The position numbers and the translations under genes are program-made. Positions 1 to 64,000 of a DNA stretch of 64,000 nt are shown piece after piece. Below the pieces are notes generated by a model, which saw only the letters and a list, made by a program, of their open reading frames with translations, was not told the origin of the DNA and ran no database searches. The DNA comes from Meghimatium bilineatum (taxonomy: Eukaryota; Mollusca; Gastropoda; Stylommatophora; Philomycidae). The DNA lies in contig CM067307.1 in NCBI GenBank assembly GCA_034231615.1, positions 4,545,147 to 4,609,146 of the forward strand, given 5' to 3'. The number at the start of each line of letters is the position of its first letter. The first letter of the stretch is position 1.

Positions 1-84
1 GTGTACTGCAAGAAGATTAGAGGGTATCAACAATTACGTCAACAATGTGGGAGAGAGGGTCTGAAAAAAAGGTTAGACAATTGC

Positions 85-345
85 TAACAAGAGGGAGATA
101 GAAGGGGAGAGGGGTTGACAAGAGGGAGATAGAAGGGGAGACAGGTTGACAAGAGGGAGATAGAAGGAGAGAGAGGTTGACAAGAGGGAGATAGAAGGGG
201 AGAGGTTGACAAGAGGGAGATAGAAGGAGAGAGAATTGACAAGAGGGAGATAGAAGGGGAGAGGGGTTGGCAAGAAGTAGAAGGGGAGAGGGGTTCACAA
301 GAGGAAGATAGAAGGGGAGAGGGGTTGACAGGAGTTGACGTCTGC
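85..345. repeat. Minisatellite, ~30-bp purine-rich unit
   Basis: About eight imperfect copies of a unit built on GTTGACAAGAGGGAGATAG. The flanking text (GTTGACGTC followed by a TTTTTATACA tract) matches dispersed copies near 16.6 kb and 21.8 kb, so the array seems to have grown inside an interspersed repeat. Open frames across it carry only a leucine/serine/proline-rich repeat and are not taken as genes. Confidence 0.85.
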
Positions 346-402
346 GATACTGTTTTTATACACCGATTATATTATTTGAATGTGAAACAGTTTTCTATGA
401 AT

Positions 403-530
403 ATAATAAACAATTCTAATCTTATAATAAACAATTCTAATCTTATAATAAACAATTCTAATCTTATAATAAACAATTCTAATCTTATAATAAACAATTC
501 TAATCTTATAATAAACAATTCTAATCTTAT
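403..530. repeat. Six-copy 21-bp minisatellite
   Basis: Six almost perfect copies of a unit containing AAACAATTCTAATCTTATAA. Since 21 is a multiple of three, both strands stay open through it, which gives spurious ORFs. Confidence 0.9.
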
Positions 531-654
531 TTTTTCGAACGAGTTCTGCGTAATAAAATGGAGGGAGGAGGGGGTGGGGCGGCTGATTAGGACATCATTA
601 TGCAGGAAGCGTAAGTCCTTGAATTCACAACAGTGTTCACAAAGAGGGAGTGCG

Positions 655-1010
655 TATAGGTGGTTGGTTGGTTGGTTGGTTGCTGATCCAGCGGTCCATG
701 GGCTCATGCCCTTTGACCCAATGCCATTGTGAGATATATGCATGTGTTTGTGAGTTGTTGTTTTGTTCCATATAATGTGTTCCATTTATCTGGCCCTGGA
801 GGGAGAAGCATTTTCCTGATGTCATCCAGCGCTGGACATTCAAAAAGGTGGTGGTCAACAGTTTCATATGGATGAGTGCACAGCCGGCACCCTGGAGTGT
901 GTTGTGGTTGTGTTCTATTCAGGTGATTGTTAAGTTGTACATGTTGTGTGCGCAGTCGGAATATGATACTCTGGTCTTTTCTTTCCAGGAGGTTGATATT
1001 GTCTTTAGGA
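655..1010 (-). mobile_element. LINE 3' end (I/jockey-like C-terminus)
   Basis: The minus strand encodes FRLRTQHVQL, a Cys-x2-Cys pair and ETVDHHLFECPALDD. This is the usual Cys/His C-terminus of RNase H-bearing I/jockey-group LINEs. The element ends in a CCAA-type simple tail, seen as GGTTGGTTGG on the plus strand near 660-682. A second copy of the same family lies at 29060-29295. Confidence 0.75.
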
Positions 1011-1014
1011 TTTG

Positions 1015-1400
1015 GATGCGTATAGGTAGATATGTTGAAAGGTAAATGGGAGTGCACGTAGGTAGATCTGTTGAAAGGTAAATGGGAGTGCACGTAGGTA
1101 GATCTGTTGAAGGTACGTTGGTGAGCAGGTAATAGATGTATTGAAAGGTACGTTTGTCGGCAGGTAGGTATGTAGATGTATTGAAGGTAAGTGGGCGTGC
1201 AGGTAGGTAGATGCGTTGAAAGGTATATGCGTGTGCAGGTATGTAAATCTGTTGAAAGGTAAGTGAGTGTGCAGGTAGGTGTGTAAGTATGTGAAAGTGT
1301 TTGGAGATCAGTGGGTAGGTATTGGAAGGTGTATGTAGGTAGGTATGTAGATGTATTGGAAGGTAAGTGGGTAAGTAGATATATTGTAAGGTAGACAATG
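1015..1400. repeat. 36-bp minisatellite inside a LINE relic
   Basis: Repeated GTAGGTAGATCTGTTGAAAG-type units decay progressively from 1015 to 1400. The array directly abuts the coding part of the minus-strand LINE and is read in the same frame as a Thr/Tyr/Pro-rich repeat. This suggests tandem expansion of LINE sequence at this point. Confidence 0.8.
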
Positions 1401-1494
1401 GAGAGAGTCCAAATTGGCAACAAAATGTTGACATAATATTTGAGCAAGCTCCTAACCAATTTGTTTCTGCGGCAATGATTTTTATTATTTCTAA

Positions 1495-1650
1495 GAGAAA
1501 AAAACGGCCAAAGAGAGTCCTGGATCGATAACATAAGGAATGTTCGGAGCATGATTGTTCTACACTCCTCCGAGTGGTTGAGGGTATATATGGTTAGAGA
1601 GCTTCTTGTACTGATGTGTGGTACCTCTACGACCCTGATGGGTTGAGCAT
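1495..1650 (+). mobile_element. LINE 3'-terminal fragment
   Basis: The plus strand reads KESWIDNIRN and then a degenerate tail ending GTSTTLMG, the pattern of the last residues of RTE-like LINEs (compare the tail at 9261-9495). The copy is short and degraded. Confidence 0.4.
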
Positions 1651-1654
1651 TTAT

Positions 1655-2550
1655 TATTTATCATTATTTCTAATGAGAATTGTGATAACTACAAACATTA
1701 TGATAACAGACACTGCAATATTTATCTTTTCTGTTAAAAATTTGAAGAGTGTTGACAAGTTCAATGTTGAAACTGCGATTTGATCCCTGGAGATTCGGCT
1801 ACGAGCGTGCTTCGGGGCAAACACACCGGAAGTTGTAAGAAACAGTCGTGGGTTGAAGAGAAAAGATACTCGTTCATTTATTGGTTGAAATATAATAATT
1901 TGATTGCTCGCTTTATGAATGAAAGCTTTCTAAAATGTGTCTGAGCGTGCTCAAGTGAAAGAAACGGCATTTATTCGTGACTCCAATTTCTCAGATTCAC
2001 AAAACATTAGTAATATACAATAATTTGAAAAATCTGTGCAAATTTAACTAATGTTTCCAGTTCCTTTTGGCCGCCATTTCTCACGTAAAATTTTTGCGAG
2101 TTACAATGGCAGCGGAAGTTTAACCTCATTTGATAGCGTTCGGTTTTCATAATGGATCTTTTCTCGTAATTATTTTTATGAATTATGTTTATTGGTTTTA
2201 TGGTTGAATGCAGAATATGGAAGAAAGTCGTGTTAGTTACGGAAAATATAAAACATAAATCATTTGCCTATGAAGGCTGCGAACGTGGAAGAGAAACAAT
2301 TATTCATAACAGTATCATTTTTTTCCAATAATATTATTGCTGTTAATGTTTAGTTGTTTTTTTTCAGGGAGGAAATTATCCAGTTCATATATTTTACCAA
2401 TTAACAATTATAGTTTAGCATTTTTGTAGAATCTGAAAGAAAGATCCGAAAACGATATATTTTAGATAAGTAATGAAGAAATGAGAGAGAGAGAAATAAG
2501 AACTCTATGTCACAAGAAGCAAACTCTAATTTTGTGCATCAAAGTGCTAC
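1655..2550. other. Gene-less AT-rich stretch
   Basis: I see no coding potential, RNA gene or clear repeat here. It contains poly-T runs and a short purine (GAGAGA) tract near 2482. Confidence 0.5.
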
Positions 2551-2554
2551 ATAC

Positions 2555-2830
2555 AAGTTTTTCCATATTACTATATAGCATGATTTTCCATATTACAATA
2601 TAGCAAGATTTTCCACATTACTATATAGCAAGTTTTTCCACATTACAATATAGCAGGTTTTTCCATTACTATATAGCAAGTTTTTCCACATTACTATATT
2701 TTAAAAAATTCCCATTACTTTATACCAAGTTATTTCCCATTACTTTGTAACATGTTTTTTCACATTACTATATAGCAAGTTTTCCTCCATTATTTATAGC
2801 AAATATTACCACATTACTATGTAGTTTAGA
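2555..2830. repeat. ~25-bp minisatellite (TTTTCCAYATTACTATATAGCA)
   Basis: About eleven diverged copies of a TTTTCCATATTACTATATAG unit with length changes. Copies become less regular rightwards. Confidence 0.85.
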
Positions 2831-2894
2831 ATATTTTCAATGTGCTAATAACAATATCAACCCTTGGTTATTTTCTATTTTATAATTTTACAAA

Positions 2895-3035
2895 CCTGCA
2901 ACCCGTCAGTGCCATAGGGGTACCACATTGGATGTATCAACACTCACAGAGTCCTCCAGAATTTCTATCTTCAACAATACTGACGAGTGAGGATAAATCT
3001 TGTCTTGTCCAGTCTTTGATGTTTTGGTTAAGTGA
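2895..3035 (-). mobile_element. LINE 3' tail fragment
   Basis: The sequence is homologous to 9295-9425: both carry GGGGTACCACATT followed by a CAGAGNCCTCCAGA block. On the minus strand it corresponds to the extreme C-terminus and 3' UTR of an RTE-like LINE. Confidence 0.55.
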
Positions 3036-3054
3036 AATTTATCTCTTGTGATCA

Positions 3055-3290
3055 TCTTCTTCTGCGAGCATTCTCAAACTCCTGCACACTAACAGGATAT
3101 AGTCCGGAGGACGGAATGCGTTGTGTCCTGGTTAACAATATTGCTACTGCGATATCTGCGTCTTTCTGACATATCCGACTTGAGCATGGCTTTAGGTCAC
3201 CACAAGGAATCATGGTGGTGTACATGTTCAAGCCATGCACGTTTTCATCGTTTCACTATTGAAAAATATTGTTCCTTCTGGACCTGTAGA
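3055..3290. repeat. Dispersed repeat family D, copy 1
   Basis: Shares TTCTGCG-GCATTCTCAAACTCCTGC, the GCGTTGTGTCCTGGTTWACA block and the GACTTGAGCATGG block with copies at 28862, 38445 and 49550. The coding or non-coding nature of the family is not resolved. Confidence 0.6.
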
Positions 3291-3346
3291 CATCTCTATT
3301 TTATTATTTGCCTTATGTTCATTATAGGAAGCACGCTGTACTAAAT

Positions 3347-3485
3347 CTGATAGGGAACTTGCTTACTATCACCGGGTTACAGCATGCCAAGTTTGAAACC
3401 ACGTCCGGACAACAACAAAATACGAATCGTGATTTCTCGACTGACACGACCACTCCTCAAGGTGACCCAACTATACCTGATGTGA
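3347..3485 (+). mobile_element. SINE-like repeat (family with GTCCGGACAA), + copy
   Basis: Contains GCTTACTATCACYGGGTTACAG, a GTTTGAAACC block resembling a tRNA B box, CCACGTCCGGACAA and CGACCACTCCTC. The same modules occur in reverse at 6045-6240 and 30160-30355, so it is an interspersed short element. Confidence 0.6.
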
Positions 3486-3499
3486 ACTTTCCAGAAACA

Positions 3500-4200
3500 A
3501 ATTACTTTTCCTTCCCTCTAGATACCCCACGTTTCTTACATTCTCTGTATGTGTTCGTTCTCAGCCTCGTTGACATCATATTCATCTTAAAAAGAATTAT
3601 TACTTCTTTGGTCAAATCTGCTTTATCTCTTCTCGGCATTGAACCATCTATGGCGGCATTGCCTGCCAATAAGTTGGCTCTCTCATTTTCTCTGACCCCA
3701 GCATGACCAGGCAGTATATCCATGTAATGCTCTGGACAATTGAGTTCTTCAATAAGTCCCACCATTATTTTCTCATCATGTACTTTCTATATTGCATAGC
3801 ATGCTTTGAGAGTCTGTATTACCGAGTGTGTTGATGTATCAGTTATCATTCATTTAGAGCTGCTGTAACTCCCGATATCTCCATCCTCATGCTCGATGTG
3901 ACAGTTGAATATCCTGAAGATTTCTCAACCATCTTCACACTGTTTCTGTAGACAACAAAAACCCAACCGCTTTTATTTGTATTTTTGCTTACTGAGCCAT
4001 CCGTGTATATAATTATGTCTTGTGGTTTCCAGTGTAGCTGGGCGAGAACATGCACTGTAACCTGGGCTCTGACACCCGTCCATTTTCGACACGCTTTATC
4101 TAGTTGTATTATTACTTTAGTCAGTGATTTCCTCTCAGTGTCTACCTCCACCCATTCACTACCCTTTCCTATTTCTTCCATATCACATACTCTTCGCAGT
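3500..4200 (-). mobile_element. LINE RNase H fragment
   Basis: On the minus strand IIIYTDGSVSKNTNKSGW opens an RNase H domain, TSSMRMEISGVTAAL supplies the glutamate strand, and downstream in a shifted frame GHAGVRENERANLLAGNAA gives the last motif. The fragment has frameshifts. It derives from an I/jockey-group LINE and is too short to be functional. Confidence 0.75.
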
Positions 4201-4815
4201 GTAACTTAATTCCGTGTTTCTACATCATTTGTAAGATCAGGATGTGTCTGCTAATGTAGATTTGGCGCTATAATATGGGACCTTTGATGTGAGAGTATTG
4301 CCCTTCCGGTTGTTCGAACGAGATCTCGCGTGATTAAAGAGATGAAATAAAGATGTGTTTACGAGAGAGCATATGTTTACACAGCAGTTTTGATGTGTTG
4401 CTATGGTAATTAAAAATATAGCATGTCAACGAATATTCCAGGCATATTTGTTAGTTGTTAATGTGTAAATATTGATGTTTCTCCTATGTGTATACTCAAA
4501 CGCCTGCCTGAGCAGTTCAGAAAGCAGGATTTTGTCAATGCAACTTCCATACACACGAAGAGTTGGTAGATTTCAACCACTACCGTTACTTAGAAGAAAC
4601 ATAAAACATGTCATGTAGGCCTCTTTGACAATGTCATTTACAAAACAGACAGCAGAAAAAATATCGAACATGGCTGACCGTGGTTAACTTTGAACATGGT
4701 GACCAGCGTGTGAGTGCAAAAATTAGTTCTGTCGTACGGCCGGCCTACTACTAGCGATATGGTTACACAAGTCCGCCGTTCCGTGGAAATGGTGAAAACA
4801 CTTGTATTAGTTACC

Positions 4816-4950
4816 GACGTCGAAATCGGATGTGTCGGTACATTGGTGCAAATCAAACAACCACACGACGCATTTCCGTTCTGTGGATTACGTCACACTG
4901 TAAATCTCGTAGAAATATCTTCTACAAGATAGATCCGATGGGTTCTTGAG
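4816..4950 (+). repeat. Dispersed repeat family A, copy 1 (+)
   Basis: The pattern is GGATGTGTCGG..., a GGTGCAAATC block, a GCATTTCCGTTCTGTGGATTA block, and an end resembling CTACAAGAKAGATCCRRTGGG. The family recurs at 22845, 26880, 29553, 42725, 43455, 49665 and 63515, in both orientations. Confidence 0.75.
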
Positions 4951-5489
4951 AAGAGTGCACAAAAAGAAAATGACTTTTAGAATTTCTATTAATGTGAAAT
5001 GTTAGTTAAAAATTATTTGCTTGGAATCTCTTCCTAGAAATAATTATCAACAAACTTCTCTACAGGTGAAGCTGTAAACAACCCCCCCCCCCTAAAAGTA
5101 AACCCCTACAGAAAATGGGGGACCCAAAGGCAGTTGACAATGTGTTAGTATTAAACCATGTTTTGGAATCTCTTGAAGCTCTTCTTGGTTTTTAGCGTAT
5201 TGGCGTTGCCTTTCCCATGGAGCTAATCAACGGAACCGAGAGGCGGTTAGTGAAATTGTTATGACACTTTCTTAATGAAAGCTGACCGAGCAAGCAATCG
5301 TGTATGAAATTTTGATGGTTTCCATTTGATATTTTACACTGATCTGCTTTCTAACCGTCTGTAAAGACACACAATATCATAATCAGCCCCTATGAGTAGG
5401 AGGCTTTTCTCAAATAAATGCACGCTCCTTGAGAGCTGAGTCATTCTGGGTAAGAAATAAAACCCTGGATAAACTTTCCCATCGTACAG

Positions 5490-5655
5490 ACGGATATAAG
5501 AGCTGTATTGTTCGTGATTCATGGAGCACGAAAATATCAAACATTCCACGAGTGTCGAGATTAATAATAGACTCTAAATTGGAAGGGCTGGCATGGAAAA
5601 GTTATCATACACATGGATATAAGAGCTGTATTGTTTGTGATTCACGGAGAACCAA
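5490..5655 (+). repeat. Direct duplication of a ~34-bp segment
   Basis: GGATATAAGAGCTGTATTGT plus GTGATTCAYGGAG occurs at about 5491 and again at about 5615, 124 bp apart. Intervening sequence is not obviously repeated. A 160-codon open frame crosses this region but has no recognisable domain. Confidence 0.6.
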
Positions 5656-5976
5656 ACTACAAACTACCAAACATTTGAAGAGCTTGGCTAGACTCATACT
5701 ACTTCTTCAAGGTCTGCATTGTCTGCCAGTTGAAAACACAAAGAAATTTTTTAACCATGGCAGCAGCCTGCCGACGGGGATGAACCCAATTCTTCATGTA
5801 CTAGGCCGCAGCAACTATTCGGTGGGGATAAATACTCAGTTTCTGGGAAAACCACAACGCACTAAAGATGTGAGTGTTTGTGCCACACTGGGTAATAAGA
5901 ATGAAAATTAAAAATAAGTAAGGAGTGTTGCAACAAAGTACATAACACATGAATAACATCAACAAAAACAGATGAC

Positions 5977-6001
5977 GTTTCGATTAAAAAGTATTCATCA
6001 G
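5977..6001 (-). ncRNA. Hammerhead-core-like motif (minus)
   Basis: Minus strand reads CTGATGA, a short A/T hairpin, then CGAAAC. This is the order of the conserved hammerhead ribozyme core (CUGAUGA, stem II, GAAA). Here one extra A follows CUGAUGA and I cannot pair a good stem I, so self-cleavage is uncertain. Related copies lie at 6564, 26500, 42497 and 55150. Confidence 0.35.
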
Positions 6002-6044
6002 GACAAACACAAACAAAACAATATTATGTGGGATGGCCAGTTCC

Positions 6045-6240
6045 CTTTCTTGCTGTTTATCTTTTCTAATCCATGTTTTAAGTACCCATTTACATGTGGA
6101 TTGACTGGAGGAGTGGTAGTGTCAGGCCAGAATTCACGCCTAGCATATTTTTTTCTGTCCAGGCTATAGTTTAAGACTTGTCTAAGACCTTGCACGATGT
6201 AACCCAATGATAGTAAACAAGTTCACTATCAACTAGGCTG
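6045..6240 (-). mobile_element. SINE-like repeat, minus copy
   Basis: Shares TTCCCTTTCTTGCTGTTTAT, the AAGTACCCATTTACA block and GACTGGAGGAGTG with 30160-30355. The minus strand corresponds to the SINE-like family also seen at 3347. Confidence 0.6.
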
Positions 6241-6301
6241 CCACGCTTCTCTTCAACGTCTACTATATATTATAACCAGATTTAATGCAAACTGAATATT
6301 A

Positions 6302-6355
6302 TTATTGTTGTTATTATTATTATTATTATTGTTATTATTATTATTATTATTATGC
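6302..6355. repeat. (TTA)n microsatellite
   Basis: Runs of TTATTA and TTGTTA triplets. Confidence 0.9.
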
Positions 6356-6563
6356 AAATATTAATGCGTTTATTTTCAATTTTTATTTCTTTGTGTGACC
6401 TACTGTACTTTCTCCTAATGTAATCACATTTCTGTGTCTCTGGTTTCCCTTCGTTTTCAATTTATTTTCATGAACCTATACTATATATTATAACATTGCT
6501 TTAGTGTTACGTATAGTCTCCGTTTGATTATGTTGTCTCATTGTGTATATGTTCGTTTATTTC

Positions 6564-6590
6564 TTGATAAAGAAAATTGTGTCGAAACAT
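6564..6590 (+). ncRNA. Decayed hammerhead-core-like motif
   Basis: CTTGATAA, a 12-base spacer and GTCGAAACATTG. A diverged copy of the CTGATGA...CGAAAC motif seen better preserved at 5977 (minus) and 42497. Confidence 0.3.
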
Positions 6591-6617
6591 TGATCCTGTG
6601 TGCGCCCGGTGTGTTCA

Positions 6618-6862
6618 ACGTCCTGGCGCAGTGGTTAAGCTGTTCACCTTGTGTTCAAGAGGTCACGGGTTCGAATCCGGCTCGTGTCGTCTTGTTTATA
6701 AGGTGGATTTTTTTTCGGAGATCCCTGTGGATTATCACCTGAAGCTACGGAGTTACGTGCTATGAGTGGTACTCTCGGCAGGCGGGTGCCGCTTCGTTGA
6801 GAGGGACGGAGTACATATGGGAAACCGAGTACAGGGAAGTCAATCTTATACGGCTTTTAAAC
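6618..6862 (+). mobile_element. tRNA-derived SINE, copy 1
   Basis: The head has a polymerase III A box (TGGCGCAGTGGTTAAGC) and a B box (GGTTCGAATCC) spaced as in a tRNA. The body continues GGAGATCCCTGTGG, GAAGCTACGGAGTTA and GGTACTCTCGGCAGGCG, and ends near GAAGTCAATC. A second copy with the same head and body lies at 62940-63180, so this is a SINE and not a tRNA gene. Confidence 0.85.
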
Positions 6863-7404
6863 CCTTTTAAACTGCTATTTAATCGTTTTTTACAAATGTT
6901 TGTTTATATATTTATTTACTAAACATTATAACAACCAAATATAATTATACATCCCTCAATCTCTTCTGGAAATCAGAAATATGTATTTGTAATCCAATTT
7001 TTCCCATCAATTTCCGATTGCATGCAGTCACACAAAATGATTATTACAGTCAGCATGTCAAAATGCATTGTACATGCATAATTTAGACATGCATATTCTT
7101 TCTGGAGTGTTTACAAATGACTTGCTTGTTATGCCTTCAGATATCATGGATGTAAATGCTGTTGATTGTGTGCCCTAAGGCACCATAGACAGAATAGTTG
7201 CCACAGTAGAGAGTATAGGGGGGAGCTGTTTTCACACACGAAAGATATTATAATGTGTCCCATCTTCTATAATGTTGTCTTCCTTTTTCTTTTTCAATCA
7301 ATTATTATACATCCATTATTATATTGATCATGTATAGATCGGCTTGTTATATGTCTTTATCGATTCCTGATGTTAAAAAGTAAAGTTAACTCATGACATT
7401 TGTT

Positions 7405-7515
7405 CATGACGTAAGGGTGTAAGATGTTAGCGATCTCAAATTTCAGTGGCATTGCTATATGATGGCGGTAGCCATCTCATTTCCCTCGCAATCCGACTAT
7501 CGTTCTGTGAATAGC
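7405..7515 (-). mobile_element. SINE tail fragment (second tRNA-SINE family)
   Basis: GTAAGATGTTAGCGATCTCA, a TTTCAGTGGC block and GGCGGTAGCCATCTC match the tail of the tRNA-headed SINE at 52290-52525. The tRNA-like head is missing here. Confidence 0.65.
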
Positions 7516-7844
7516 TAAGTTGCGACAGTACTTTAGTATTTGTTCTAGTGTCTGTATTGTTGCTCTATAGAACAATTTCCCTGACCCACTAATTTTAATT
7601 CGGTATGTGCCCTTAGATGACCGTGGCCAGTTTTCGATCAAAATAGTATGACTCGTTCATTTCTATTAAATGTGTTAATGTTGTCGTGCTCAATGCTATA
7701 ATTTCCGTTCTCTCCATTGAAGTCGCATAGAATGTTTTCGTACAGGCTTTGCTTCCATAAAACTTTGAGACTAAGGGATATTACCTCCCTTTTGTCAATT
7801 CGTTTGCTTTTTCATGCCTGTGGGTGTCAAAATTAGTTGGTATC

Positions 7845-8205
7845 CATTGTAGTACACTACGGTACAAGTGTAGTACACGAGGGTACAAGTGTAGTATACT
7901 ACTGTACAAGTGTAGTACACTAAAGTACAAGTGTAGCACACTACGGAGCAAGTGTAGCACACGACGGTACAAGTGTAACACACCACGGTACAAATATATT
8001 ACACGACGGTACAAGTGTAACACACTACGGTACAAGTGTAGCACACTACATTACAAGTGTAGCACACTACGTTACAAGTTTAGCACACTACGGTACAAGT
8101 GTAAGACACTACGGTACAAGTGTAGCACACTACGGTACACGTGTAGCTCACGACTGCAAAAGTGTAGTACACTACGTTACAAGTGTAGCACACGGCGGTA
8201 CAAGT
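7845..8205. repeat. 21-bp minisatellite
   Basis: About 17 copies of a unit close to GTGTAGCACACTACGGTACA plus one base. The length is a multiple of three and the unit lacks stops in some frames on both strands, so long frames run through it (Cys/Tyr/Lys repeats on plus, Leu/Tyr/Arg/Val repeats on minus). No real gene is inferred. Confidence 0.95.
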
Positions 8206-8380
8206 GCGCCTGTGATTCTTTGTACATACTGTTGAAGACTATTTGTGGCTCAGATTGATCTTGTAACATCGCCACCATGGATTGTAGATTATATTTCTTA
8301 GATCACAACAATAACACTAGCATCTGGATAAACGGAAAGTTGCCTAAGTTTATATTCAACTGAGTTCTGAGAAATGCATA

Positions 8381-8411
<31 letters not shown>

Positions 8412-9255
8412 TATTATTGTTATTATTGTTAACATATTTCGTGTATATAACATTGCTATGTAACTATTGTTGAATTGTTAGACATTACTACTGCCATTTT
8501 TGTAGATGTGTCTGCTGTATAGGGGGAAGGGTAGATCATTGAAGGGTAATTTTTGGGACATACCTGGCGGGAGTTGCACGAAAGGTGTATTCAGGAATGA
8601 GGTGCACGAAAGGTATAAGATGGAGGCGCCAAATGCGATTAAATCAGTTGTTGTTATCTGGAACCGAAGATGACCTACAGCAAACCACTTTATACATGAA
8701 CAATATTGGACCGGATGTTTAACAATTTATCGCAGAAGAAGAGGAACCCTTGATAACGATACATTTAACACCAACATCTACCACATCACAATTTCTTTGA
8801 ACATATTCCAGTACAATTAGCAGATACAATAAGATGGCATATCGAAGAACTAACGGCGTAATGAAGAACTAACGGTGTGTCCTTTCATTTTATGTTTGAT
8901 GTAATCTAAAAGCACATTTGGAGTGATTTGAACTAATTCAAACCAATTATAGCTTCAAAAGCTAGTTTTTAGTACATTCATTTTTAAATCAAGTTCCATT
9001 CGCGATATCGATAAAATGCATTTAAACAAATTTCTGTCTTTCCAAGAATTTGTAATGGTTTGATTCAAGTACATGTAAATAACTCTTTTAATGGTGGGAT
9101 TTGGCGTACGAGGAAAGAAAGTATGTACATAATTTTAATTAGTCTAGTTTGTTACGTGTGAAAAGCTCGAATCGACTTATTTTTTTTTTAAAGTGAATGT
9201 TGAGTAATGTGTCTCTCAAAGAATCGGTTTAAATTAGCACATTAAATTAACAAGA
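8206..9255. other. Gene-less stretch
   Basis: Nothing coding recognised. Contains an (AAT)n microsatellite at about 8385-8430 and a short duplicated GGTGCACGAAAGGTAT-type segment near 8570-8615. Confidence 0.5.
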
Positions 9256-9260
9256 AATAC

Positions 9261-9495
9261 ATGAACATCAATCAATCAATCAATAAACCCATAACCCTTC
9301 AGGGTCGTAGGGGTACCACATTTGGAGGCCTCAGCCCACAGAGACCTCCAGAGAATTATATCCTCAGCGATGCGGATGAGTGTGGAAATATCTTGCCCTG
9401 TCCATTCATTGATGCTGTCTGTCCATGTCTTTATTTGTTCTCCTCTGCTTCTTCCACCCACGACAGTTCCTTGCAGTATTGTTTTTGACAAGGAA
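9261..9495 (-). mobile_element. LINE C-terminus and 3' end (RTE-like)
   Basis: Minus strand reads ILQGTVVGGRSRGEQIKTWT, SINEWTGQD and EDIILWRSLWAEASKCGTPTT. This is the standard C-terminal tail of RTE-like LINEs ending in a short simple repeat (ATCA copies at 9267-9285 on plus). Confidence 0.75.
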
Positions 9496-9619
9496 TCGTG
9501 CCTGCATACATGTCCGAACTATGCTAGTATTCATCGTTTCACTATACATGAACATAGGAGGTTGCAAAGAAATATATATAAACATAGTGCTGGTTGCGGT
9601 TAACGTAATTCAGTCATCC

Positions 9620-9930
9620 CGACCTCCGCAATTATCATGTTTTTTATACATTAGTAACCGCATATTAAAAGAAATAAAGTTGAAACAAATAAATTATTTT
9701 GGACATATTAAAAGACATGACACTTTATTGAAGACATTACTTGAGGATAAAGTCAAAGGGAGACGAGCAAGAGGTAGACAGAGATATAAATGGGAGAGTA
9801 ACATCACAAGATGGACAAGTTACAGTCTAGTGCACCATCAAAACAAGAGACAGGAGATGTTGGAGGCCCATTGCAGCCAAACTTCGTTGCGGAGACGGCA
9901 CATAATGATTATGATGAACAACATGTAGTA
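9620..9930 (+). mobile_element. LINE C-terminus fragment (RTE-like)
   Basis: Plus strand reads KLKQINYFGHIKRHDTLLKT, then RGRQRYKWESNITRWTS and a terminal RRRHIMIMMN. It is the C-terminal arm of an RTE-like LINE on the opposite strand to the preceding fragment. Confidence 0.75.
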
Positions 9931-9934
9931 AGTA

Positions 9935-10635
9935 CACTATGAAAAATAGCGTACAAAAACACATGTTACGAAAACTATCGTATAAAAAACATGTTACGAA
10001 AACTAGCGTGTTATGAAAACTAGTGTACACAAACACATGTTACGAAAACTAGCGTATAAAAACACGTTACGAAAACTAGCGTACAAAAACACATGTTACG
10101 AAAACTAGCGTACAAAAACACATGTTACGAAAACTAGTGTACAAAAACACATGTTACAAAAACTAGCGTACAAAAACACATGTTACGAAAACTAGCGTGT
10201 TATGAAAACTAGCGTACAAAAACACATGTTACGAAAACTAGCGTGTTACGAAAACTAGCGTACAAAAACACATGTTATGAAAACTAGCGTACAAAAACAC
10301 ATGTTATGAAAAATAGCGTACAAAAACACATGTTACGAAAACTAGCGTACACAAACACATGTTATTAAATCTAGTGTACAAAAACACATGTTATGAAAAC
10401 TAGCGTACAAAAACACATGTTATGAAAACTAGCGTACAAAAACACATGTTATGAAAACTAGCGTATAAAAACACATGTTATTAAATCTAGTGTACAAAAA
10501 CACAAGTTATGAAAACTAGCGTACAAAAACACATGTTATGAAAACTAGCGTACAAAAACACATGTTATGAAAACTAGCGTATAAAAACACATGTTATTAA
10601 ATCTAGTGTACAAAAACACAAGTTATGAAAATTAA
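9935..10635. repeat. 29-bp minisatellite
   Basis: About 24 copies of a unit near GTACAAAAACACATGTTACG plus AAAACTAGC. Variants include short units lacking the ACAAAAACACAT segment and a set with TTATTAAATCTAGT, showing higher-order duplication towards the right end. Confidence 0.95.
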
Positions 10636-10849
10636 CAAGTCTCCAACACCAATGGATATAACAATAAATAACACCAATTACAACAAGCCACTGTTACCTC
10701 TAATATTTTATGCTAGTGTGTCCTGATATAACCTAATTGAACTTTGTTGTCCGCTGGTTGAAAGGGCCTCGCCTCTCTAAAAGAGGGGTAAACTCATTAA
10801 CTACCTACATACTACCAACGAATGTAAATATCTAGACAGAAATTCCTCC

Positions 10850-11005
10850 GAAAATGGAAGACAGACAAATAGAAACAAGGTGTCAGAAAGCAAATACAGT
10901 GACATGGAGGATAGACAAATAGAAACAAGGTGTCAGAAAGCAAATACAGTGACATGGAGGATAGACAAATAGAAACAAGGTGTCAGAAAGCAAATACAGT
11001 GACCT
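10850..11005. repeat. Three-copy 50-bp tandem repeat
   Basis: Three nearly identical copies containing AGACAAATAGAAACAAGGTG and TCAGAAAGCAAATACAGTGA. Confidence 0.9.
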
Positions 11006-11224
11006 ACCAACTTTCATTATTGCTTCACTTAAAGATCAAGATGGAAATCAAATAATATATAATATCTACAATTTGTATACCAATACTCTGCTACCAATGT
11101 CAAACATCGTCTATAACAGATTTGCTGTAAAGTAAAATCTTCTACATGTGAAAAGAAGAATCTGGGAGAAGCATCAATGGTCGCTAAAACAGATAAAATA
11201 AGATATAAATAAATGAAGATAAGA

Positions 11225-11330
11225 TGTTGGTATAATATCTTGTATTGAACATGTCGAAAGACAGCAAGTAAAATGGTTCGATCACCTTATGAGAATTAAC
11301 CCAAATCTACTATCAATAAGAGCATATAAC
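11225..11330 (+). mobile_element. LINE C-terminus, 5' half, split by insertion
   Basis: Reads IEHVERQQVKWFDHLMRINP and then IRAYN. It continues after the inserted LINE at 12888 as GYRNEGRPRKGWIENI. The uninterrupted relative at 26225-26480 has RINPYWPAAGAYNMK then RYRRRPRRRWIEGV, which confirms that the two halves belong together. Confidence 0.7.
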
Positions 11331-11340
11331 CAAAAAAAAA

Positions 11341-12875
11341 TTTGATTAAATAATTCACTACTAAACGAGCTACTCCCAGAGAGTCAGTGCGGTTTTCGTG
11401 CAGGTCGTGGTACAGTTGATATGATATTCTCTGCACGACAAATTCAGGAAAAGTCACAAGAGCAACATAGTGAACTCTTAGCAACATTTGTGGACTTAAC
11501 TAAAGCATTCGATACCGTTAACAGAGAATGACTGTGGAAGGTGCTTACAAAGTTCGGATGCCCCCCAAAACTTGTCACTGTGATACGACACTTTCATGAC
11601 GGTATGATGGCTAGTGATATCTGCGACGGAGGAGTATCTCCTGCATTCCCTGTCACAAATGGTGTAAAGCAGGGATGTGTGCTGGCCCCTATTCTTTTCA
11701 GCCTGTTATTTACGGCCATGTTAACGGAAACACACCATAGTAATGAAACAGCAGGTATAATGATCAATTACAGAACAGATGGTGATCTTTTCAATTTACG
11801 TCATCTAAAAGCAAACACGAAAACTAAATCTAGTGCTGTTAGAAAATTACTTTATGCATTGTATGCTGACTCTGTCGTAAACATGCAGAGCACCATAGAC
11901 CGCTTCTCAAAGGCCTGCAACAACTTTGGTCTCACTATTAACACCAAAAAAAACAGAAGTCATGCACCAAGCAACATCAAATAGCCAACATACTGCTACT
12001 TCCATCATCGTCAATCAGGAAAAACTGCAGGTAGTCGACAATTTTACTTACCTTGGGAGCACTCTCTCTCTCTCTCACGATGTCAACATTGATGTGGAAA
12101 TTAACAATAGACTGGCAAAAGCTAGTTCTGTATTTGGCAGATTACGCAACAATGTATGGGACAGAAGAGGTATAAGAACAACCACCAAACTACAAGTATA
12201 TCTGCTGCTGTTATACCAACCTTACTATACGCCTGCGAAACGTGGACAGTGTATGCTAGACATGCAAGAAAGTTAAATCATTTCCATCTTACCTGCCTAC
12301 GTAAATTACTAAACATCCATTGGTGGGACAAAGTACCAGACTACGAGGTCTTGGAAAAATCAACCTCAATAAGCATCCACACAATACTTATGAAGGCGCA
12401 GGCACGCTGGGCAGGCCATCTTGTGCGTATGGAGAACTTGCGTTTGCCAAAACAAATATATTATGGAGAACTCAAGGCAGGATTTCGAAAAGCTGGTGGA
12501 CAGAAAAAGCGTTTCAAAGACACGCTCAAGTCATCCTTGAAACATCTTAACATTGAAGTAGGCGCTTGGCAGAGCCTCGCTCGGGATAGAACAGCATGGC
12601 GTTACAGCATTAGAACGGGAGCACTAGCGGCGGAAGAATTCAGATAAGAAACTGCAAGACAGAAGCGGACACGTAGAAAAGAAAAAACATCTCAACCTCA
12701 CACAGATACCTTCTATTGTTGTCAATTCTGTAAAAGAACATTTTGTGCGCGCATTGGACTTGCTAGTCATTTAAAAACGCACTATTAACTTTATTATTTT
12801 ATTATTTATTGTTATTATTATTATGGTTGAGTTTTTGGTCATCGTCGATCACGACGGACGAACATCATCATCATC
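11341..12875 (+). mobile_element. 5'-truncated LINE (RT to C2H2 finger), nested
   Basis: Starts inside the RT domain with LLPESQCGFRAGRGTVDMIF, then TFVDLTKAFDTVNRE (motif A), NGVKQGCVLAPILF (motif B), and a motif C that has decayed to YADS. It continues through NFTYLGSTLSLSHDV and RLPKQIYYGELKAGFRKAGG to a C2H2-like finger, CQFCKRTFCARIGLASH, and an (ATC)n tail. There are in-frame stops and frame shifts, so it is a dead copy. The family is the widespread one often annotated beside craniofacial-development-protein-2-like endonucleases. Clade (RTE-like) is from memory. ATAAC plus A-run sequence flanks both ends (11326-11340 and 12876-12887), fitting a target-site duplication. Confidence 0.85.
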
Positions 12876-12887
12876 ATAACAAAAAAA

Positions 12888-13060
12888 TATCTGGATATAG
12901 AAACGAAGGTAGACCAAGAAAAGGGTGGATAGAAAACATCAAGATAACCTTGAACAAACATATACTCAACAAAACTAAGGCGACACATCTAGCATTAGAA
13001 TGACAACTGGGGCTCCAACCCTTACACTTAACGGCAAGTGTGGATACTATGAAACATCAT
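12888..13060 (+). mobile_element. LINE C-terminus, 3' half, split by insertion
   Basis: Continuation of the LINE interrupted at 11330: ISGYRNEGRPRKGWIENIKI and KATHLALE. Confidence 0.65.
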
Positions 13061-13064
13061 TCAC

Positions 13065-13860
13065 CTGGGAAAAGACAACAGTTAATAGTTACAATTAGAA
13101 AGCTAGTAGAATGAATAATTATAAAAACACAATAATCTAGAGTCCATATCCCGAAACATTCAGTTTTTAGTGATTCGCAAACAGTTTTACAAGACATCAA
13201 ACACAGGAAACATGAAAAGTTCACTTAAAAGAAATCGTACAAAATAACAGTGAAGTTGCGTCAATATACGACAAAACAGCAGTTGAGTTGCGTCAATAGA
13301 CACCAAAAAAGCTCGGCATCTCTTCCCATATATTAAAAAATTTGTAGAACAGTATTTGCATCACCAAGAAACACTTGTTGACATTGGTTTGTTGTGTTCT
13401 TATTATTTTTGCAGCAAGCACGCAAATGTACAGTTATTTACAATGAACATCACGGAAAGATAATCTTTGGTTTAATTTGTTTTAAAGTTATCCGTTCCTG
13501 ACACCAACATGTTTTAGTGTATGTAATCCTTCAGAGCGGAAACGTTCATTGGCTGCTCAAGACCTCACCTTTAATTTTGTAATATCAATTATATTTTTCT
13601 GGTGCGGAAAAATAATTGGGGGGGGGTGTACTGAGGCCGCGATAAATGAACCGCGAAGTAGCGAGCGATAACTGTACTAACTTAATATTTCTCAATTCAG
13701 CATATAAAAGCAAGCAAGCTCACACCTGTGTTGTTCATTACAATATTATTACAGATAGATATGGCCACTGTTCACTGTTCAGCTCTTGCAATCAAACCAA
13801 TAGATCAGAAGGAACGATTGCAGGTTAAAGCCATGACCGTCTCCAACAAAGACCTTCCAA
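13065..13860. other. Gene-less stretch
   Basis: No domain-bearing frame. A duplicated segment of ~33 bp (AGCAGTTGAGTTGCGTCAAT and its neighbour near 13250-13300) and a G8 tract at about 13618 are visible. Confidence 0.45.
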
Positions 13861-13863
13861 CAA

Positions 13864-14038
13864 AATTAACTAGGACCCCATTCGTGGTGTTTTTTTATTA
13901 TTGGGATTTTGGTTTGTCACTAAATACATACTTGGATTCGCATGCCAAAAATAGCCAAGGGGACAACATGTATATAAAAAGTCACCAACCGAAAGCCAAA
14001 CAATAATCTAAACGTCACGAATGAGGTCCTACTTAATT
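13864..14038. mobile_element. MITE with ~40-bp terminal inverted repeats
   Basis: The left arm, AATTAACTAGGACCCCATTC onward, pairs with the right arm ending GAATGAGGTCCTACTTAATT. Pairing continues inward through TTATTATTGG / CAATAATCTAAA and GGTTTGTCAC / GTCACCAACC. The length is about 175 bp and there is no ORF, so it is a non-autonomous DNA element. Superfamily not assigned. Confidence 0.7.
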
Positions 14039-14039
14039 G

Positions 14040-14755
14040 AAACGTCTTCTATACTGCCGACTCTCTCCGTTAAACCGCTTTCCCATCTCATAAAATCATA
14101 ATGTGACGTGAAGTCATAAAGAGCCCAGAAGTCACAACGTGACATGAAGTACTATACAGAAACTTGACAAGCACTGGTGCTGAAGTCGGAGATACCAGGC
14201 CGAGAGTCGCACCAGCAGCCATTGTATTACACAACACAACCAGATAACATGTCTACACAACAACAAAACCAATTATCAAAACTACAAAAGTTCTATAGGT
14301 TACAGTAGCACCCTGGCCTGCTTTATATTTCACACTGTAACATGTACCCAGGTCACACTTTCGACCAACTGACACAGAGCCATCAACATTATTAAATCAT
14401 TTGTCTATTTGGAAAAGAACGTATACACTGATTCGTATGAATTTTCTGGAGCTTTTGATTAGTGTCCACACACATTATACCCATATTGATCATTGAAAAT
14501 CACAGGAAAAGACAGGACAAGTCATTTCGGAAAGCTTTTTCCAATTAGTCACAGCTCTTATATTTACCGACGGTCACGTCGGACACACATCAAGGGCACA
14601 TTTACTGAGCTGAGCAAGTCACTATTAATCTCGTTTGCAATATATATTCTCAGTTTGTTGTTTACGTTTGCTTTTCTTGGATTCTAAGGAAAAGTATATT
14701 GTTTTATTGTCTGCCAACACAGCGGCAAGTTTATGTCAAGTTTTTAAACGTTTCA
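14040..14755. other. Gene-less stretch
   Basis: No convincing exon or element. A short motif with TCCGACTTCAGCAC symmetry near 14180 also occurs around 57555, suggesting a decayed dispersed repeat. Confidence 0.4.
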
Positions 14756-14759
14756 TTCT

Positions 14760-14872
14760 ACACAATAATTTTACGATATACTAAATAATGTTACAATATA
14801 CAAAATGTGTTACTATATGCAACATAATGTTACACTCTGTAAAACAATGTTACAATATATACACATAATGTT
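14760..14872. repeat. Degenerate ~18-bp ATAATGTTACA repeat, left part
   Basis: Five to six loose copies of ATAATGTTACAATATACA. The array resumes at 15292 after a LINE insertion. Confidence 0.65.
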
Positions 14873-15291
14873 CAATCAATCAACCAAGTGCCATGCCGAA
14901 TGGCGTTGGCGATCATGTTTCTCCATGACTCTCTGTCTCTTGTGTTGTCAATAAGCTCGGTTGGTGAACTTCTACTGTGCCACAATACTAGTCCATCTAG
15001 TGACTTTTCTCTTTTTCGTTCCCTCTTTTCCCCTTGATCTTTCCAGTGGTTATTAAGTGTTCAAGTTGTGTTCTCCTCAGCACATGCCCTAGAAACATTG
15101 ACTGTCTGCCCCTAATATTTGATGTGATTGATCTTTTTATTCCGGCATCAATGAGAACATCTGCATTAGTTTTCTTAGGTGCTCATGGTATTTTCATCAT
15201 TATTCTCAGAAATCACATCTATGTTGCCCCCAGTTCGTTTTGAATGTTTTTGTTTACAGTCCATGCTTCACAACCATAAAAAAGCATACTT
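14873..15291 (-). mobile_element. LINE 3' fragment inserted into a tandem array
   Basis: The minus strand corresponds to the C-terminal region and tail of an RTE-like LINE. The plus-strand text GTGCCATGCCGAATGGCGTT resembles tails at 23160 and 51810. CACATAATGTT (11 bp) stands on both sides (14862-14872 and 15292-15302), which could be a target-site duplication, although the host array itself repeats this word. Confidence 0.6.
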
Positions 15292-15329
15292 CACATAATG
15301 TTACACTCTGTAAAATAATGCTACAAGCT

Positions 15330-16080
15330 GAACAGTCAGTAAAGTAATGGCAGTTATGTTTTTTTTCTGGGGTTTTTTTTGGTGTGTTTTCTTGTAAAAC
15401 GAACTTGATGATGAAACGTTGAAAATGTCTTGTATACTGTTATTTGTATTTTTCATATCCCATACTCTATAGTCTGATAGTGTGTGTGTTCATTGGAAAA
15501 CTCATCGACCTTGTGTTTTACGTACGTGTTATTGTTATACATTTGCAGCAGTATTAACAACTTCACGCAGCATTTCTTGTTACTCATAGTTGGGGTATTC
15601 TGAGCATCCAAATAAAATTCTAGACAAATCGCAGATATAGAGTATAAAATAATGGAACGTGTTTGCAACTAGTGCCTACCTGATATTTCGTCAAGAAGCG
15701 GAATGTGTAGAAAAGTGAACGTATATATCAAGCACAAATTCATTGCAAGTGTATTACGATGTGGAGTGTCTTGACGGGGTCAATGACATTACGTCATTTG
15801 CAGATCCTGTTGGAAGAATTTCTTTTTTAATGGCTAATGTTAGAGGAGATTCAATTATGCCACGTTGTAATGCCGCACTTTAGTAAGCTGAATTATCCTA
15901 GAGTTTAGAGGGGGGGGGTGGTTTGGGGGTTAGGTTAGACATGATCCCTCCCTTCCCCCCCCCCCCCCCCACAACTAAACTCTTTTGTATATTTTTCAGT
16001 TATAAACAAGTTTAACATTGATACGGCAGCCATTTCGATGATGGAATATAAACCAGTGAAATCACAAAGTAATTTTCATT
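15330..16080. other. Gene-less stretch
   Basis: No gene seen. Homopolymer G and C tracts lie at about 15910 and 15955. A weak copy of the GATGAAACGTTGAAAA part of the hammerhead-like element is at about 15408. Confidence 0.4.
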
Positions 16081-16084
16081 CCTC

Positions 16085-16262
16085 GATCTATCTATCTATC
16101 TATCCGCTGTATCTCTTTTTTGCCTTGCGGCGTCAGGGGTGGAAGAGTTCTCTGGAGATTGCCTTTTTGTGTGCTATTTGTAAGCTTGTTCCCGTGGCTT
16201 CTTCGATTTCTGTGATCCATCTTTTACATGGTCTGCCTCTGGTTTTATATCCGTGATGTCTA
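16085..16262 (-). mobile_element. LINE tail fragment
   Basis: The plus-strand text GTTCTCTGGAGATTGCC and CGATTTCTGTGATCCATCTT has the look of the reverse complement of an RTE-like LINE C-terminus (…GRPCKRWITEIEEATG…). A (CTAT)n tract precedes it. Confidence 0.5.
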
Positions 16263-16519
16263 TGTTCCTCGATGACGACATAAAATATTTAACAAATACG
16301 ATTGGACAATTATTTAAAAACTATGATCACTGCAAACATTGGTTGGCATTAATTACACACAAGTTCCAAAATAAGAGCTTCATCGCTGGTTATTCCTGAG
16401 TTTAAAAACAAACAACATCCACATATATAATCTCTCTGTAATCATGTCATTTTTAATCTGATCTATTTTTTCAATTCTTTCACAAAAGAGCCTATCTTAA
16501 ATTACGTCTACATCGAGGA

Positions 16520-16735
16520 TTGGGGGGGGGGAGGTTGGATCTCAACATTTTTACAGCTGTTGACAAGGAGAAGGTGGTGAGGTTGACAAAAGTTGAAGTC
16601 AACAATACTGTTTTTCATATCCTGTGCATATAAATTGTTAGAGTTGTGTGTTGCTGTTATACTTTTTATATAACTGAGCGGGAGCTTTAAATTTTTGACG
16701 GTTGTTGACAAGAGAGTTGATGTCAAAATATGTTG
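16520..16735. repeat. Dispersed GTTGAC-rich repeat, copy 2
   Basis: GTTGACAAGGAGAAGG, GTTGACAAAAGTTGAAGTCA and AATACTGTTTTTCATA parallel the sequences at 85-370 and 21690-22060. It lies directly upstream of the dapF gene. Confidence 0.6.
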
Positions 16736-16776
16736 ATTTAATTTGTGATCAACCCTCTAAATCGTATCTTTTTTTG

Positions 16777-16794
16777 TTATATTTCTTTTCAGAA
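16777..16794 (+). promoter_or_regulatory. Splice acceptor before the dapF start codon
   Basis: A T-rich tract (TTGTTATATTTCTTTTCAG) ends in CAG six bases before the ATG at 16800. This is a textbook 3' splice site. It implies at least one upstream 5' exon, non-coding or adding N-terminal residues, and marks the gene as part of a eukaryotic transcript. The upstream exon was not located. Confidence 0.65.
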
Positions 16795-16799
16795 TCAGA

Positions 16800-18170
16800 A
16801 TGGATGTCCATTTTTCCAAATATCACGGAGCAGGAAATGACTTCATTTTTATTGACAACAGAGAAAGCAAGTACAAACTAAATGATAATCAACGTAAGAA
16901 ATTGTGCACGAGACACTTCGGAATCGGCGCAGATGGACTTTTAGAAATAAAATCAAGTGATAAAGCTGATTTTAAGTTGTTATACTTTAATTCTGATGGA
17001 AAAGAAGGAACACTGTGTGGAAACGGGTCACGATGTGCTATCGCATTTGCCTTTAAGATTGGTGTGAAACACACCAAAGTTATTTCAACAGATGTGGGAG
17101 TCACTGAACGGGATCACATACTTCAAACAGCTACTGAAAGCGATCAACAAATTAACAATATGAACAACAAATCTTGTATCGAAGAATCGAAGCATAGAAC
17201 CAGTCATATATTAGATAGAGGTGACTCAGAACTGGATAGAGGGCGGTCAGAACACGATAGCTGTAAGGACCTGACATTTGAAGCTTTTGATGGTATTCAC
17301 GTAGGAGGACTTTCATGTGGAACCATCGACAGTTCCTGTTACAATAGCAGCATGTTTTATACTGATATAAAGGACGTCGACCGTGAGAATGTTAAGGTTT
17401 ATAGCAATGGAGATATCTTTGTCAATACTGGCTCCCCACACCACGTGATTTGTTTGTCTGCTTCCGTTGGAGATTTGGATGTTGTTAAACAGGGGAGAAA
17501 AGTCATGCAAGAATTATACAAAAAAGATGGATGCAACATAAATTTTGTTGCTAGGTGTAGAAATACCTTGAATTCGAGTAATTTTGAAAGGGAAATTGAG
17601 AAATGTCGTGATTGCGAAATAATGTTTGGCAATGTTGATTCTGATAATGCCAAGATATTCAGCGAGAAATGTCTCCAAAAAGGGCCTAGTCAGCTGAGAC
17701 CAGAAGATAAGGGCGATGCCGACATAGTTACTCGTGAAACCTCAAACATCTGCCTCCATGTCAGGACGTATGAAAGAGGAGTGGAAAATGAGACCATGGC
17801 CTGTGGAACCGGATGTGTAGCAGTTGCTATAGCTGATTACGTCAAACAGTCGCAAGAAAAGTACTCAAAAAACGATGACGAGAAACTCGAATTTTTCAAC
17901 GTGGAAGACAACACTTCAAGTGACGTATTCAACATCTCTAAATATGGAAATAAAAATGACAATACAAAACTGGCAAAAAATAACATTCCTGGCGGTATCT
18001 ACAAATTGGAAAGTGAAAAGAGAACAATTTTCATGCCGGGGGGTTGTTTACTTGTAACATTTACCGTGACTAATCAAGAAAAACCTTTGTGTGGCAGCAT
18101 AATTAGGTTTTGTGATATGAAATTGTCAGGGCCAGTACAACATGTCTTTGATGGAGTTTGCGTGCTTTGA
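16800..18170 (+). CDS. dapF: Diaminopimelate epimerase (bacterial-type, horizontally acquired)
   Basis: The enzyme interconverts LL- and meso-2,6-diaminopimelate by a two-cysteine, cofactor-free mechanism. Known motifs appear in order: KYHGAGNDFIFIDN (7-20), RHFGIGADGL (38-47), YFNSDGKEG (62-70), catalytic Cys73 in CGNGSRC, EAFDGIH (161-167), NTGSPHHV (209-216), NINFV (246-250), RTYERGVENET (322-332), catalytic Cys335 in ACGTGC, and PGGCLLVTF (413-421). At 456 aa it is much longer than the bacterial enzyme (about 270). The excess sits in three hydrophilic stretches at about 103-157, 252-317 and 350-395, between motifs. The ATG at 16800 starts exactly where bacterial DapF proteins start. No N-terminal targeting peptide is visible, so I expect it to be cytosolic. 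The coding region has no intron but has a splice acceptor just upstream. NTGSPH...V and the neighbouring spacing recall Bacteroidetes DapF (from memory). No other lysine-pathway gene is nearby. An ATTAAA lies at about 18378 as a possible poly(A) signal. Confidence 0.9.
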   Translation: MDVHFSKYHGAGNDFIFIDNRESKYKLNDNQRKKLCTRHFGIGADGLLEIKSSDKADFKLLYFNSDGKEGTLCGNGSRCAIAFAFKIGVKHTKVISTDVGVTERDHILQTATESDQQINNMNNKSCIEESKHRTSHILDRGDSELDRGRSEHDSCKDLTFEAFDGIHVGGLSCGTIDSSCYNSSMFYTDIKDVDRENVKVYSNGDIFVNTGSPHHVICLSASVGDLDVVKQGRKVMQELYKKDGCNINFVARCRNTLNSSNFEREIEKCRDCEIMFGNVDSDNAKIFSEKCLQKGPSQLRPEDKGDADIVTRETSNICLHVRTYERGVENETMACGTGCVAVAIADYVKQSQEKYSKNDDEKLEFFNVEDNTSSDVFNISKYGNKNDNTKLAKNNIPGGIYKLESEKRTIFMPGGCLLVTFTVTNQEKPLCGSIIRFCDMKLSGPVQHVFDGVCVL

Positions 18171-18174
18171 TTTC

Positions 18175-18450
18175 ATTTAAGCTGCAGAGAGACAGAAAAA
18201 CATTCGTTATAAAACGTAGTTACAGCACGGAGGTAGTACCTAATGATAACAGACTGGACACACGGGTATGTTTAAAAATCATTTTTACTTGGTACGTGTG
18301 CATAAAGAGAGGAAGACCTTCAAGATTTAATTAATGTAGTAGTCAAAGAAAGTAAAGAGAAAAGCCTCTACCTAAATATTAAAAAAAACCCAGAAGTAAT
18401 GGTTATTTCAAAGAAACAAAATAACACACATTGCAAGATAAAAGTGAATG
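18175..18450. other. 3' flank of dapF
   Basis: Probable 3' UTR and downstream sequence. ATTAAA at about 18378 is a candidate polyadenylation signal. AATAAA first appears at 18496, inside the following array. No other feature seen. Confidence 0.35.
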
Positions 18451-18451
18451 A

Positions 18452-19115
18452 CATGGTGTTAATGTTTGTTGGGCATATATTTAAAATGTTTGTTGAATAA
18501 AATTTAAGATGTTTGTTGAATATATTCAAGATGTTTGTTGAATATAGTCAAGATGTTTGTTGAATATACTCAAGATGTTTGTTGAATAAAATTTAAGATG
18601 TTTGTTGAATATATTCAAGATGTTTGTTGGACATATATTCAAGCTGTTAGTTGAATAAATTTACAGATGTTTGTTTAATATATGCAAGATGTTTGTTGGA
18701 CATATATTCAAGATGTTTGTTGGACATATATTCAAGATGTTTGTTGAAATAATTTACAGATGTTTGTTGAATATATGCAAGATGTTTGTTGAATATATGC
18801 AAGATGTGTGTTGGACATATATTCAAGATGTTTGTTGGACATATATTCAAGATGTTTGTTGAAATAATTTACAGATGTTTGTTGAATATATGCAAGATGT
18901 TTGTTGGACATATATTCAAGATGTTTGTTGGACATATATTGAAGATGTTTGGTGGACATATATTCAAGATGTTTGTTGGACATATATTCAAGATGTTTGT
19001 TGGACATATATTCAAGATGTTTGTTGGACATATATTTAAGATGTTTGTTGAAATAATTTACAGATGTTTGTTGAATATATGCAAGATGTTTGTTGGACAT
19101 ATATTCAGCATGTTG
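18452..19115. repeat. 24-bp minisatellite (GATGTTTGTTGGACATATATTCAA)
   Basis: About 27 copies built on GATGTTTGTTGGACATATAT plus four bases, intermixed with a GAAATAATTTACA variant that recurs in a higher-order pattern. Because 24 is divisible by three, it gives long spurious frames on both strands (YMSNKHLE on minus, FVGHIFKM on plus). Confidence 0.95.
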
Positions 19116-19414
19116 AATGTATTTTAAGACGTCTATTAAATACATTGTAAGCAGTTTAGTGACTAGCTTCCACCCGTGTGGCATCTGGGGCCTGTGCTTC
19201 TAGTTTAGGGAATAAAGAATGGAGCCACTGTCTTCTTTCCATGCATGTCATAGGAGGTGACTAAAGAAAATTAGGCATAGGCAAACAATCTGTCTTCTGT
19301 GAAATGTGTGTAACTGCATGTCTCGCTTCGATTTCTTACTTTTGTATTCGGACACTTGGTCCACGTGGATGACGTAGAGACGCGGGTCATCGGACATTTC
19401 ACATTTGTATTTCT

Positions 19415-20475
19415 GTGGCAGACTCCTAGGTGTCGGGGATTGCTAGATGTCGGGAATGTGGCAGACTCCTAGGTGTCGGGGATTGCTAGATGTCGGGAAT
19501 GTGGCAGACTCCTAGGTGTCGGGGATTGCTAGATGTCGGGAATGTGGCAGACTCCTAGGTGTCGTGGATTGCTAGATGTCGGGAATGTGGCAGACTCCTA
19601 GGTGTCGTGGATTGCTAGATGTCGGGAATGTGGCAGACTCCTAGGTGTCGGGGATTGCTAGATGTCGGGAATGTGGCAGACTCCTAGGTGTCGTGGATTG
19701 CTAGATGTCGGGAATGTGGCAGACTCCTAGGTGTCGGGGATTGCTAGATGTCGGGAATGTGGCAGACTCCTAGGTGTCGGGGATTGCTAGATGTCGGGAA
19801 TGTGGCAGACTCCTAGGTGTCGGAGATTGCTAGATGTCGGGAATGTGGCAGACTCCTAGGTGTCGGGGATTGCTAGATGTCGGGAATGTGTCAGACTCCT
19901 AGGTGTCGGGGATTGCTAGATGTCGGGAATGTGGCAGACTCCTAGGTGTCGGGGATTGCTAGATGTCGGGAATGTGGCAGACTCCTAGGTGTCGGGGATT
20001 GCTAGATGTCGGGAATGTGGCAGACTCCTAGGTGTCGGGGATTGCTAGATGTCGGGAATGTGGCAGACTCCTAGGTGTCGGGGATTGCTAGATGTCGGGA
20101 ATGTGGCAGACTCCTAGGTGTCGGGGATTGCTAGATGTCGGGAATGTGGCAGACTCCTAGGTGTCGGGGATTGCTAGATGTCGGGAATGTGTCAGACTCC
20201 TAGGTGTCGTGGATTGCTAGATGTCGGGAATGTGTCAGACTCCTAGGTGTCGTGGATTGCTAGATGTCGGGAATGTGTCAGACTCCTAGGTGTCGGGGAT
20301 TGCTAGATGTCGGGAATGTGTCAGACTCCTAGGTGTCGTGGATTGCTAGATGTCGGGAATGTGTCAGACTCCTAGGTGTCGTGGATTGCTAGATGTCGGG
20401 AATGTGGCAGACTCCTAGGTGTCGGGGATTGCTAGATGTCGGGAATGTGGCAGACTCCTAGGTGTCGGAGATTTC
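19415..20475. repeat. 43-bp satellite array, ~25 copies
   Basis: Units of exactly 43 bp begin GTGGCAGACTCCTAGGTGTC and end GATGTCGGGAAT, with only scattered single-base variants (GGGG/GTGG/GGAG, GTGG/GTGT). Single-copy relatives of the unit occur inside other family C copies at about 23094 (TGTGGCAGACTCTTCGGG) and 43856 (GACAGACTCCTAGGTGACG), so the array grew from an internal piece of the mobile repeat. Confidence 0.97.
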
Positions 20476-20696
20476 TAGATGCGCCATTACACAGATGGAA
20501 GAGATCTGACAGAAAACTGATGAACAATATGCTCAAGAAGTTAAGCTATGCACCTTGCAGGACGTGATTATCTTGAGATGTTTCTGCGCTGCAATGGTCC
20601 CCGTCGGGGAATCAACAGCTAAAAATAGCCAATAAGATCTACTAGATAATAAAAACAAAGGAGAATCAGTTTTCTTACGGGATGACTGATTTTTGA

Positions 20697-20774
20697 CGTG
20701 ATTTTCGTTGGTCACTATTTATCTAATTCGTGTCGTTCGTGTGGCGTCTGTGAACACGACCAACAAAAATCACG
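20697..20774. mobile_element. Short hairpin MITE
   Basis: CGTGATTTTCGTTGGTC at 20697-20713 pairs with GACCAACAAAAATCACG at 20758-20774 (one mismatch in 17). TCGTTGGTCACTA is shared with the hairpin element at 56419-56596. Confidence 0.6.
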
Positions 20775-21060
20775 ATAATAATCGAAAAAATGACCCAAAA
20801 TGCTTGTTAGAATTTTGTTGTTAAGTTTTCTATTGGCGGAAGCCAGGACTCAAGATGCATCCATAAACCCTTTAAGACAGTGATGCTTTTGCCACAATAT
20901 ACCTTACGGAAGTTCAGGTTACATGGCGCGTCGGTTACGGAGGACCTGTACTTTTGTCAGAACGGCTATGTGCTGTCAAGAATTATCTACTCACAGATGA
21001 AGGGAGTATTTCAACGTCAACATCATCATCATGATTGAATAGTTTTAAGACGTATGTTCA

Positions 21061-21548
21061 ATGTATATTTTATACAATGTTGAATATTTTATACAATGTT
21101 GAATATTTTATATAATGTTGAATATTTTATACAATGTTGAATATTTTATACAATGTTGAATATTTTATACAATGTTGAATATTTTATACAATGTTGAATA
21201 TTTTATACAATGTTGAATATTTTATACAATGTTGAATATTTTATACAATGTTGAATATTTTATACAATGTTGAATATTTTATACAATGTTGAATATTTTA
21301 TACAATGCTGAATATTTTATACAATGTTGAATATTTTATACAATGTTGAATATTTTATACAATGTTGAATATTTTATACAATGTTGAATATTTTATACAA
21401 TGTTGAATATTTTATACAATGTTGAATATTTTATACAATGCTGAATATTTTATACAATGTTGAATATTTTATACAATGTTGAATATTTTATACAATGTTG
21501 AATATTTTATACAATGTTGAATATTTTATACAATGTTGAATATTTTAC
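21061..21548. repeat. 19-bp minisatellite, ~25 copies
   Basis: TTGAATATTTTATACAATG repeated with very few changes (one TATAATG, two GCTGAAT). The low divergence suggests recent expansion or homogenisation. Confidence 0.97.
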
Positions 21549-21689
21549 AGGGTGTTTGTTGAATATATGACTTTCTATGATGCAAATATATATATATCCT
21601 ATTCTATATATATTCTATATTACTGAACGTAAAGATTGTTTGTTGTGGTCAAATGAATGTATCCATTAAACTCCTTCTTGTCTACAAGT

Positions 21690-22060
21690 CTCAATTAGGG
21701 AAACTCCATAAATTACGTAAATATTTAGGAGAGTGTAGGGGGCCTGAGAATGTTTAGCAGTTGCTAACAAGGGGAATGGGCTGTTTGACAAAAGTTGACG
21801 TCAATAATAGTTTTTATACACTAATTGAATTGTTTGAACATTTGTTTTATAGATATGGAAAAAAACATGTATTATTTGCGAGCTTCTTTCAAACAATATT
21901 TACAGGAGGGGGAAGGATCATTCCTTTACATAATAAAGCAGAAGGCGGGTCCCAGAATTCTTGACATGTTGTTGACAGGGAGGGAGGGGTAAACATATAG
22001 CAAAAGACTGTTGACGTGATTTATTGACATCTCTTATGTGAAAAAAAAACGTCACTGTTT
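21690..22060. repeat. Dispersed GTTGACGTC repeat, copy 3
   Basis: AATTAGGGAAACTCCATAAA, GTTGCTAACAAGGGGAATGG, AAAAGTTGACGTCAATAATA and TTTTTATACACTAATTGAAT parallel the sequences at 16520 and 1-370. Likely a degraded non-autonomous element. Confidence 0.55.
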
Positions 22061-22429
22061 TTATTTTAGAATATTCTTCACATGTTAACCATAAACCACG
22101 ATATAAAACAAACAACCAAGATATCAAACATGTCGTCTGTCTCGTTCATTACTATGACAACATCTGTACATTAAGTGCAGAAATGGCGGACGTTTCAAAT
22201 TACCACACAATTGTCATTTTACAAACAAATGTAGCAATCTTTTGTTGGATCAGACGGTAAGATTATATCTAACGCGTGATGTTCTCTATTGAAATCGAAA
22301 CATTGTAATGGAGATGTCTGTGGAAACGTAAAAATTTATTTAAAGAAAAGTAACTTAGTTTCCCAGCATTATTTACTTTTATTTGTATCTCTTAAATGTT
22401 CTTTAATATGTTATCTCTTATGTCTTATT

Positions 22430-22675
22430 ATCGTCAATATTCTCTCCAATTATTATTTATTTCCAATTATTATCTATTATTTCAATTATTATCTATTATT
22501 TTCAATTAGTATCTACTATTTCCAATTATTATCTATTATTTCCAATTATCTATTATTTCAAATTAGTATTTATTATTTCAATTATTATCTATTATTTCTA
22601 ATTATTAGGCCTATATATTATTCCAAATTATCTATTATTTCCAAGCATTAGGCCTATCTATTATTTCCAATTACC
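22430..22675. repeat. ~19-bp AT-rich array (TTCCAATTATTATCTATTA)
   Basis: About 12 irregular copies. A related ATCATCTATTATTTCCAATT array occurs at 24310-24440. Confidence 0.85.
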
Positions 22676-22800
22676 GTCCGTGTGGCAACGGGAGCCTAGA
22701 CCACTAGTTCAGCATGCAAAGAATAGAACCACTGTCTTCTTTTCAGGCATGTCGCAGGAGGCGAATAAGGACATTTGAGAGAAAGGCTGATAAAATGTCA
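22672..22800 (+). mobile_element. Interspersed repeat family C, 5' part
   Basis: CCGTGTGGCAACGGGAGCCT, then CTAGTTCAGCATGCAAAGAA, CCACTGTCTTCTTTTCAGGC and GTCGCAGGAGGCG. Homologous to 19160 and 43612. Confidence 0.7.
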
Positions 22801-22844
22801 CCTGTGAAAATATAATTGTCACATAATGTTTCTTCTTCCTTCAT

Positions 22845-23000
22845 CGTTCGTTCTCAAACTCCCACTGGATCTCTCTTGTAGCAGGACAATGTTCCAACTA
22901 GATTTTCAGCAGGATGTAATCCAGAAAATGGAAATGCGTTGTGTCGCAGTTTTATTTGTGCCAGTGGCCCGACACATCCGTCTTCGGAGGACAAACATCA
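22845..23000 (-). repeat. Dispersed repeat family A, copy (minus)
   Basis: CTCCCACTGGATCTCTCTTG, CAGGATGTAATCCAGAAAAT and GACACATCCGTCTTCGG are the reverse complement of the family A pattern at 4816 and 63515. Confidence 0.75.
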
Positions 23001-23084
23001 TGTTTCAATTTCTTACATTTGTCTTCTATCAAATGATCCCCATGGATGACAAGGAGATGCAGGCCCGCAGACCTTCTGGACCAC

Positions 23085-23165
23085 CTTTGTATTTATGTGG
23101 CAGACTCTTCGGGCAAGTGGAATGTCAGACTGCAGGTGGGTCAACAAATCTTCATCATCATCATC
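23085..23165 (+). repeat. Family C internal segment
   Basis: TGTGGCAGACTCTTCGGGCA followed by a GGTGGGTCAACA block. This is the un-amplified counterpart of the 43-bp array unit. Confidence 0.5.
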
Positions 23166-23830
23166 ATCAGGTGCCATGCCGGCTGGCGTAGGCGGTCATG
23201 GCTCTCCACAGCTCTCTGTCCACAGTATTATGTATAAAAGTCGTTGTTGTTTCCTTGCCGTGCCAGGTTGTCAAACTGTCTAATATTTTATCACGTTATC
23301 GCCTTCTGTCTCTGTTGCCTTCAATTTTGCCTGTTGTGACTATGTTTTCTAAACCTGCCTGTCTTATGAAGTAGCCAAAAAAAGAAGATTGCTTTTTTCT
23401 TATATTGTTGATTAAGGTCCGTTTCGCATTTGACTCTTTCAATACCTCTACATTAGTTTTTCTGGCAGTCCATGGTATTCTCAGCATTCTTCTGTTGCCT
23501 CTAATTTCCAACTTTCCAGTTTGTTTATTGTCCAAGACTTGCACCCATATGTTAGTATAGGGGTTATATAGCACTGCAGAACTCTCTCACCTCTAATGAC
23601 AAGGTCATATTACACAATATATTTTTCATTTTTCTGAATGTTGTTTTTGCCTGTCCTATTCTGCATCTTATTTCTGTTGAACAAATATTACGGAAGAATG
23701 ATGCGATAGTAGGTCCAGAATCGTGTGTTGCGCTCTTGTCAGGACGTGATAATTCTGGTGCACTGAAATGTCTTCCTTCTGTGAGTAAACATTGCATCAA
23801 TGACTCCTCCCCCTTTCTCACATATCCATG
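23166..23830 (-). mobile_element. LINE C-terminal fragment (RTE-like)
   Basis: Minus strand reads QVLDNKQTGKLEIRGNRRML, RIPWTARKTNVEVLKES, KKQSSFFGYFIRQAGLE and NIVTTGKIEGNRDRRR, the C-terminal domain of an RTE-like LINE. The tail is (ATC)n, seen as CATCATCATCATC on plus at about 23152. Confidence 0.8.
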
Positions 23831-23834
23831 CCTT

Positions 23835-23960
23835 TGATACCTTATGTGAGTCCGGGTGTCATTTCAACTACTCAACAGACAAGACTGTGTTCTTTTGTCA
23901 GAAAGGCTATGTATTGTCAGGAGTTACCTGCTCACAATTAAAGGGATTGATGATGGATCG
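23835..23960 (+). mobile_element. Interspersed repeat family C, 3' part
   Basis: GTGAGTCCGGGTGTCATTTC, TTTTGTCAGAAAGGCTATGT and GTTACCTGCTCACAATTAAA. The same 3' module appears at 20920, 24260 and 44370. Confidence 0.65.
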
Positions 23961-24244
23961 AGCAGACATTTGAACACCTTACGGGAAAACGCACGAGCAA
24001 ATGACTGTATAAGCGACGATGACTCTTGTTCCATGATTAGAATAAAGGAATTTGGTTTGAAATGTGTTGTCGCTAGAACGGAGCGGTTTCGTAGGCAAGA
24101 AAGATTGATGGTCAGTCAACTGCGTACTGGGACCGTCAAGTCAAAGTGTAATGGCGGCTACATTCAAGGAGAGATCTGAGCACATATGGACTTGTCCGGA
24201 ATGCAGTGACGATGATCCAACGACTAACTAACTAATTGAAGGGA

Positions 24245-24440
24245 TTATTTCATCACCATCATGTGCCAGGAATTACCTGATCACAGCCAAAGGGATTATT
24301 TCCTTATCACCGTCTAATTACCATATACTATTTCCAATTATCATCTATTTTTTCAATTATCATCTATTATTTCCAATTATCATCTATTATTTAAAATTAT
24401 TATCTATTATTTCCAATGATCATCTATTCTGTTATAATAT
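24245..24440. repeat. Family C end plus ATCATCTATTATTTCCAATT array
   Basis: A 3' module of family C (GCCAGGAATTACCTGATCAC) is followed by about six copies of a 20-bp AT-rich unit. Confidence 0.65.
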
Positions 24441-24475
24441 CATATACTATTTTATAGCATCAAACCCTATTTCAT

Positions 24476-24610
24476 TAAATACGGAGTCACCAACGAAAAA
24501 CATAGGACGTTAAATACGGAGTCACCAACGAAAAACATAGGACGTTAAATACGGAGTCACCAACGAAAAACATAGGACGTTAAATATGGAGTCAGCAAAG
24601 ACAAAAACTA
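24476..24610. repeat. Four-copy 35-bp tandem repeat
   Basis: ACGGAGTCACCAACGAAAAA plus CATAGGACGTTAAAT, three perfect copies and one diverged. Confidence 0.9.
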
Positions 24611-24611
24611 G

Positions 24612-26220
24612 ACAATTAAGTTAGGTTTAGATATTAGGTTTGATTTAATACAGCTTTCATGATGCAGAGATAAAAAATACGCAGCATCTGCTACTGATCA
24701 TTCAATCTGCGCGCAATGCACTAAAAGTTTCCCTCCAAAAGGGTCTTTCACGGGAAAGGGAGGGGAGCCTCTTGGTGTGTTGCACGCAGATAGATAGATG
24801 CCACATTATATGCACCTTTAGCAAAAGTTTGCTTTGTTAAATAATTATGGTTTGTTTTATTAAAAATGTGGACACATCTCCCTGTAATGTACAAATTTTT
24901 CTTTTATTATGCTTGCTCTGTTGTTTTTCCCTTTACTCTATCTTCTGTTCTTGTCGTATTTGTTTTCTTTCTTCTTTTACTTTCTCTCACTTATTATCTG
25001 CTTTTTGGTGCTTTCTTACATTATAATTCTCTTTTTGTAATATTCATTTCTTGTTGTAATCATAAATTTAGAGTTCATACCAACATTGTGTTATCGATGT
25101 CAGATATGGACACTAACAAAAATACAAGAGAGAAAAGTTACGTGTGAAATGAGATGTCTAAGAAAAGCATAAAACAGAACAAGAAGAGATCATGTGAAGA
25201 ATTAAGAGATTGCAAGAGCTGTTGGAACAACTGTGATCTAATAAATTGACAAACAGAGACTGAAATTGTTCAGTCACTTAACTCATTTGTTACAGAGTAT
25301 TTTTAGTGTTTGGGCGCAATTATTTTTTTAAAAATTGTTTATTCACATCTGTCACGGGAACAAAAAATAGTAGTTCTAACTATATTTAAATTATAATGTG
25401 ATATATATATTTTGAAACATGAATGAACAGAGAACGTGGTTATCACAAGTTTATTTTGAATACAGAAGCTTTTATTATTGAAAAATTAATTTTAATAATA
25501 ACAAATTATTTATAAATCAAAAAATTTTTATATTTCGGAAATGAATTGTAACTTTTGTTACTCCATGTTTTCCTGTTAAGGAGTGCAGGGAGGGTTTTAA
25601 GGATATTTGTCTTGTCTTTCAAAATGAATTGTGAACGTACAAAACTTCCAAAACTTCAGAATGAATAACTTTCACTCAAACTGTATCAGTTTTGTTGATA
25701 ATCCAATTACAAATACAAGAATGTATAGTACATAGGCATAGTGCTTTAATTATGTTTGTTATCTGAATTGGACCTATCCTCTGAGATGTGAAAGTAGATC
25801 TAAGACTTTGATCAGCATTTTTGTCAGATTTATCTTACAAATGTGCATAAATCTGCTCATTCATGTTGCCAGTTATTGCCAGGTTGTATTTCAATAATTA
25901 ATGAGACCACAGTAAATAAAATAGTTATACTTTCACGTAACATAAGTTTGCTCGAAAATATATACAGAAAATGTAAGGAAAAATGGCATCACATACCATG
26001 CATGCTCAAAATTTATCAATAACTTAAAAAATTGATTTCATATCACATCAAAATCATGTCAGAAGTAATGTGGACACATTAAACTTCATGTCAGATGTAA
26101 TGTGGACACATTCAACTTTTGCTTGGAATCATTATGTTGATATAAATACCGAAAATGATTAAATAAAACAAAAAATTCCATGCCGCTTTATCGACAGCCC
26201 GAAAAATGTACTGGTATCAT
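24612..26220. other. Gene-less AT-rich stretch
   Basis: A pyrimidine-rich segment at 24900-25080 (with ATCTTCTGTTCTTGTCGTAT) resembles the sequence leading into the hammerhead-like motif at 54720-55150, so a relic of that element is likely. The rest holds no recognisable gene. A 24-bp GTCAGATGTAATGTGGACAC-type segment is duplicated at 26057-26115. Confidence 0.45.
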
Positions 26221-26224
26221 AGGA

Positions 26225-26480
26225 TGGATTAAAAGACATTGTGGGGAAAGAGTTGATGAGAATTAACCCTTATTGGCCAGCAGCAGGAGCATACAACATG
26301 AAAATGGAAACAGCAAGATACAGAAGAAGACCAAGAAGAAGGTGGATTGAAGGAGTTACCAACATTCTGAGACGTCACAATATTCTTGCATATCAAGTGA
26401 CCAAACATGCCATAGCCCGAAAACCAATCATCATTCAATCTTGTGACGCCTTTCAGAAAAAGCAGAGAAAAGACAATAGA
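26225..26480 (+). mobile_element. LINE C-terminal fragment
   Basis: Reads RINPYWPAAGAYNMKMETAR, YRRRPRRRWIEGVTNILRR and HAIARKPIII. It is the uninterrupted relative of the LINE split at 11330/12888. Confidence 0.7.
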
Positions 26481-26499
26481 TTTCTTGTTAGTTTTTGTC

Positions 26500-26524
26500 C
26501 TGATGAAGATTTTTTAGTCAAAAC
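26500..26524 (+). ncRNA. Hammerhead-core-like motif, decayed
   Basis: CTGATGA, AGATTTTTTAGTC, then AAAAC where GAAAC is expected. Another copy of the dispersed motif. Confidence 0.3.
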
Positions 26525-26874
26525 GTCTGTTCCCATTTCTATTGATATTCATGTGTTGTATATTTTGTTGCAACACTTAATATGTATCTCTGTTTCCCCC
26601 ACCCCTCAATTTTTCTCGGTTTCCCCCAGCTCTCGTATCTTTAGTGCGTTGGGTTGTTCCATAATACTGAGACTTTATTTCGTTATTGCATCTTTTAAAA
26701 TCCTAGTTAAATATAACGGGCAAATATAACATTATTATGCCTCAAAGGTCATGATAGCAGGGCCACCTGAACAATGACCATCATTATTTGTTATGGTAAG
26801 AAAATCTAATACCGGGTATATCTAAATTGGACTAATGTCCATGGTTGAAAAGAGCGTACCACACCATGAGGCAG

Positions 26875-27008
26875 TAAAAGTCAGATATGGTGGACCAATG
26901 GCACAAATAAAACGGCAACACAGTGTATTTACATTCTATGGATTACATCCTGCTGGATATTTAGTAGAAACAACCTGTTACAAGAGTGGTACAGTAGGAG
27001 TTTTGTGA
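26875..27008 (+). repeat. Dispersed repeat family A, copy (+)
   Basis: ATGGTGGACCAATGGCACAA, CTATGGATTACATCCTGCTG and TACAAGAGTGGTACAGTAGG follow the family A pattern. Confidence 0.7.
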
Positions 27009-27115
27009 ACAAACAAAAAATAAAAATAAACGAAGTACTTTTTATTATTATTTTAATATACAAAATTTATGAATTATATATAAAGTCATTCTGGCAGGAT
27101 TACCTGAACTAGCTG

Positions 27116-27117
<2 letters not shown>

Positions 27118-27208
<91 letters not shown>
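27118..27208. repeat. (TA)n microsatellite
   Basis: About 45 uninterrupted TA dinucleotides. Confidence 0.98.
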
Positions 27209-27209
<1 letters not shown>

Positions 27210-27210
<1 letters not shown>

Positions 27211-28190
27211 CAGAAAGAACTAATGTCCATGATTAAAAGAGACATGTTTTGTCATAATGAGGTTGTAAACCTCTACCTGTCGGCAATAGAAAAGTTTTTA
27301 TACGATATACCAGTAGGGTACTAGTCTAAAATAAATCCTCAAAGCAAAAAATGTAATTGTTCTCCCAAATGGGTTTTCATAGATATCACTGCTTAACAAT
27401 ATAATGTAGGTCACTGACACAGGAAGAGAGGGAATTTATGAGTACTAGTGTGTATATGCCTATGTAGTGGTGTGTGTATGTCTATGTAGAGGTGTGTACG
27501 TGACTATGTAGCTTGTGAAAATATGATTGGTCATTTTTGTAATCTTGTGGCCAGCAATAAATTAATAAAATGATACCCTTAATACTTAGCTGACAAAATT
27601 CACATTTTTGTTATAAACCTTTAGTGACCAACTCCGATGACCATTGACAAAAAACCATTATGATAGCTCAGACATACGGCAACTAACAATGGTATTACAA
27701 AGTGTAGCTCAGCCGGTATAGTACGTCGTTCCACATTGCGACAATCATGAAATACAGTTTCTCGACATGGCTTATGGGTTTCATTCTTGAAAAATCTGAT
27801 ATTCTGGAACGTGAGGTTTGTGATATATAGAAAGTAATGTAAACCCACTCCCAGTATTATAATAAGTAGGATTTATTATTATAAATAATTGAAATAATTC
27901 TAGGGTTTTCAAATTCATTCAGAAATGCAAATATTCATTGTAACACATACTATTATAAGCATAAGTGTCAACGGTCTGTGCCGTGAATTTGATTTTAGAC
28001 AGATTTTTAAATATGTCACTTTTCAGTGTCACATTCATTTGCAAATACCTTCGGTAAATGGGAGGTATGTACACTTAGGACTGCTGGTCAGTAAAGGAAT
28101 AAACTCACATTAGATTCCTAAAACCATCTCCTCTCATCTGTGACATACTGTAATATATCTTGATAATTAATAGCAATATTATCTCTATCT
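27210..28190. other. Gene-less stretch
   Basis: A small GTGTGTATGTCTATGTAGWG repeat is at 27445-27515. Nothing coding was recognised. Confidence 0.45.
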
Positions 28191-28194
28191 TAGT

Positions 28195-28738
28195 CTTGCA
28201 GAAGTAAAGATAAGATCTTACAGAAGTAAAGATAAGATCTTACAGAAGTAAAGATAAGATCTTACAGAAGTAAAGATAAGATCTTACAGAAGTAAAGGTA
28301 AGATCTTACAGAAGTAAAGATAAGATCTTACAGAAGTAAAGATAAGATCTTACAGAAGTAAAGGTAAGATCTTACAGAAGTAAAGATAAGATCTTACAGA
28401 AGTAAAGGTAAGATCTTACAGAAGTAAAGATAAGATCTTACAGAAGTAAAGATAAGATCTTACAGAAGTAAAGATAAGATCTTACAGAAGTAAAGATAAG
28501 ATCTTACAGAAGTAAAGGTAAGATCTTACAGAAGTAAAGGTAAGATCTTACAGAAGTAAAGATAAGATCTTACAGAAGTAAAGATAATATCTTACAGAAG
28601 TAAAGGTAAGATCTTACAGAAGTAAAGATAAGATCTTAAGAAGTAAAGATAAGATCTTACAGAAGTAAAGATAAGATCTTACAGAAGTAAAGATAAGATC
28701 TTACAGAAGTAAAGGTAAGATCTTACAGAAGTAAAGAG
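28195..28738. repeat. 22-bp minisatellite, ~25 copies
   Basis: CTTACAGAAGTAAAGATAAGAT with a recurrent AAAGGTAAG variant and one unit lacking a C. Copies are highly similar. Confidence 0.97.
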
Positions 28739-28861
28739 CACTACACATTCATGGAAAACTGATGACATCTAATGAAACGCATTTGAGACAATAAAAATAA
28801 AAATTTTGTGCTTTGAGGATGGTTTGTGTCTAAGCAAAATAAGCACCAAAAGTAAAATATA

Positions 28862-29015
28862 CTTCTTTCTGCGCTCATTTTTAAACTCCTGCGTATTTGC
28901 CGGGTATTGTTTTAAGAGCGGGATGCGTTGTAGCATGGTTTACAGCTTGACTGCGATCTCTGTGCCTTTTGGTCTGACTTGAGAATGGTTTCTGGGTCAC
29001 TTTGACCATCTATAA
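28862..29015. repeat. Dispersed repeat family D, copy 2
   Basis: TTCTGCGCTCATTTTTAAAC, GGGATGCGTTGTAGCATGGT and CTTTTGGTCTGACTTGAG correspond to the sequence at 3055-3200. Confidence 0.6.
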
Positions 29016-29059
29016 GATGGGACAGCGAGCTCTACACCCAAAATCTACTTAGTAGCTTC

Positions 29060-29295
29060 TTACAACATGAAGGGCAGGTGGTTGGTTGGTTGGCTGCTGA
29101 TCCAGCAGACCGTGGGCTCATACCCTTTGATCCAATTGTGTGATATATGCATGTGTTTGTGAAATGTTGTTTTGATTCCATATAATGTGTTCCCTTTATC
29201 TGGCCTCGGAGGGAGAAGTTTTTTCCTGACATCGAATAATGCTGGACATTCAAAAAGGTGGTGGTCAACAGTTTCGTAGCGACTAGTGTTCATGG
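29060..29295 (-). mobile_element. LINE 3' end, second copy of the 655-1010 family
   Basis: Minus strand reads RYETVDHHLFECPALFDVRK then KLLPPRPDKGNTLYGIK and ends in a CCAA-type tail. It matches the fragment at 655-1010 closely at both DNA and protein level. Confidence 0.75.
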
Positions 29296-29552
29296 CAGGT
29301 AAAATTGTTACTATTCTTTGCTCCCTTGTGAGCCTTTCAATGCATGGTTATTGTCAAATATACAAAAAATAATGTCCTTGTCATGTCACTGGAGAGCAGG
29401 CAGAATAGTGTTGGGACAGTTGTTTCAAAATGATGACACCAGTATTACATTCAAAGATACCACCAAAGCAGGATATAAAACCGTGATACAGCGCATCTCA
29501 GTTCTCCAAACTACATGACACTGGAAATCTAATTACCGGTAATAATAAAAAA

Positions 29553-29592
29553 ATTGTTCTGTTGCAAGAGAAGACCCAATGGGAGTTTAAGA
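29553..29592 (+). repeat. Family A terminal fragment
   Basis: TTCTGTTGCAAGAGAAGACC then CAATGGGAGTTTAAGAAC is the end module of family A. Confidence 0.5.
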
Positions 29593-29612
29593 ACAACCAA
29601 CATTTTTTTTTA

Positions 29613-29713
29613 AATTCCCTGATTTGTTCTAGTAACAGGTGCTGTAATTTTGATTTTTGATTAGAAACTGAATCAAGATTACAGCACTTGTTACTAGAAC
29701 AAATCAGGGAATT
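29613..29713. mobile_element. Near-perfect 43-bp-arm hairpin
   Basis: The arm at 29613-29655 (AATTCCCTGATTTGTTCTAG then TAACAGGTGCTGTAATTTTG) is the reverse complement of 29671-29713 with about two mismatches and a 15-bp loop. It is probably a foldback MITE. A microRNA-like hairpin is possible but less likely given the long perfect stem. Confidence 0.7.
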
Positions 29714-30094
29714 TTTTTTTAAATTACAGATGCTGTAAGACAGTCTAACCAATTTGAGTTCACCTGCGAATCGTACCATAGACTACAAAGTTAGTAAACC
29801 AGTGTAAGAACTGCATAACCACTGCATCCAGTTAATTCTAATATAAACAATTAAACCGGTTCCTGGTTACGATACATGTTACTAATGATAATGGTGGTTA
29901 CTTGTTACAACACTGGTTACAAAATAACTTTCAAAAATTACTAGTTACATAAATGTAAATAATTGTTTTTAATATTATATAATTTGAATCAATACCTGCA
30001 TAATTAGGTCATTTTTCTAAATTATAAAAATGATGTGGGAGTATACACAAATTCAGCTATCTGTATTTCTATATCAAAAAAGAAAAAAGGTAGG

Positions 30095-30355
30095 TCCCAT
30101 GGCATCTGCCATCGGGGATGAAGATAACTCGTCATGTACTAAGCCACAGCAATATTAGGTGGGGTAGCAATTTCCCTTGCTTGCTGTTTTTACCTTCCCT
30201 AACTCATGCGTAAGGTACTCATTTACAGCTGAGTCGACTGGAGGAGTGATCATGTCAAGTGAGAAATCAGTCCGGATTTTTTTGTCCGGACGTGGTTCCG
30301 AACCCAGCACAGTGATAGCAAGCAAGCTCACTATAAACTAAGATGCCTCGCTCCT
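30095..30355 (-). mobile_element. SINE-like repeat, minus copy
   Basis: TTCCCTTGCTTGCTGTTTTT, a GTACTCATTTACAGC block, GACTGGAGGAGTGATCATG, GTCCGGACGTGGTTCCGAACC (B-box-like in reverse) and GCAAGCAAGCTCACTAT match 6045-6240 and, in reverse, 3347-3485. Confidence 0.65.
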
Positions 30356-30359
30356 CCGC

Positions 30360-30878
30360 GCTATTTCAAAAGGAACTTTAATAATCATTAGAATAGATAT
30401 TTACTAAATCGCACACTAAATTTGAATTTTGTTACATTGTCAATCAAGAATTCACCATTCAACCGTCATCTGCAGCACATTCTTAATCTACCCTAGTTTA
30501 CGCCATTAAACATTTTACATATAAAAAAATCAGAATTATACATTCAAAAATGTCCGAAAGACAAATGGGGCTGATAAACTACATAGCAAAATACTGATAT
30601 AAATGATAAATGGATAATGCTTATGGTTAATTTTAGTGATACATATTCAATCAGTGCAATAGATATAATTTGTTACCTTGTTTTCATCCCTAGTATACAT
30701 AGCAGGAATGGTGAAAATGTAACTAAAGATTGGAAGGAGAGTTTCAAATGCAGTATAAATTAAAATGCTGAAGAGATGAAATTGTGTAAACAAATGAATC
30801 AAATTATAATTATATCCTCCTTACTTTGAAGTTACCTACATGAAGTTGTTGAAATTCAAAATATAATCATCATTCATT
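30360..30878. other. Gene-less AT-rich stretch
   Basis: I see nothing supportable here. Confidence 0.4.
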
Positions 30879-30879
30879 A

Positions 30880-31265
30880 AACTTGTATAAAGTTATTAGA
30901 ATCAAAATATCCAGGAATTATAATTTTAAACCCACCTCAATTGATCATAATTTATTATATATATATATATATATTTTACGTACATCAATTGATTGAAATT
31001 GAAAACATCCAGTATTCAATACATTTTATTTTAAGCCTACATCAATTTATCAGAATTCAATATGTCTTATTATAAACTGAATTAACTGATCAGAATTTAA
31101 TACATTGTATTTTAAACCAGCATCAATTGATTAGAATTTATTACATAATATTATAAACCTACATCAATTTATCAGAATTCAATACATTTTATTATAAACT
31201 TGATCTACTAATTGGAATTTAATACACCATAATTTAAACCTACATCAATTGATTAAAATTAACTT
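30880..31265. repeat. Degenerate ~57-bp tandem repeat
   Basis: Repeated ACCTACATCAATTTATCAGA then ATTCAATACATTTTATTATA units with much divergence, with a (TA)n tract at 30957-30973. Confidence 0.7.
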
Positions 31266-31529
31266 TGTCCAGATATTCTTCTTTAAGCATTCTTTGATCT
31301 TGGCTATGACTGAAAGATTCCTGACAAAACTGAAATAATCAGCTCCTATGACTTTTTTTTAGAAGTGACACTTCTACAAATTATGCTTACTTGTAGAGTC
31401 CATGTGTCTGATCTTCACAATCTCCAGTAACTGAATGAACCACCAGCGTAACTGTCTATAGTGATATGAAGTTACAGTAGACATTAACAACAATAAGGAT
31501 CTTCAATTAATTCATATTTCTGCTCCATA

Positions 31530-31744
31530 TGCAGATCATCTCACCATCATCATGTGTTGATTCTGTATCGCAGGATGGCTGGTGCTGTGGACCTCAAGCA
31601 TCTTCTGTCTCTCATCTTGGTGGTGCACTCTGCTATAGTTTATAGTCCACCTCATTTTCCGCCCTACTCGTATCTCTGCCTGACTCTAGCTCTTGACCCC
31701 TCAACTCTACCCTCAAGTAAAGTCTTCAACAAGGTGTCATGTCT
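31530..31744 (-). mobile_element. LINE/SINE 3'-end repeat family E
   Basis: GTGGACCTCAAGCATCTTCT, TTGGTGGTGCACTCTG and CTCTACCCTCAAGTAAAGTC recur at 52030-52235. The sequence seems to be the reverse complement of an RTE-like LINE end. Confidence 0.5.
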
Positions 31745-31748
31745 TTAA

Positions 31749-31966
31749 ACCCCTTAGCTGCAGAGGTATTCTTAAGGATATGATGAAATGCCAAAGCCAT
31801 TTTGTTGAGAACCTCCTCCTCTTAGCCTCCCAGGCAAAAAATCTGTCTGGATGCTTATAATAAAGTGTGCAGACGAATTGTTTCTCTGGGAAACTAAGAA
31901 TAAGATCTCAGCAAAATGGCAGCAATTCCTCATCGTATCCTTAAGGATACCTCCACAGCTAAGGAG
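31749..31966. mobile_element. piggyBac-like MITE with TTAA target sites
   Basis: Inverted repeats of about 65 bp: CCCCTTAGCTGCAGAGGTAT then TCTTAAGGATATGATGAAAT on the left, and the reverse complement of ATCGTATCCTTAAGGATACC plus TCCACAGCTAAGGAG on the right. TTAA stands at 31745-31748 and 31967-31970. TTAA duplications and CCC-starting termini are features of the piggyBac superfamily. There is no transposase. Confidence 0.75.
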
Positions 31967-31974
31967 TTAAGAAA

Positions 31975-32890
31975 TCCACGATATTTTATTTGAAATTTTA
32001 TTTCCTTTAATAGTGTTATCAGGCAGTTGTTTTTTTTTCTTCTCTTTCGAGAAATTTCTCCCTATACATCTTTATATATCCACATATCAAAGGAATCATA
32101 TGTTTACACATCTATTCCATCATTTTCTATCAGCAGCTACTAGTGCCCGTTCAGTTCTTTCCATAAATTCCTTATGAATGGCCCTATCATACTACTTCAA
32201 ACCATGTATCCTAAACAGACATCCACTGAGGAAAGTCTTTAATGTTATTGTTGCGTCTCATGATATTATGTTTCCGAGTCATGTATTGGCACAGATTGCA
32301 CATTTCAGTCATTAAAAACTCTTACATTTATAGTTACATTGTTATACTTAAACAGGGTGTCTATAAAGTCTCTGTGCACTTATTTTTGTTGCTGGTGACA
32401 CTACATCTCATGAATTGTGGGTATTTAATGCAGATCTGTGTGACATCATTGACACTACAATATTTATGAGAGAAAACTACTGCTCAAGTTAATTTTGTAT
32501 TGGGTAAAATGGCTAATAGCACAACACAATTATTTCTTGGTCAGTGAATCAAAGTTTACTCAACAGCTAGCAGTAATCTGCTGAGTTATGCTGTACACTG
32601 GACGATGGAAATACACAACTTTCAATGATGTCATATAGTGCTCACATATTTCATTTCAAATTCAGTGCACAGCAACTTTATAGACACTATATTTCCTGAT
32701 GCAATAAATTTCCTCCCTCTGATTTCACTGCTGCCAAAGAATGTGAATTATTATTCTTCTTGTAGGACCATTTCACCAGAATTGATGATATATACTGTAA
32801 AATGTCCACGTTCCTATGGTACACAATTACTATTTAAGATAAATTTCCATATTATGACCTGTTGTACATATGTGATCTTTATTATAGTGG
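31975..32890. other. Gene-less stretch
   Basis: No exon or repeat recognised with confidence. Confidence 0.4.
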
Positions 32891-32894
32891 TCTA

Positions 32895-33010
32895 TGTCAT
32901 GTTTCATTATATGTCTTGTTTCATTATGCCATCTCTTTATGTCATTTGTCATGTTTCATTATGTCACATGTCATGTTTCATTATATGTCACATGTCATGT
33001 TTCATTATAG
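32895..33010. repeat. ~23-bp ATGTCATGTTTCATTATRTC array
   Basis: Five to six irregular copies. Related words recur at 34545-34605, downstream of the LINE copy. Confidence 0.75.
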
Positions 33011-33539
33011 GTGTGTATAGGGTGTCAGGGAGGGTAGTAACTCTGATACTAAGACTGTTATACTCCTTTGCAGTAGTTCTTACATCCTTGGTCCCTACCT
33101 GGCACTTAGCTCTCACATGTGGCTCCCAGTAGTTGCCAGCATATGGCAGTGGCCACACCCCGGTAACGGCTTTGACAGGCCGGCCAAACCAAGTGAGGGT
33201 GACCGAGGGGCACAGAGGTAAACACAGGGCATGTCTGCTGTAACACACGAAGCCTGAATATGGCGGATAACGTGGATGAAACATCTAATGTTCAACGGGC
33301 TGGAAGGCACTTGCCAGAAGAGCATTGTGAAATGAAAGGGTTTTGTGAGACACATAGAATACCTGCATCCTGGTATTTCTTCAGTCGTCAAGATTTATCT
33401 TGCCACTGGAACTGTTGGATCAGGAAGAGAGTGTGGTCAACTCCTCCACACTTTAAAAAAAAAATCAGCACTAGTCATTACTCAACTATAATCAACCATT
33501 ATCATCATCTGCAGATGACTGTGGATGTATTCTAATTCT

Positions 33540-34535
33540 GCAGACAGTTGCTGGTCACCCTAAACCAATTTTCTGAAGCCTGCGACAACTTTGGTTTCAC
33601 CATCAATACAAAGAAAAAGGGAGTCATCTTTCAATCAACACGAAACAAACCTGATCAAAGAAGAAGAGCTTCAAACAGTTAATAATTTCACCTACCTGGG
33701 CAGCACTCTCTCACAAGATGTCAACATCGACACTGAGGTAAACAACAGAATAGCAAAAGCTAGTACCACATTTGGAAGACTGCGAAAAAAACTTATAGGA
33801 AAGAAGAGAAATAACAACTACCACCAAACACATAGTTTACCAAGCAGCCGTAATATCATCACTCCATTATGTCTCATGGACAGTGTATGCAAAACATGCT
33901 AGAAGAATCAACCACTTTCACCTAAGCTGCCGTCATAAGATACCAACATCCATTGGTGGGACAAAATACCACATAGTTAAGTACTGATAAAATGTAAGTC
34001 TGTAAGCATACATACAATGCTGATAAAGGCGCAGACACACTGGGCAGGACACACTGGGCAGGACACACTGGGCAGGAAACACTGGGCAGGACACACTGGG
34101 CAGGACACACTGGGCAGGACACATGGTTCACATGAAAGATCATCCACTACCAAAGAAGTTGTTATATGGAGAACTCCAGGCTGGCTCCTGCAAGGTCGGA
34201 CAGAATAAGCATTTTAAAGACACTCTTAATACAGCACTGACTAGCTTCAAATTATGCAAAAATTCTTGGGAGAATCTTGCACAAGACAGATATGACTGCC
34301 GTTGCAGAATCACGAGTGGTCCAGCACCTGCAGAGAACCACAGACACAATGATGTGCAACAATATGCGCTAGATGAAAGGCAAATGCTGCTCAATGGCCC
34401 AGACTCCTCGCACACATGCCCAGAGTGTGGTAGACAATTCCAATCATACATAGGACTCATTAGTCACAGGTCAGGCACACCGCAGACATAATCATCTTCA
34501 TCCCAGTTTAGCTGAATGGTCAACTTCGACGGACG
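33540..34535 (+). mobile_element. 5'-truncated LINE (same family as 11341-12875)
   Basis: Reads FSEACDNFGFTINTKKK, NNFTYLGSTLSQDVNIDTEV, NNRIAKASTTFGRLRKK, MKDHPLPKKLLYGELQAGS, CKVGQNKHFKDTLNTAL and ends in a Cys/His finger (CPECGRQFQSYIGLISH). Frame shifts and an internal 14-bp expansion disable it. Confidence 0.85.
34035..34125. repeat. 14-bp GGGCAGGACACACT repeat inside a LINE
   Basis: Six to seven copies of CTGGGCAGGACACA. In the relatives this site is the single motif ARWAGH(L/V), so the array is a local expansion of LINE codons. Confidence 0.9.
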
Positions 34536-34865
34536 TACAGTATATGTCATATGTCATGTTATATTATATGCAATGTTTCACTATATGCCACATGTCATGT
34601 TTCAAAGTCCTGTATATAACCTGTATTTGTGTTCAACAGAACAGAGACAGAAATGTCAATAAAATACAAATGTAGAAAAACCTACCCAATGTACTTTAGC
34701 TAAATTTTTGTTTACTAAAAAAATGTATATATTATTGTTGATATGCCAGATCAACATTAAAAAAAAAATATCTCAATGCTTTAACTCCAAAAAATGTTAG
34801 TTGCTTATTTAGAAATCTAATATAAAGTCAATTTCTGCAGTGAAATCAATAATTAGTGGATACAA

Positions 34866-35008
34866 TTATCTGAGAGCTGCCACATCCTGATTAATTTTGT
34901 GAAAGCATTCTAGCATAGTGTCCCGTGTCGTTTCTGAGAGGGATGTTACATCTGAAGGCTCCAGGCCAGCTGTTGGAATTGAAGGTAGAATCTGTACTAT
35001 GACATTAC
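34866..35008 (-). CDS. AGPAT exon 6 (C-terminus, stop)
   Basis: Follows GATTTTCTTCAG. Encodes [20 protein letters not shown] and a C-terminal helix ending DVAALR, then TAA at 34866-34868. Confidence 0.9.
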
Positions 35009-38000
35009 CTGAAGAAAATCACAGATAATTTAGATTGGTTGATGAAATATATACATGATGTCATAGCTGTTGACTTGTTTTTCTATAAATCTGTATTTTA
35101 AACAATTTATGGTTCTTTCCTAGTAGAGATACACTGTTTTGGTTTTTAATCCCACTTTTAGATAGTCACTGTGTATGACAATTCGCTGATATTTGTTGCT
35201 ACATAAAATAACAAACATGGCTGCTACTAAAGCAAACATAAGGGTTTGAGTCTCCCCAGAAATACACAGGAATCAGTTGTGTTTCTACAAAGCAGATATC
35301 AATTACCTGTTGATAATATCTGTACTCTACATTCCTTCACCGCACTACACACTGGGGTGGGGGGATCTCTCAGTTTTTAATGTGCAGAAATAATGAGCAC
35401 ACAGTACACATGATTGCCGTTTTACTATCTACATGTTATGGAACCACAATGCACATAGTGGTTTGCACAATAGCTTTGCACAAAGCACAAGTGTGGGGTA
35501 GCGTGAAATGGAGAAACAATACACACTGTGTCACATCTCTATAGCATCTTAAAAGTTATTATGCAGAATGAATGCCGACATCAAGGACAACAACAACCAA
35601 AGACATCACATTTCACACTCCTCTTGTTGTTATGCAAGATTACTTGTTCCTTAAAAATGTGTTGCATTATTTATGATTGTTTCCCTTGTATATGTTTAAT
35701 GTCTCTTTGTACCCTAGTTATGGGTATAAGTAAGTAAAGTTTGTTTCACTAAACTTTGTTCCGTTTAATATGTGTTGGTTTCCACTAGGACAATAACCAA
35801 TTTATTTCCGTAAATCTTTTTTTGTGTGTTTTTGGTCCCATCAGTAGGTTCCATGATTGTAAAACGTACGCATTAGTAGTAATTACTGTATATGTAACAC
35901 CAAATGACTTTTTTTTAAATAAAAACAAAAAAATATAAACATCAAAAATGAAAATTTGTAAGGTTTTTGGGGAAATTTGGGGGGGTTTGGGTTGGTGAAA
36001 TATCCGTGTCAATATGAAAAATCCATACTAGCTGGCACCTAGTGATATAGACATATAGTGGAACATCAATATTAAAAATAGATTTCCGGTTGTACCACGA
36101 CTGCCACACAGCAGGAACACTTTCTAACCTCATATGTTTGTATTTCACACAAAAAGCTAATTGCAGGAAGTTCCCTGAAAACCAGCTATCAGGTATCATA
36201 AGATAGTTCCCGCCATCGAAGTTGGAAAATGTTGATCTGCGAGGCACAGAACATGAAAGACGGCATTTACATTTCACAATTGTATTCATACACCCTATGG
36301 AAAGTGGTCAATATGTCATTCAAGACCACTGAGTCAAAGTAAACAATACGGACCAAATAACTATAACAAACGATTGTCCCAGTTTTGTTTTTCACAGAAC
36401 AACAATCTAGCGCACAGGAACTTCTATGCAAAATATGTGGGGAACATAAGACACACTGCAATCCACATAGACATACTACACTCCACATAGACATACTACA
36501 CTCCACATAGACATACTATAACCCACACATACAAACTACACTCCACATAGACATACTACACTCCACATAGACATACTACACTCCACATAGACATACTATA
36601 ACCCACACATACAAACTACACTCCACATAGACATACTATAACCCACACATACATACTACAATCCACACAAACTACACTCCATACAGACATACTACAATCC
36701 ACACAGACATATTACAATCCACACAGACATATTACAATCCACACAGACATATTACAATCCACACAGACATATTACAATCCACACAGACATATTACAATCC
36801 ACACAGACATATTACAATCCACACAGACATATTACAATCCACACAGACATATTACAATCCACACAGACATATTACAATCCACACAGACATATTACAATCC
36901 ACACAGACATATTACAATCCACATAGAAATACTGCAATTATATATACAATTATATACTACAACTACTACAGACACACTACAACTACTACAGACACATTAC
37001 AATCCATACAAATACAGACACACTACAATCCACTCAGACACACTACAGTTGACAAGATGTATACAGACTTACCTTCATCAAATCGTTTATCATGTTTACT
37101 GTAAAAATTCTTATAGGAAGACACTACAACAGGAACAATTGGAACCTGATCATAGAAGATACAAGAAAATGTGAACATTGGCAATCACTTCTCAAAGATA
37201 TCAACAGAATTGAGTGTGTTTTATCATAATAAAACAGACTAGTCTAGCAGAGTGCATCACCAAAACAAAAGACAGAGGATGTTGGAAGTCTGTTGCAGCC
37301 TTGTTGGATATCCTCAGGCAGTTTGGTACTGCGAAACTGTCCACCGTGTCAGATGTTTGTTACTGTGGCACTCTCCACCATGTCGGACAGTTTGTTACTG
37401 TGGCACTCTCTACCTTGTCAGATATCCTCTGACAGTTTCATTATTTATATCAACTCTGTGCTTGAGTTTTTTTTCTGTATAGACCAGTGGAAAAACTAAA
37501 TGAATTCAGGAGTGCATTCACTACAATCACGAGCAGTCTTACAATGTTCCTCCTTTGCAAGCAAAGATGAGCATTGTATTATGAAAGGTCAAATTTGGTT
37601 TGATTGTTTGTGAGTCCTCAGATGGCTCCAGTCTGGGCTGTGAAAGACCTGTTGCAATGTAAGCAGGAATGTAGTAGGTCTTGGGATGTGAGAAAATATT
37701 CTGATCTCTCCTTTAATTTTTGTCTCTTTTGAACTACCCGCACCGTTCTACCCTGCTCAAAAGTTTTAATACCTGTTCTTATCTGACCGTTCCAGGCTGA
37801 AAGTTCAAAAGCTGTGATTTCTTTAGGTATGTTGATTATCCTCTTCGCACACCGGACATGTCCATAGGTGCTTCGATCTCTGCTTTAGTAAATCTCTCAG
37901 GGTATAACGGCTGATGGTTCCGGTTCTGTGTTGGTTCACTGCTCTTTTTGAAATCTTTGTTAGGGGTTCTCTACGGACCACATCCATCCTCATTTCCAAT

Positions 38001-41000
38001 TTTCGCATTCTCGATATTGACTCATGCTCATTCATTTCAAAATCCTCTGATCATGCTGTTGTGGTGGCAAGACTAGCTAATTGGTCGGCCCGTTTCTTTC
38101 CCTCCACGCCCACGTGTCATGGGACAAAAATAAGCGTGAGTTTTCGTAGTGATGCCTGCATTTTAGCTCTCTCTAATGACTCTTTCTAATGTGGTTTCTT
38201 GAGAGCCATTAAGGTATATGGTCAACACAGGCCTGTAATTTGTTCTGATAAATAATACATTACTGGTGGTGTGGTCACAATATCATATTTACCAATTTCC
38301 TTGAATTACTCTGGTACTCATTTCTTGAGATAGAATCAACAATGAAGTTCTGATGGAAAAATACTCAACTGTGAATTGTCATCTTCTGTGTTTCTTCTAA
38401 AATTCCTGTGGCTTAGTAATTTGTAGTATACATACCACAATACAATTTGTCATGGTTTCCAGCTTCACCTCAATATCTGCGTATTTCGGTCTGACACATC
38501 CAACTTCAGCATCGCTTTTAGGTCACTTTGACATTGGGTGTTGACAGTCAACATTTTCAGTCGTCTCTTACAGTTTTTGTGGCAGGTCATGGTGATGCTA
38601 TGTTCCCCATGCAATCCCCAGCAACACACATGCTAACTATGAATAAATCCTAAACTCCCTCACTATTCAGACAGTGCATCACAACTGCGTGTGTACCCAA
38701 TGGGCTCATGCATAAATGGGACAAGGAAGGCAGCCTTGGCCCAACTCTACTGTCGAGTTTTTCCTTAACTGGAACCAGGCTCGCTCATGAGAAAAGGTTC
38801 AGTACCTGATAGGTACAGGCACAGAATGTTTAATTACACGAGGCAAGTTCACTGACTGTGGAACACTTTGTGCGAGATAGACATGAACAACAATCATCTC
38901 AGCGAAGAGTCATTGCGCACTCGTGAGCCTGTCGACATATAGGCAGGCTGTCACACGCTAGGGAACCCAACTATCCGAATTAAAGGCATGGCGAAAATTG
39001 ATGTGCTGGGCCTCAGATGTCTGGGCCACAAAGTGAGCCAACCAAGGTGCAAATAATGCAGCTCAACTGTCGAGCTAGTAGTACAATGTGCTTCACGATC
39101 CCCGGCGGAAATCACAAGAAGTATTCATTGTGGTTATAAGAGAGCGAACACAGAAAAAGAACAACTGCATGCTGCTCTTTTGTACTCTGCTATGATATGT
39201 CAACAGATATCTAAAAGAGTATAACCATTAAAGAAACTGTCTGTCCAACCTACCTGTCCTTCCACAGCCAAATGAAAGGCTCCTTTTTTAAATGGCAACA
39301 TGGATCCATTATGGTTTCTGGTACCTTCAGGAAAAACGATTACTTTCAACTGAAATATAAATCAAGATAAAATTCCATTAAAAACCTATAAATGCTATTA
39401 GTTTTTAAGTACATCACACAGCACATCCTCAGCACTCTCTTTTTTTTAAAGTTTTAAGTACATCACACAGCATGCTCTTAGTTTTAAAGTTTTAAGTACA
39501 TTATATAGCACATCTTCAGCACACTCTTCATTTAAAATTGTAAGTACATAACACAGCACATCCTCAGCAAGATCTTAGTTTAAAAAGTGGGTGTGACCAT
39601 CTGATGCTTCAGGAAATTTTGCAACCTAGGTCAGGATCTATCTCTATAGTCATTTCCATGTGGGCTGTTAAGTGTCTTGAGCAGGAGGGTGGGGAGTGTG
39701 AATTGTCTGTCTTTGGTCATTTGGGTAGCATTTACTATGGTCAGCCAGTGTCTTGCACAATTTTCTGCTGCTGTTAGCATAAAGGACTGGTTGTGTTAGT
39801 TCCTTTCTCATGATGTGGCCAAGCCACCTGGTTTGCTGTTTCTCGATGCAGTCTTGACATGAGATGGTTTTTATTTCTTTCATGATATCTTCCTTTCTAT
39901 TTTAGTGTCTTCAGATATTTATAGCTTTCCTCAAACATCTCATTTCTCTATCTTTCTCTACTAGTAACATAGCTTTCCTCATTCATCTCATTTCACACAA
40001 TGTGATCTTTGTCAAGGGACATGTTATTTGACATTGGTAGCACTGAAATTTAGTGCTCCGGTTATGAACAGATGAGCGACAGCCCTGACCATGTCCTAGC
40101 GGCCAACCTGTATTTAGTGCTCCGACTATCAACAGGTGGCACATGGGATGCAATGAAAAGCAACTCTGCGAAAGACTTCACAATTCATTAGGAGAGCCTA
40201 AAATAAGGCAAACCTGCTAGGCCTGAATAATTGCACTATTAGATAAAAGGGACTGCATAACTGGCCATGAGACCCATTCCAGTAACTATGAACCAATGCT
40301 GGGTTGCTAATGAACACAATAGGAAAGGATTCTTGGCAGGAGAGCTTAAGTTCAGCTCTGATTTCAACTCCTCATGTTACAAAGAGATAGAAAACCCACA
40401 AACCCCTAGTATTTTACTTCACTGCGTAGACTTCGCATTGCACAAAATGAAAGTTAGTCTTTTGCATACGAAATAAAACTCGAGAAACAGGAAGTAAGAG
40501 CTAATCAATTGTAATTCCTGGGGATGGAAACAACTCCAACCATATTCTATACAATCCTACCTGAACTCCTTAACAAGATAGCTTGCAGTGATGCAAGTCT
40601 ACATGCACAAATTGAACACATAAAATGAAACAATAACTTAAATACATGTAAATACAACAAAGTCGAAGAATAATCACAAAGGACAGACATTTAAAGTCTT
40701 CTGAATTTTTCATTTTAAAAATAATTTACAGAACAAAATTTACCCGTCTACTCTTTATTAAGTTGGATGTTCCATCCATAGTTTTCCGAGCACTCTGTGT
40801 GTTTACACGGTTTATGTAGATAGTGCCACACATCCAGGCACCTAATCCAAACGTCCCAGATGACCAGATCAACTCCTTCTTTGCCAGGATAACGCAATTT
40901 TCTGGCCAGATTGCAAACAAAGCTATTGGATGAGAAATTAAACATTTCACATTTTAGTTTTTAAATAGTGCAATGTTGTTGTTTGACCATCACATGATGA

Positions 41001-44000
41001 TGACCATTTGTTACATCCACTTTTGAAATGCAATTAGAATTATGTCCTTCAAGAATGAATTCATAGATGGCTAATAAGCTCTATTCTAGCAGCAAATGTC
41101 CTCGGCATAGGATGACCACTGTAGATGGTTTTTGGTCTACCTGTGACTTAAGTGCAATAAATATTTGTTAGTTGGTAGGAGATTTATGCTTCTCTTTTAC
41201 TGTGATTCTTCATCAAGAACCAGCATTACTGCACAAGGGGCATTCTCATAAATTTTCTGCTTGCCATTTCATCAGCCATCTAAAAGTATATAAGATTAGT
41301 GTCCCAGTCATTTGTTGGTTGTGAGTTCTCCTGATCTTTTTCCAGAGAGGAAGTACTTCCTCCCCATTTCTATCTTTCTCTGAACATGTATAGCGTCTCT
41401 TTTAGTTTCCTCTTCATCATTTTGTGGTGTATCTATTTTTCTTGTGAAACATACTCCATTAATCATCATCATGCCTGCAAGCTCACCATAAGGTTGCATG
41501 AACATACAAAAATATGTGATGATGAAGTTCAAGTAATCTCTATCTATGTTCCTTCAGTGCCAAATATGGCGCGTAAGGTAGAAACCAGAGCTCTCCGGTT
41601 CGAGCAAGTTGATCATAATGCTTGTAGTTGAGACCCATAGTCATACCCTATTTGCTGGTTGTTCTACAAAGAGTCTCTCTTGGTCTTCCTTCTTTTCTTT
41701 TGCCATCTTGTACCAATTTTAATGCTTGTTGTGGTAGCCTGCTATCATTCATTCTGAGTAAATATCCGATATAAGTCTGTTTTTTTTTTCTTATTTTTGT
41801 AGAAACATTGCTGTTTGGTGTCTTCTTTTACTTGCTTGTTTGACTTGAATTCTTCCCAACCAATATGTACTTGAATTCTTCCCAACCAATATGTACTTGA
41901 ATTCTTCCCAACCAATATGTACTTGAATTCTTCTCAACCAATATGTACTTGAATTCTTCCCAACCAATATGTACGGTACTTGAATTCTTCCCAACCAATA
42001 TGTACTTGAATTCTTCCCAACCAATATGTACTTGAATTCTTCCCAACCAATATGTACTTGAATTCTTCCCAACCAATATGTACTTGAATTCTTCCCAACC
42101 AATATGTACTTGAATTCTTCCCAACCAATATGTACTTGAATTCTTCCCAACCAATATGTACAGTACTTGAATTCTTCCCAACCAATATGTACTTGAATTC
42201 TTCCCAACCAATATGTACTTGAATTCTTCCCAACCAATATGTACTTGAATTCTTCCCAACCAATATGTACTTGAATTCTTCCCAACCAATATGTACATGT
42301 CATCATTTTCACTCTATCTATTCTACTTTTTCCCCTCCTTATCTTCTCACTTCTGTCTCCCCCTCCCATAACTTTTCTTGTCATGCTGAACTTCCTGCAC
42401 TTCTCCCATTTCCTTCTCTTTTCCTTTTCTTCCTATCACCACCATACCATATGTGTTCTCTATGTAATATTTGGTGTCTGTGGTATTTTATTTGTCCTGA
42501 TGAAGGCTTTTAAGTTGAAATGTTGTTTGTCATTGTCTCCCATTGCTAGGTTGTTGACTTATTTTGGTAACACGGATACCTATTTCTGTTCATTTTGCTA
42601 TTTGCCTTGTGTTACCCCAGCCACCCATTTCCAATCTCTGGTTGTTACCAGACACCGGAACTTTTATCTAAATATTTAAGAGTTTTCTAAGACATTTATT
42701 TTCACATGAATTTAATATCCTTCTCAGACTCCTCTGGATCTCTCTTATAGCAGGACAATGATCTTATCAGATCTCCAGCAGGATGTCGTCTAGAGAACGG
42801 AAATGTGTTGTGTCACCGTTTCATTTGTGCCAATGACTTACTTAACACATCCATCTTCAGCAGATTTGAGAATTTAATACTGAACAGAGCGGACGAACAA
42901 AGGCTCAGGTGTAAGGTTCAGACAGTCCACCAATGACATTTTCCCATGCCCACTCTGCAACAAACTAAATCGCTCATGGATTGGCAGATTTAGCCATGAA
43001 ACAATATGTTCTGCTCATATTGACTCCATCTGGCACAAGCTTGCTTCAGATGGTTTGTCAAGGCGAATAAGACCATATTACATTTATCAAACTCAAATAT
43101 GAACTTACGGAGCATGTCAATTGAGCTCTGATGGTTGACAACAATAATGATTGGTTCATCTTTCTTCAGGTTCTCCTGGCCCCGTATTATCACTTTGACT
43201 CCCAACAGCGGACTTAACAATTTTGTCACCCAAAAAGACACAAAGCTGTAGAGAAATAGACATCAATATAGGTGCACATGATTGTATAGAGAAATAGACA
43301 TCAATATAGGTGCACATGATTGTATCAAGAAATAGACATCAATATAGGTGCACATGATTGTATCAAGAAATAGACATCAATATAGGTGCACATGATTGTA
43401 TCAAGAAATAGACATCAATATAGGTACACATGATTGCATCAAGAAATTTTGTTTTCATTCATTTTAAAACTTCCACTGGGTCTCTCTTCTAGGAGGTCAA
43501 TTATCGTACTAGGATGTAATCCAGAGAAGCATTGTGGCTGATAAATTTGCACCAATGGTCCAACACATCCTACTTCTGCAGATGCATAAAGAATAATAAG
43601 GTATCTATTAGTCTTCATCCATGTGGTAACCAGGACATGGACTTCTAGTTCAGGGAGCAAAGAATAGGGCCACTGTCTTTTTTTCCAGACATGTTATAGG
43701 AGTGTGTCATGTGTCACATTCTTTCCAGAATGCAGTCTTCCTTACGAATCTCCTGAAATGCTACAGGCCTGCTTCAGAAATGCGGTCTTTGGCTAGCTCT
43801 CCCGCTTCCTCTAGCAACAGGTGCAAGCATTATGGAGAATTCTTAATCTTTTGTGACAGACTCCTAGGTGACGAGGAATATTAGGTGTGCCATTAATGCT
43901 GATGGGTCAACAGATTTCATAGAATAATGATGAACTAGTGGGCCCAGATGTATGTCACACTCCTGGGATGACGTGATGATCCGGGATACTGCCCTACTAA

Positions 44001-47000
44001 AATTCCCCTCCCCATAAACCCTCTTAATATAAGCTAGCATGTGAGACAACAATCTTTATGCATTACAGTGTCGCCTCGTTACATTAGTGTTGCCTTGTTA
44101 CATTAGAGCAGTGTTTCCCAACATGGGAGCAATATGATTGTACAGGGGGACAATTCGAACAAGTTGTAATTAGGCTTCATTAGGGAGTAATTCAGTTTTT
44201 TTAATATTAAAAAAATATGTAGGCATATATGTTACATAGAGGGGGGGGGCATCAGAATCTTTGAAAGATTTAGGTGGGGAATGGTACAAAAAAGGTTAGG
44301 AAATACTGCATTTAGAGTGTCACCTCGTTACATTAGAGTGTCACCTCATTTACTCAATTGAGGTGCTATGCTTTTGTCAGAAAGACTATTGGCTGTTAAG
44401 AGTTACCCGCTCAGGGTATTTTCATCATCATCTTTTAGTCTAAATATACAAGTGATCACTTTAATTACTAAATATACAAGTGATCACTTTAATTACTAAA
44501 TATACAAATGATCATTAAAATTCATATCTGTAAAATGGGTGTGTTGGCAAGACCTAAAAGAGGAGCAAAGAATAGCAACACTGGGATCTGCCATGCATGT
44601 CATAAGAAATGACTAGAGACATTTGGGGGGTGGAGTTCGTTGTTCCATCCCTTCCCATAGGTCACAGTAGCCCAGATGTCATAACGAGGTCAGATATGTC
44701 AGGTCAAGAGGCATATATATTAAATGCAGTTGTTAACCATGACAGAACACATTCTATTCTCCAGACTGCATTTCCATTCTCCCGACTGCATCTCCATTCT
44801 CCCGACTGCATCTCCATTCTCCAGATTGCATCTCCAGATTTCATCCTTCCAACCTCCAGACTGAATCCTTCCAAACAAATGGTGTTTGATAATGAACGCA
44901 GCAGAAGAAGAGAAGTCCCTTTATGCAATAATAATGTGAATGACAAATAGTGTTAATATTGTTCAGCAGCAAACTACATATGTCCAAAGCACGTACGTTT
45001 TTGCGTTGTTATTTCATCTTTGCGTCTGATTATCTGATTATCCATTGCAATATTTCGGAGAACAAAAGGTTTAACTGGTGGTGCCCATCTCCTCTCCATT
45101 TATTTTTACATTTACAACTTAACTACTATTCCTAAGCTGTATAATAATATAACTATATGTTCTATTTTATCTCCATCATACCCCATCGAGGCCAGAACCT
45201 TGAAGTGGTGATGGGGCTTAGTTCAGCCATCAGAGGCTGGAAACTAAGACTGGTCGGGCACTCCCACTCGAGCAGGACCATAGTCCGGCCCAAGTAAGCA
45301 GAGTGCTGAAGACGGAGGCAACCAGCCAAAAGGCGCACAGATAATCAGGTTGCCACGCATAAAACACAATGGAAACATGTCTGCATCTAATAAACGTTAT
45401 GGTGCCTGCCCTGTGGCGGACGTTCAGGCAGGGACGGTGCCGGGCCCTATACCTCGAAAGGGCCCAACCTCAGTTACTGGAAGTCCTTCTCAATTGCCCC
45501 GAGGAGCCAGGAGGCAAGGGAATAGAGCTACTGGCCAAACAAACAAACGACCAATAAAAATAATGCACTGGAATGCTGAGGGTGTCAACAGTAAAAGAGA
45601 TGGATACAGCAAAAAATTGGAACTTGAAAATGTCCTCAGTGAAGAACAAGTTAATATATGCTGTATCCAAGAAACACACCTCAGCAGCGACATAGCCTTC
45701 AAAATCAGAGGCTACCAGTGCTACCGATCTGACCGAAAAGACAGGCGAAAGGGTGGAATTCTGACACTAGTTAAAAACAATATCAGCGCATGTCAGCTGG
45801 AAGTATACATGGACGGGGCAGAATACCAGATGCTCCACCTAAAAACAGACAGTGCAGAATTCCATCTCCTGAACTACTACTGCCCAAATGATAAACCATT
45901 GGCACTAGACACAATTCCAGACAAAGAAAGGCTTATGGTGTGTGGTGACTTCAACAGCCACTCTCAGAGCTGGGGCTACGATCATATCGACAAGAGAGGT
46001 GAGGAACTTGAGAGCTGGCAGGATGAAAATAATCTCATTCTTATTAACCAGCCAGCTGACTCACCAACCTTCTACTCGAGAGCATGGCACACCACCTCTA
46101 CACCAGACCTGGCATTCTACTCACCAGGCCTGGAATGGAACATCACACGTGTCGTTGGAAAGCAGCTTGGGGGTAGTGACCACAGACCAGTATTTCTGGA
46201 AATTCACAATGAATATACCAAGGACAGCAGCACGCTCACTAGGTGGAACTATAAGAGGGCAGACTGGAAAATGTACCAGCATTTAACCAGTGTTCTAGCT
46301 AAGGACATGAACTTGGACAAAGACATCAATAGAGCAGTGAGTGAATTTAATAGATGTATACTACATGCTGCTAGTAAAACCATACCCAGGGGGGCACGCA
46401 AAAACTACAAACCCTACTGGAATGATGAACTGGAAAAGCTGCAAAATGAGATGGAAACATCTAGAAAGCAGGCTGAGAACAGACCTAGCCAAGAACATCA
46501 CAACAAATATCAGCAAACAAAGGCTAAATTTCAAAGAGCCAAGTTACAAGCCAGACGGAACAGCTGGAAAGAAAAAACAGAGTCGCTGAACCTAGAAAGA
46601 GATACTAGGAAATTATGGAAACTTGTAAAACAACTAAATGATGAAGGTACAGGGAGAAATACCAGGATCACACTTTATAAAGATAAAAACATTTTAACAG
46701 GTAAACATGCAGCTGATTACTTTGCAGATTCCTTTGCAGAAGACAATAACGTCAAAGTCAGCCCAGACAAACAACAGGAGGTTCGAGTGAACCAGCAAAA
46801 CATTGGACAAGACGAACCTATACCTGAAGTCATGGAGGCACCAATCACAATGAGAGAACTTGAGCATGCAATATCCAAATTGAAAATGAAAAAGTCCCCT
46901 GGAGCTGATGGAGTGTCCAATGAAATGATTAGAAACCTGGGAATTGCAGCAAGAGCAAAGCTGCTGCAAATCTTTAACACAAGCTGGTCCACAGGTAATG

Positions 47001-50000
47001 TACCACAGGCATGGAGAGAAGCAATAATGATACCTCTCCTCAAATCAGGAAAAGATGGCAACACAGTCTCCAACTACAGGCCCATCAGCCTCACAAGCTG
47101 TCTATGCAAAACAATGGAACGCATTATCAATCTTAGGATGCAGTGGTACCTTGAAAGTGAAAACCTTCTGGTATCACAGCAAGCAGGTTTCAGACAGTGC
47201 TACTCTACTGAAGATCAGGCAACCTACCTCTCCCAAGAGATTGAGGATGCCTTCCAAGATAAGAAACTGGTACTAGCAGCATGGATAGACCTCAGGAAAG
47301 CATTTGATAAGGTCTGGAAAGAAGGGCTCCTAAAGAAATTGCGAAATTGCAGGGTTAGCTCAAGAATGTACAAATGGGTAAAAGCATACCTGCATAATAG
47401 AAGAGCCAGGGTACAATTAGATGGTCGCAAAAGCAAGAAAGTCCTACTGCGTCATGGAGCCCCCCAGGGAGGAGTCCTGTCACCCACACTTTTCTTGGTT
47501 TACATCAATGACCTAGTTGCTGAACTACCACACGGGATCAAAGTGGCAATGTATGCTGGCGACCTGGTGATCTGGTGCACGGAAGAACATGCGACAGTGG
47601 CCACTAAACAAATACAAAGAGCTATCGATGCCTTAACCTTATGGGCAAATAGATGGTGTGTCAGCATTAACACAGATAAGTGCAGCACTACACTCTTTAC
47701 CCTCTCACCAAAACAAAAAGCCGGTCATATCAAGATAGACGGAGAGCTCTTGAAAGAAGACAAACAACCAACATACCTCGGAGTTACTTTTGATGATAAG
47801 CTGACATGGAAGCAGCACATAAACAAAGCAACAACAAAAGCCAGGAGGAAGTTAGCTATCCTGAGAAAACTAAGTGGAACCACATGGGGAGCCAGTGGGA
47901 ATATACTCAGTAAAGTTTACCAACAAGGCATAAGACCACACCTGGAATATGGTTCAGCTGCGTGGTGTCCTGCATCAAACACCACATTACAAGATCTAGA
48001 TAAAGTGCAAAACCAGGCACTTAGAATAATGTTGGGAGCAATGAAATCAACACCCATAGCAGAGATGCAGAAAATGGGAAGAATGCAAACACTTGGCGAA
48101 CGCAGAGACACAAAAGTACTAATTCAAGCGGAAAAGTTTCAGTGTATGCCAAGTCATCCAATGAAGGAAAGATTCCAAAACCTAGCAATGGGGCGACTGA
48201 AAAGAAGCAGCTTTATCCATCAAGCTAAACGACTCCGTAGACAACTTACAGACCTACCTGAAGTTGACAGCCCCTTAAGGTCTGTACCAGAACAAACCCC
48301 ATGGAGTGAAAGGCATGGAATGCCAATATACATTCAGACCCATGTGAAAGGAATACTAAGCGAGGACGAACAGAACAGTGTGCAGCGGAGGACAGCCACC
48401 CTCAGTTTCCTGGACGAGGAATATCCACAAGATATATGGGTCAGAGTATACACAGATGGGTCAGCACAGAATGCTGTGAGGAATGGAGGTGCAGGTGTAT
48501 ATATAGAATATCCACACAAGCCTAGAGATACAATCAGAACACCGACAGGAAAATTCTGCAATAATTATGATGCAGAAATCCAGGCAATTACTGTGGCAGC
48601 TAAAAAACTGCTGAACTCCAACTCTGACCTACAGCCTGTGGTATTCCTGACAGATGCAAAGTCAGTGCTTCAAGCTCTCCAGTCTGGAAAACTAACAGAC
48701 TTGAAAAAACTACTTAGCGAATTGTCTTACCAGTATAGGGTAACCATGCAGTGGATACCCTCTCACTGTGGAATACCAGGAAATGAAAAAGCAGACCAAC
48801 TGGCTAAGGAAGGTGCTGCCGAAGATCAACCAGATATACCAATCACCTACCATCATAAAAAACAGATGATCAAGTCAATAAGAAAGCCACAAACACCAAC
48901 ACAAGATGACTATCACATTATGAACAGATCAGAACAAGTTATAATTCTACGTCTCAGAACAGGACACAACCGACTCCGCAGTCACATGTATACAAAGTTC
49001 AAGATTGGCAACACGGCCATGTGTACATGTGGACAGGCAGTACAGAGTGCCAAACATATACTTCAAGAGTGTTCTGAGCATGAAACGCTGAGGCAGACAT
49101 ATTGGCCAGAGGAAACAACACTGGAATCAAATCTCTATGGGACACTGTATGAACTACAAAAGACAGTGAGTTTTATTAAGGAGACAGAATTGCAGATATA
49201 GACATGTTTCAAGTGAACGAAAGAAGAAGAAGAAGATCTCCATCATACAGACAATAAATATGTTTTAAATGTAAACAATTTCAAGAATCTGTGTAAGAAT
49301 TTCAATATTAACTCGGTTAATTGGTACAGATATACTACACTATATCTGTGACTTAACATATCTACTAGCTAAAAATCTTTCTATTAAAATGCACTATATT
49401 TTAATTCAGTGGTTCCCAACCTTTGTCAAATCACTACCACAATCTAGAGAAGGAAAGAAGTGACCCTTAAACTTCAAAACGAGTATTATACATACATATA
49501 TATATATATATATACATACAACAATGCAACAAAATCTTCCTCTACTGTGTTCGTTGTCAAACTCTTGATGTAGTCTAGAGAACTAGTGAACAGAGTTTGA
49601 TGTCTCATGGTTTACAGCTTGGCTATGATATCCGTGCCTTTCAACCCAATAAATTCCATTTCAGCATGGTAATAGAACAATAATTCTACTAGATTTTGAG
49701 CATAATATAGTTCAGAGAAAGAAAATGCATTGTGTGACTAGGATATAGTTCAGAGAAAGAAGATGCATTGTGTGACTAGGATATACTTCAGAGAAGGAGA
49801 TGCACTGTGTGACTAGGATATAGTTCTGAGAAAGGAGATGCATTGTGTGACTAGGATATAGTTCAGAGAAGGGAGATGCATTGTGTGACTGTTTTATTTG
49901 TGCCAATGGTCCAAAACTTTGGAATTTGATGGTGTAGGCCTACATATATATATTTCATGGAATTTGATTGTGTAAACATTGTGCAGGAAAGATGAAGTGA

Positions 50001-51633
50001 TTTGTTTCCCCAAATTCAGTTTCTGTTCCATAATCCACTACATAATAAGCTCCCTTGCATGAAGGAAAGCAGACTCAGGAGAGGCAAATAGTGGATGGAT
50101 CGCACCAAGGATACCGTTGAACAGATTTTTGCGCCTGAAGGCATAATTTTGGCAAGGAATGGATACCTATTCCTATTGTCTTTCAAGAGGTAGACAAGAC
50201 TGTCATTACGTTCAATAAAGAGTGCAGGGAACACAGCCCTCATCTTCAAGGCACTCATCTGCTAACATACCAATGACACAAATGTGATTTATACTGGCGG
50301 GTTCATCATTTGTCACCGGTGGTGCACATGGGCCTATACTGCCAGATCACAAGGAAGAACAGTACACAAAGCCAGGGGGGCTTTTACCAAAGTAACATGC
50401 AGTCTAACTATGGAAGTGTTTGCCATAACGCAGGCACTAAGTTGGCTAGAATCGCAAGCCTATTACCATTCATGTATACTAAATGATTCAATATGATTCA
50501 GAAAGTCAAAACAGGTGATGTACGTAGGGGATTGGTTACGTCATTAGAGCTAAAATGTAGACCTCATAAAAATTCACAAAATGAACGAGCCGACCAATTA
50601 GCTAACCTCACCACCATAACTGATGGTCAGCATATTGACAGAGCAGACATACTCGGTGCTCTTCGTGAGTCTGCACAATCAGAGCATTCTTAGATACATG
50701 AGCATGAGTCAATATCGAAAATGCATGTTTGGGAGTGAGGATAGGCATGGCCTGTAGAGAACACATAACAAAGATTTTAAAAATGAGCACCGAACCAACA
50801 TAGAACCGGAACCATCAGCCATTATACCCTGAGGGATTGTCAATATCTGATCTACATTTTGGTGTATAATGTGACTATGGATTGTTTCATTAAAACTACA
50901 AATACTCATATCACATGTTATGGGTTATAATTAACATTTATTGGTACCTATTTATCTTGTTTTAATGGTGATAATATTTAGAGACGACAGCTGTCTAAGA
51001 CAGATAACAGATTTTAATGAAAACGGAAACCTTTAAAAATATTAAAATTTAGCATATCGTTTTCTGAGATCATATTCGGGATCTAGATTCGTGGGTTAGG
51101 AACCCCTGATCTAATTTTAATTAGTAATAACAGGACTAAAATAAGCCATGCACAACTACACTAATGATCTTAATAATCTAATAGACTAATAGTAAAATAC
51201 TGACTGGATAGTGGAAATTAACAAAACAGCGTGTCTTCTGCCTGTCACTGTGTCACCACAGTGACAATAGAATAGCTAAATCAAAGGTTAGTAAGCCTTC
51301 TAATCTAAAAAGGTGTCTACAAACAAATCACTTCCCCAAATACCAGTCAACAAACCATTAATATAAACAATACAACTAACAATGTTGCAATTTACTATGA
51401 TTTTGTTAATTCGATCATTCAAACTCTGAAACTTACAAATGATTCTTGGGATTCCTTGGTCGAGGTAGAGCATAAAAGATCACAGCGAAACCGATTGTCA
51501 ACACAAGCGTGTAATAAACTGCTAGCTTGAAGCAATATTTAAATGCACCACTTATCTGATATAAAATAGGAATAAGAAGCAGAACAACTGCAAGAATGAT
51601 TTGCCATGAACACAGTCCCTCACAAAAAGCCAT
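34866..51633 (-). CDS. 1-acylglycerol-3-phosphate O-acyltransferase (AGPAT1/2 type), six exons
   Basis: An ER-membrane enzyme that acylates lysophosphatidic acid to phosphatidic acid in glycerolipid synthesis. The CDS is the join, on the minus strand, of 51633-51437, 43245-43109, 40922-40744, 39349-39254, 37145-37073 and 35008-34866: 825 nt, 274 aa plus stop, all junctions GT-AG and in phase. Human AGPAT1 and AGPAT2 are 283 and 278 aa. Residues about 10-27 and 37-56 are hydrophobic membrane segments. All four acyltransferase blocks are present: NHQSSID (103-109; His104 and Asp109 catalytic), GTIYINR (144-150), [11 protein letters not shown] (176-186) and [10 protein letters not shown] (204-213). 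The start ATG is at 51633. Introns are 0.9-8.2 kb and packed with repeats. Intron 1 holds a full-length LINE in antisense. No poly(A) signal was pinned down. Confidence 0.93.
35009..36460. other. AGPAT intron 5, unique part
   Basis: No element or gene recognised between exon 6 and the array at 36465. Confidence 0.5.
36465..36960. repeat. 20-22-bp CACAYAGACATAYTACA minisatellite (intron 5)
   Basis: The left half has CCACATAGACATACTACACT and CCACACATACAAACTACACT units. The right half has about 11 near-perfect CACACAGACATATTACAATC units. Two related subfamilies sit in one array. Confidence 0.95.
37073..37145 (-). CDS. AGPAT exon 5 (motif IV)
   Basis: Follows CTATGATCAG. Encodes [20 protein letters not shown] and RFDE. 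Donor GTAAGT; one base of the next codon is carried over. Confidence 0.93.
37240..37440. repeat. Short tandem duplication and dispersed word (intron 4)
   Basis: GTGCATCACCAAAACAAAAG matches the LINE tail near 9830. Downstream, GTTACTGTGGCACTCTC recurs three times in ~37-bp steps. Confidence 0.5.
37720..38200 (-). mobile_element. LINE C-terminal fragment (RNase H-bearing family)
   Basis: Minus strand reads [39 protein letters not shown] and [15 protein letters not shown]. On plus, CTAATTGGTCGGCCCGTTT corresponds to NxRADQLA of the RNase H domain. It is the same family as 50280-50880 and 60836-61078. Confidence 0.75.
38445..38560. repeat. Dispersed repeat family D, copy 3
   Basis: CAATATCTGCGTATTTCGGT, CATCCAACTTCAGCATCGCT and TTTTAGGTCACTTTGAC parallel the sequence at 3150-3210. 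Confidence 0.5.
38561..39253. other. AGPAT intron 4, unassigned sequence
   Basis: A relatively GC-rich segment at 38690-39110 (with CAGCCTTGGCCCAACTC and GATCCCCGGCGGAAATCAC) has no open frame of note. Possibly an old DNA transposon. I cannot name it. Confidence 0.4.
39254..39349 (-). CDS. AGPAT exon 4 (motif III)
   Basis: Follows TTATATTTCAG. Encodes [20 protein letters not shown] and [12 protein letters not shown]: the substrate phosphate-binding EGTR block. Donor GTAGGT; phase 0. Confidence 0.95.
39655..40060 (-). mobile_element. LINE C-terminal fragment
   Basis: Minus strand reads [36 protein letters not shown] and QRQTIHTP. It is related to the fragment at 55775-56100, which shares TTTATAGCTTTCCTCAAACA and ATTTGACATTGGTA on the plus strand. 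Confidence 0.7.
40060..40740. other. AGPAT intron 3, unassigned sequence
   Basis: Contains two loose copies of TAGTGCTCCGACTATCAACAG (40045-40140). Nothing else recognised. Confidence 0.4.
40744..40922 (-). CDS. AGPAT exon 3 (motif II)
   Basis: Follows TCATCCAATAG. Encodes [37 protein letters not shown] and the helix up to IKSRR. Donor GTAAAT; ends in phase 0. Confidence 0.92.
40978..41110 (-). mobile_element. LINE 3' end (minus)
   Basis: The reverse complement reads IELISHL then GGACATAATT, AAAAGTGGATGTAACAAATG and GGTCATCATCA. It is the same 3' UTR as the plus copy at 60130-60250 and the minus copy at 56858-56990. Confidence 0.7.
41245..41830 (-). repeat. Dispersed repeat stretch in intron 2
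   Basis: GTCATTTGTTGGTTGTGAGT, TTTCCTCTTCATCATTTTGT and GGTGTATCTATTTTT match 62535-62700. The right part (TGGTCTTCCTTCTTTTCTTT, ATTCTGAGTAAATATCC) looks like a minus-strand LINE tail. Confidence 0.5.
41836..42298. repeat. 26-bp minisatellite in AGPAT intron 2
   Basis: About 17.5 copies of CTTGAATTCTTCCCAACCAA plus TATGTA, almost perfect. Two junctions carry an extra four bases (GTACGGTACTTG, GTACAGTACTTG). Since 3 x 26 = 78, all minus frames stay open, so its ORFs are spurious. Confidence 0.97.
42300..42675 (+). mobile_element. Element with pyrimidine-rich leader and hammerhead-like core
   Basis: A C/T-rich leader (42300-42440) precedes CTGATGA-AGGCTTTTAAGTT-GAAA at 42497-42520, then TGTTTGTCATTGTCTCCCAT and GGTAACACGG...TTTCTGTTCATTTTG. 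The same modular order is seen at 54720-55250. It may be part of a retrozyme- or Penelope-type element. No ORF. Confidence 0.5.
42725..42870 (-). repeat. Dispersed repeat family A, copy (minus)
   Basis: GACTCCTCTGGATCTCTCTT, CCAGCAGGATGTCGTCTAGA and CATCCATCTTCAGCAGA follow the reverse of family A. Confidence 0.75.
43109..43245 (-). CDS. AGPAT exon 2 (catalytic motif I)
   Basis: Follows TTTCTCTACAG. Encodes [19 protein letters not shown] through NHQSSIDML with the HX4D catalytic pair. Donor GTAAGT. Confidence 0.93.
43250..43443. repeat. Five-copy 38-bp tandem repeat (intron 1)
   Basis: AGAAATAGACATCAATATAG plus GTGCACATGATTGTATCA, beginning only a few bases beyond exon 2, so the polypyrimidine/acceptor region of exon 2 borders the array. 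Confidence 0.95.
43455..43600 (-). repeat. Dispersed repeat family A, copy (minus)
   Basis: AAAACTTCCACTGGGTCTCT, CTAGGATGTAATCCAGAGAA and AACACATCCTACTTCTGCAG. Confidence 0.75.
43610..43925 (+). mobile_element. Interspersed repeat family C, near-complete copy
   Basis: CATCCATGTGGTAACCAGGA, CTTCTAGTTCAGGGAGCAAA, CCACTGTC, CAGACATGTTATAGGAG, then GACAGACTCCTAGGTGACGA and TGATGGGTCAACAGATTTC. It carries a single, unamplified equivalent of the 43-bp array unit. Confidence 0.65.
44109..44308. mobile_element. hAT-like MITE
   Basis: Termini CAGTGTTTCCCAACATGG and, inverted, CAGTATTTCCTAACCTTTTT are typical hAT-type ends. Flanks CATTAGAG and CATTTAGAG are consistent with an 8-bp target duplication plus a later indel. 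No transposase. Confidence 0.7.
44340..44445 (+). repeat. Family C 3' module
   Basis: GCTTTTGTCAGAAAGACTAT, GTTAAGAGTTACCCGCTCAG and TTCATCATCATC. Confidence 0.6.
44450..44620. repeat. Short tandem repeat and family C 5' remnant
   Basis: Three copies of AAATATACAAGTGATCACTT at 44449-44517 are followed by GAGGAGCAAAGAATAGCAAC and GCATGTCATAAGAAATGACT, a diverged family C 5' part. Confidence 0.6.
44750..44850. repeat. ~21-bp GCATCTCCATTCTCCCGACT repeat
   Basis: Four to five copies of a CCGACTGCATCTCCATTCT unit. Confidence 0.8.
45169..45180. repeat. 5' target-site duplication of the full-length LINE
   Basis: ATCTCCATCATA, identical to 49236-49247. Confidence 0.9.
45181..45255 (+). ncRNA. HDV-like self-cleaving ribozyme at the LINE 5' end
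   Basis: Helices in HDV order: P1 CCCCATC (45181-45187) with GATGGGG (45210-45216); P2 GGCCAG (45190-45195) with CTGGTC (45250-45255, one G-U); P3 ACC (45197-45199) with GGT (45207-45209), closing a 7-nt loop; P4 CAGCC (45224-45228) with GGCTG (45235-45239). P1's 3' strand follows P3 with no gap, as in HDV. The P4-P2 joiner contains CTAAG, the same word as around the catalytic C in the antigenomic HDV ribozyme; the catalytic C here would be 45244. Cleavage would fall just before 45181, exactly at the junction with the target-site duplication. HDV-like ribozymes are known at the 5' ends of R2, L1Tc and RTE-type LINEs. Confidence 0.8.
45377..49201 (+). CDS. LINE polyprotein: APE endonuclease, reverse transcriptase, RNase H
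   Basis: 1274 aa from the first in-frame ATG. An upstream in-frame TTG at 45350 is unlikely to be the start. Domains: APE-type endonuclease (about 65-290; [32 protein letters not shown] with Asp268 and His269); reverse transcriptase (about 500-760; [22 protein letters not shown] with motif A Asp638, [12 protein letters not shown]); thumb region with [12 protein letters not shown]; RNase H (about 1020-1150; Asp1027, Glu1067, Asp1093, Asp1140 all kept, with [18 protein letters not shown]); and a C-terminal Cys1216/Cys1218/His1227/Cys1232 motif. Motif C reads YAGD at 726-729: the first catalytic Asp is Gly (GGC for GAC), which should abolish polymerase activity. No separate ORF1 is seen. The strand is opposite to the host gene. 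Confidence 0.93.
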   Translation: MSASNKRYGACPVADVQAGTVPGPIPRKGPTSVTGSPSQLPRGARRQGNRATGQTNKRPIKIMHWNAEGVNSKRDGYSKKLELENVLSEEQVNICCIQETHLSSDIAFKIRGYQCYRSDRKDRRKGGILTLVKNNISACQLEVYMDGAEYQMLHLKTDSAEFHLLNYYCPNDKPLALDTIPDKERLMVCGDFNSHSQSWGYDHIDKRGEELESWQDENNLILINQPADSPTFYSRAWHTTSTPDLAFYSPGLEWNITRVVGKQLGGSDHRPVFLEIHNEYTKDSSTLTRWNYKRADWKMYQHLTSVLAKDMNLDKDINRAVSEFNRCILHAASKTIPRGARKNYKPYWNDELEKLQNEMETSRKQAENRPSQEHHNKYQQTKAKFQRAKLQARRNSWKEKTESLNLERDTRKLWKLVKQLNDEGTGRNTRITLYKDKNILTGKHAADYFADSFAEDNNVKVSPDKQQEVRVNQQNIGQDEPIPEVMEAPITMRELEHAISKLKMKKSPGADGVSNEMIRNLGIAARAKLLQIFNTSWSTGNVPQAWREAIMIPLLKSGKDGNTVSNYRPISLTSCLCKTMERIINLRMQWYLESENLLVSQQAGFRQCYSTEDQATYLSQEIEDAFQDKKLVLAAWIDLRKAFDKVWKEGLLKKLRNCRVSSRMYKWVKAYLHNRRARVQLDGRKSKKVLLRHGAPQGGVLSPTLFLVYINDLVAELPHGIKVAMYAGDLVIWCTEEHATVATKQIQRAIDALTLWANRWCVSINTDKCSTTLFTLSPKQKAGHIKIDGELLKEDKQPTYLGVTFDDKLTWKQHINKATTKARRKLAILRKLSGTTWGASGNILSKVYQQGIRPHLEYGSAAWCPASNTTLQDLDKVQNQALRIMLGAMKSTPIAEMQKMGRMQTLGERRDTKVLIQAEKFQCMPSHPMKERFQNLAMGRLKRSSFIHQAKRLRRQLTDLPEVDSPLRSVPEQTPWSERHGMPIYIQTHVKGILSEDEQNSVQRRTATLSFLDEEYPQDIWVRVYTDGSAQNAVRNGGAGVYIEYPHKPRDTIRTPTGKFCNNYDAEIQAITVAAKKLLNSNSDLQPVVFLTDAKSVLQALQSGKLTDLKKLLSELSYQYRVTMQWIPSHCGIPGNEKADQLAKEGAAEDQPDIPITYHHKKQMIKSIRKPQTPTQDDYHIMNRSEQVIILRLRTGHNRLRSHMYTKFKIGNTAMCTCGQAVQSAKHILQECSEHETLRQTYWPEETTLESNLYGTLYELQKTVSFIKETELQI
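49236..49247. repeat. 3' target-site duplication of the full-length LINE
   Basis: ATCTCCATCATA, matching 45169-45180 exactly, directly after the (AAG)n tail. Confidence 0.9.
49550..49665. repeat. Dispersed repeat family D, copy 4
   Basis: CGTTGTCAAACTCTTGATGT, GTCTCATGGTTTACAGCTTG and GATATCCGTGCCTTTC. Confidence 0.55.
49667..49925 (-). repeat. Family A copy with internal tandem expansion
   Basis: A segment around GGATATAGTTCAGAGAAAGA plus AGATGCATTGTGTGACTA is repeated five times (49690-49890). The copy then continues normally with GTTTTATTTGTGCCAATGGT. Confidence 0.8.
50000..50880 (+). mobile_element. LINE RNase H fragment
   Basis: Plus strand reads [13 protein letters not shown] (YTGG for YTDG), [40 protein letters not shown], then in another frame [31 protein letters not shown]. 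It continues with [10 protein letters not shown]-like residues matching the minus-strand copies at 37720 and 60836. It has frame shifts and a stop. Confidence 0.75.
50881..51430. other. AGPAT intron 1, proximal part
   Basis: Only the putative hAT end at about 51095-51108 is recognised. Otherwise AT-rich unique sequence. Confidence 0.4.
51437..51633 (-). CDS. AGPAT exon 1 (start codon)
   Basis: Encodes residues 1-65 ([11 protein letters not shown] to RPRNPKNH), including both N-terminal hydrophobic segments. It ends with two bases of codon 66, followed by GTAAGT. A TTG six bases upstream is in frame but ATG is the better start. Confidence 0.9.
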
Positions 51634-51780
51634 TTTCAAGTTATTTGATTTAGTATTTGGTGTGGTCTGTTTTCTATGGGGTTAAAGGTTAGGTCGAAGT
51701 ACACTCTTTTCGCTTATTATAACCTTTCCTCTATTTCAAAAAGTGAAATGTATATGAAATCAACGAAATAATTTGATACT
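51634..51780 (-). promoter_or_regulatory. AGPAT upstream region
   Basis: Sequence just 5' of the AGPAT start codon, expected to hold the 5' UTR and promoter. No TATA box or known site can be assigned with confidence. Confidence 0.3.
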
Positions 51781-51784
51781 CGAT

Positions 51785-52010
51785 CTTTTTTTTTATCATC
51801 ATCATCGGGTGCCGCGGCAAATAACGAAAGCAATCATTATCTCCTACTCTATGTTTCAAGCATATTTTATCAGGGTCGCTGTTGATTCTTTGCCATGCCA
51901 CGATGTCAGAATATCTACCATGTTCTCACACTGTCGACCACTGTATTTCTCTTGCCTTCCATTTTGTCCGTTATAACTATGTTCTCCAGACCTCTCTGTC
52001 TCACAGTATC
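51785..52010 (-). mobile_element. LINE 3' tail fragment
   Basis: ATCATCATCATCGGGTGCCG, CTTTGCCATGCCACGATGTC and TTGCCTTCCATTTTGTCCGT then AACTATGTTCTCCAGACC match the minus-strand LINE end at 23150-23350. Confidence 0.6.
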
Positions 52011-52240
52011 ATCATCAAGTGCCGTCTCAGCAACGAAGGTTGTATGCAACAGACCTCCACAACCCCCTGGCTCTTGTTTTGGTGGTGCACTCTGTTACAT
52101 TGTAACCTGCCCATCTTGTGATGTTACACGTGATGGTTACTCTCTCGCTTGTATCTGTGACTACCTCTTGCTCGCCTCCCGTCGACTTTACCCTCAAGTA
52201 AGGTGTTTTCAACCAGGGTAAGAACTCTAAGCCCTCTATG
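52011..52240 (-). mobile_element. Repeat family E, second copy
   Basis: ATCATCATCAAGTGCCGTCT, TTTTGGTGGTGCACTCTG and TTTACCCTCAAGTAAGGTG match 31545-31735. Confidence 0.55.
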
Positions 52241-52284
52241 GAAGTAAGTAAATAAAGTAAAGTAACCCATATCATTTTATTAAT

Positions 52285-52525
52285 ATCGTAGGGGGTGTGA
52301 GATGTTAGCGATCTCACATTTCAGAGGCTCTGCAAATGAGGGCGGTAGCCATCTCCTCTCCGTCGCAGTCTTTACATCCCGGATTAATCCGGTACCCATT
52401 TAAGGCTGGGTCGACTCGGGAGCCGTTGCGATCTGAAATGCGCTCTGAATAACTGGGAATAGACCCATGACCACTCATATTCGAAGCCAGTGCGCTAACC
52501 ACTGCGCTACGCTGCTCCCCATGAA
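52285..52525 (-). mobile_element. tRNA-derived SINE (second family), minus
   Basis: The reverse complement begins GCAGCGTAGCGCAGTGGTTA (A box), then CTGGCTTCGAATATGAG (decayed B box) and TTCCCAGTTATTCAGAGCGC. Its tail contains GGATTAATCCGG, GATGTAAAGACTGCGACGG and AGATGGCTACCGCCCTC. The tail also occurs alone at 7405-7515. Confidence 0.8.
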
Positions 52526-52554
52526 GCCATGTATAGAGGTACAAGAAAGTGAAA

Positions 52555-53220
52555 ACAAAGGCCTCAGTCTAAACAAGAAGATAACATAAGTAATGGTTGT
52601 TTGAAATAAATACACACCGCCAAAATGTAGTATTACTATCAATGATGCACAATTAAATCACACGGATAAAGTCATGTATCTTGGTATCATTTTCACACCA
52701 GATGGCAGGTGCACCAGTTTTTTTTTATTTTAAAAGGGAAAATAACAACATAGCACAGGCCAATCCTTATTTATGAAAAGGAAGCATGGACGGTAAACTA
52801 AAGTGCCCAAGATAAGCTGGAGACAGCTGAGATGTGGCTTTTAAGAAGAATAATGAAAATTTCATGGACAGCCAAGAAAAAAAAATGTAGAAGTTCTCAG
52901 AGATGCTGGAGTAAAACAACAAATTATATCAAAAATTAGAAGCAGACCATCAATATTTTTAGGTCATGTGGTGAGGTAAGTAAAACGTGAACATTTAGTA
53001 ACAACCTGAAAGAGCATGGGGAGAAGAAACAGAGAAAGACAAAGAAATATATTTTTGGATGGGTTGTCACTGTGGCACAAAAATAAGCCACCAAATGTAT
53101 TTATTAACGACACAACAAACAAAGAGTTGTGGAGAAGCTAGATCGCCAACTCGGCATGGCACTTGATAGAATGATTGAAGGTCTTCAAAAAGGTGTCATG
53201 TCTTTTAATATGTCCTAAAT
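52555..53220 (+). mobile_element. LINE C-terminal fragment (RTE-like)
   Basis: Plus strand, in shifting frames: KVMYLGIIFTPDGRC, RRIMKISWTAKKKNVEVLRD, SIFLGHVVR and a terminal FKKVSCLL. Multiple stops. Confidence 0.7.
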
Positions 53221-53524
53221 ATTTTATTTGTTTGATCTTTATTTCCTTTAATAATTATATCTTTATATTAAGTGTTTGTTAGAACCTCTTTGCTTGTTTT
53301 CTTTTCTTTCCACGATGTTCTTCCCATTCTTCTATGACCACATTTCTGTAAAGCGTATGATGTGCTCTAATTTATCACAGTATCTGCGCCATCGCTGGTT
53401 AACACACTCCGTCTTCGGCAGGCTGGGTTATGATTTTTCTGTCTGGGTTGTCTCCCCTAGCCTTTCCATCTCCCATGGTGATTGCAAGGCAGCAATTTTG
53501 AAAAAAAAACAAAGAAAAAAAAAC

Positions 53525-53800
53525 ACTCCTGACTTCGAGTTAATAACCCCATGCCAGCAGCATGAGCGTATAGCGGCTCATACTCCCTTGAAACTGCCTG
53601 TCATTGGACACTTGTGGTATTTCAGTGGGGAAATCAGCGCCGCCTGATATCTCTCCCCGTCCTGGTAGGCAGCAGCACTGGTTTATTCCGCCGCTGCTTA
53701 ATTGCAGCTGGCACTCCATATATGGACATATATGGAGGCCATCCACCATCTGCCACCTGTGGACGCGCCCGGTAGGGGTCGGTAGCCCCCCCCCCCCGGC
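53525..53800. mobile_element. GC-rich unidentified repeat-like segment
   Basis: Markedly GC-rich against its surroundings, with an internal palindrome (CTCCATATATGGACATATAT then GGAGG) and a C12 tract at about 53785. No reading frame of note. It looks like an inserted non-autonomous element, but I cannot name the family. Confidence 0.35.
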
Positions 53801-53814
53801 ATTCTTCTATATTT

Positions 53815-54215
53815 CTACATCTTACATGCATAAAGTCTGCGTTCTAATTGTTTATTTGTTGTCCTTATTTCTGAGCCATACATTAATATAGAATAGATGC
53901 AGTATTTCATAATTCTCATTTGTAACTTGTTTGTAACTTGTGTAGATGCTAATATTTTTCTCATGTCACTGAAGGTAGCCATTCTTATTCTCCTTTTAAC
54001 TTCTGTTTCACATCTACCATCATTTGTGATTATGTGTCCAAGATATTGATAATTTTCTACGTGTTGTAGTTTCTCTCCATGCATGTTTATGTTTAGCGTC
54101 TGTTCTTCGGTGACTGCTGATTATCATGGTTTTTGTTTCTTTGAATATTTATATCCAGTCCATATTCTTTACTTGACTTACGTCTCATAATGTGTCTTAA
54201 AAATAAACATTCTGT
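53815..54215 (-). mobile_element. LINE C-terminal fragment
   Basis: Minus strand reads HGEKLQHVENYQYLGHIITN, DGRCETEVKRRIRMA, SDMRKILASTQVTNKLQMRI and YCIYSILMYGSEIRT. The same family is cut off by the right edge at 63905-64000 on the plus strand. Confidence 0.8.
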
Positions 54216-54309
54216 TATGTTTCTTCTTCTGCGTTCAGCATCTGTAGTCATGCTATATTGACAGGCCTGTCAGCAGGGCGAAGTCCATTGTCTTCTCCAG
54301 GTCAGGGCG

Positions 54310-54465
54310 GCTGCCCCATATTTAGAGCGGCTGCCCCATAGCTAGAGCGGCTAAGATAGCTAGAGCGGCTGCCCCATAGCTAGAGCTGCTGTCCCATAGC
54401 TAGAGCGGCTACCCCATAGCTAGAGCTGCTGTCCCATAGCTAGAGCGGCTGCCCCATAGCTATGT
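54310..54465. repeat. 20-bp AGCTAGAGCGGCTGCCCCAT repeat
   Basis: About seven copies with GCTGCT/GTCCC variants and one shortened copy. Confidence 0.92.
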
Positions 54466-54804
54466 TTCTTCTGATATTTTAAGTAACCACTGTCTCGTAT
54501 TTAATTCTATCATCACTTCCTCTTCTACAGAATCACACCTTGATGCCTCCAGTTATCCTATGTATTCCTTGTCCAAGACTCGCATCCATAGGTATAATCA
54601 GTGGTATGTAAGAACTCATTGAATCTAGATCATTTAATCTAGATCTATATATTATTTCCATGACACACCACTCATCTAACTTGCTTGTATCATCACTGTA
54701 TTTCCTTCTTATTTTTACTTGTTCCTAGGACACCTCTCTTTACTACCTAAATTTTCCTCCTTAAATTTGATTATATGCAATCTCTTCTGTTCTTACCGTA
54801 TTTG

Positions 54805-55045
<241 letters not shown>

Positions 55046-55149
55046 CTATGTCTCTCCTTCTCATCTGATCTCTCGTATTCTTCATTTCCTCTTCTCTTAC
55101 ATTATGATTTTTTGTTTGAGACATTCATTGCCTGTTGCTTGTCTGTGTC

Positions 55150-55176
55150 CTGTTGAAGACTTTTTAGTCGAAACGT
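55150..55176 (+). ncRNA. Hammerhead-core-like motif
   Basis: CTGTTGA-AGACTTTTTAGTC-GAAAC with stem II GACT/AGTC intact and one core change (CTGTTGA for CTGATGA). Preceded by the same pyrimidine-rich leader as at 42300 and followed by GTCACTGTGTCTCGTTG. Confidence 0.35.
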
Positions 55177-55414
55177 TGTCCGTCACTGTGTCTCGTTGTT
55201 AAGTTACTTTATCGTTTTATTTTGGTAACACTATTTCTGTTCATTTTGATATGATCACTAGACTGGTCTATGGCTTTCCAATATCGACATCTTTTACGTG
55301 GCCAACTGGCAAGTCTCTTGGCATTCAGGGAAGTCATATAGTCCACGTAGAAAAATACTATTTTATAGTTTGGCCAGTTTAACATTCAATTCTCTCAAGA
55401 TGTCCTTGTTTGTA

Positions 55415-55705
<291 letters not shown>

Positions 55706-55774
55706 GTCATTTCCATTTGTGACGCTACCGTGGTGGAAATTGGAGTTATATGTCTTTGGTAAACTGAGTTGCAT

Positions 55775-56100
55775 TGACCATGGTCTGCTCGTATCATTTA
55801 AGGTTTCTTTGATTCCCTCCACCGATCTAGTCTTTTGGTCTTCCTCGTGCCCGATCTTCTGCTGTTGTGTGCTCGGCGGGCTAATTGTGTTGGTTCCTAT
55901 CACATGCTGTGAGCAAACCACCATAGTTGCTGTATTTTGATGTAGTTTTGACTTTTGATGGTCTTTATTTCTTTTTTAACTTCATTTCTCCTGCAACATT
56001 TATAGCTTTCCTCAAACATCTTATTTCACACACTGATTTTGTTTCAGTGTCTTTGACAAGCGCAATGTTTGACATTGGTAACACAGAGTAGAAAATGTTT
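55775..56100 (-). mobile_element. LINE C-terminal fragment
   Basis: Plus-strand words CTTCCTCGTGCCCGATCTTC, TTTATAGCTTTCCTCAAACA and GTTTGACATTGGTAACA parallel 39700-40050, so it is the same LINE family on the minus strand. Confidence 0.6.
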
Positions 56101-56418
56101 ATCAGTGTGTGTCCAATCCTTGTAGAAAGAATAATTTTTCTAGTATGTATAGGCCTATGTCTGAGATGTGTCACGACACACCTGCGATAAGTCATCGTGG
56201 TATTCGTATGTGTACTTAGCATTGACCTAGATTACGTACTTGTGTGTTTATCATTTTCTTGAATATCGAAATATTTTGTGGTCAAGTTAGCCGTGAACAT
56301 TTCAGGCCTCTGCTAGTTTGTACACGTGAAAGCTTTTGGCTGCTTGTCACCTATTCACTTTGACCTCGGATCAGCTGCGTAGTTAGTATATGTGCGAGAC
56401 CGTCTGATGTAACGACCT

Positions 56419-56596
56419 CCGTACAAAAAGTAAACAAGACGTTTTTTGTGACGTCTTTTTTTGACGTTTTTGATTATTGTCGTTGGTCACTAGTTATGTG
56501 ATTGGAGTCACATGCCAAAAAAGGCCAAGGCCGATCAACGAAATGAAAGGAAATAATCAAAAATCAGTATTTCATATCATGTTTACTTTCTGTCCA
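56419..56596. mobile_element. Hairpin MITE
   Basis: Outer arms ACAAAAAGTAAAC / GTTTACTTTCTGT. Inner perfect 12-bp arms TTTTTGATTATT (56467-56478) / AATAATCAAAAA (56552-56563). Further pairing CGTTGGTC / GATCAACG. Shares TCGTTGGTCACTA with the hairpin at 20697. Confidence 0.6.
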
Positions 56597-56857
56597 CAGT
56601 CTGTACAGGAGTCCGGTCACGGCAGATGGCACTAGAGTCAAACCTAACAATTTGGTGTCCCTCCCAATGTTGGGGGGGGGGGATCCTTACTTTGTTTAAT
56701 GTCAATTTTGGAAACCTCTTTCTCGTTTCTTAGTAATTTGGCTTTGGCTTGATTCTCATCATAGAAGTGCTGCGAAAAGAATCCAAACAAGTCTATTTAC
56801 GTAATGTTTTCAATTATTTCCGAGAATTTCGTTGGCAGGCGGCACAAATTATTGCTG

Positions 56858-56990
56858 TTGTTGTTCATCCATCACAGGTGATGATGATCAGCATTTGTTA
56901 CATCCTCTTTTGAAAATTAATTTAGTTATGTCCTTGATTATGAGTTCGTTCGTGACCGTCGGTAATAGAATACCTAACTGCTAAGCGTAA
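56858..56990 (-). mobile_element. LINE 3' end (minus)
   Basis: Reverse complement AACTCATAATCAAGGACATA, GAGGATGTAACAAATG and CATCACCTGTGATGGATGAA equals the 3' UTR of the plus copy at 60150-60250. Confidence 0.75.
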
Positions 56991-57094
56991 ACTGACCTTC
57001 ATTCGGTACTTTTTGATTATTATCACGTTTTCCATTAGTTTGTTACTATTTATATACTTGGAGCAGTCTTGGCTATTTTTGGCATGCGATTCCA

Positions 57095-57195
57095 AGTATA
57101 TAAGGTGGAGATCATGGCCGTGTGGTTAGAACGCCGTTCTCAGACCCTTGTGGTCTAGGTTCCAATCCACGTTGGGACAGGATTCTTTTCTTTTG
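57095..57195 (+). mobile_element. tRNA-like SINE head
   Basis: GATCATGGCCGTGTGGTTAG (A-box-like) and GGTTCCAATCC (B box) are spaced as in tRNA. No CCA or acceptor-stem pairing is visible and the sequence runs into unrelated DNA, so a SINE head is more likely than a tRNA gene. Confidence 0.5.
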
Positions 57196-57655
57196 GAGGT
57201 ACAATTAAAATCCTCCCATAGAAAGCCTTTCTTCACATGAAAACATACACTCCTTCATGGAAAGACAAGAGAAGGAAGGAGCAGAATGGTCAAGGCAATG
57301 GCCCTGCCATCGTTTACTGATCCCTGGTTCTCCAAATCTTCTTCTATTTTATCCACCCATCCTCTTCGTAATCTCGGACTTCTTCCTCACACTTTATTTG
57401 CTTCTTATTCTTCTTCTGTGTTTAGGATTCGAACCATTGTGGCTATGTCTTGTCTATGATTTTTCCGTTATTTCATAGTGTGTTATTTATCGTTTACTAA
57501 TCGGGTTGTATGATACCATCGTTACCGGTGCTCCTATAGGCCAAGTATTTCCGACTTCAGCACTCGTACTTGCTCGGGACATTGAATTCACATTGAGTGC
57601 CCTAAAAATATCAATTTTTTCTGTCATGATTGATCATATATTGAGTGTTCTGAAA
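57196..57655. other. Gene-less stretch
   Basis: Only short frames. The word ATTTCCGACTTCAGCACTCG near 57550 recurs, diverged, at about 14180 in reverse. Confidence 0.4.
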
Positions 57656-57659
57656 CGTA

Positions 57660-57780
57660 CATTTTCTACTGATATAATTGAATAAATACGAGTGCTCCAA
57701 AATATCAAGTTCTTGCTATAATTGAATAAATACGAGTGCTCCAAAATATCAAGTTCTTGTTATGATTGAATAAATATGAG
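57660..57780. repeat. ~46-bp tandem repeat
   Basis: Two to three copies of ATTGAATAAATACGAGTGCT then CCAAAATATCAAGTTCTTG. Confidence 0.85.
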
Positions 57781-58865
57781 TGCCCCCACAACATACATTT
57801 CCATTGGTATAATTTTATTAAGTTATTGTGATTATCAAATGAACACAAGTCTACAGTTGAATGTGGCGAACAAGACTTTAATTTCTCCCCCCCCCCCCCC
57901 CAACACAATTGTTGACATCGTTTCAAATCATGTTAAACTGCTCCCTTGAAAATGTGTCTCGTGCTTAAGGTTGATCTTTCAAATTACACCCCAAGACATA
58001 ATCGGGTGCAAACAGTTATCAACCAAATGACCGTCTGACCACTAAGTCATTGATATCAGCACTCACAAAGTCCAGTAGCGAAATCTGTATACTTGGTACG
58101 CCAATTCTATGAACATACACACGGCTTGTCATTGTGACCCAGCGTGATTAAAATGTGACTGACCATCTGATTTGCCATGTGATTGTCCCAGGTCAAGACA
58201 CGCCATCTTTCTTCGGTCACGAGTCATTATTGGTACAAAGATTGCTTGTCCTTTCTATAGAATTTTATTGGTAAATCGGGTAGATGCTATAAATACGTTG
58301 ACACTCGCCGAAAATTCATTTCACCCTGTCCAGCTGAAATAGTAAGTACCCAGACTACTAACTTACATCCTCGGATAGAGCTATTGAATGTAGTATAAGT
58401 TACGCCGTCGCCAGCTGTATTGAATGTGGTATTGTTTGAGCTAATTTTATTATATTTTAATGTATTTTGGTTTTTCAAGTTTGTGTGATCATTTTATTTT
58501 GTTAACACTTTTGGCGTACCACACTTTTAGAGCTAACAAATTGTGCAATATATTTGCTTTAATACTTCGCTTCGTCGTAATGTTAACAATAACAAGTAAT
58601 AACTATTATAATAATGCATTATTGTTACTGGTAACTTATAGGCCTATAACTAACAAATAGTAGTATATTAGTTAGGCATACCAGTAACAATAATACATGA
58701 TGATGGTTGTCATCGCTTCTTAGTTTTGTTACCGCTGCACTCTCCACACCGTGTTATAGCGTTGAGTTTCACATGTCTAAATTGTAATTGTTATATGGCC
58801 TGTTTGAAGCACACTTGTACTACCATGAAGTGTAAAATGTAATGTTCTGAATTTGTGTTTGCCAA
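57781..58865. other. Gene-less stretch
   Basis: A C14 tract at about 57886. No gene, RNA or named repeat was recognised. Confidence 0.4.
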
Positions 58866-58869
58866 GTTA

Positions 58870-59165
58870 ATTGCTAGCTGAGATTGCTCGACTCCCAAGT
58901 TATTGCTTGCTGAGGTCGCTCGGCTACCCACGTTATTGTTACCTGAGATCGTTCGGCTACCCAAGTTATTGCTAGCTGAGATCGCTCGGCTACCCAAGTT
59001 ATTGCTAGCTGAGATCGCTCGGCTACCCAAGTTATTGCTAGCTGAGATCGCTCGGCTACCCAAGTTATTGCTAGCTGAGATCGTTCGACTACCCAAACTA
59101 TTGCTAGCTGAGATCGCTCGGCTACCCAAGTTATTGCTAGCTGAGATCGCTCGGCTACCCAAGAA
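58870..59165. repeat. 33-bp minisatellite, nine copies
   Basis: GCTAGCTGAGATCGCTCGGC plus TACCCAAGTTATT. The unit is a multiple of three and open on both strands (LPKLLLAEIAR on plus, SNNLGSRAISA on minus), which simulates repeat proteins. Confidence 0.96.
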
Positions 59166-59169
59166 ATAG

Positions 59170-59815
59170 AATGTCGGTGTGATTCACGTGAATATACTTT
59201 CGAAAGTATAGCTTCAGCTTTATAACAAAATATATAAATACTTTGCGTATGTTCTTAATAGTACATACTTGGTAGTTTGCTATCTAGACTTATGTTGAAT
59301 TCGCGCAACTCTAGAGTTATGTTGCATTCGCGCAACTTCTAGCTACTTTAAATGCCACTTGTTTAATTTGCCAAGTTGGTAGGCATACTAAAAGAAGCAG
59401 AATTTGCTCAAGTTGTAGCTACATTCTACTTTGAATGACATTTAGTAAGCATACTAAATAGAGTTTGCTCAATTTTTAGTTTTGAGTATGTGGACTGTCT
59501 TTAAATTTGACAATATTTTTTGACACTTTTTAACCCTCTTTCCCTTGTCATGAATTGTATAGAATTCAGGCAATTTCAATCACAACATTCTTCTGTAACT
59601 ATCAGGTCTGAATTATGCCTTTCGTGTCGGTACTCATTATGGAAAGAACCGAAGATCACGTTACTAACACCTGCCTGGGACTTTGAGACTACATACACTC
59701 GAGTGGCTGCTGGAACAGAGAACAGAGCACTAATGGAAAAGTCCCGTGTGCTATGTTGCTAGTTTCTAATCAAGAATCAATGTCAGTAATACGAAATCAG
59801 TATTAAAGACTTCTC
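59170..59815. other. Gene-less stretch
   Basis: TATGTTGAATTCGCGCAACT is duplicated at about 59291 and 59318. Nothing else supportable. Confidence 0.4.
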
Positions 59816-59819
59816 AGCC

Positions 59820-60255
59820 AAGACCACATTGAGAGACAGCATATCAGATCGTTCGGCCACGTCAGAAGAATGGTACCAACACAACCATTCCTTCGTGCAT
59901 ATAGCAGCAGTATATCGGACTACAAAAGCATTTGAAATAGACCACGAAACATGGGAAGAAATTGCACAAAATAGATCTACATGGCGTTCTAAAATAAAAA
60001 AGAGCGCATCATCTTGTGAAAAGAGGAGAAATGCAGCAGCTCAACAGCGGAGAGCAGTTAGAAAGTCACGGATAGACCAAGATCCGTCTACTGTCGCCAT
60101 CCCATGTCCGAACTGTCCAAGGACATTTACAGCTTGAATAGGGCTCATTAGCCATCTGTGAACTCATAATCAAGGACATAATTAAAATTGAATTTTCAAA
60201 AGTGGATGTAACAAATGGTCATCATCACCTGTGATGGACGAACAACAACAATCGG
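59820..60255 (+). mobile_element. LINE C-terminus and 3' UTR
   Basis: Reads FGHVRRM-like residues, a DHETWEEIAQNRSTWRSKI block, EKRRNAAAQQRRAVRKSRID, and CPNCPRTFTA followed by a stop inside the terminal finger, then IGLISHL. The 3' UTR words GGATGTAACAAATGGTCATC and CCTGTGATGGACGAACAAC are shared with 40978 and 56858 (both minus). Related to the 11341 and 33540 LINEs. Confidence 0.8.
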
Positions 60256-60404
60256 GCTACAAGCACACGGAAGACCAAGAACTATATGAGTGGAGACAAA
60301 GAAACCTCAAAGACACATGGGTTGAAATGGTCAGTTCGACCCAAATGATAAAAGATAACTTCAACTAGACCCCACGACGCTTAACGGGACACAAAGAACA
60401 ATAT

Positions 60405-60505
60405 ATAGATAGGTTAGATAAAATTGATATGTAGATAGATCTGATAGATAGATCTGATAGATTATATAGGTTGATAGATCAGATAGATTAGATAGGACAT
60501 ATTTA
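60405..60505. repeat. GATA-rich simple repeat
   Basis: GATAGATCTGATAGAT variants. Confidence 0.85.
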
Positions 60506-60539
60506 CTAGAACTGACAAACATAAAAGTAGCTCAAACAT

Positions 60540-60835
60540 CACTCTTCAATGGCTACCCACCCATTTTAGTGTTACTGGAAATGAGAGCTGATGCCCTGGC
60601 AAAAGCAGGAGATAAAATGGAACAATTCAGCTATTCTCTGCCATACAAAGATGCCAAAAACGCTTATCCGCAAACTTTACACATCACAGTGGAAGAAAGA
60701 TATGGACATTAACTTGAAACCAGACCCCATACACCAATTTCCTATGCAAAAACAGACCATCTTTCGAATTAATGCTGGCCACTGCAGGCTACAGAGCCAC
60801 CTGTACCTGATCAGTGTGACCCACGCAAATCAATT
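60540..60835 (+). mobile_element. LINE C-terminal region, 5' part (split)
   Basis: Reads RADALAKAGDKMEQFSYSLP, then KTLIRKLYTSQWKKDMDIN, KPDPIHQFPMQKQTIFRINA and GHCRLQSHLYLISVTH: the end of RNase H plus the C-terminal domain of an I-group LINE related to the full-length one. It is interrupted by a minus-strand LINE piece and resumes at 61079. Confidence 0.75.
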
Positions 60836-61078
60836 AGGTATGTTGATTATCATCTTCGCACACCGGGCACGCCCATAGGTGCTCCGATCTCCGCTTCAGT
60901 AAATCTCTCAGGGTATAACGGCTGATGGTTCCGGTTCTATGTCGGTTCACTACTATTATTGAAATCTTTACGGGTTCTCTACGGGCCACGCCCATCCTCA
61001 CTCCCAATTCTTGTATTCTTGATATTGACTCATGCTTATTCATCTCAAAATCCTCTGATTGTGAGGACACGAAGAGCA
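60836..61078 (-). mobile_element. LINE fragment nested in another LINE
   Basis: Minus strand reads [40 protein letters not shown] and SEHLWACPVCEDDNQHT. It belongs to the 37720/50000 family and lies inside the plus-strand LINE. Confidence 0.75.
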
Positions 61079-61300
61079 CAAAAATGAATGACCATGCGGA
61101 ACAGTCCAACAGACTCCTGAAGACATACTCCAAGACTGTACAGAATACAAAGAACTACGAGGCAATACATGGTCACAATGGACCGAATTGAAGTAAAAAC
61201 TTTAGGGCAGCCGGTCTGACCTGCAGGAGACTGGGAGTTTCGTCCTGGCCACTGGCCTGAAGCTCTAGCGAGACAAATTCCTGAACGCAGAAGAACATAT
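61079..61300 (+). mobile_element. LINE C-terminal region, 3' part (split)
   Basis: In shifting frames: QQTPEDILQDCTEYKELRGN, TWSQWTELK, GSRSDLQETGSFVLATGL and DKFLNAEE, matching the end of the I-group C-terminus (compare [20 protein letters not shown] at the end of the full-length LINE). Confidence 0.7.
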
Positions 61301-61985
61301 TATATATGATAGATTAGATGGAGAGATAGAATATGATAAATGCGACTTTTCAAGTAGCGCATATTTTTCCATAGCTGTTCTTAGAACTCATTTTCCACTT
61401 AGTTCCATACTTTCAAAGTCATTATCATCAAGTTCCGTCTCCGGAATAAAGTTGATGAACTCGATCAATAGCTAGATCTCGTTCAACAGTCAATACCATT
61501 ATAACAATTTGGTCCTGACCAACAAAATGTATGTAGTAATATAAATTCGCTATATACAGTATAAACAATAACGAATAGATATAATTTGTGTTTTGAAAAG
61601 TTTTAAAGATAAATAAGGACATTTGTTAGAAACGTCTAGGCTATAGTAAATGGATTCCACTAGATTCATGATTAGGGTGTAGCATCACTGCACGAGGAGT
61701 ATAATTACCATACGTGTTCTGCTCGTCATGTACAAGTATAAGCACATATTATGAATGGGTATAAACGTGAAATGGATACTATCAAATACTTCGGATCTAG
61801 CATATCCAGCCATTGAAAATACAAATCAGATAGGCCCGTGGATAGGGGGTTCAAACACAGCTCCTCCTCCCCCCCCCCACCTTAGCGATTTTTTACAAAT
61901 GGGTCTGCAAATTATCCGTTAATAATCGAAATTTACACACGAAATTTGACCAAAATTCCCTTTTAAAAATGTACCCCCCTCCAGG
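61301..61985. other. Gene-less stretch
   Basis: AT-rich. A C9 tract at about 61870 and a CCCCCC tract near 61975. No feature recognised. Confidence 0.4.
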
Positions 61986-62530
61986 TAATCATATCCATGG
62001 TGCTGAAAGCAAAATTAAAGATACGGCTGGAAATGGCGTCTATATAGGCCTAGAGGCTAAACTTAATTTGGAAAAGCACCATCAGTGTTAGAGTTATTAG
62101 TGCTTTCTATTATATTGTATGTTTGTGAGAGTTGGACGCTCACTGCGGACATGGAGAGTCGATTACAAACCTTCGAATACAAATGACAGACGAATTCTAC
62201 GAATCTCCTATAGAGAGTATAAGACAAATTTGTACCTAAGAAATAAAATAGAGATGTATGCAGGTCTACAAAAACGATTGCTTTCAGTAGTGAAACGATG
62301 GAAGCTAGCTTGGAACATGCATGCTGACATGTTTACTTGTCAAAAACAAAACTGCAGGGAACTGTCGAAGTAACAGAAGATAAATAAAGGCATGGACAGA
62401 CAAGGAATGGACAAGATTTTTCCCCACTCGTCCGAATGGTTGAAGATAGAAATGGCTGAAAGACTTTTGATGCATCCAATGTGCTACTCCTACATCCCTG
62501 GAAGAGTTACGGGTTTATGCATAGATCAGC
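61986..62530 (+). mobile_element. LINE C-terminal fragment (RTE-like)
   Basis: Frames shift, but LLYGCESWTLTADMESRLQT-like residues, NDRRILRISYREYKTNLYLR, NKIEMYAGLQKRLLSVVKRW and then GRDKEWTRFF / FPTRPNG / RWLKDF-like tail residues are visible in order, as in RTE-like LINE C-termini. Confidence 0.7.
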
Positions 62531-62534
62531 TGTG

Positions 62535-62765
62535 TGTCCCAGTCAGTTGGTTGTGAATCATTCTGCTCTTTCTAGAGAGGACTCACTCCCATTTTATCAT
62601 TCTTTGTGCATTTACATTCTCTTTCAGTATTCTCTTCATCGTTGTGTAGTCTATCTATGATTGCTTTAATTAATTGTTGTCTTTTCTTATAGTTATGTAG
62701 TCTATCTATGAGTGTGTTAATTAATTCAGTTTTCTCTTCTAATCGATTTGTCATCGACTTTAGCC
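62535..62765 (-). repeat. Dispersed repeat, second copy of the 41290 sequence
   Basis: CAGTTGGTTGTGAATCATTC, TCTAGAGAGGAC, GTATTCTCTTCATCGTTGTG. It includes a duplicated ~52-bp TATGTAGTCTATCTATGAKT segment. Confidence 0.55.
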
Positions 62766-62939
62766 TGATATTTATACAGGGATTCTACTGTTCTAAAGCA
62801 ACCAAAAATTATTTGCTACAGAAGTCAGTATTTGAATATGTTTGCTTACGTTCTCACAATTCAGCTGAAGCTATAACACCATGACACGGATTCTACTAGA
62901 ATAAAAGGTGCAACCGTTTTACTTAAATTAATGCCAGGA

Positions 62940-63180
62940 TCTACCCGACGTAGTAGTTATGCCGTTCGCTTTGTGCTCAAGAGATCGCGTGTTCGAATCC
63001 GTCTTGCGTCGTCTTATTTATAAAGGGGGTTCATTCGGAGATCCCTGGGGCTTATCGCTTGAAGCTACGGAGTTAGTGCTGTGAGAGGTACTCTCGGCAA
63101 GCGGCGTGTCTCTTCGTTGAGACGGACCAAGTAAATACTAGGTAACCCGACTACAATGAAGTCAATCCCATATGCTGTTT
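62940..63180 (+). mobile_element. tRNA-derived SINE, copy 2
   Basis: CGACGTAGTAGTTATGCCGT (decayed A box), GTGTTCGAATCCGTC (B box), GTCGTCTTATTTATAAAG, GGAGATCCCTGGGG, GAAGCTACGGAGTTAGTG and GGTACTCTCGGCAAGCG. Same family as 6618-6862, about 57 kb away in the same orientation. It lies about 130 bp before the protease-like exon. Confidence 0.8.
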
Positions 63181-63306
63181 GAGCCCCATTTTATATACAC
63201 TAATGACACAATACATCCGACTACCGAGCGGTATTTTAACATCTAATTGTGCTACCATCTTACGTTGTGTTCTAACATTATCACTTCTCGTCGTTGTATT
63301 TTTCAG

Positions 63307-63470
63307 ATTCCTCACAATGGGTTTCTATTCTGTGACTGTGCTTGCTTCCCTAGCCTTATGCAGTGCTGTCCTAGGCATGTGCGTGGTGGATGTTCCCTCA
63401 CAAGTACAAAATGTTCGATTGGCATTCACTCCATACGCAGAAAGCTTCAGCGCATTCAAACAAGAACACG
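63307..63470 (+). CDS. 5' coding exon of a secreted protein, probably a papain-family (I29/cathepsin L-like) protease; partial
   Basis: A T-rich tract ends in TTTTTCAG at 63306. The ATG is at 63317. The donor GTAAGAAA starts at 63471, so the coding part is 63317-63470 (51 codons plus one base). MGFYSVTVLASLALCSAVLG is a good signal peptide. After about 25 residues, SFSAFKQEHG matches the start of the inhibitor I29 propeptide (F-x2-FK-x2-HGK) found in cathepsin L-type zymogens. The split Gly codon agrees with HGK continuing in the next exon, beyond the recognisable sequence here. The family assignment rests on this short motif. Another small secreted I29-like protein is possible. A SINE lies just upstream and a family A repeat sits in the intron. 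Confidence 0.55.
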
Positions 63471-63514
63471 GTAAGAAATTTTTCATTTTCTGAACTATCT
63501 ACACCGCCGAAGAC

Positions 63515-63650
63515 GGATGTGTCGAGCTATTGGCGCAAATAAAACTGCAACACAACTCATTTCCATTTTCTGGACTATATCCTGCTGGAAATCTAGGACC
63601 ATTGTCCTGCTACAAGAGAGATCCAGTGGGTGTTTGAGAGTGACGCTGAG
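63515..63650 (+). repeat. Dispersed repeat family A, copy (+), best preserved
   Basis: GACGGATGTGTCGAGCTATT, GGCGCAAATAAAACTGCAAC, ATTTCCATTTTCTGGACTAT, ATCCTGCTGGAAATCTAGGA and CTACAAGAGAGATCCAGTGG. Confidence 0.8.
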
Positions 63651-63654
63651 GAAG

Positions 63655-63742
63655 AACTATGTACAGGTAATAAGTCATTTCCTGATCTCTGTACAGGTAA
63701 AAAGTCATTTCCTGATCTATGTACAGGTAATAAGTCATGCAA
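63655..63742. repeat. Three-copy 29-bp tandem repeat
   Basis: GTACAGGTAATAAGTCATTT plus CCTGATCTMT. Confidence 0.92.
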
Positions 63743-63904
63743 ACATTCATGACATTACTACTCACCTAATGTGTCATTTTGTTATGCACCATGTTCATCA
63801 CATCCTATGAATTATAAGCGGTGAAGCTCTTGTAGCCTATGTGGCAGGATCGTAGATGCCTCTTGAGCGGAGGTTTGACTAGTCAACCCTTCGTTTTTGT
63901 GTGC

Positions 63905-64000
63905 TTTTACTAGTTTTTACAAATTCATAGTCACAAATGATGGCAGATGTGAAACAGAAGTTAAAAGGAGAATAGGAATGGCTAAAAGTACCTTCAATGA
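63905..64000 (+). mobile_element. LINE fragment cut by the window edge
   Basis: Reads VTNDGRCETEVKRRIGMAKS, matching the minus-strand LINE at 53815-54215. Confidence 0.65.

What the first reader, a model, noticed from the sequence alone, without database searches (positions are those of the whole stretch)
16800..18170. Bacterial diaminopimelate epimerase gene in an animal-type genome
Seen: an intact 456-codon DapF with both catalytic cysteines (Cys73, Cys335) and every core motif, a splice acceptor directly upstream, and animal-type dispersed repeats on both sides. Families A, C and GTTGAC are shared with the AGPAT locus, which argues against contamination. Known: animals lack the DAP lysine pathway; transferred dapF is reported from sap-feeding insects with symbionts. 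Inference: a domesticated transfer, perhaps from a Bacteroidetes-like donor, acting on DAP from symbionts, diet or peptidoglycan. A lone DapF without DapA/B/D or LysA nearby raises the question of what its substrate source is.
Basis: partly seen in the sequence, partly recalled or inferred. Interest (0 to 1): 0.88.

Follow-up and report, generated by a model that had tools for sequence, protein, structure and literature searches.

The report
Ancient bacterial lysine-pathway gene in snails
A land snail or slug genome carries an intact bacterial-type enzyme gene (diaminopimelate epimerase) that many other snails and limpets also carry, so it was probably taken from a Bacteroidetes-like bacterium once, long ago, and kept; what snails use it for is unknown.

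Summary
Window 16800-18170 (+) is an intact 456-codon diaminopimelate epimerase (DapF) with both catalytic cysteines, in a repeat-rich animal-type window. The closest relatives are DapF proteins of 12 named gastropod species: land snails and slugs, pond snails, Aplysia, caenogastropods and limpets. With the window and 10 unnamed sequences they form one clade (100/99; 100/97) beside Bacteroidota, apart from plant, cyanobacterial, proteobacterial and firmicute DapF. So it is neither contamination nor a private transfer: most simply one old acquisition inherited since. The window groups with Arion (74% over the core). Catalytic residues are fixed in all 22 gastropod-clade proteins compared, while low-confidence loops lengthened in heterobranchs. 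Best explanation: a cytosolic two-cysteine epimerase acting on DAP from ingested or resident bacteria. Substrate and partner enzymes are untested; the genome search did not complete. My searches found no paper on gastropod dapF, though databases already name several proteins. A new member of a known kind (animal dapF transfers: whitefly, mealybug, placozoan), notable for age and breadth.

The parts
16800..18170 (+). dapF coding sequence, 456 codons plus stop, one open frame, no N-terminal extension (its start aligns with the start of most other gastropod and bacterial DapF)
16791..16793 (+). acceptor-like AG (16791-16792) and first base of the putative exon, 7 bases before the ATG; predicted 5' UTR intron
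   Evidence: no RNA evidence
17016..17018 (+). codon of catalytic Cys73 (H. influenzae C73), in LCGNGSRC
   Evidence: coordinate computed from residue number and checked on the sequence
17802..17804 (+). codon of catalytic Cys335 (H. influenzae C217), in ERGVENETMACGTG
   Evidence: coordinate computed from residue number and checked on the sequence
17073..17267 (+). insertion 1, residues 92-156, mostly low-confidence in the model, variable between species
17310..17351 (+). insertion 2, residues 171-184, short and variable
17556..17735 (+). insertion 3, residues 253-312, largely low-confidence, variable
17853..18020 (+). insertion 4, residues 352-407, largely low-confidence, variable
18496..18501 (+). 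first AATAAA after the stop codon (possible poly(A) signal, inside the start of a 24-bp-unit satellite)
   Evidence: consensus match only
14871..15287 (.). dispersed repeat upstream, second copy at 52763-53179 in opposite orientation
39203..43262 (-). AGPAT-like acyltransferase gene: coding stretches 42993-43262 and 39203-39361, about 3.6 kb apart (exon borders not determined); context showing a eukaryotic gene in the same window
45350..49201 (+). long non-LTR retrotransposon ORF (endonuclease, reverse transcriptase, RNase H); context

Best explanation
The gene is a gastropod nuclear dapF that came from a bacterium of, or close to, the Bacteroidota, most simply in one transfer before crown gastropods diverged, and has been inherited vertically and kept under strong constraint on its catalytic core. 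The protein most likely works as an ordinary PLP-independent two-cysteine epimerase in the cytosol: Cys73 and Cys335 face each other across the cleft, one takes the alpha proton and the other returns one on the opposite face, interconverting L,L- and meso-diaminopimelate. The likely substrate is DAP freed from the peptidoglycan of ingested or resident bacteria. Shown here: intact gene, fold family, conserved residues, gastropod distribution, clade, Bacteroidota affinity. Inferred: single early transfer, catalysis, cytosolic location, DAP as substrate, dietary or microbial source. The use of the product (lysine by a decarboxylase, or DAP disposal) is unknown.
Confidence: 0.6

Rival explanations
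1. Same origin, but the enzyme was repurposed: it racemises another amino acid (as DapF-fold relatives do for histidine or O-ureidoserine) in a gastropod-specific role, and DAP is no longer its substrate in some or all lineages.
For: Structural tie with O-ureidoserine racemase and weaker match to histidine racemases; distal-site change in 3 of 22 proteins; no partner pathway known here.
Against: The TIGR00652 equivalog cut-off is passed by the window protein and by Aplysia, although Aplysia is one of the three with the distal change; at the 15 positions compared the window protein equals the commonest residue of the 21 Bacteroidota-type DapF.
Confidence: 0.25
2. Lysine provisioning with other transferred genes: gastropods also hold lysA (and perhaps more), so DapF is a step of a working partial DAP pathway, as in whitefly and perhaps Trichoplax sp. 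H2.
For: Published precedents pair dapF with lysA in animal nuclei (PMC4607527 passages; PMC6879607 passage).
Against: No lysA among the 19 window stretches scanned with Pfam, dapF itself included, but the window was not scanned whole and no genome search was possible; wide diets and no known bacteriocytes in these snails (recalled).
Confidence: 0.2
3. Bacterial contamination or assembly chimera.
For: Closest non-gastropod relatives are bacterial.
Against: 55% identity over the full length to Arion and a gastropod clade at 100/99; insertions at the same places and of similar length as in land snails; repeats shared by both flanks and the rest of the window; GC of ORF 0.389 against window 0.377.
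Confidence: 0.02
4. Vertical inheritance from an ancestral eukaryotic or opisthokont dapF, lost in most other animals.
For: Choanoflagellates have dapF (PMC7971027 passages); a placozoan too.
Against: Both other cases are described as of prokaryotic or bacterial origin in those papers.
Confidence: 0.08

Closest known systems
Gastropod DapF proteins already in public databases (e.g. Arion vulgaris A0A0B7A2Q0, Patella vulgata, Aplysia californica, Biomphalaria glabrata A0A2C9LIQ8)
   Same: Same gene: one clade, same catalytic residues, window closest to Arion
   Different: Only database names seen; my searches found no paper that discusses them
Whitefly (Bemisia tabaci) nuclear dapF, reported with dapB and lysA (PMC4607527, PMC8659303)
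   Same: Bacterial dapF transferred into an animal nucleus; whitefly dapF rescues an E. coli K-12 dapF knockout (section read)
   Different: Enterobacteriales origin in that paper, bacteriocyte symbiosis, one insect group; here Bacteroidota affinity, gastropod-wide, no symbiont context known
Mealybug (Planococcus citri) dapF, independent transfer (PMC4607527 passage)
   Same: Animal nuclear dapF
   Different: Separate transfer in a sap-feeding insect; not sampled in my tree
Trichoplax sp. H2 nuclear dapF and lysA (PMC6879607 passage)
   Same: Bacterial-origin dapF in an animal nuclear genome
   Different: Paired with lysA; not sampled in my tree, relation to the gastropod gene unknown
Salpingoeca rosetta dapF (PMC7971027 passages)
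   Same: Bacterial-origin dapF in a close relative of animals
   Different: Other DAP-pathway genes also flagged there, though they did not pass that paper's second filter; not sampled in my tree
Bacteroidota DapF (Flavobacteriaceae and others)
   Same: Core sequence, GSPHH motif, length of the ERGVENET loop
   Different: 256-303 aa in the 21 bacterial rows of A5, without the long insertions

Membership tests
Diaminopimelate epimerase (DapF, TIGR00652 / PF01678) | Score above the curated family cut-off | tested here: met
   159 bits against 114.65; 108.3 against 34.7. The related exception model NF038284 is matched below its cut-off (102.8 against 350)
Diaminopimelate epimerase (DapF, TIGR00652 / PF01678) | Two catalytic cysteines, one per half, with CGNG and CGTG motifs | tested here: met
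   Cys73, Cys335; cysteines conserved in 22 of 22 gastropod-clade and 21 of 21 bacterial rows
Diaminopimelate epimerase (DapF, TIGR00652 / PF01678) | DapF fold | tested here: met
Diaminopimelate epimerase (DapF, TIGR00652 / PF01678) | Substrate-contact residues of H. influenzae DapF (N11, Q44, N64, N157, N190, E208, R209; roles and numbers recalled) | tested here: inconclusive
   Window keeps N13, N64, N246, E325, R326; Q44 is G and N157 is S, as in all 21 bacterial rows compared
Diaminopimelate epimerase (DapF, TIGR00652 / PF01678) | L,L-/meso-DAP epimerase activity | not testable with these tools
   needs an enzyme assay
Horizontally acquired bacterial gene in an animal nuclear genome | Phylogenetic placement with bacteria | tested here: met
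   Gastropod plus Bacteroidota-type rows split from the outgroup at 100/99 in both trees; choanoflagellate and placozoan genes not sampled
Horizontally acquired bacterial gene in an animal nuclear genome | Lies among host genes and repeats | tested here: met
   Split acyltransferase gene, retrotransposon and shared repeats in the window
Horizontally acquired bacterial gene in an animal nuclear genome | Present in related genomes by descent | tested here: met
   12 named gastropod species, one clade
Horizontally acquired bacterial gene in an animal nuclear genome | Expression | not tested
   no RNA data; that the Arion record comes from a transcriptome is recalled
Symbiont-complementing dapF of sap-feeding insects | Partner genes (lysA, dapB) in the same genome and bacteriocyte expression | not tested
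   own-genome search unanswered 12 times (last)

The most novel reading that the evidence does not exclude
Gastropods took a single bacterial metabolic gene before their crown radiation and have kept it, without the rest of the pathway, for an animal role that no other animal is known to have: processing diaminopimelate (a signature molecule of bacterial cell walls) freed by digestion or infection, or racemising another amino acid, with an expanding set of disordered loops in heterobranchs as a regulatory add-on.
Probability: 0.35. Interest if true: 0.8.

Novelty: new member of a known kind. Interest (0 to 1): 0.6.

Why it matters
If right, it is one of the broader and older bacterial gene transfers into animals: shared by limpets, caenogastropods and heterobranchs, so plausibly as old as crown gastropods. 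It puts a bacterial cell-wall and lysine-pathway enzyme in animals that are laboratory models (Aplysia, Lymnaea, Biomphalaria), where it can be tested directly. It also gives a way to ask why an animal keeps one enzyme of a pathway it is not known to have.

Tried and rejected
Contamination: rejected by the gastropod clade, shared insertions and shared repeats. Plant or algal (dietary) donor: not favoured, since the Arabidopsis enzyme and the cyanobacterial one fall in the outgroup. A second, independent transfer suggested by the order limpet plus heterobranch (97/87): the species-tree order is not rejected (AU p 0.544). Donor nested inside Bacteroidota: not resolved (83/6; Bacteroidota one clade at 51/25, bootstrap not settled). 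Other DAP genes in the window: none among 19 Pfam-scanned stretches, dapF included, but the window was not scanned whole. Absence of dapF from bivalves, cephalopods and other animals: not shown, since each search scored only about 8000 candidates and listed 120. Host identity beyond the Arion-like placement was not pursued.

Literature: ten searches of an open-access library. Those pairing the gene with gastropod or mollusc terms gave 0, 0, 0, 1 and 7 papers. Of the 8, seven look unrelated by title (turtle, dolphin, food and fungal papers; listings only) and one, on a placozoan symbiont, proved relevant (PMC6879607). Two wider listings were cut: 47,510 papers, 40 listed; 34 papers, 30 listed; most of what they listed was not opened. 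PMC6390351 was listed for diaminopimel with snail, but a search of its main text found no such term. Papers seen: PMC7971027 passages and one section; PMC4607527 passages; PMC8659303 abstract, outline and one section; PMC6879607 passages; PMC6380222 passages. All other papers were seen as listings only.

Rows dropped: P0213, a near-copy of P0212, was left out of alignment A5, so residue counts are of 22 and tree counts of 23. Streptomyces and Hoeflea rows with very long branches were removed for the second tree, and Arthrobacter, Subdoligranulum and a cyanobacterial row added; Arthrobacter is itself a long branch. Of 80 loci fetched, 15 were used in trees, chosen by hand for spread; of the bacterial protein hits, 20 were used in trees and 21 in A5.

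Full report
What is there. The window holds an intact 456-codon ORF at 16800-18170 on the plus strand. Its GC (0.389) fits the window (0.377), and its length is far beyond chance (longest frame 190 codons in 20 simulations). It is DapF by Pfam and by the NCBIfam equivalog model, both above curated cut-offs. An acceptor-like site with a long pyrimidine tract ends at 16792, seven bases before the ATG, and the first AATAAA after the stop is at 18496. These suggest a gene with a 5' UTR intron and a single coding exon; no RNA evidence was available.

Context. The window is a eukaryotic, repeat-rich sequence: 83 tandem-repeat rows, some overlapping, a 1283-codon non-LTR retrotransposon ORF at 45350-49201, and a split acyltransferase gene on the minus strand (42993-43262 and 39203-39361, matching positions 2-54 and 93-124 of PF01553). 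Repeats are shared between the dapF flanks and distant parts of the window (14871-15287 with 52763-53179; 19171-19256 with 43616-43702; 16547-16615 with 21750-21815), so the ORF lies in host DNA as assembled.

Relatives. The best hit is Arion vulgaris (55% over the full length). Three searches, each scoring about 8000 candidates and listing 120, gave 12 named gastropod species: Arion vulgaris, Bradybaena similaris, Candidula unifasciata, Lymnaea stagnalis, Physella acuta, Biomphalaria glabrata, Aplysia californica, Batillaria attramentaria, Babylonia areolata, Patella caerulea, Patella vulgata and Lottia gigantea. The only other animal name listed was Idotea baltica, in a record marked as unverified contamination.

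Tree. In a maximum-likelihood tree of 64 proteins the 23 gastropod-clade rows (window, 12 named, 10 unnamed) form one side of a branch at 100/99; in a second tree of 65 with other outgroups, at 100/97, its bootstrap not fully settled. The window pairs with Arion at 100/98 in both. The gastropod and Bacteroidota-type rows are separated at 100/99 from the outgroup: Neochlamydia, Citrobacter, Monoglobus and Arabidopsis in both trees, Streptomyces and Hoeflea in the first, Arthrobacter, Subdoligranulum and a cyanobacterium in the second. Whether gastropods nest inside or beside Bacteroidota is unresolved. The first tree joined limpets with heterobranchs (97/87), against the usual species tree, but the species-tree grouping is not rejected (AU p 0.544). 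Five core columns tell most gastropod-clade rows from most bacterial rows, for example Gly169 (21 of 22) against Ala (20 of 21). One transfer before the split of limpets, caenogastropods and heterobranchs is the simplest reading; the age of that split (Cambrian-Ordovician) and the species tree are recalled.

Anatomy. Aligned to solved DapF, Cys73 and Cys335 are the catalytic pair. Positions N13, G46, C73, G74, N75, H214, N246, E325, R326, C335, G336 and T337 are identical in 22 of 22 gastropod-clade rows. Position 212, Asn157 in H. influenzae, is Ser in 21 of 22 gastropod-clade rows and in 21 of 21 bacterial rows, while the five solved chains displayed (two of H. influenzae) have GNPH; it marks the Bacteroidota-type enzyme. 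N64 is changed in 3 of 22 (Aplysia, P0211, Babylonia) and G76 in 1 of 22 (P0123). Lengths rise from 271-276 aa (limpets and two unnamed rows) through 283-316 (caenogastropod group) to 317-425 (pond snails and Aplysia) and 451-461 (land snails and slugs), by insertion at four places. In the AlphaFold model (mean pLDDT 73.7) the stretches under 50 are 94-106, 110-153, 176-180, 269-305 and 371-395, all inside the insertions, while the core is mostly above 90, with some blocks near 80. The insertions diverge fast: against Arion 60 of 189 insertion positions are identical, against 190 of 261 in the core. There is no N-terminal extension, so a cytosolic enzyme is likely (inference).

Noticed in passing
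18462-19114 and 19414-20481: Two satellites downstream of dapF: 24-bp units (ATGTTTGTTGGAAATATATTCAAG) and about 25 copies of a 43-bp unit at 98% matches.
   Followed up: no
45350-49201 +: Long open ORF of a non-LTR retrotransposon with endonuclease, reverse transcriptase and RNase H domains; possibly a recently active element.
   Followed up: partly
P0007 (Aplysia), P0211, P0214 (Babylonia): The position of H. influenzae Asn64 is Lys, Thr or Ser in these three DapF proteins, while 19 of 22 gastropod-clade and 21 of 21 bacterial rows keep Asn: possible substrate shift.
   Followed up: partly
P0217, P0218 (unnamed records): Two 276-aa proteins inside the gastropod clade, joined to each other at 97/85 and to limpets at 97/92, from contigs of 1.3-1.4 kb; may be other gastropods or another mollusc group.
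   Followed up: no
P0270: A DapF named Deltaproteobacteria MAG falls among Bacteroidota in the tree; perhaps a mis-binned contig.
   Followed up: no
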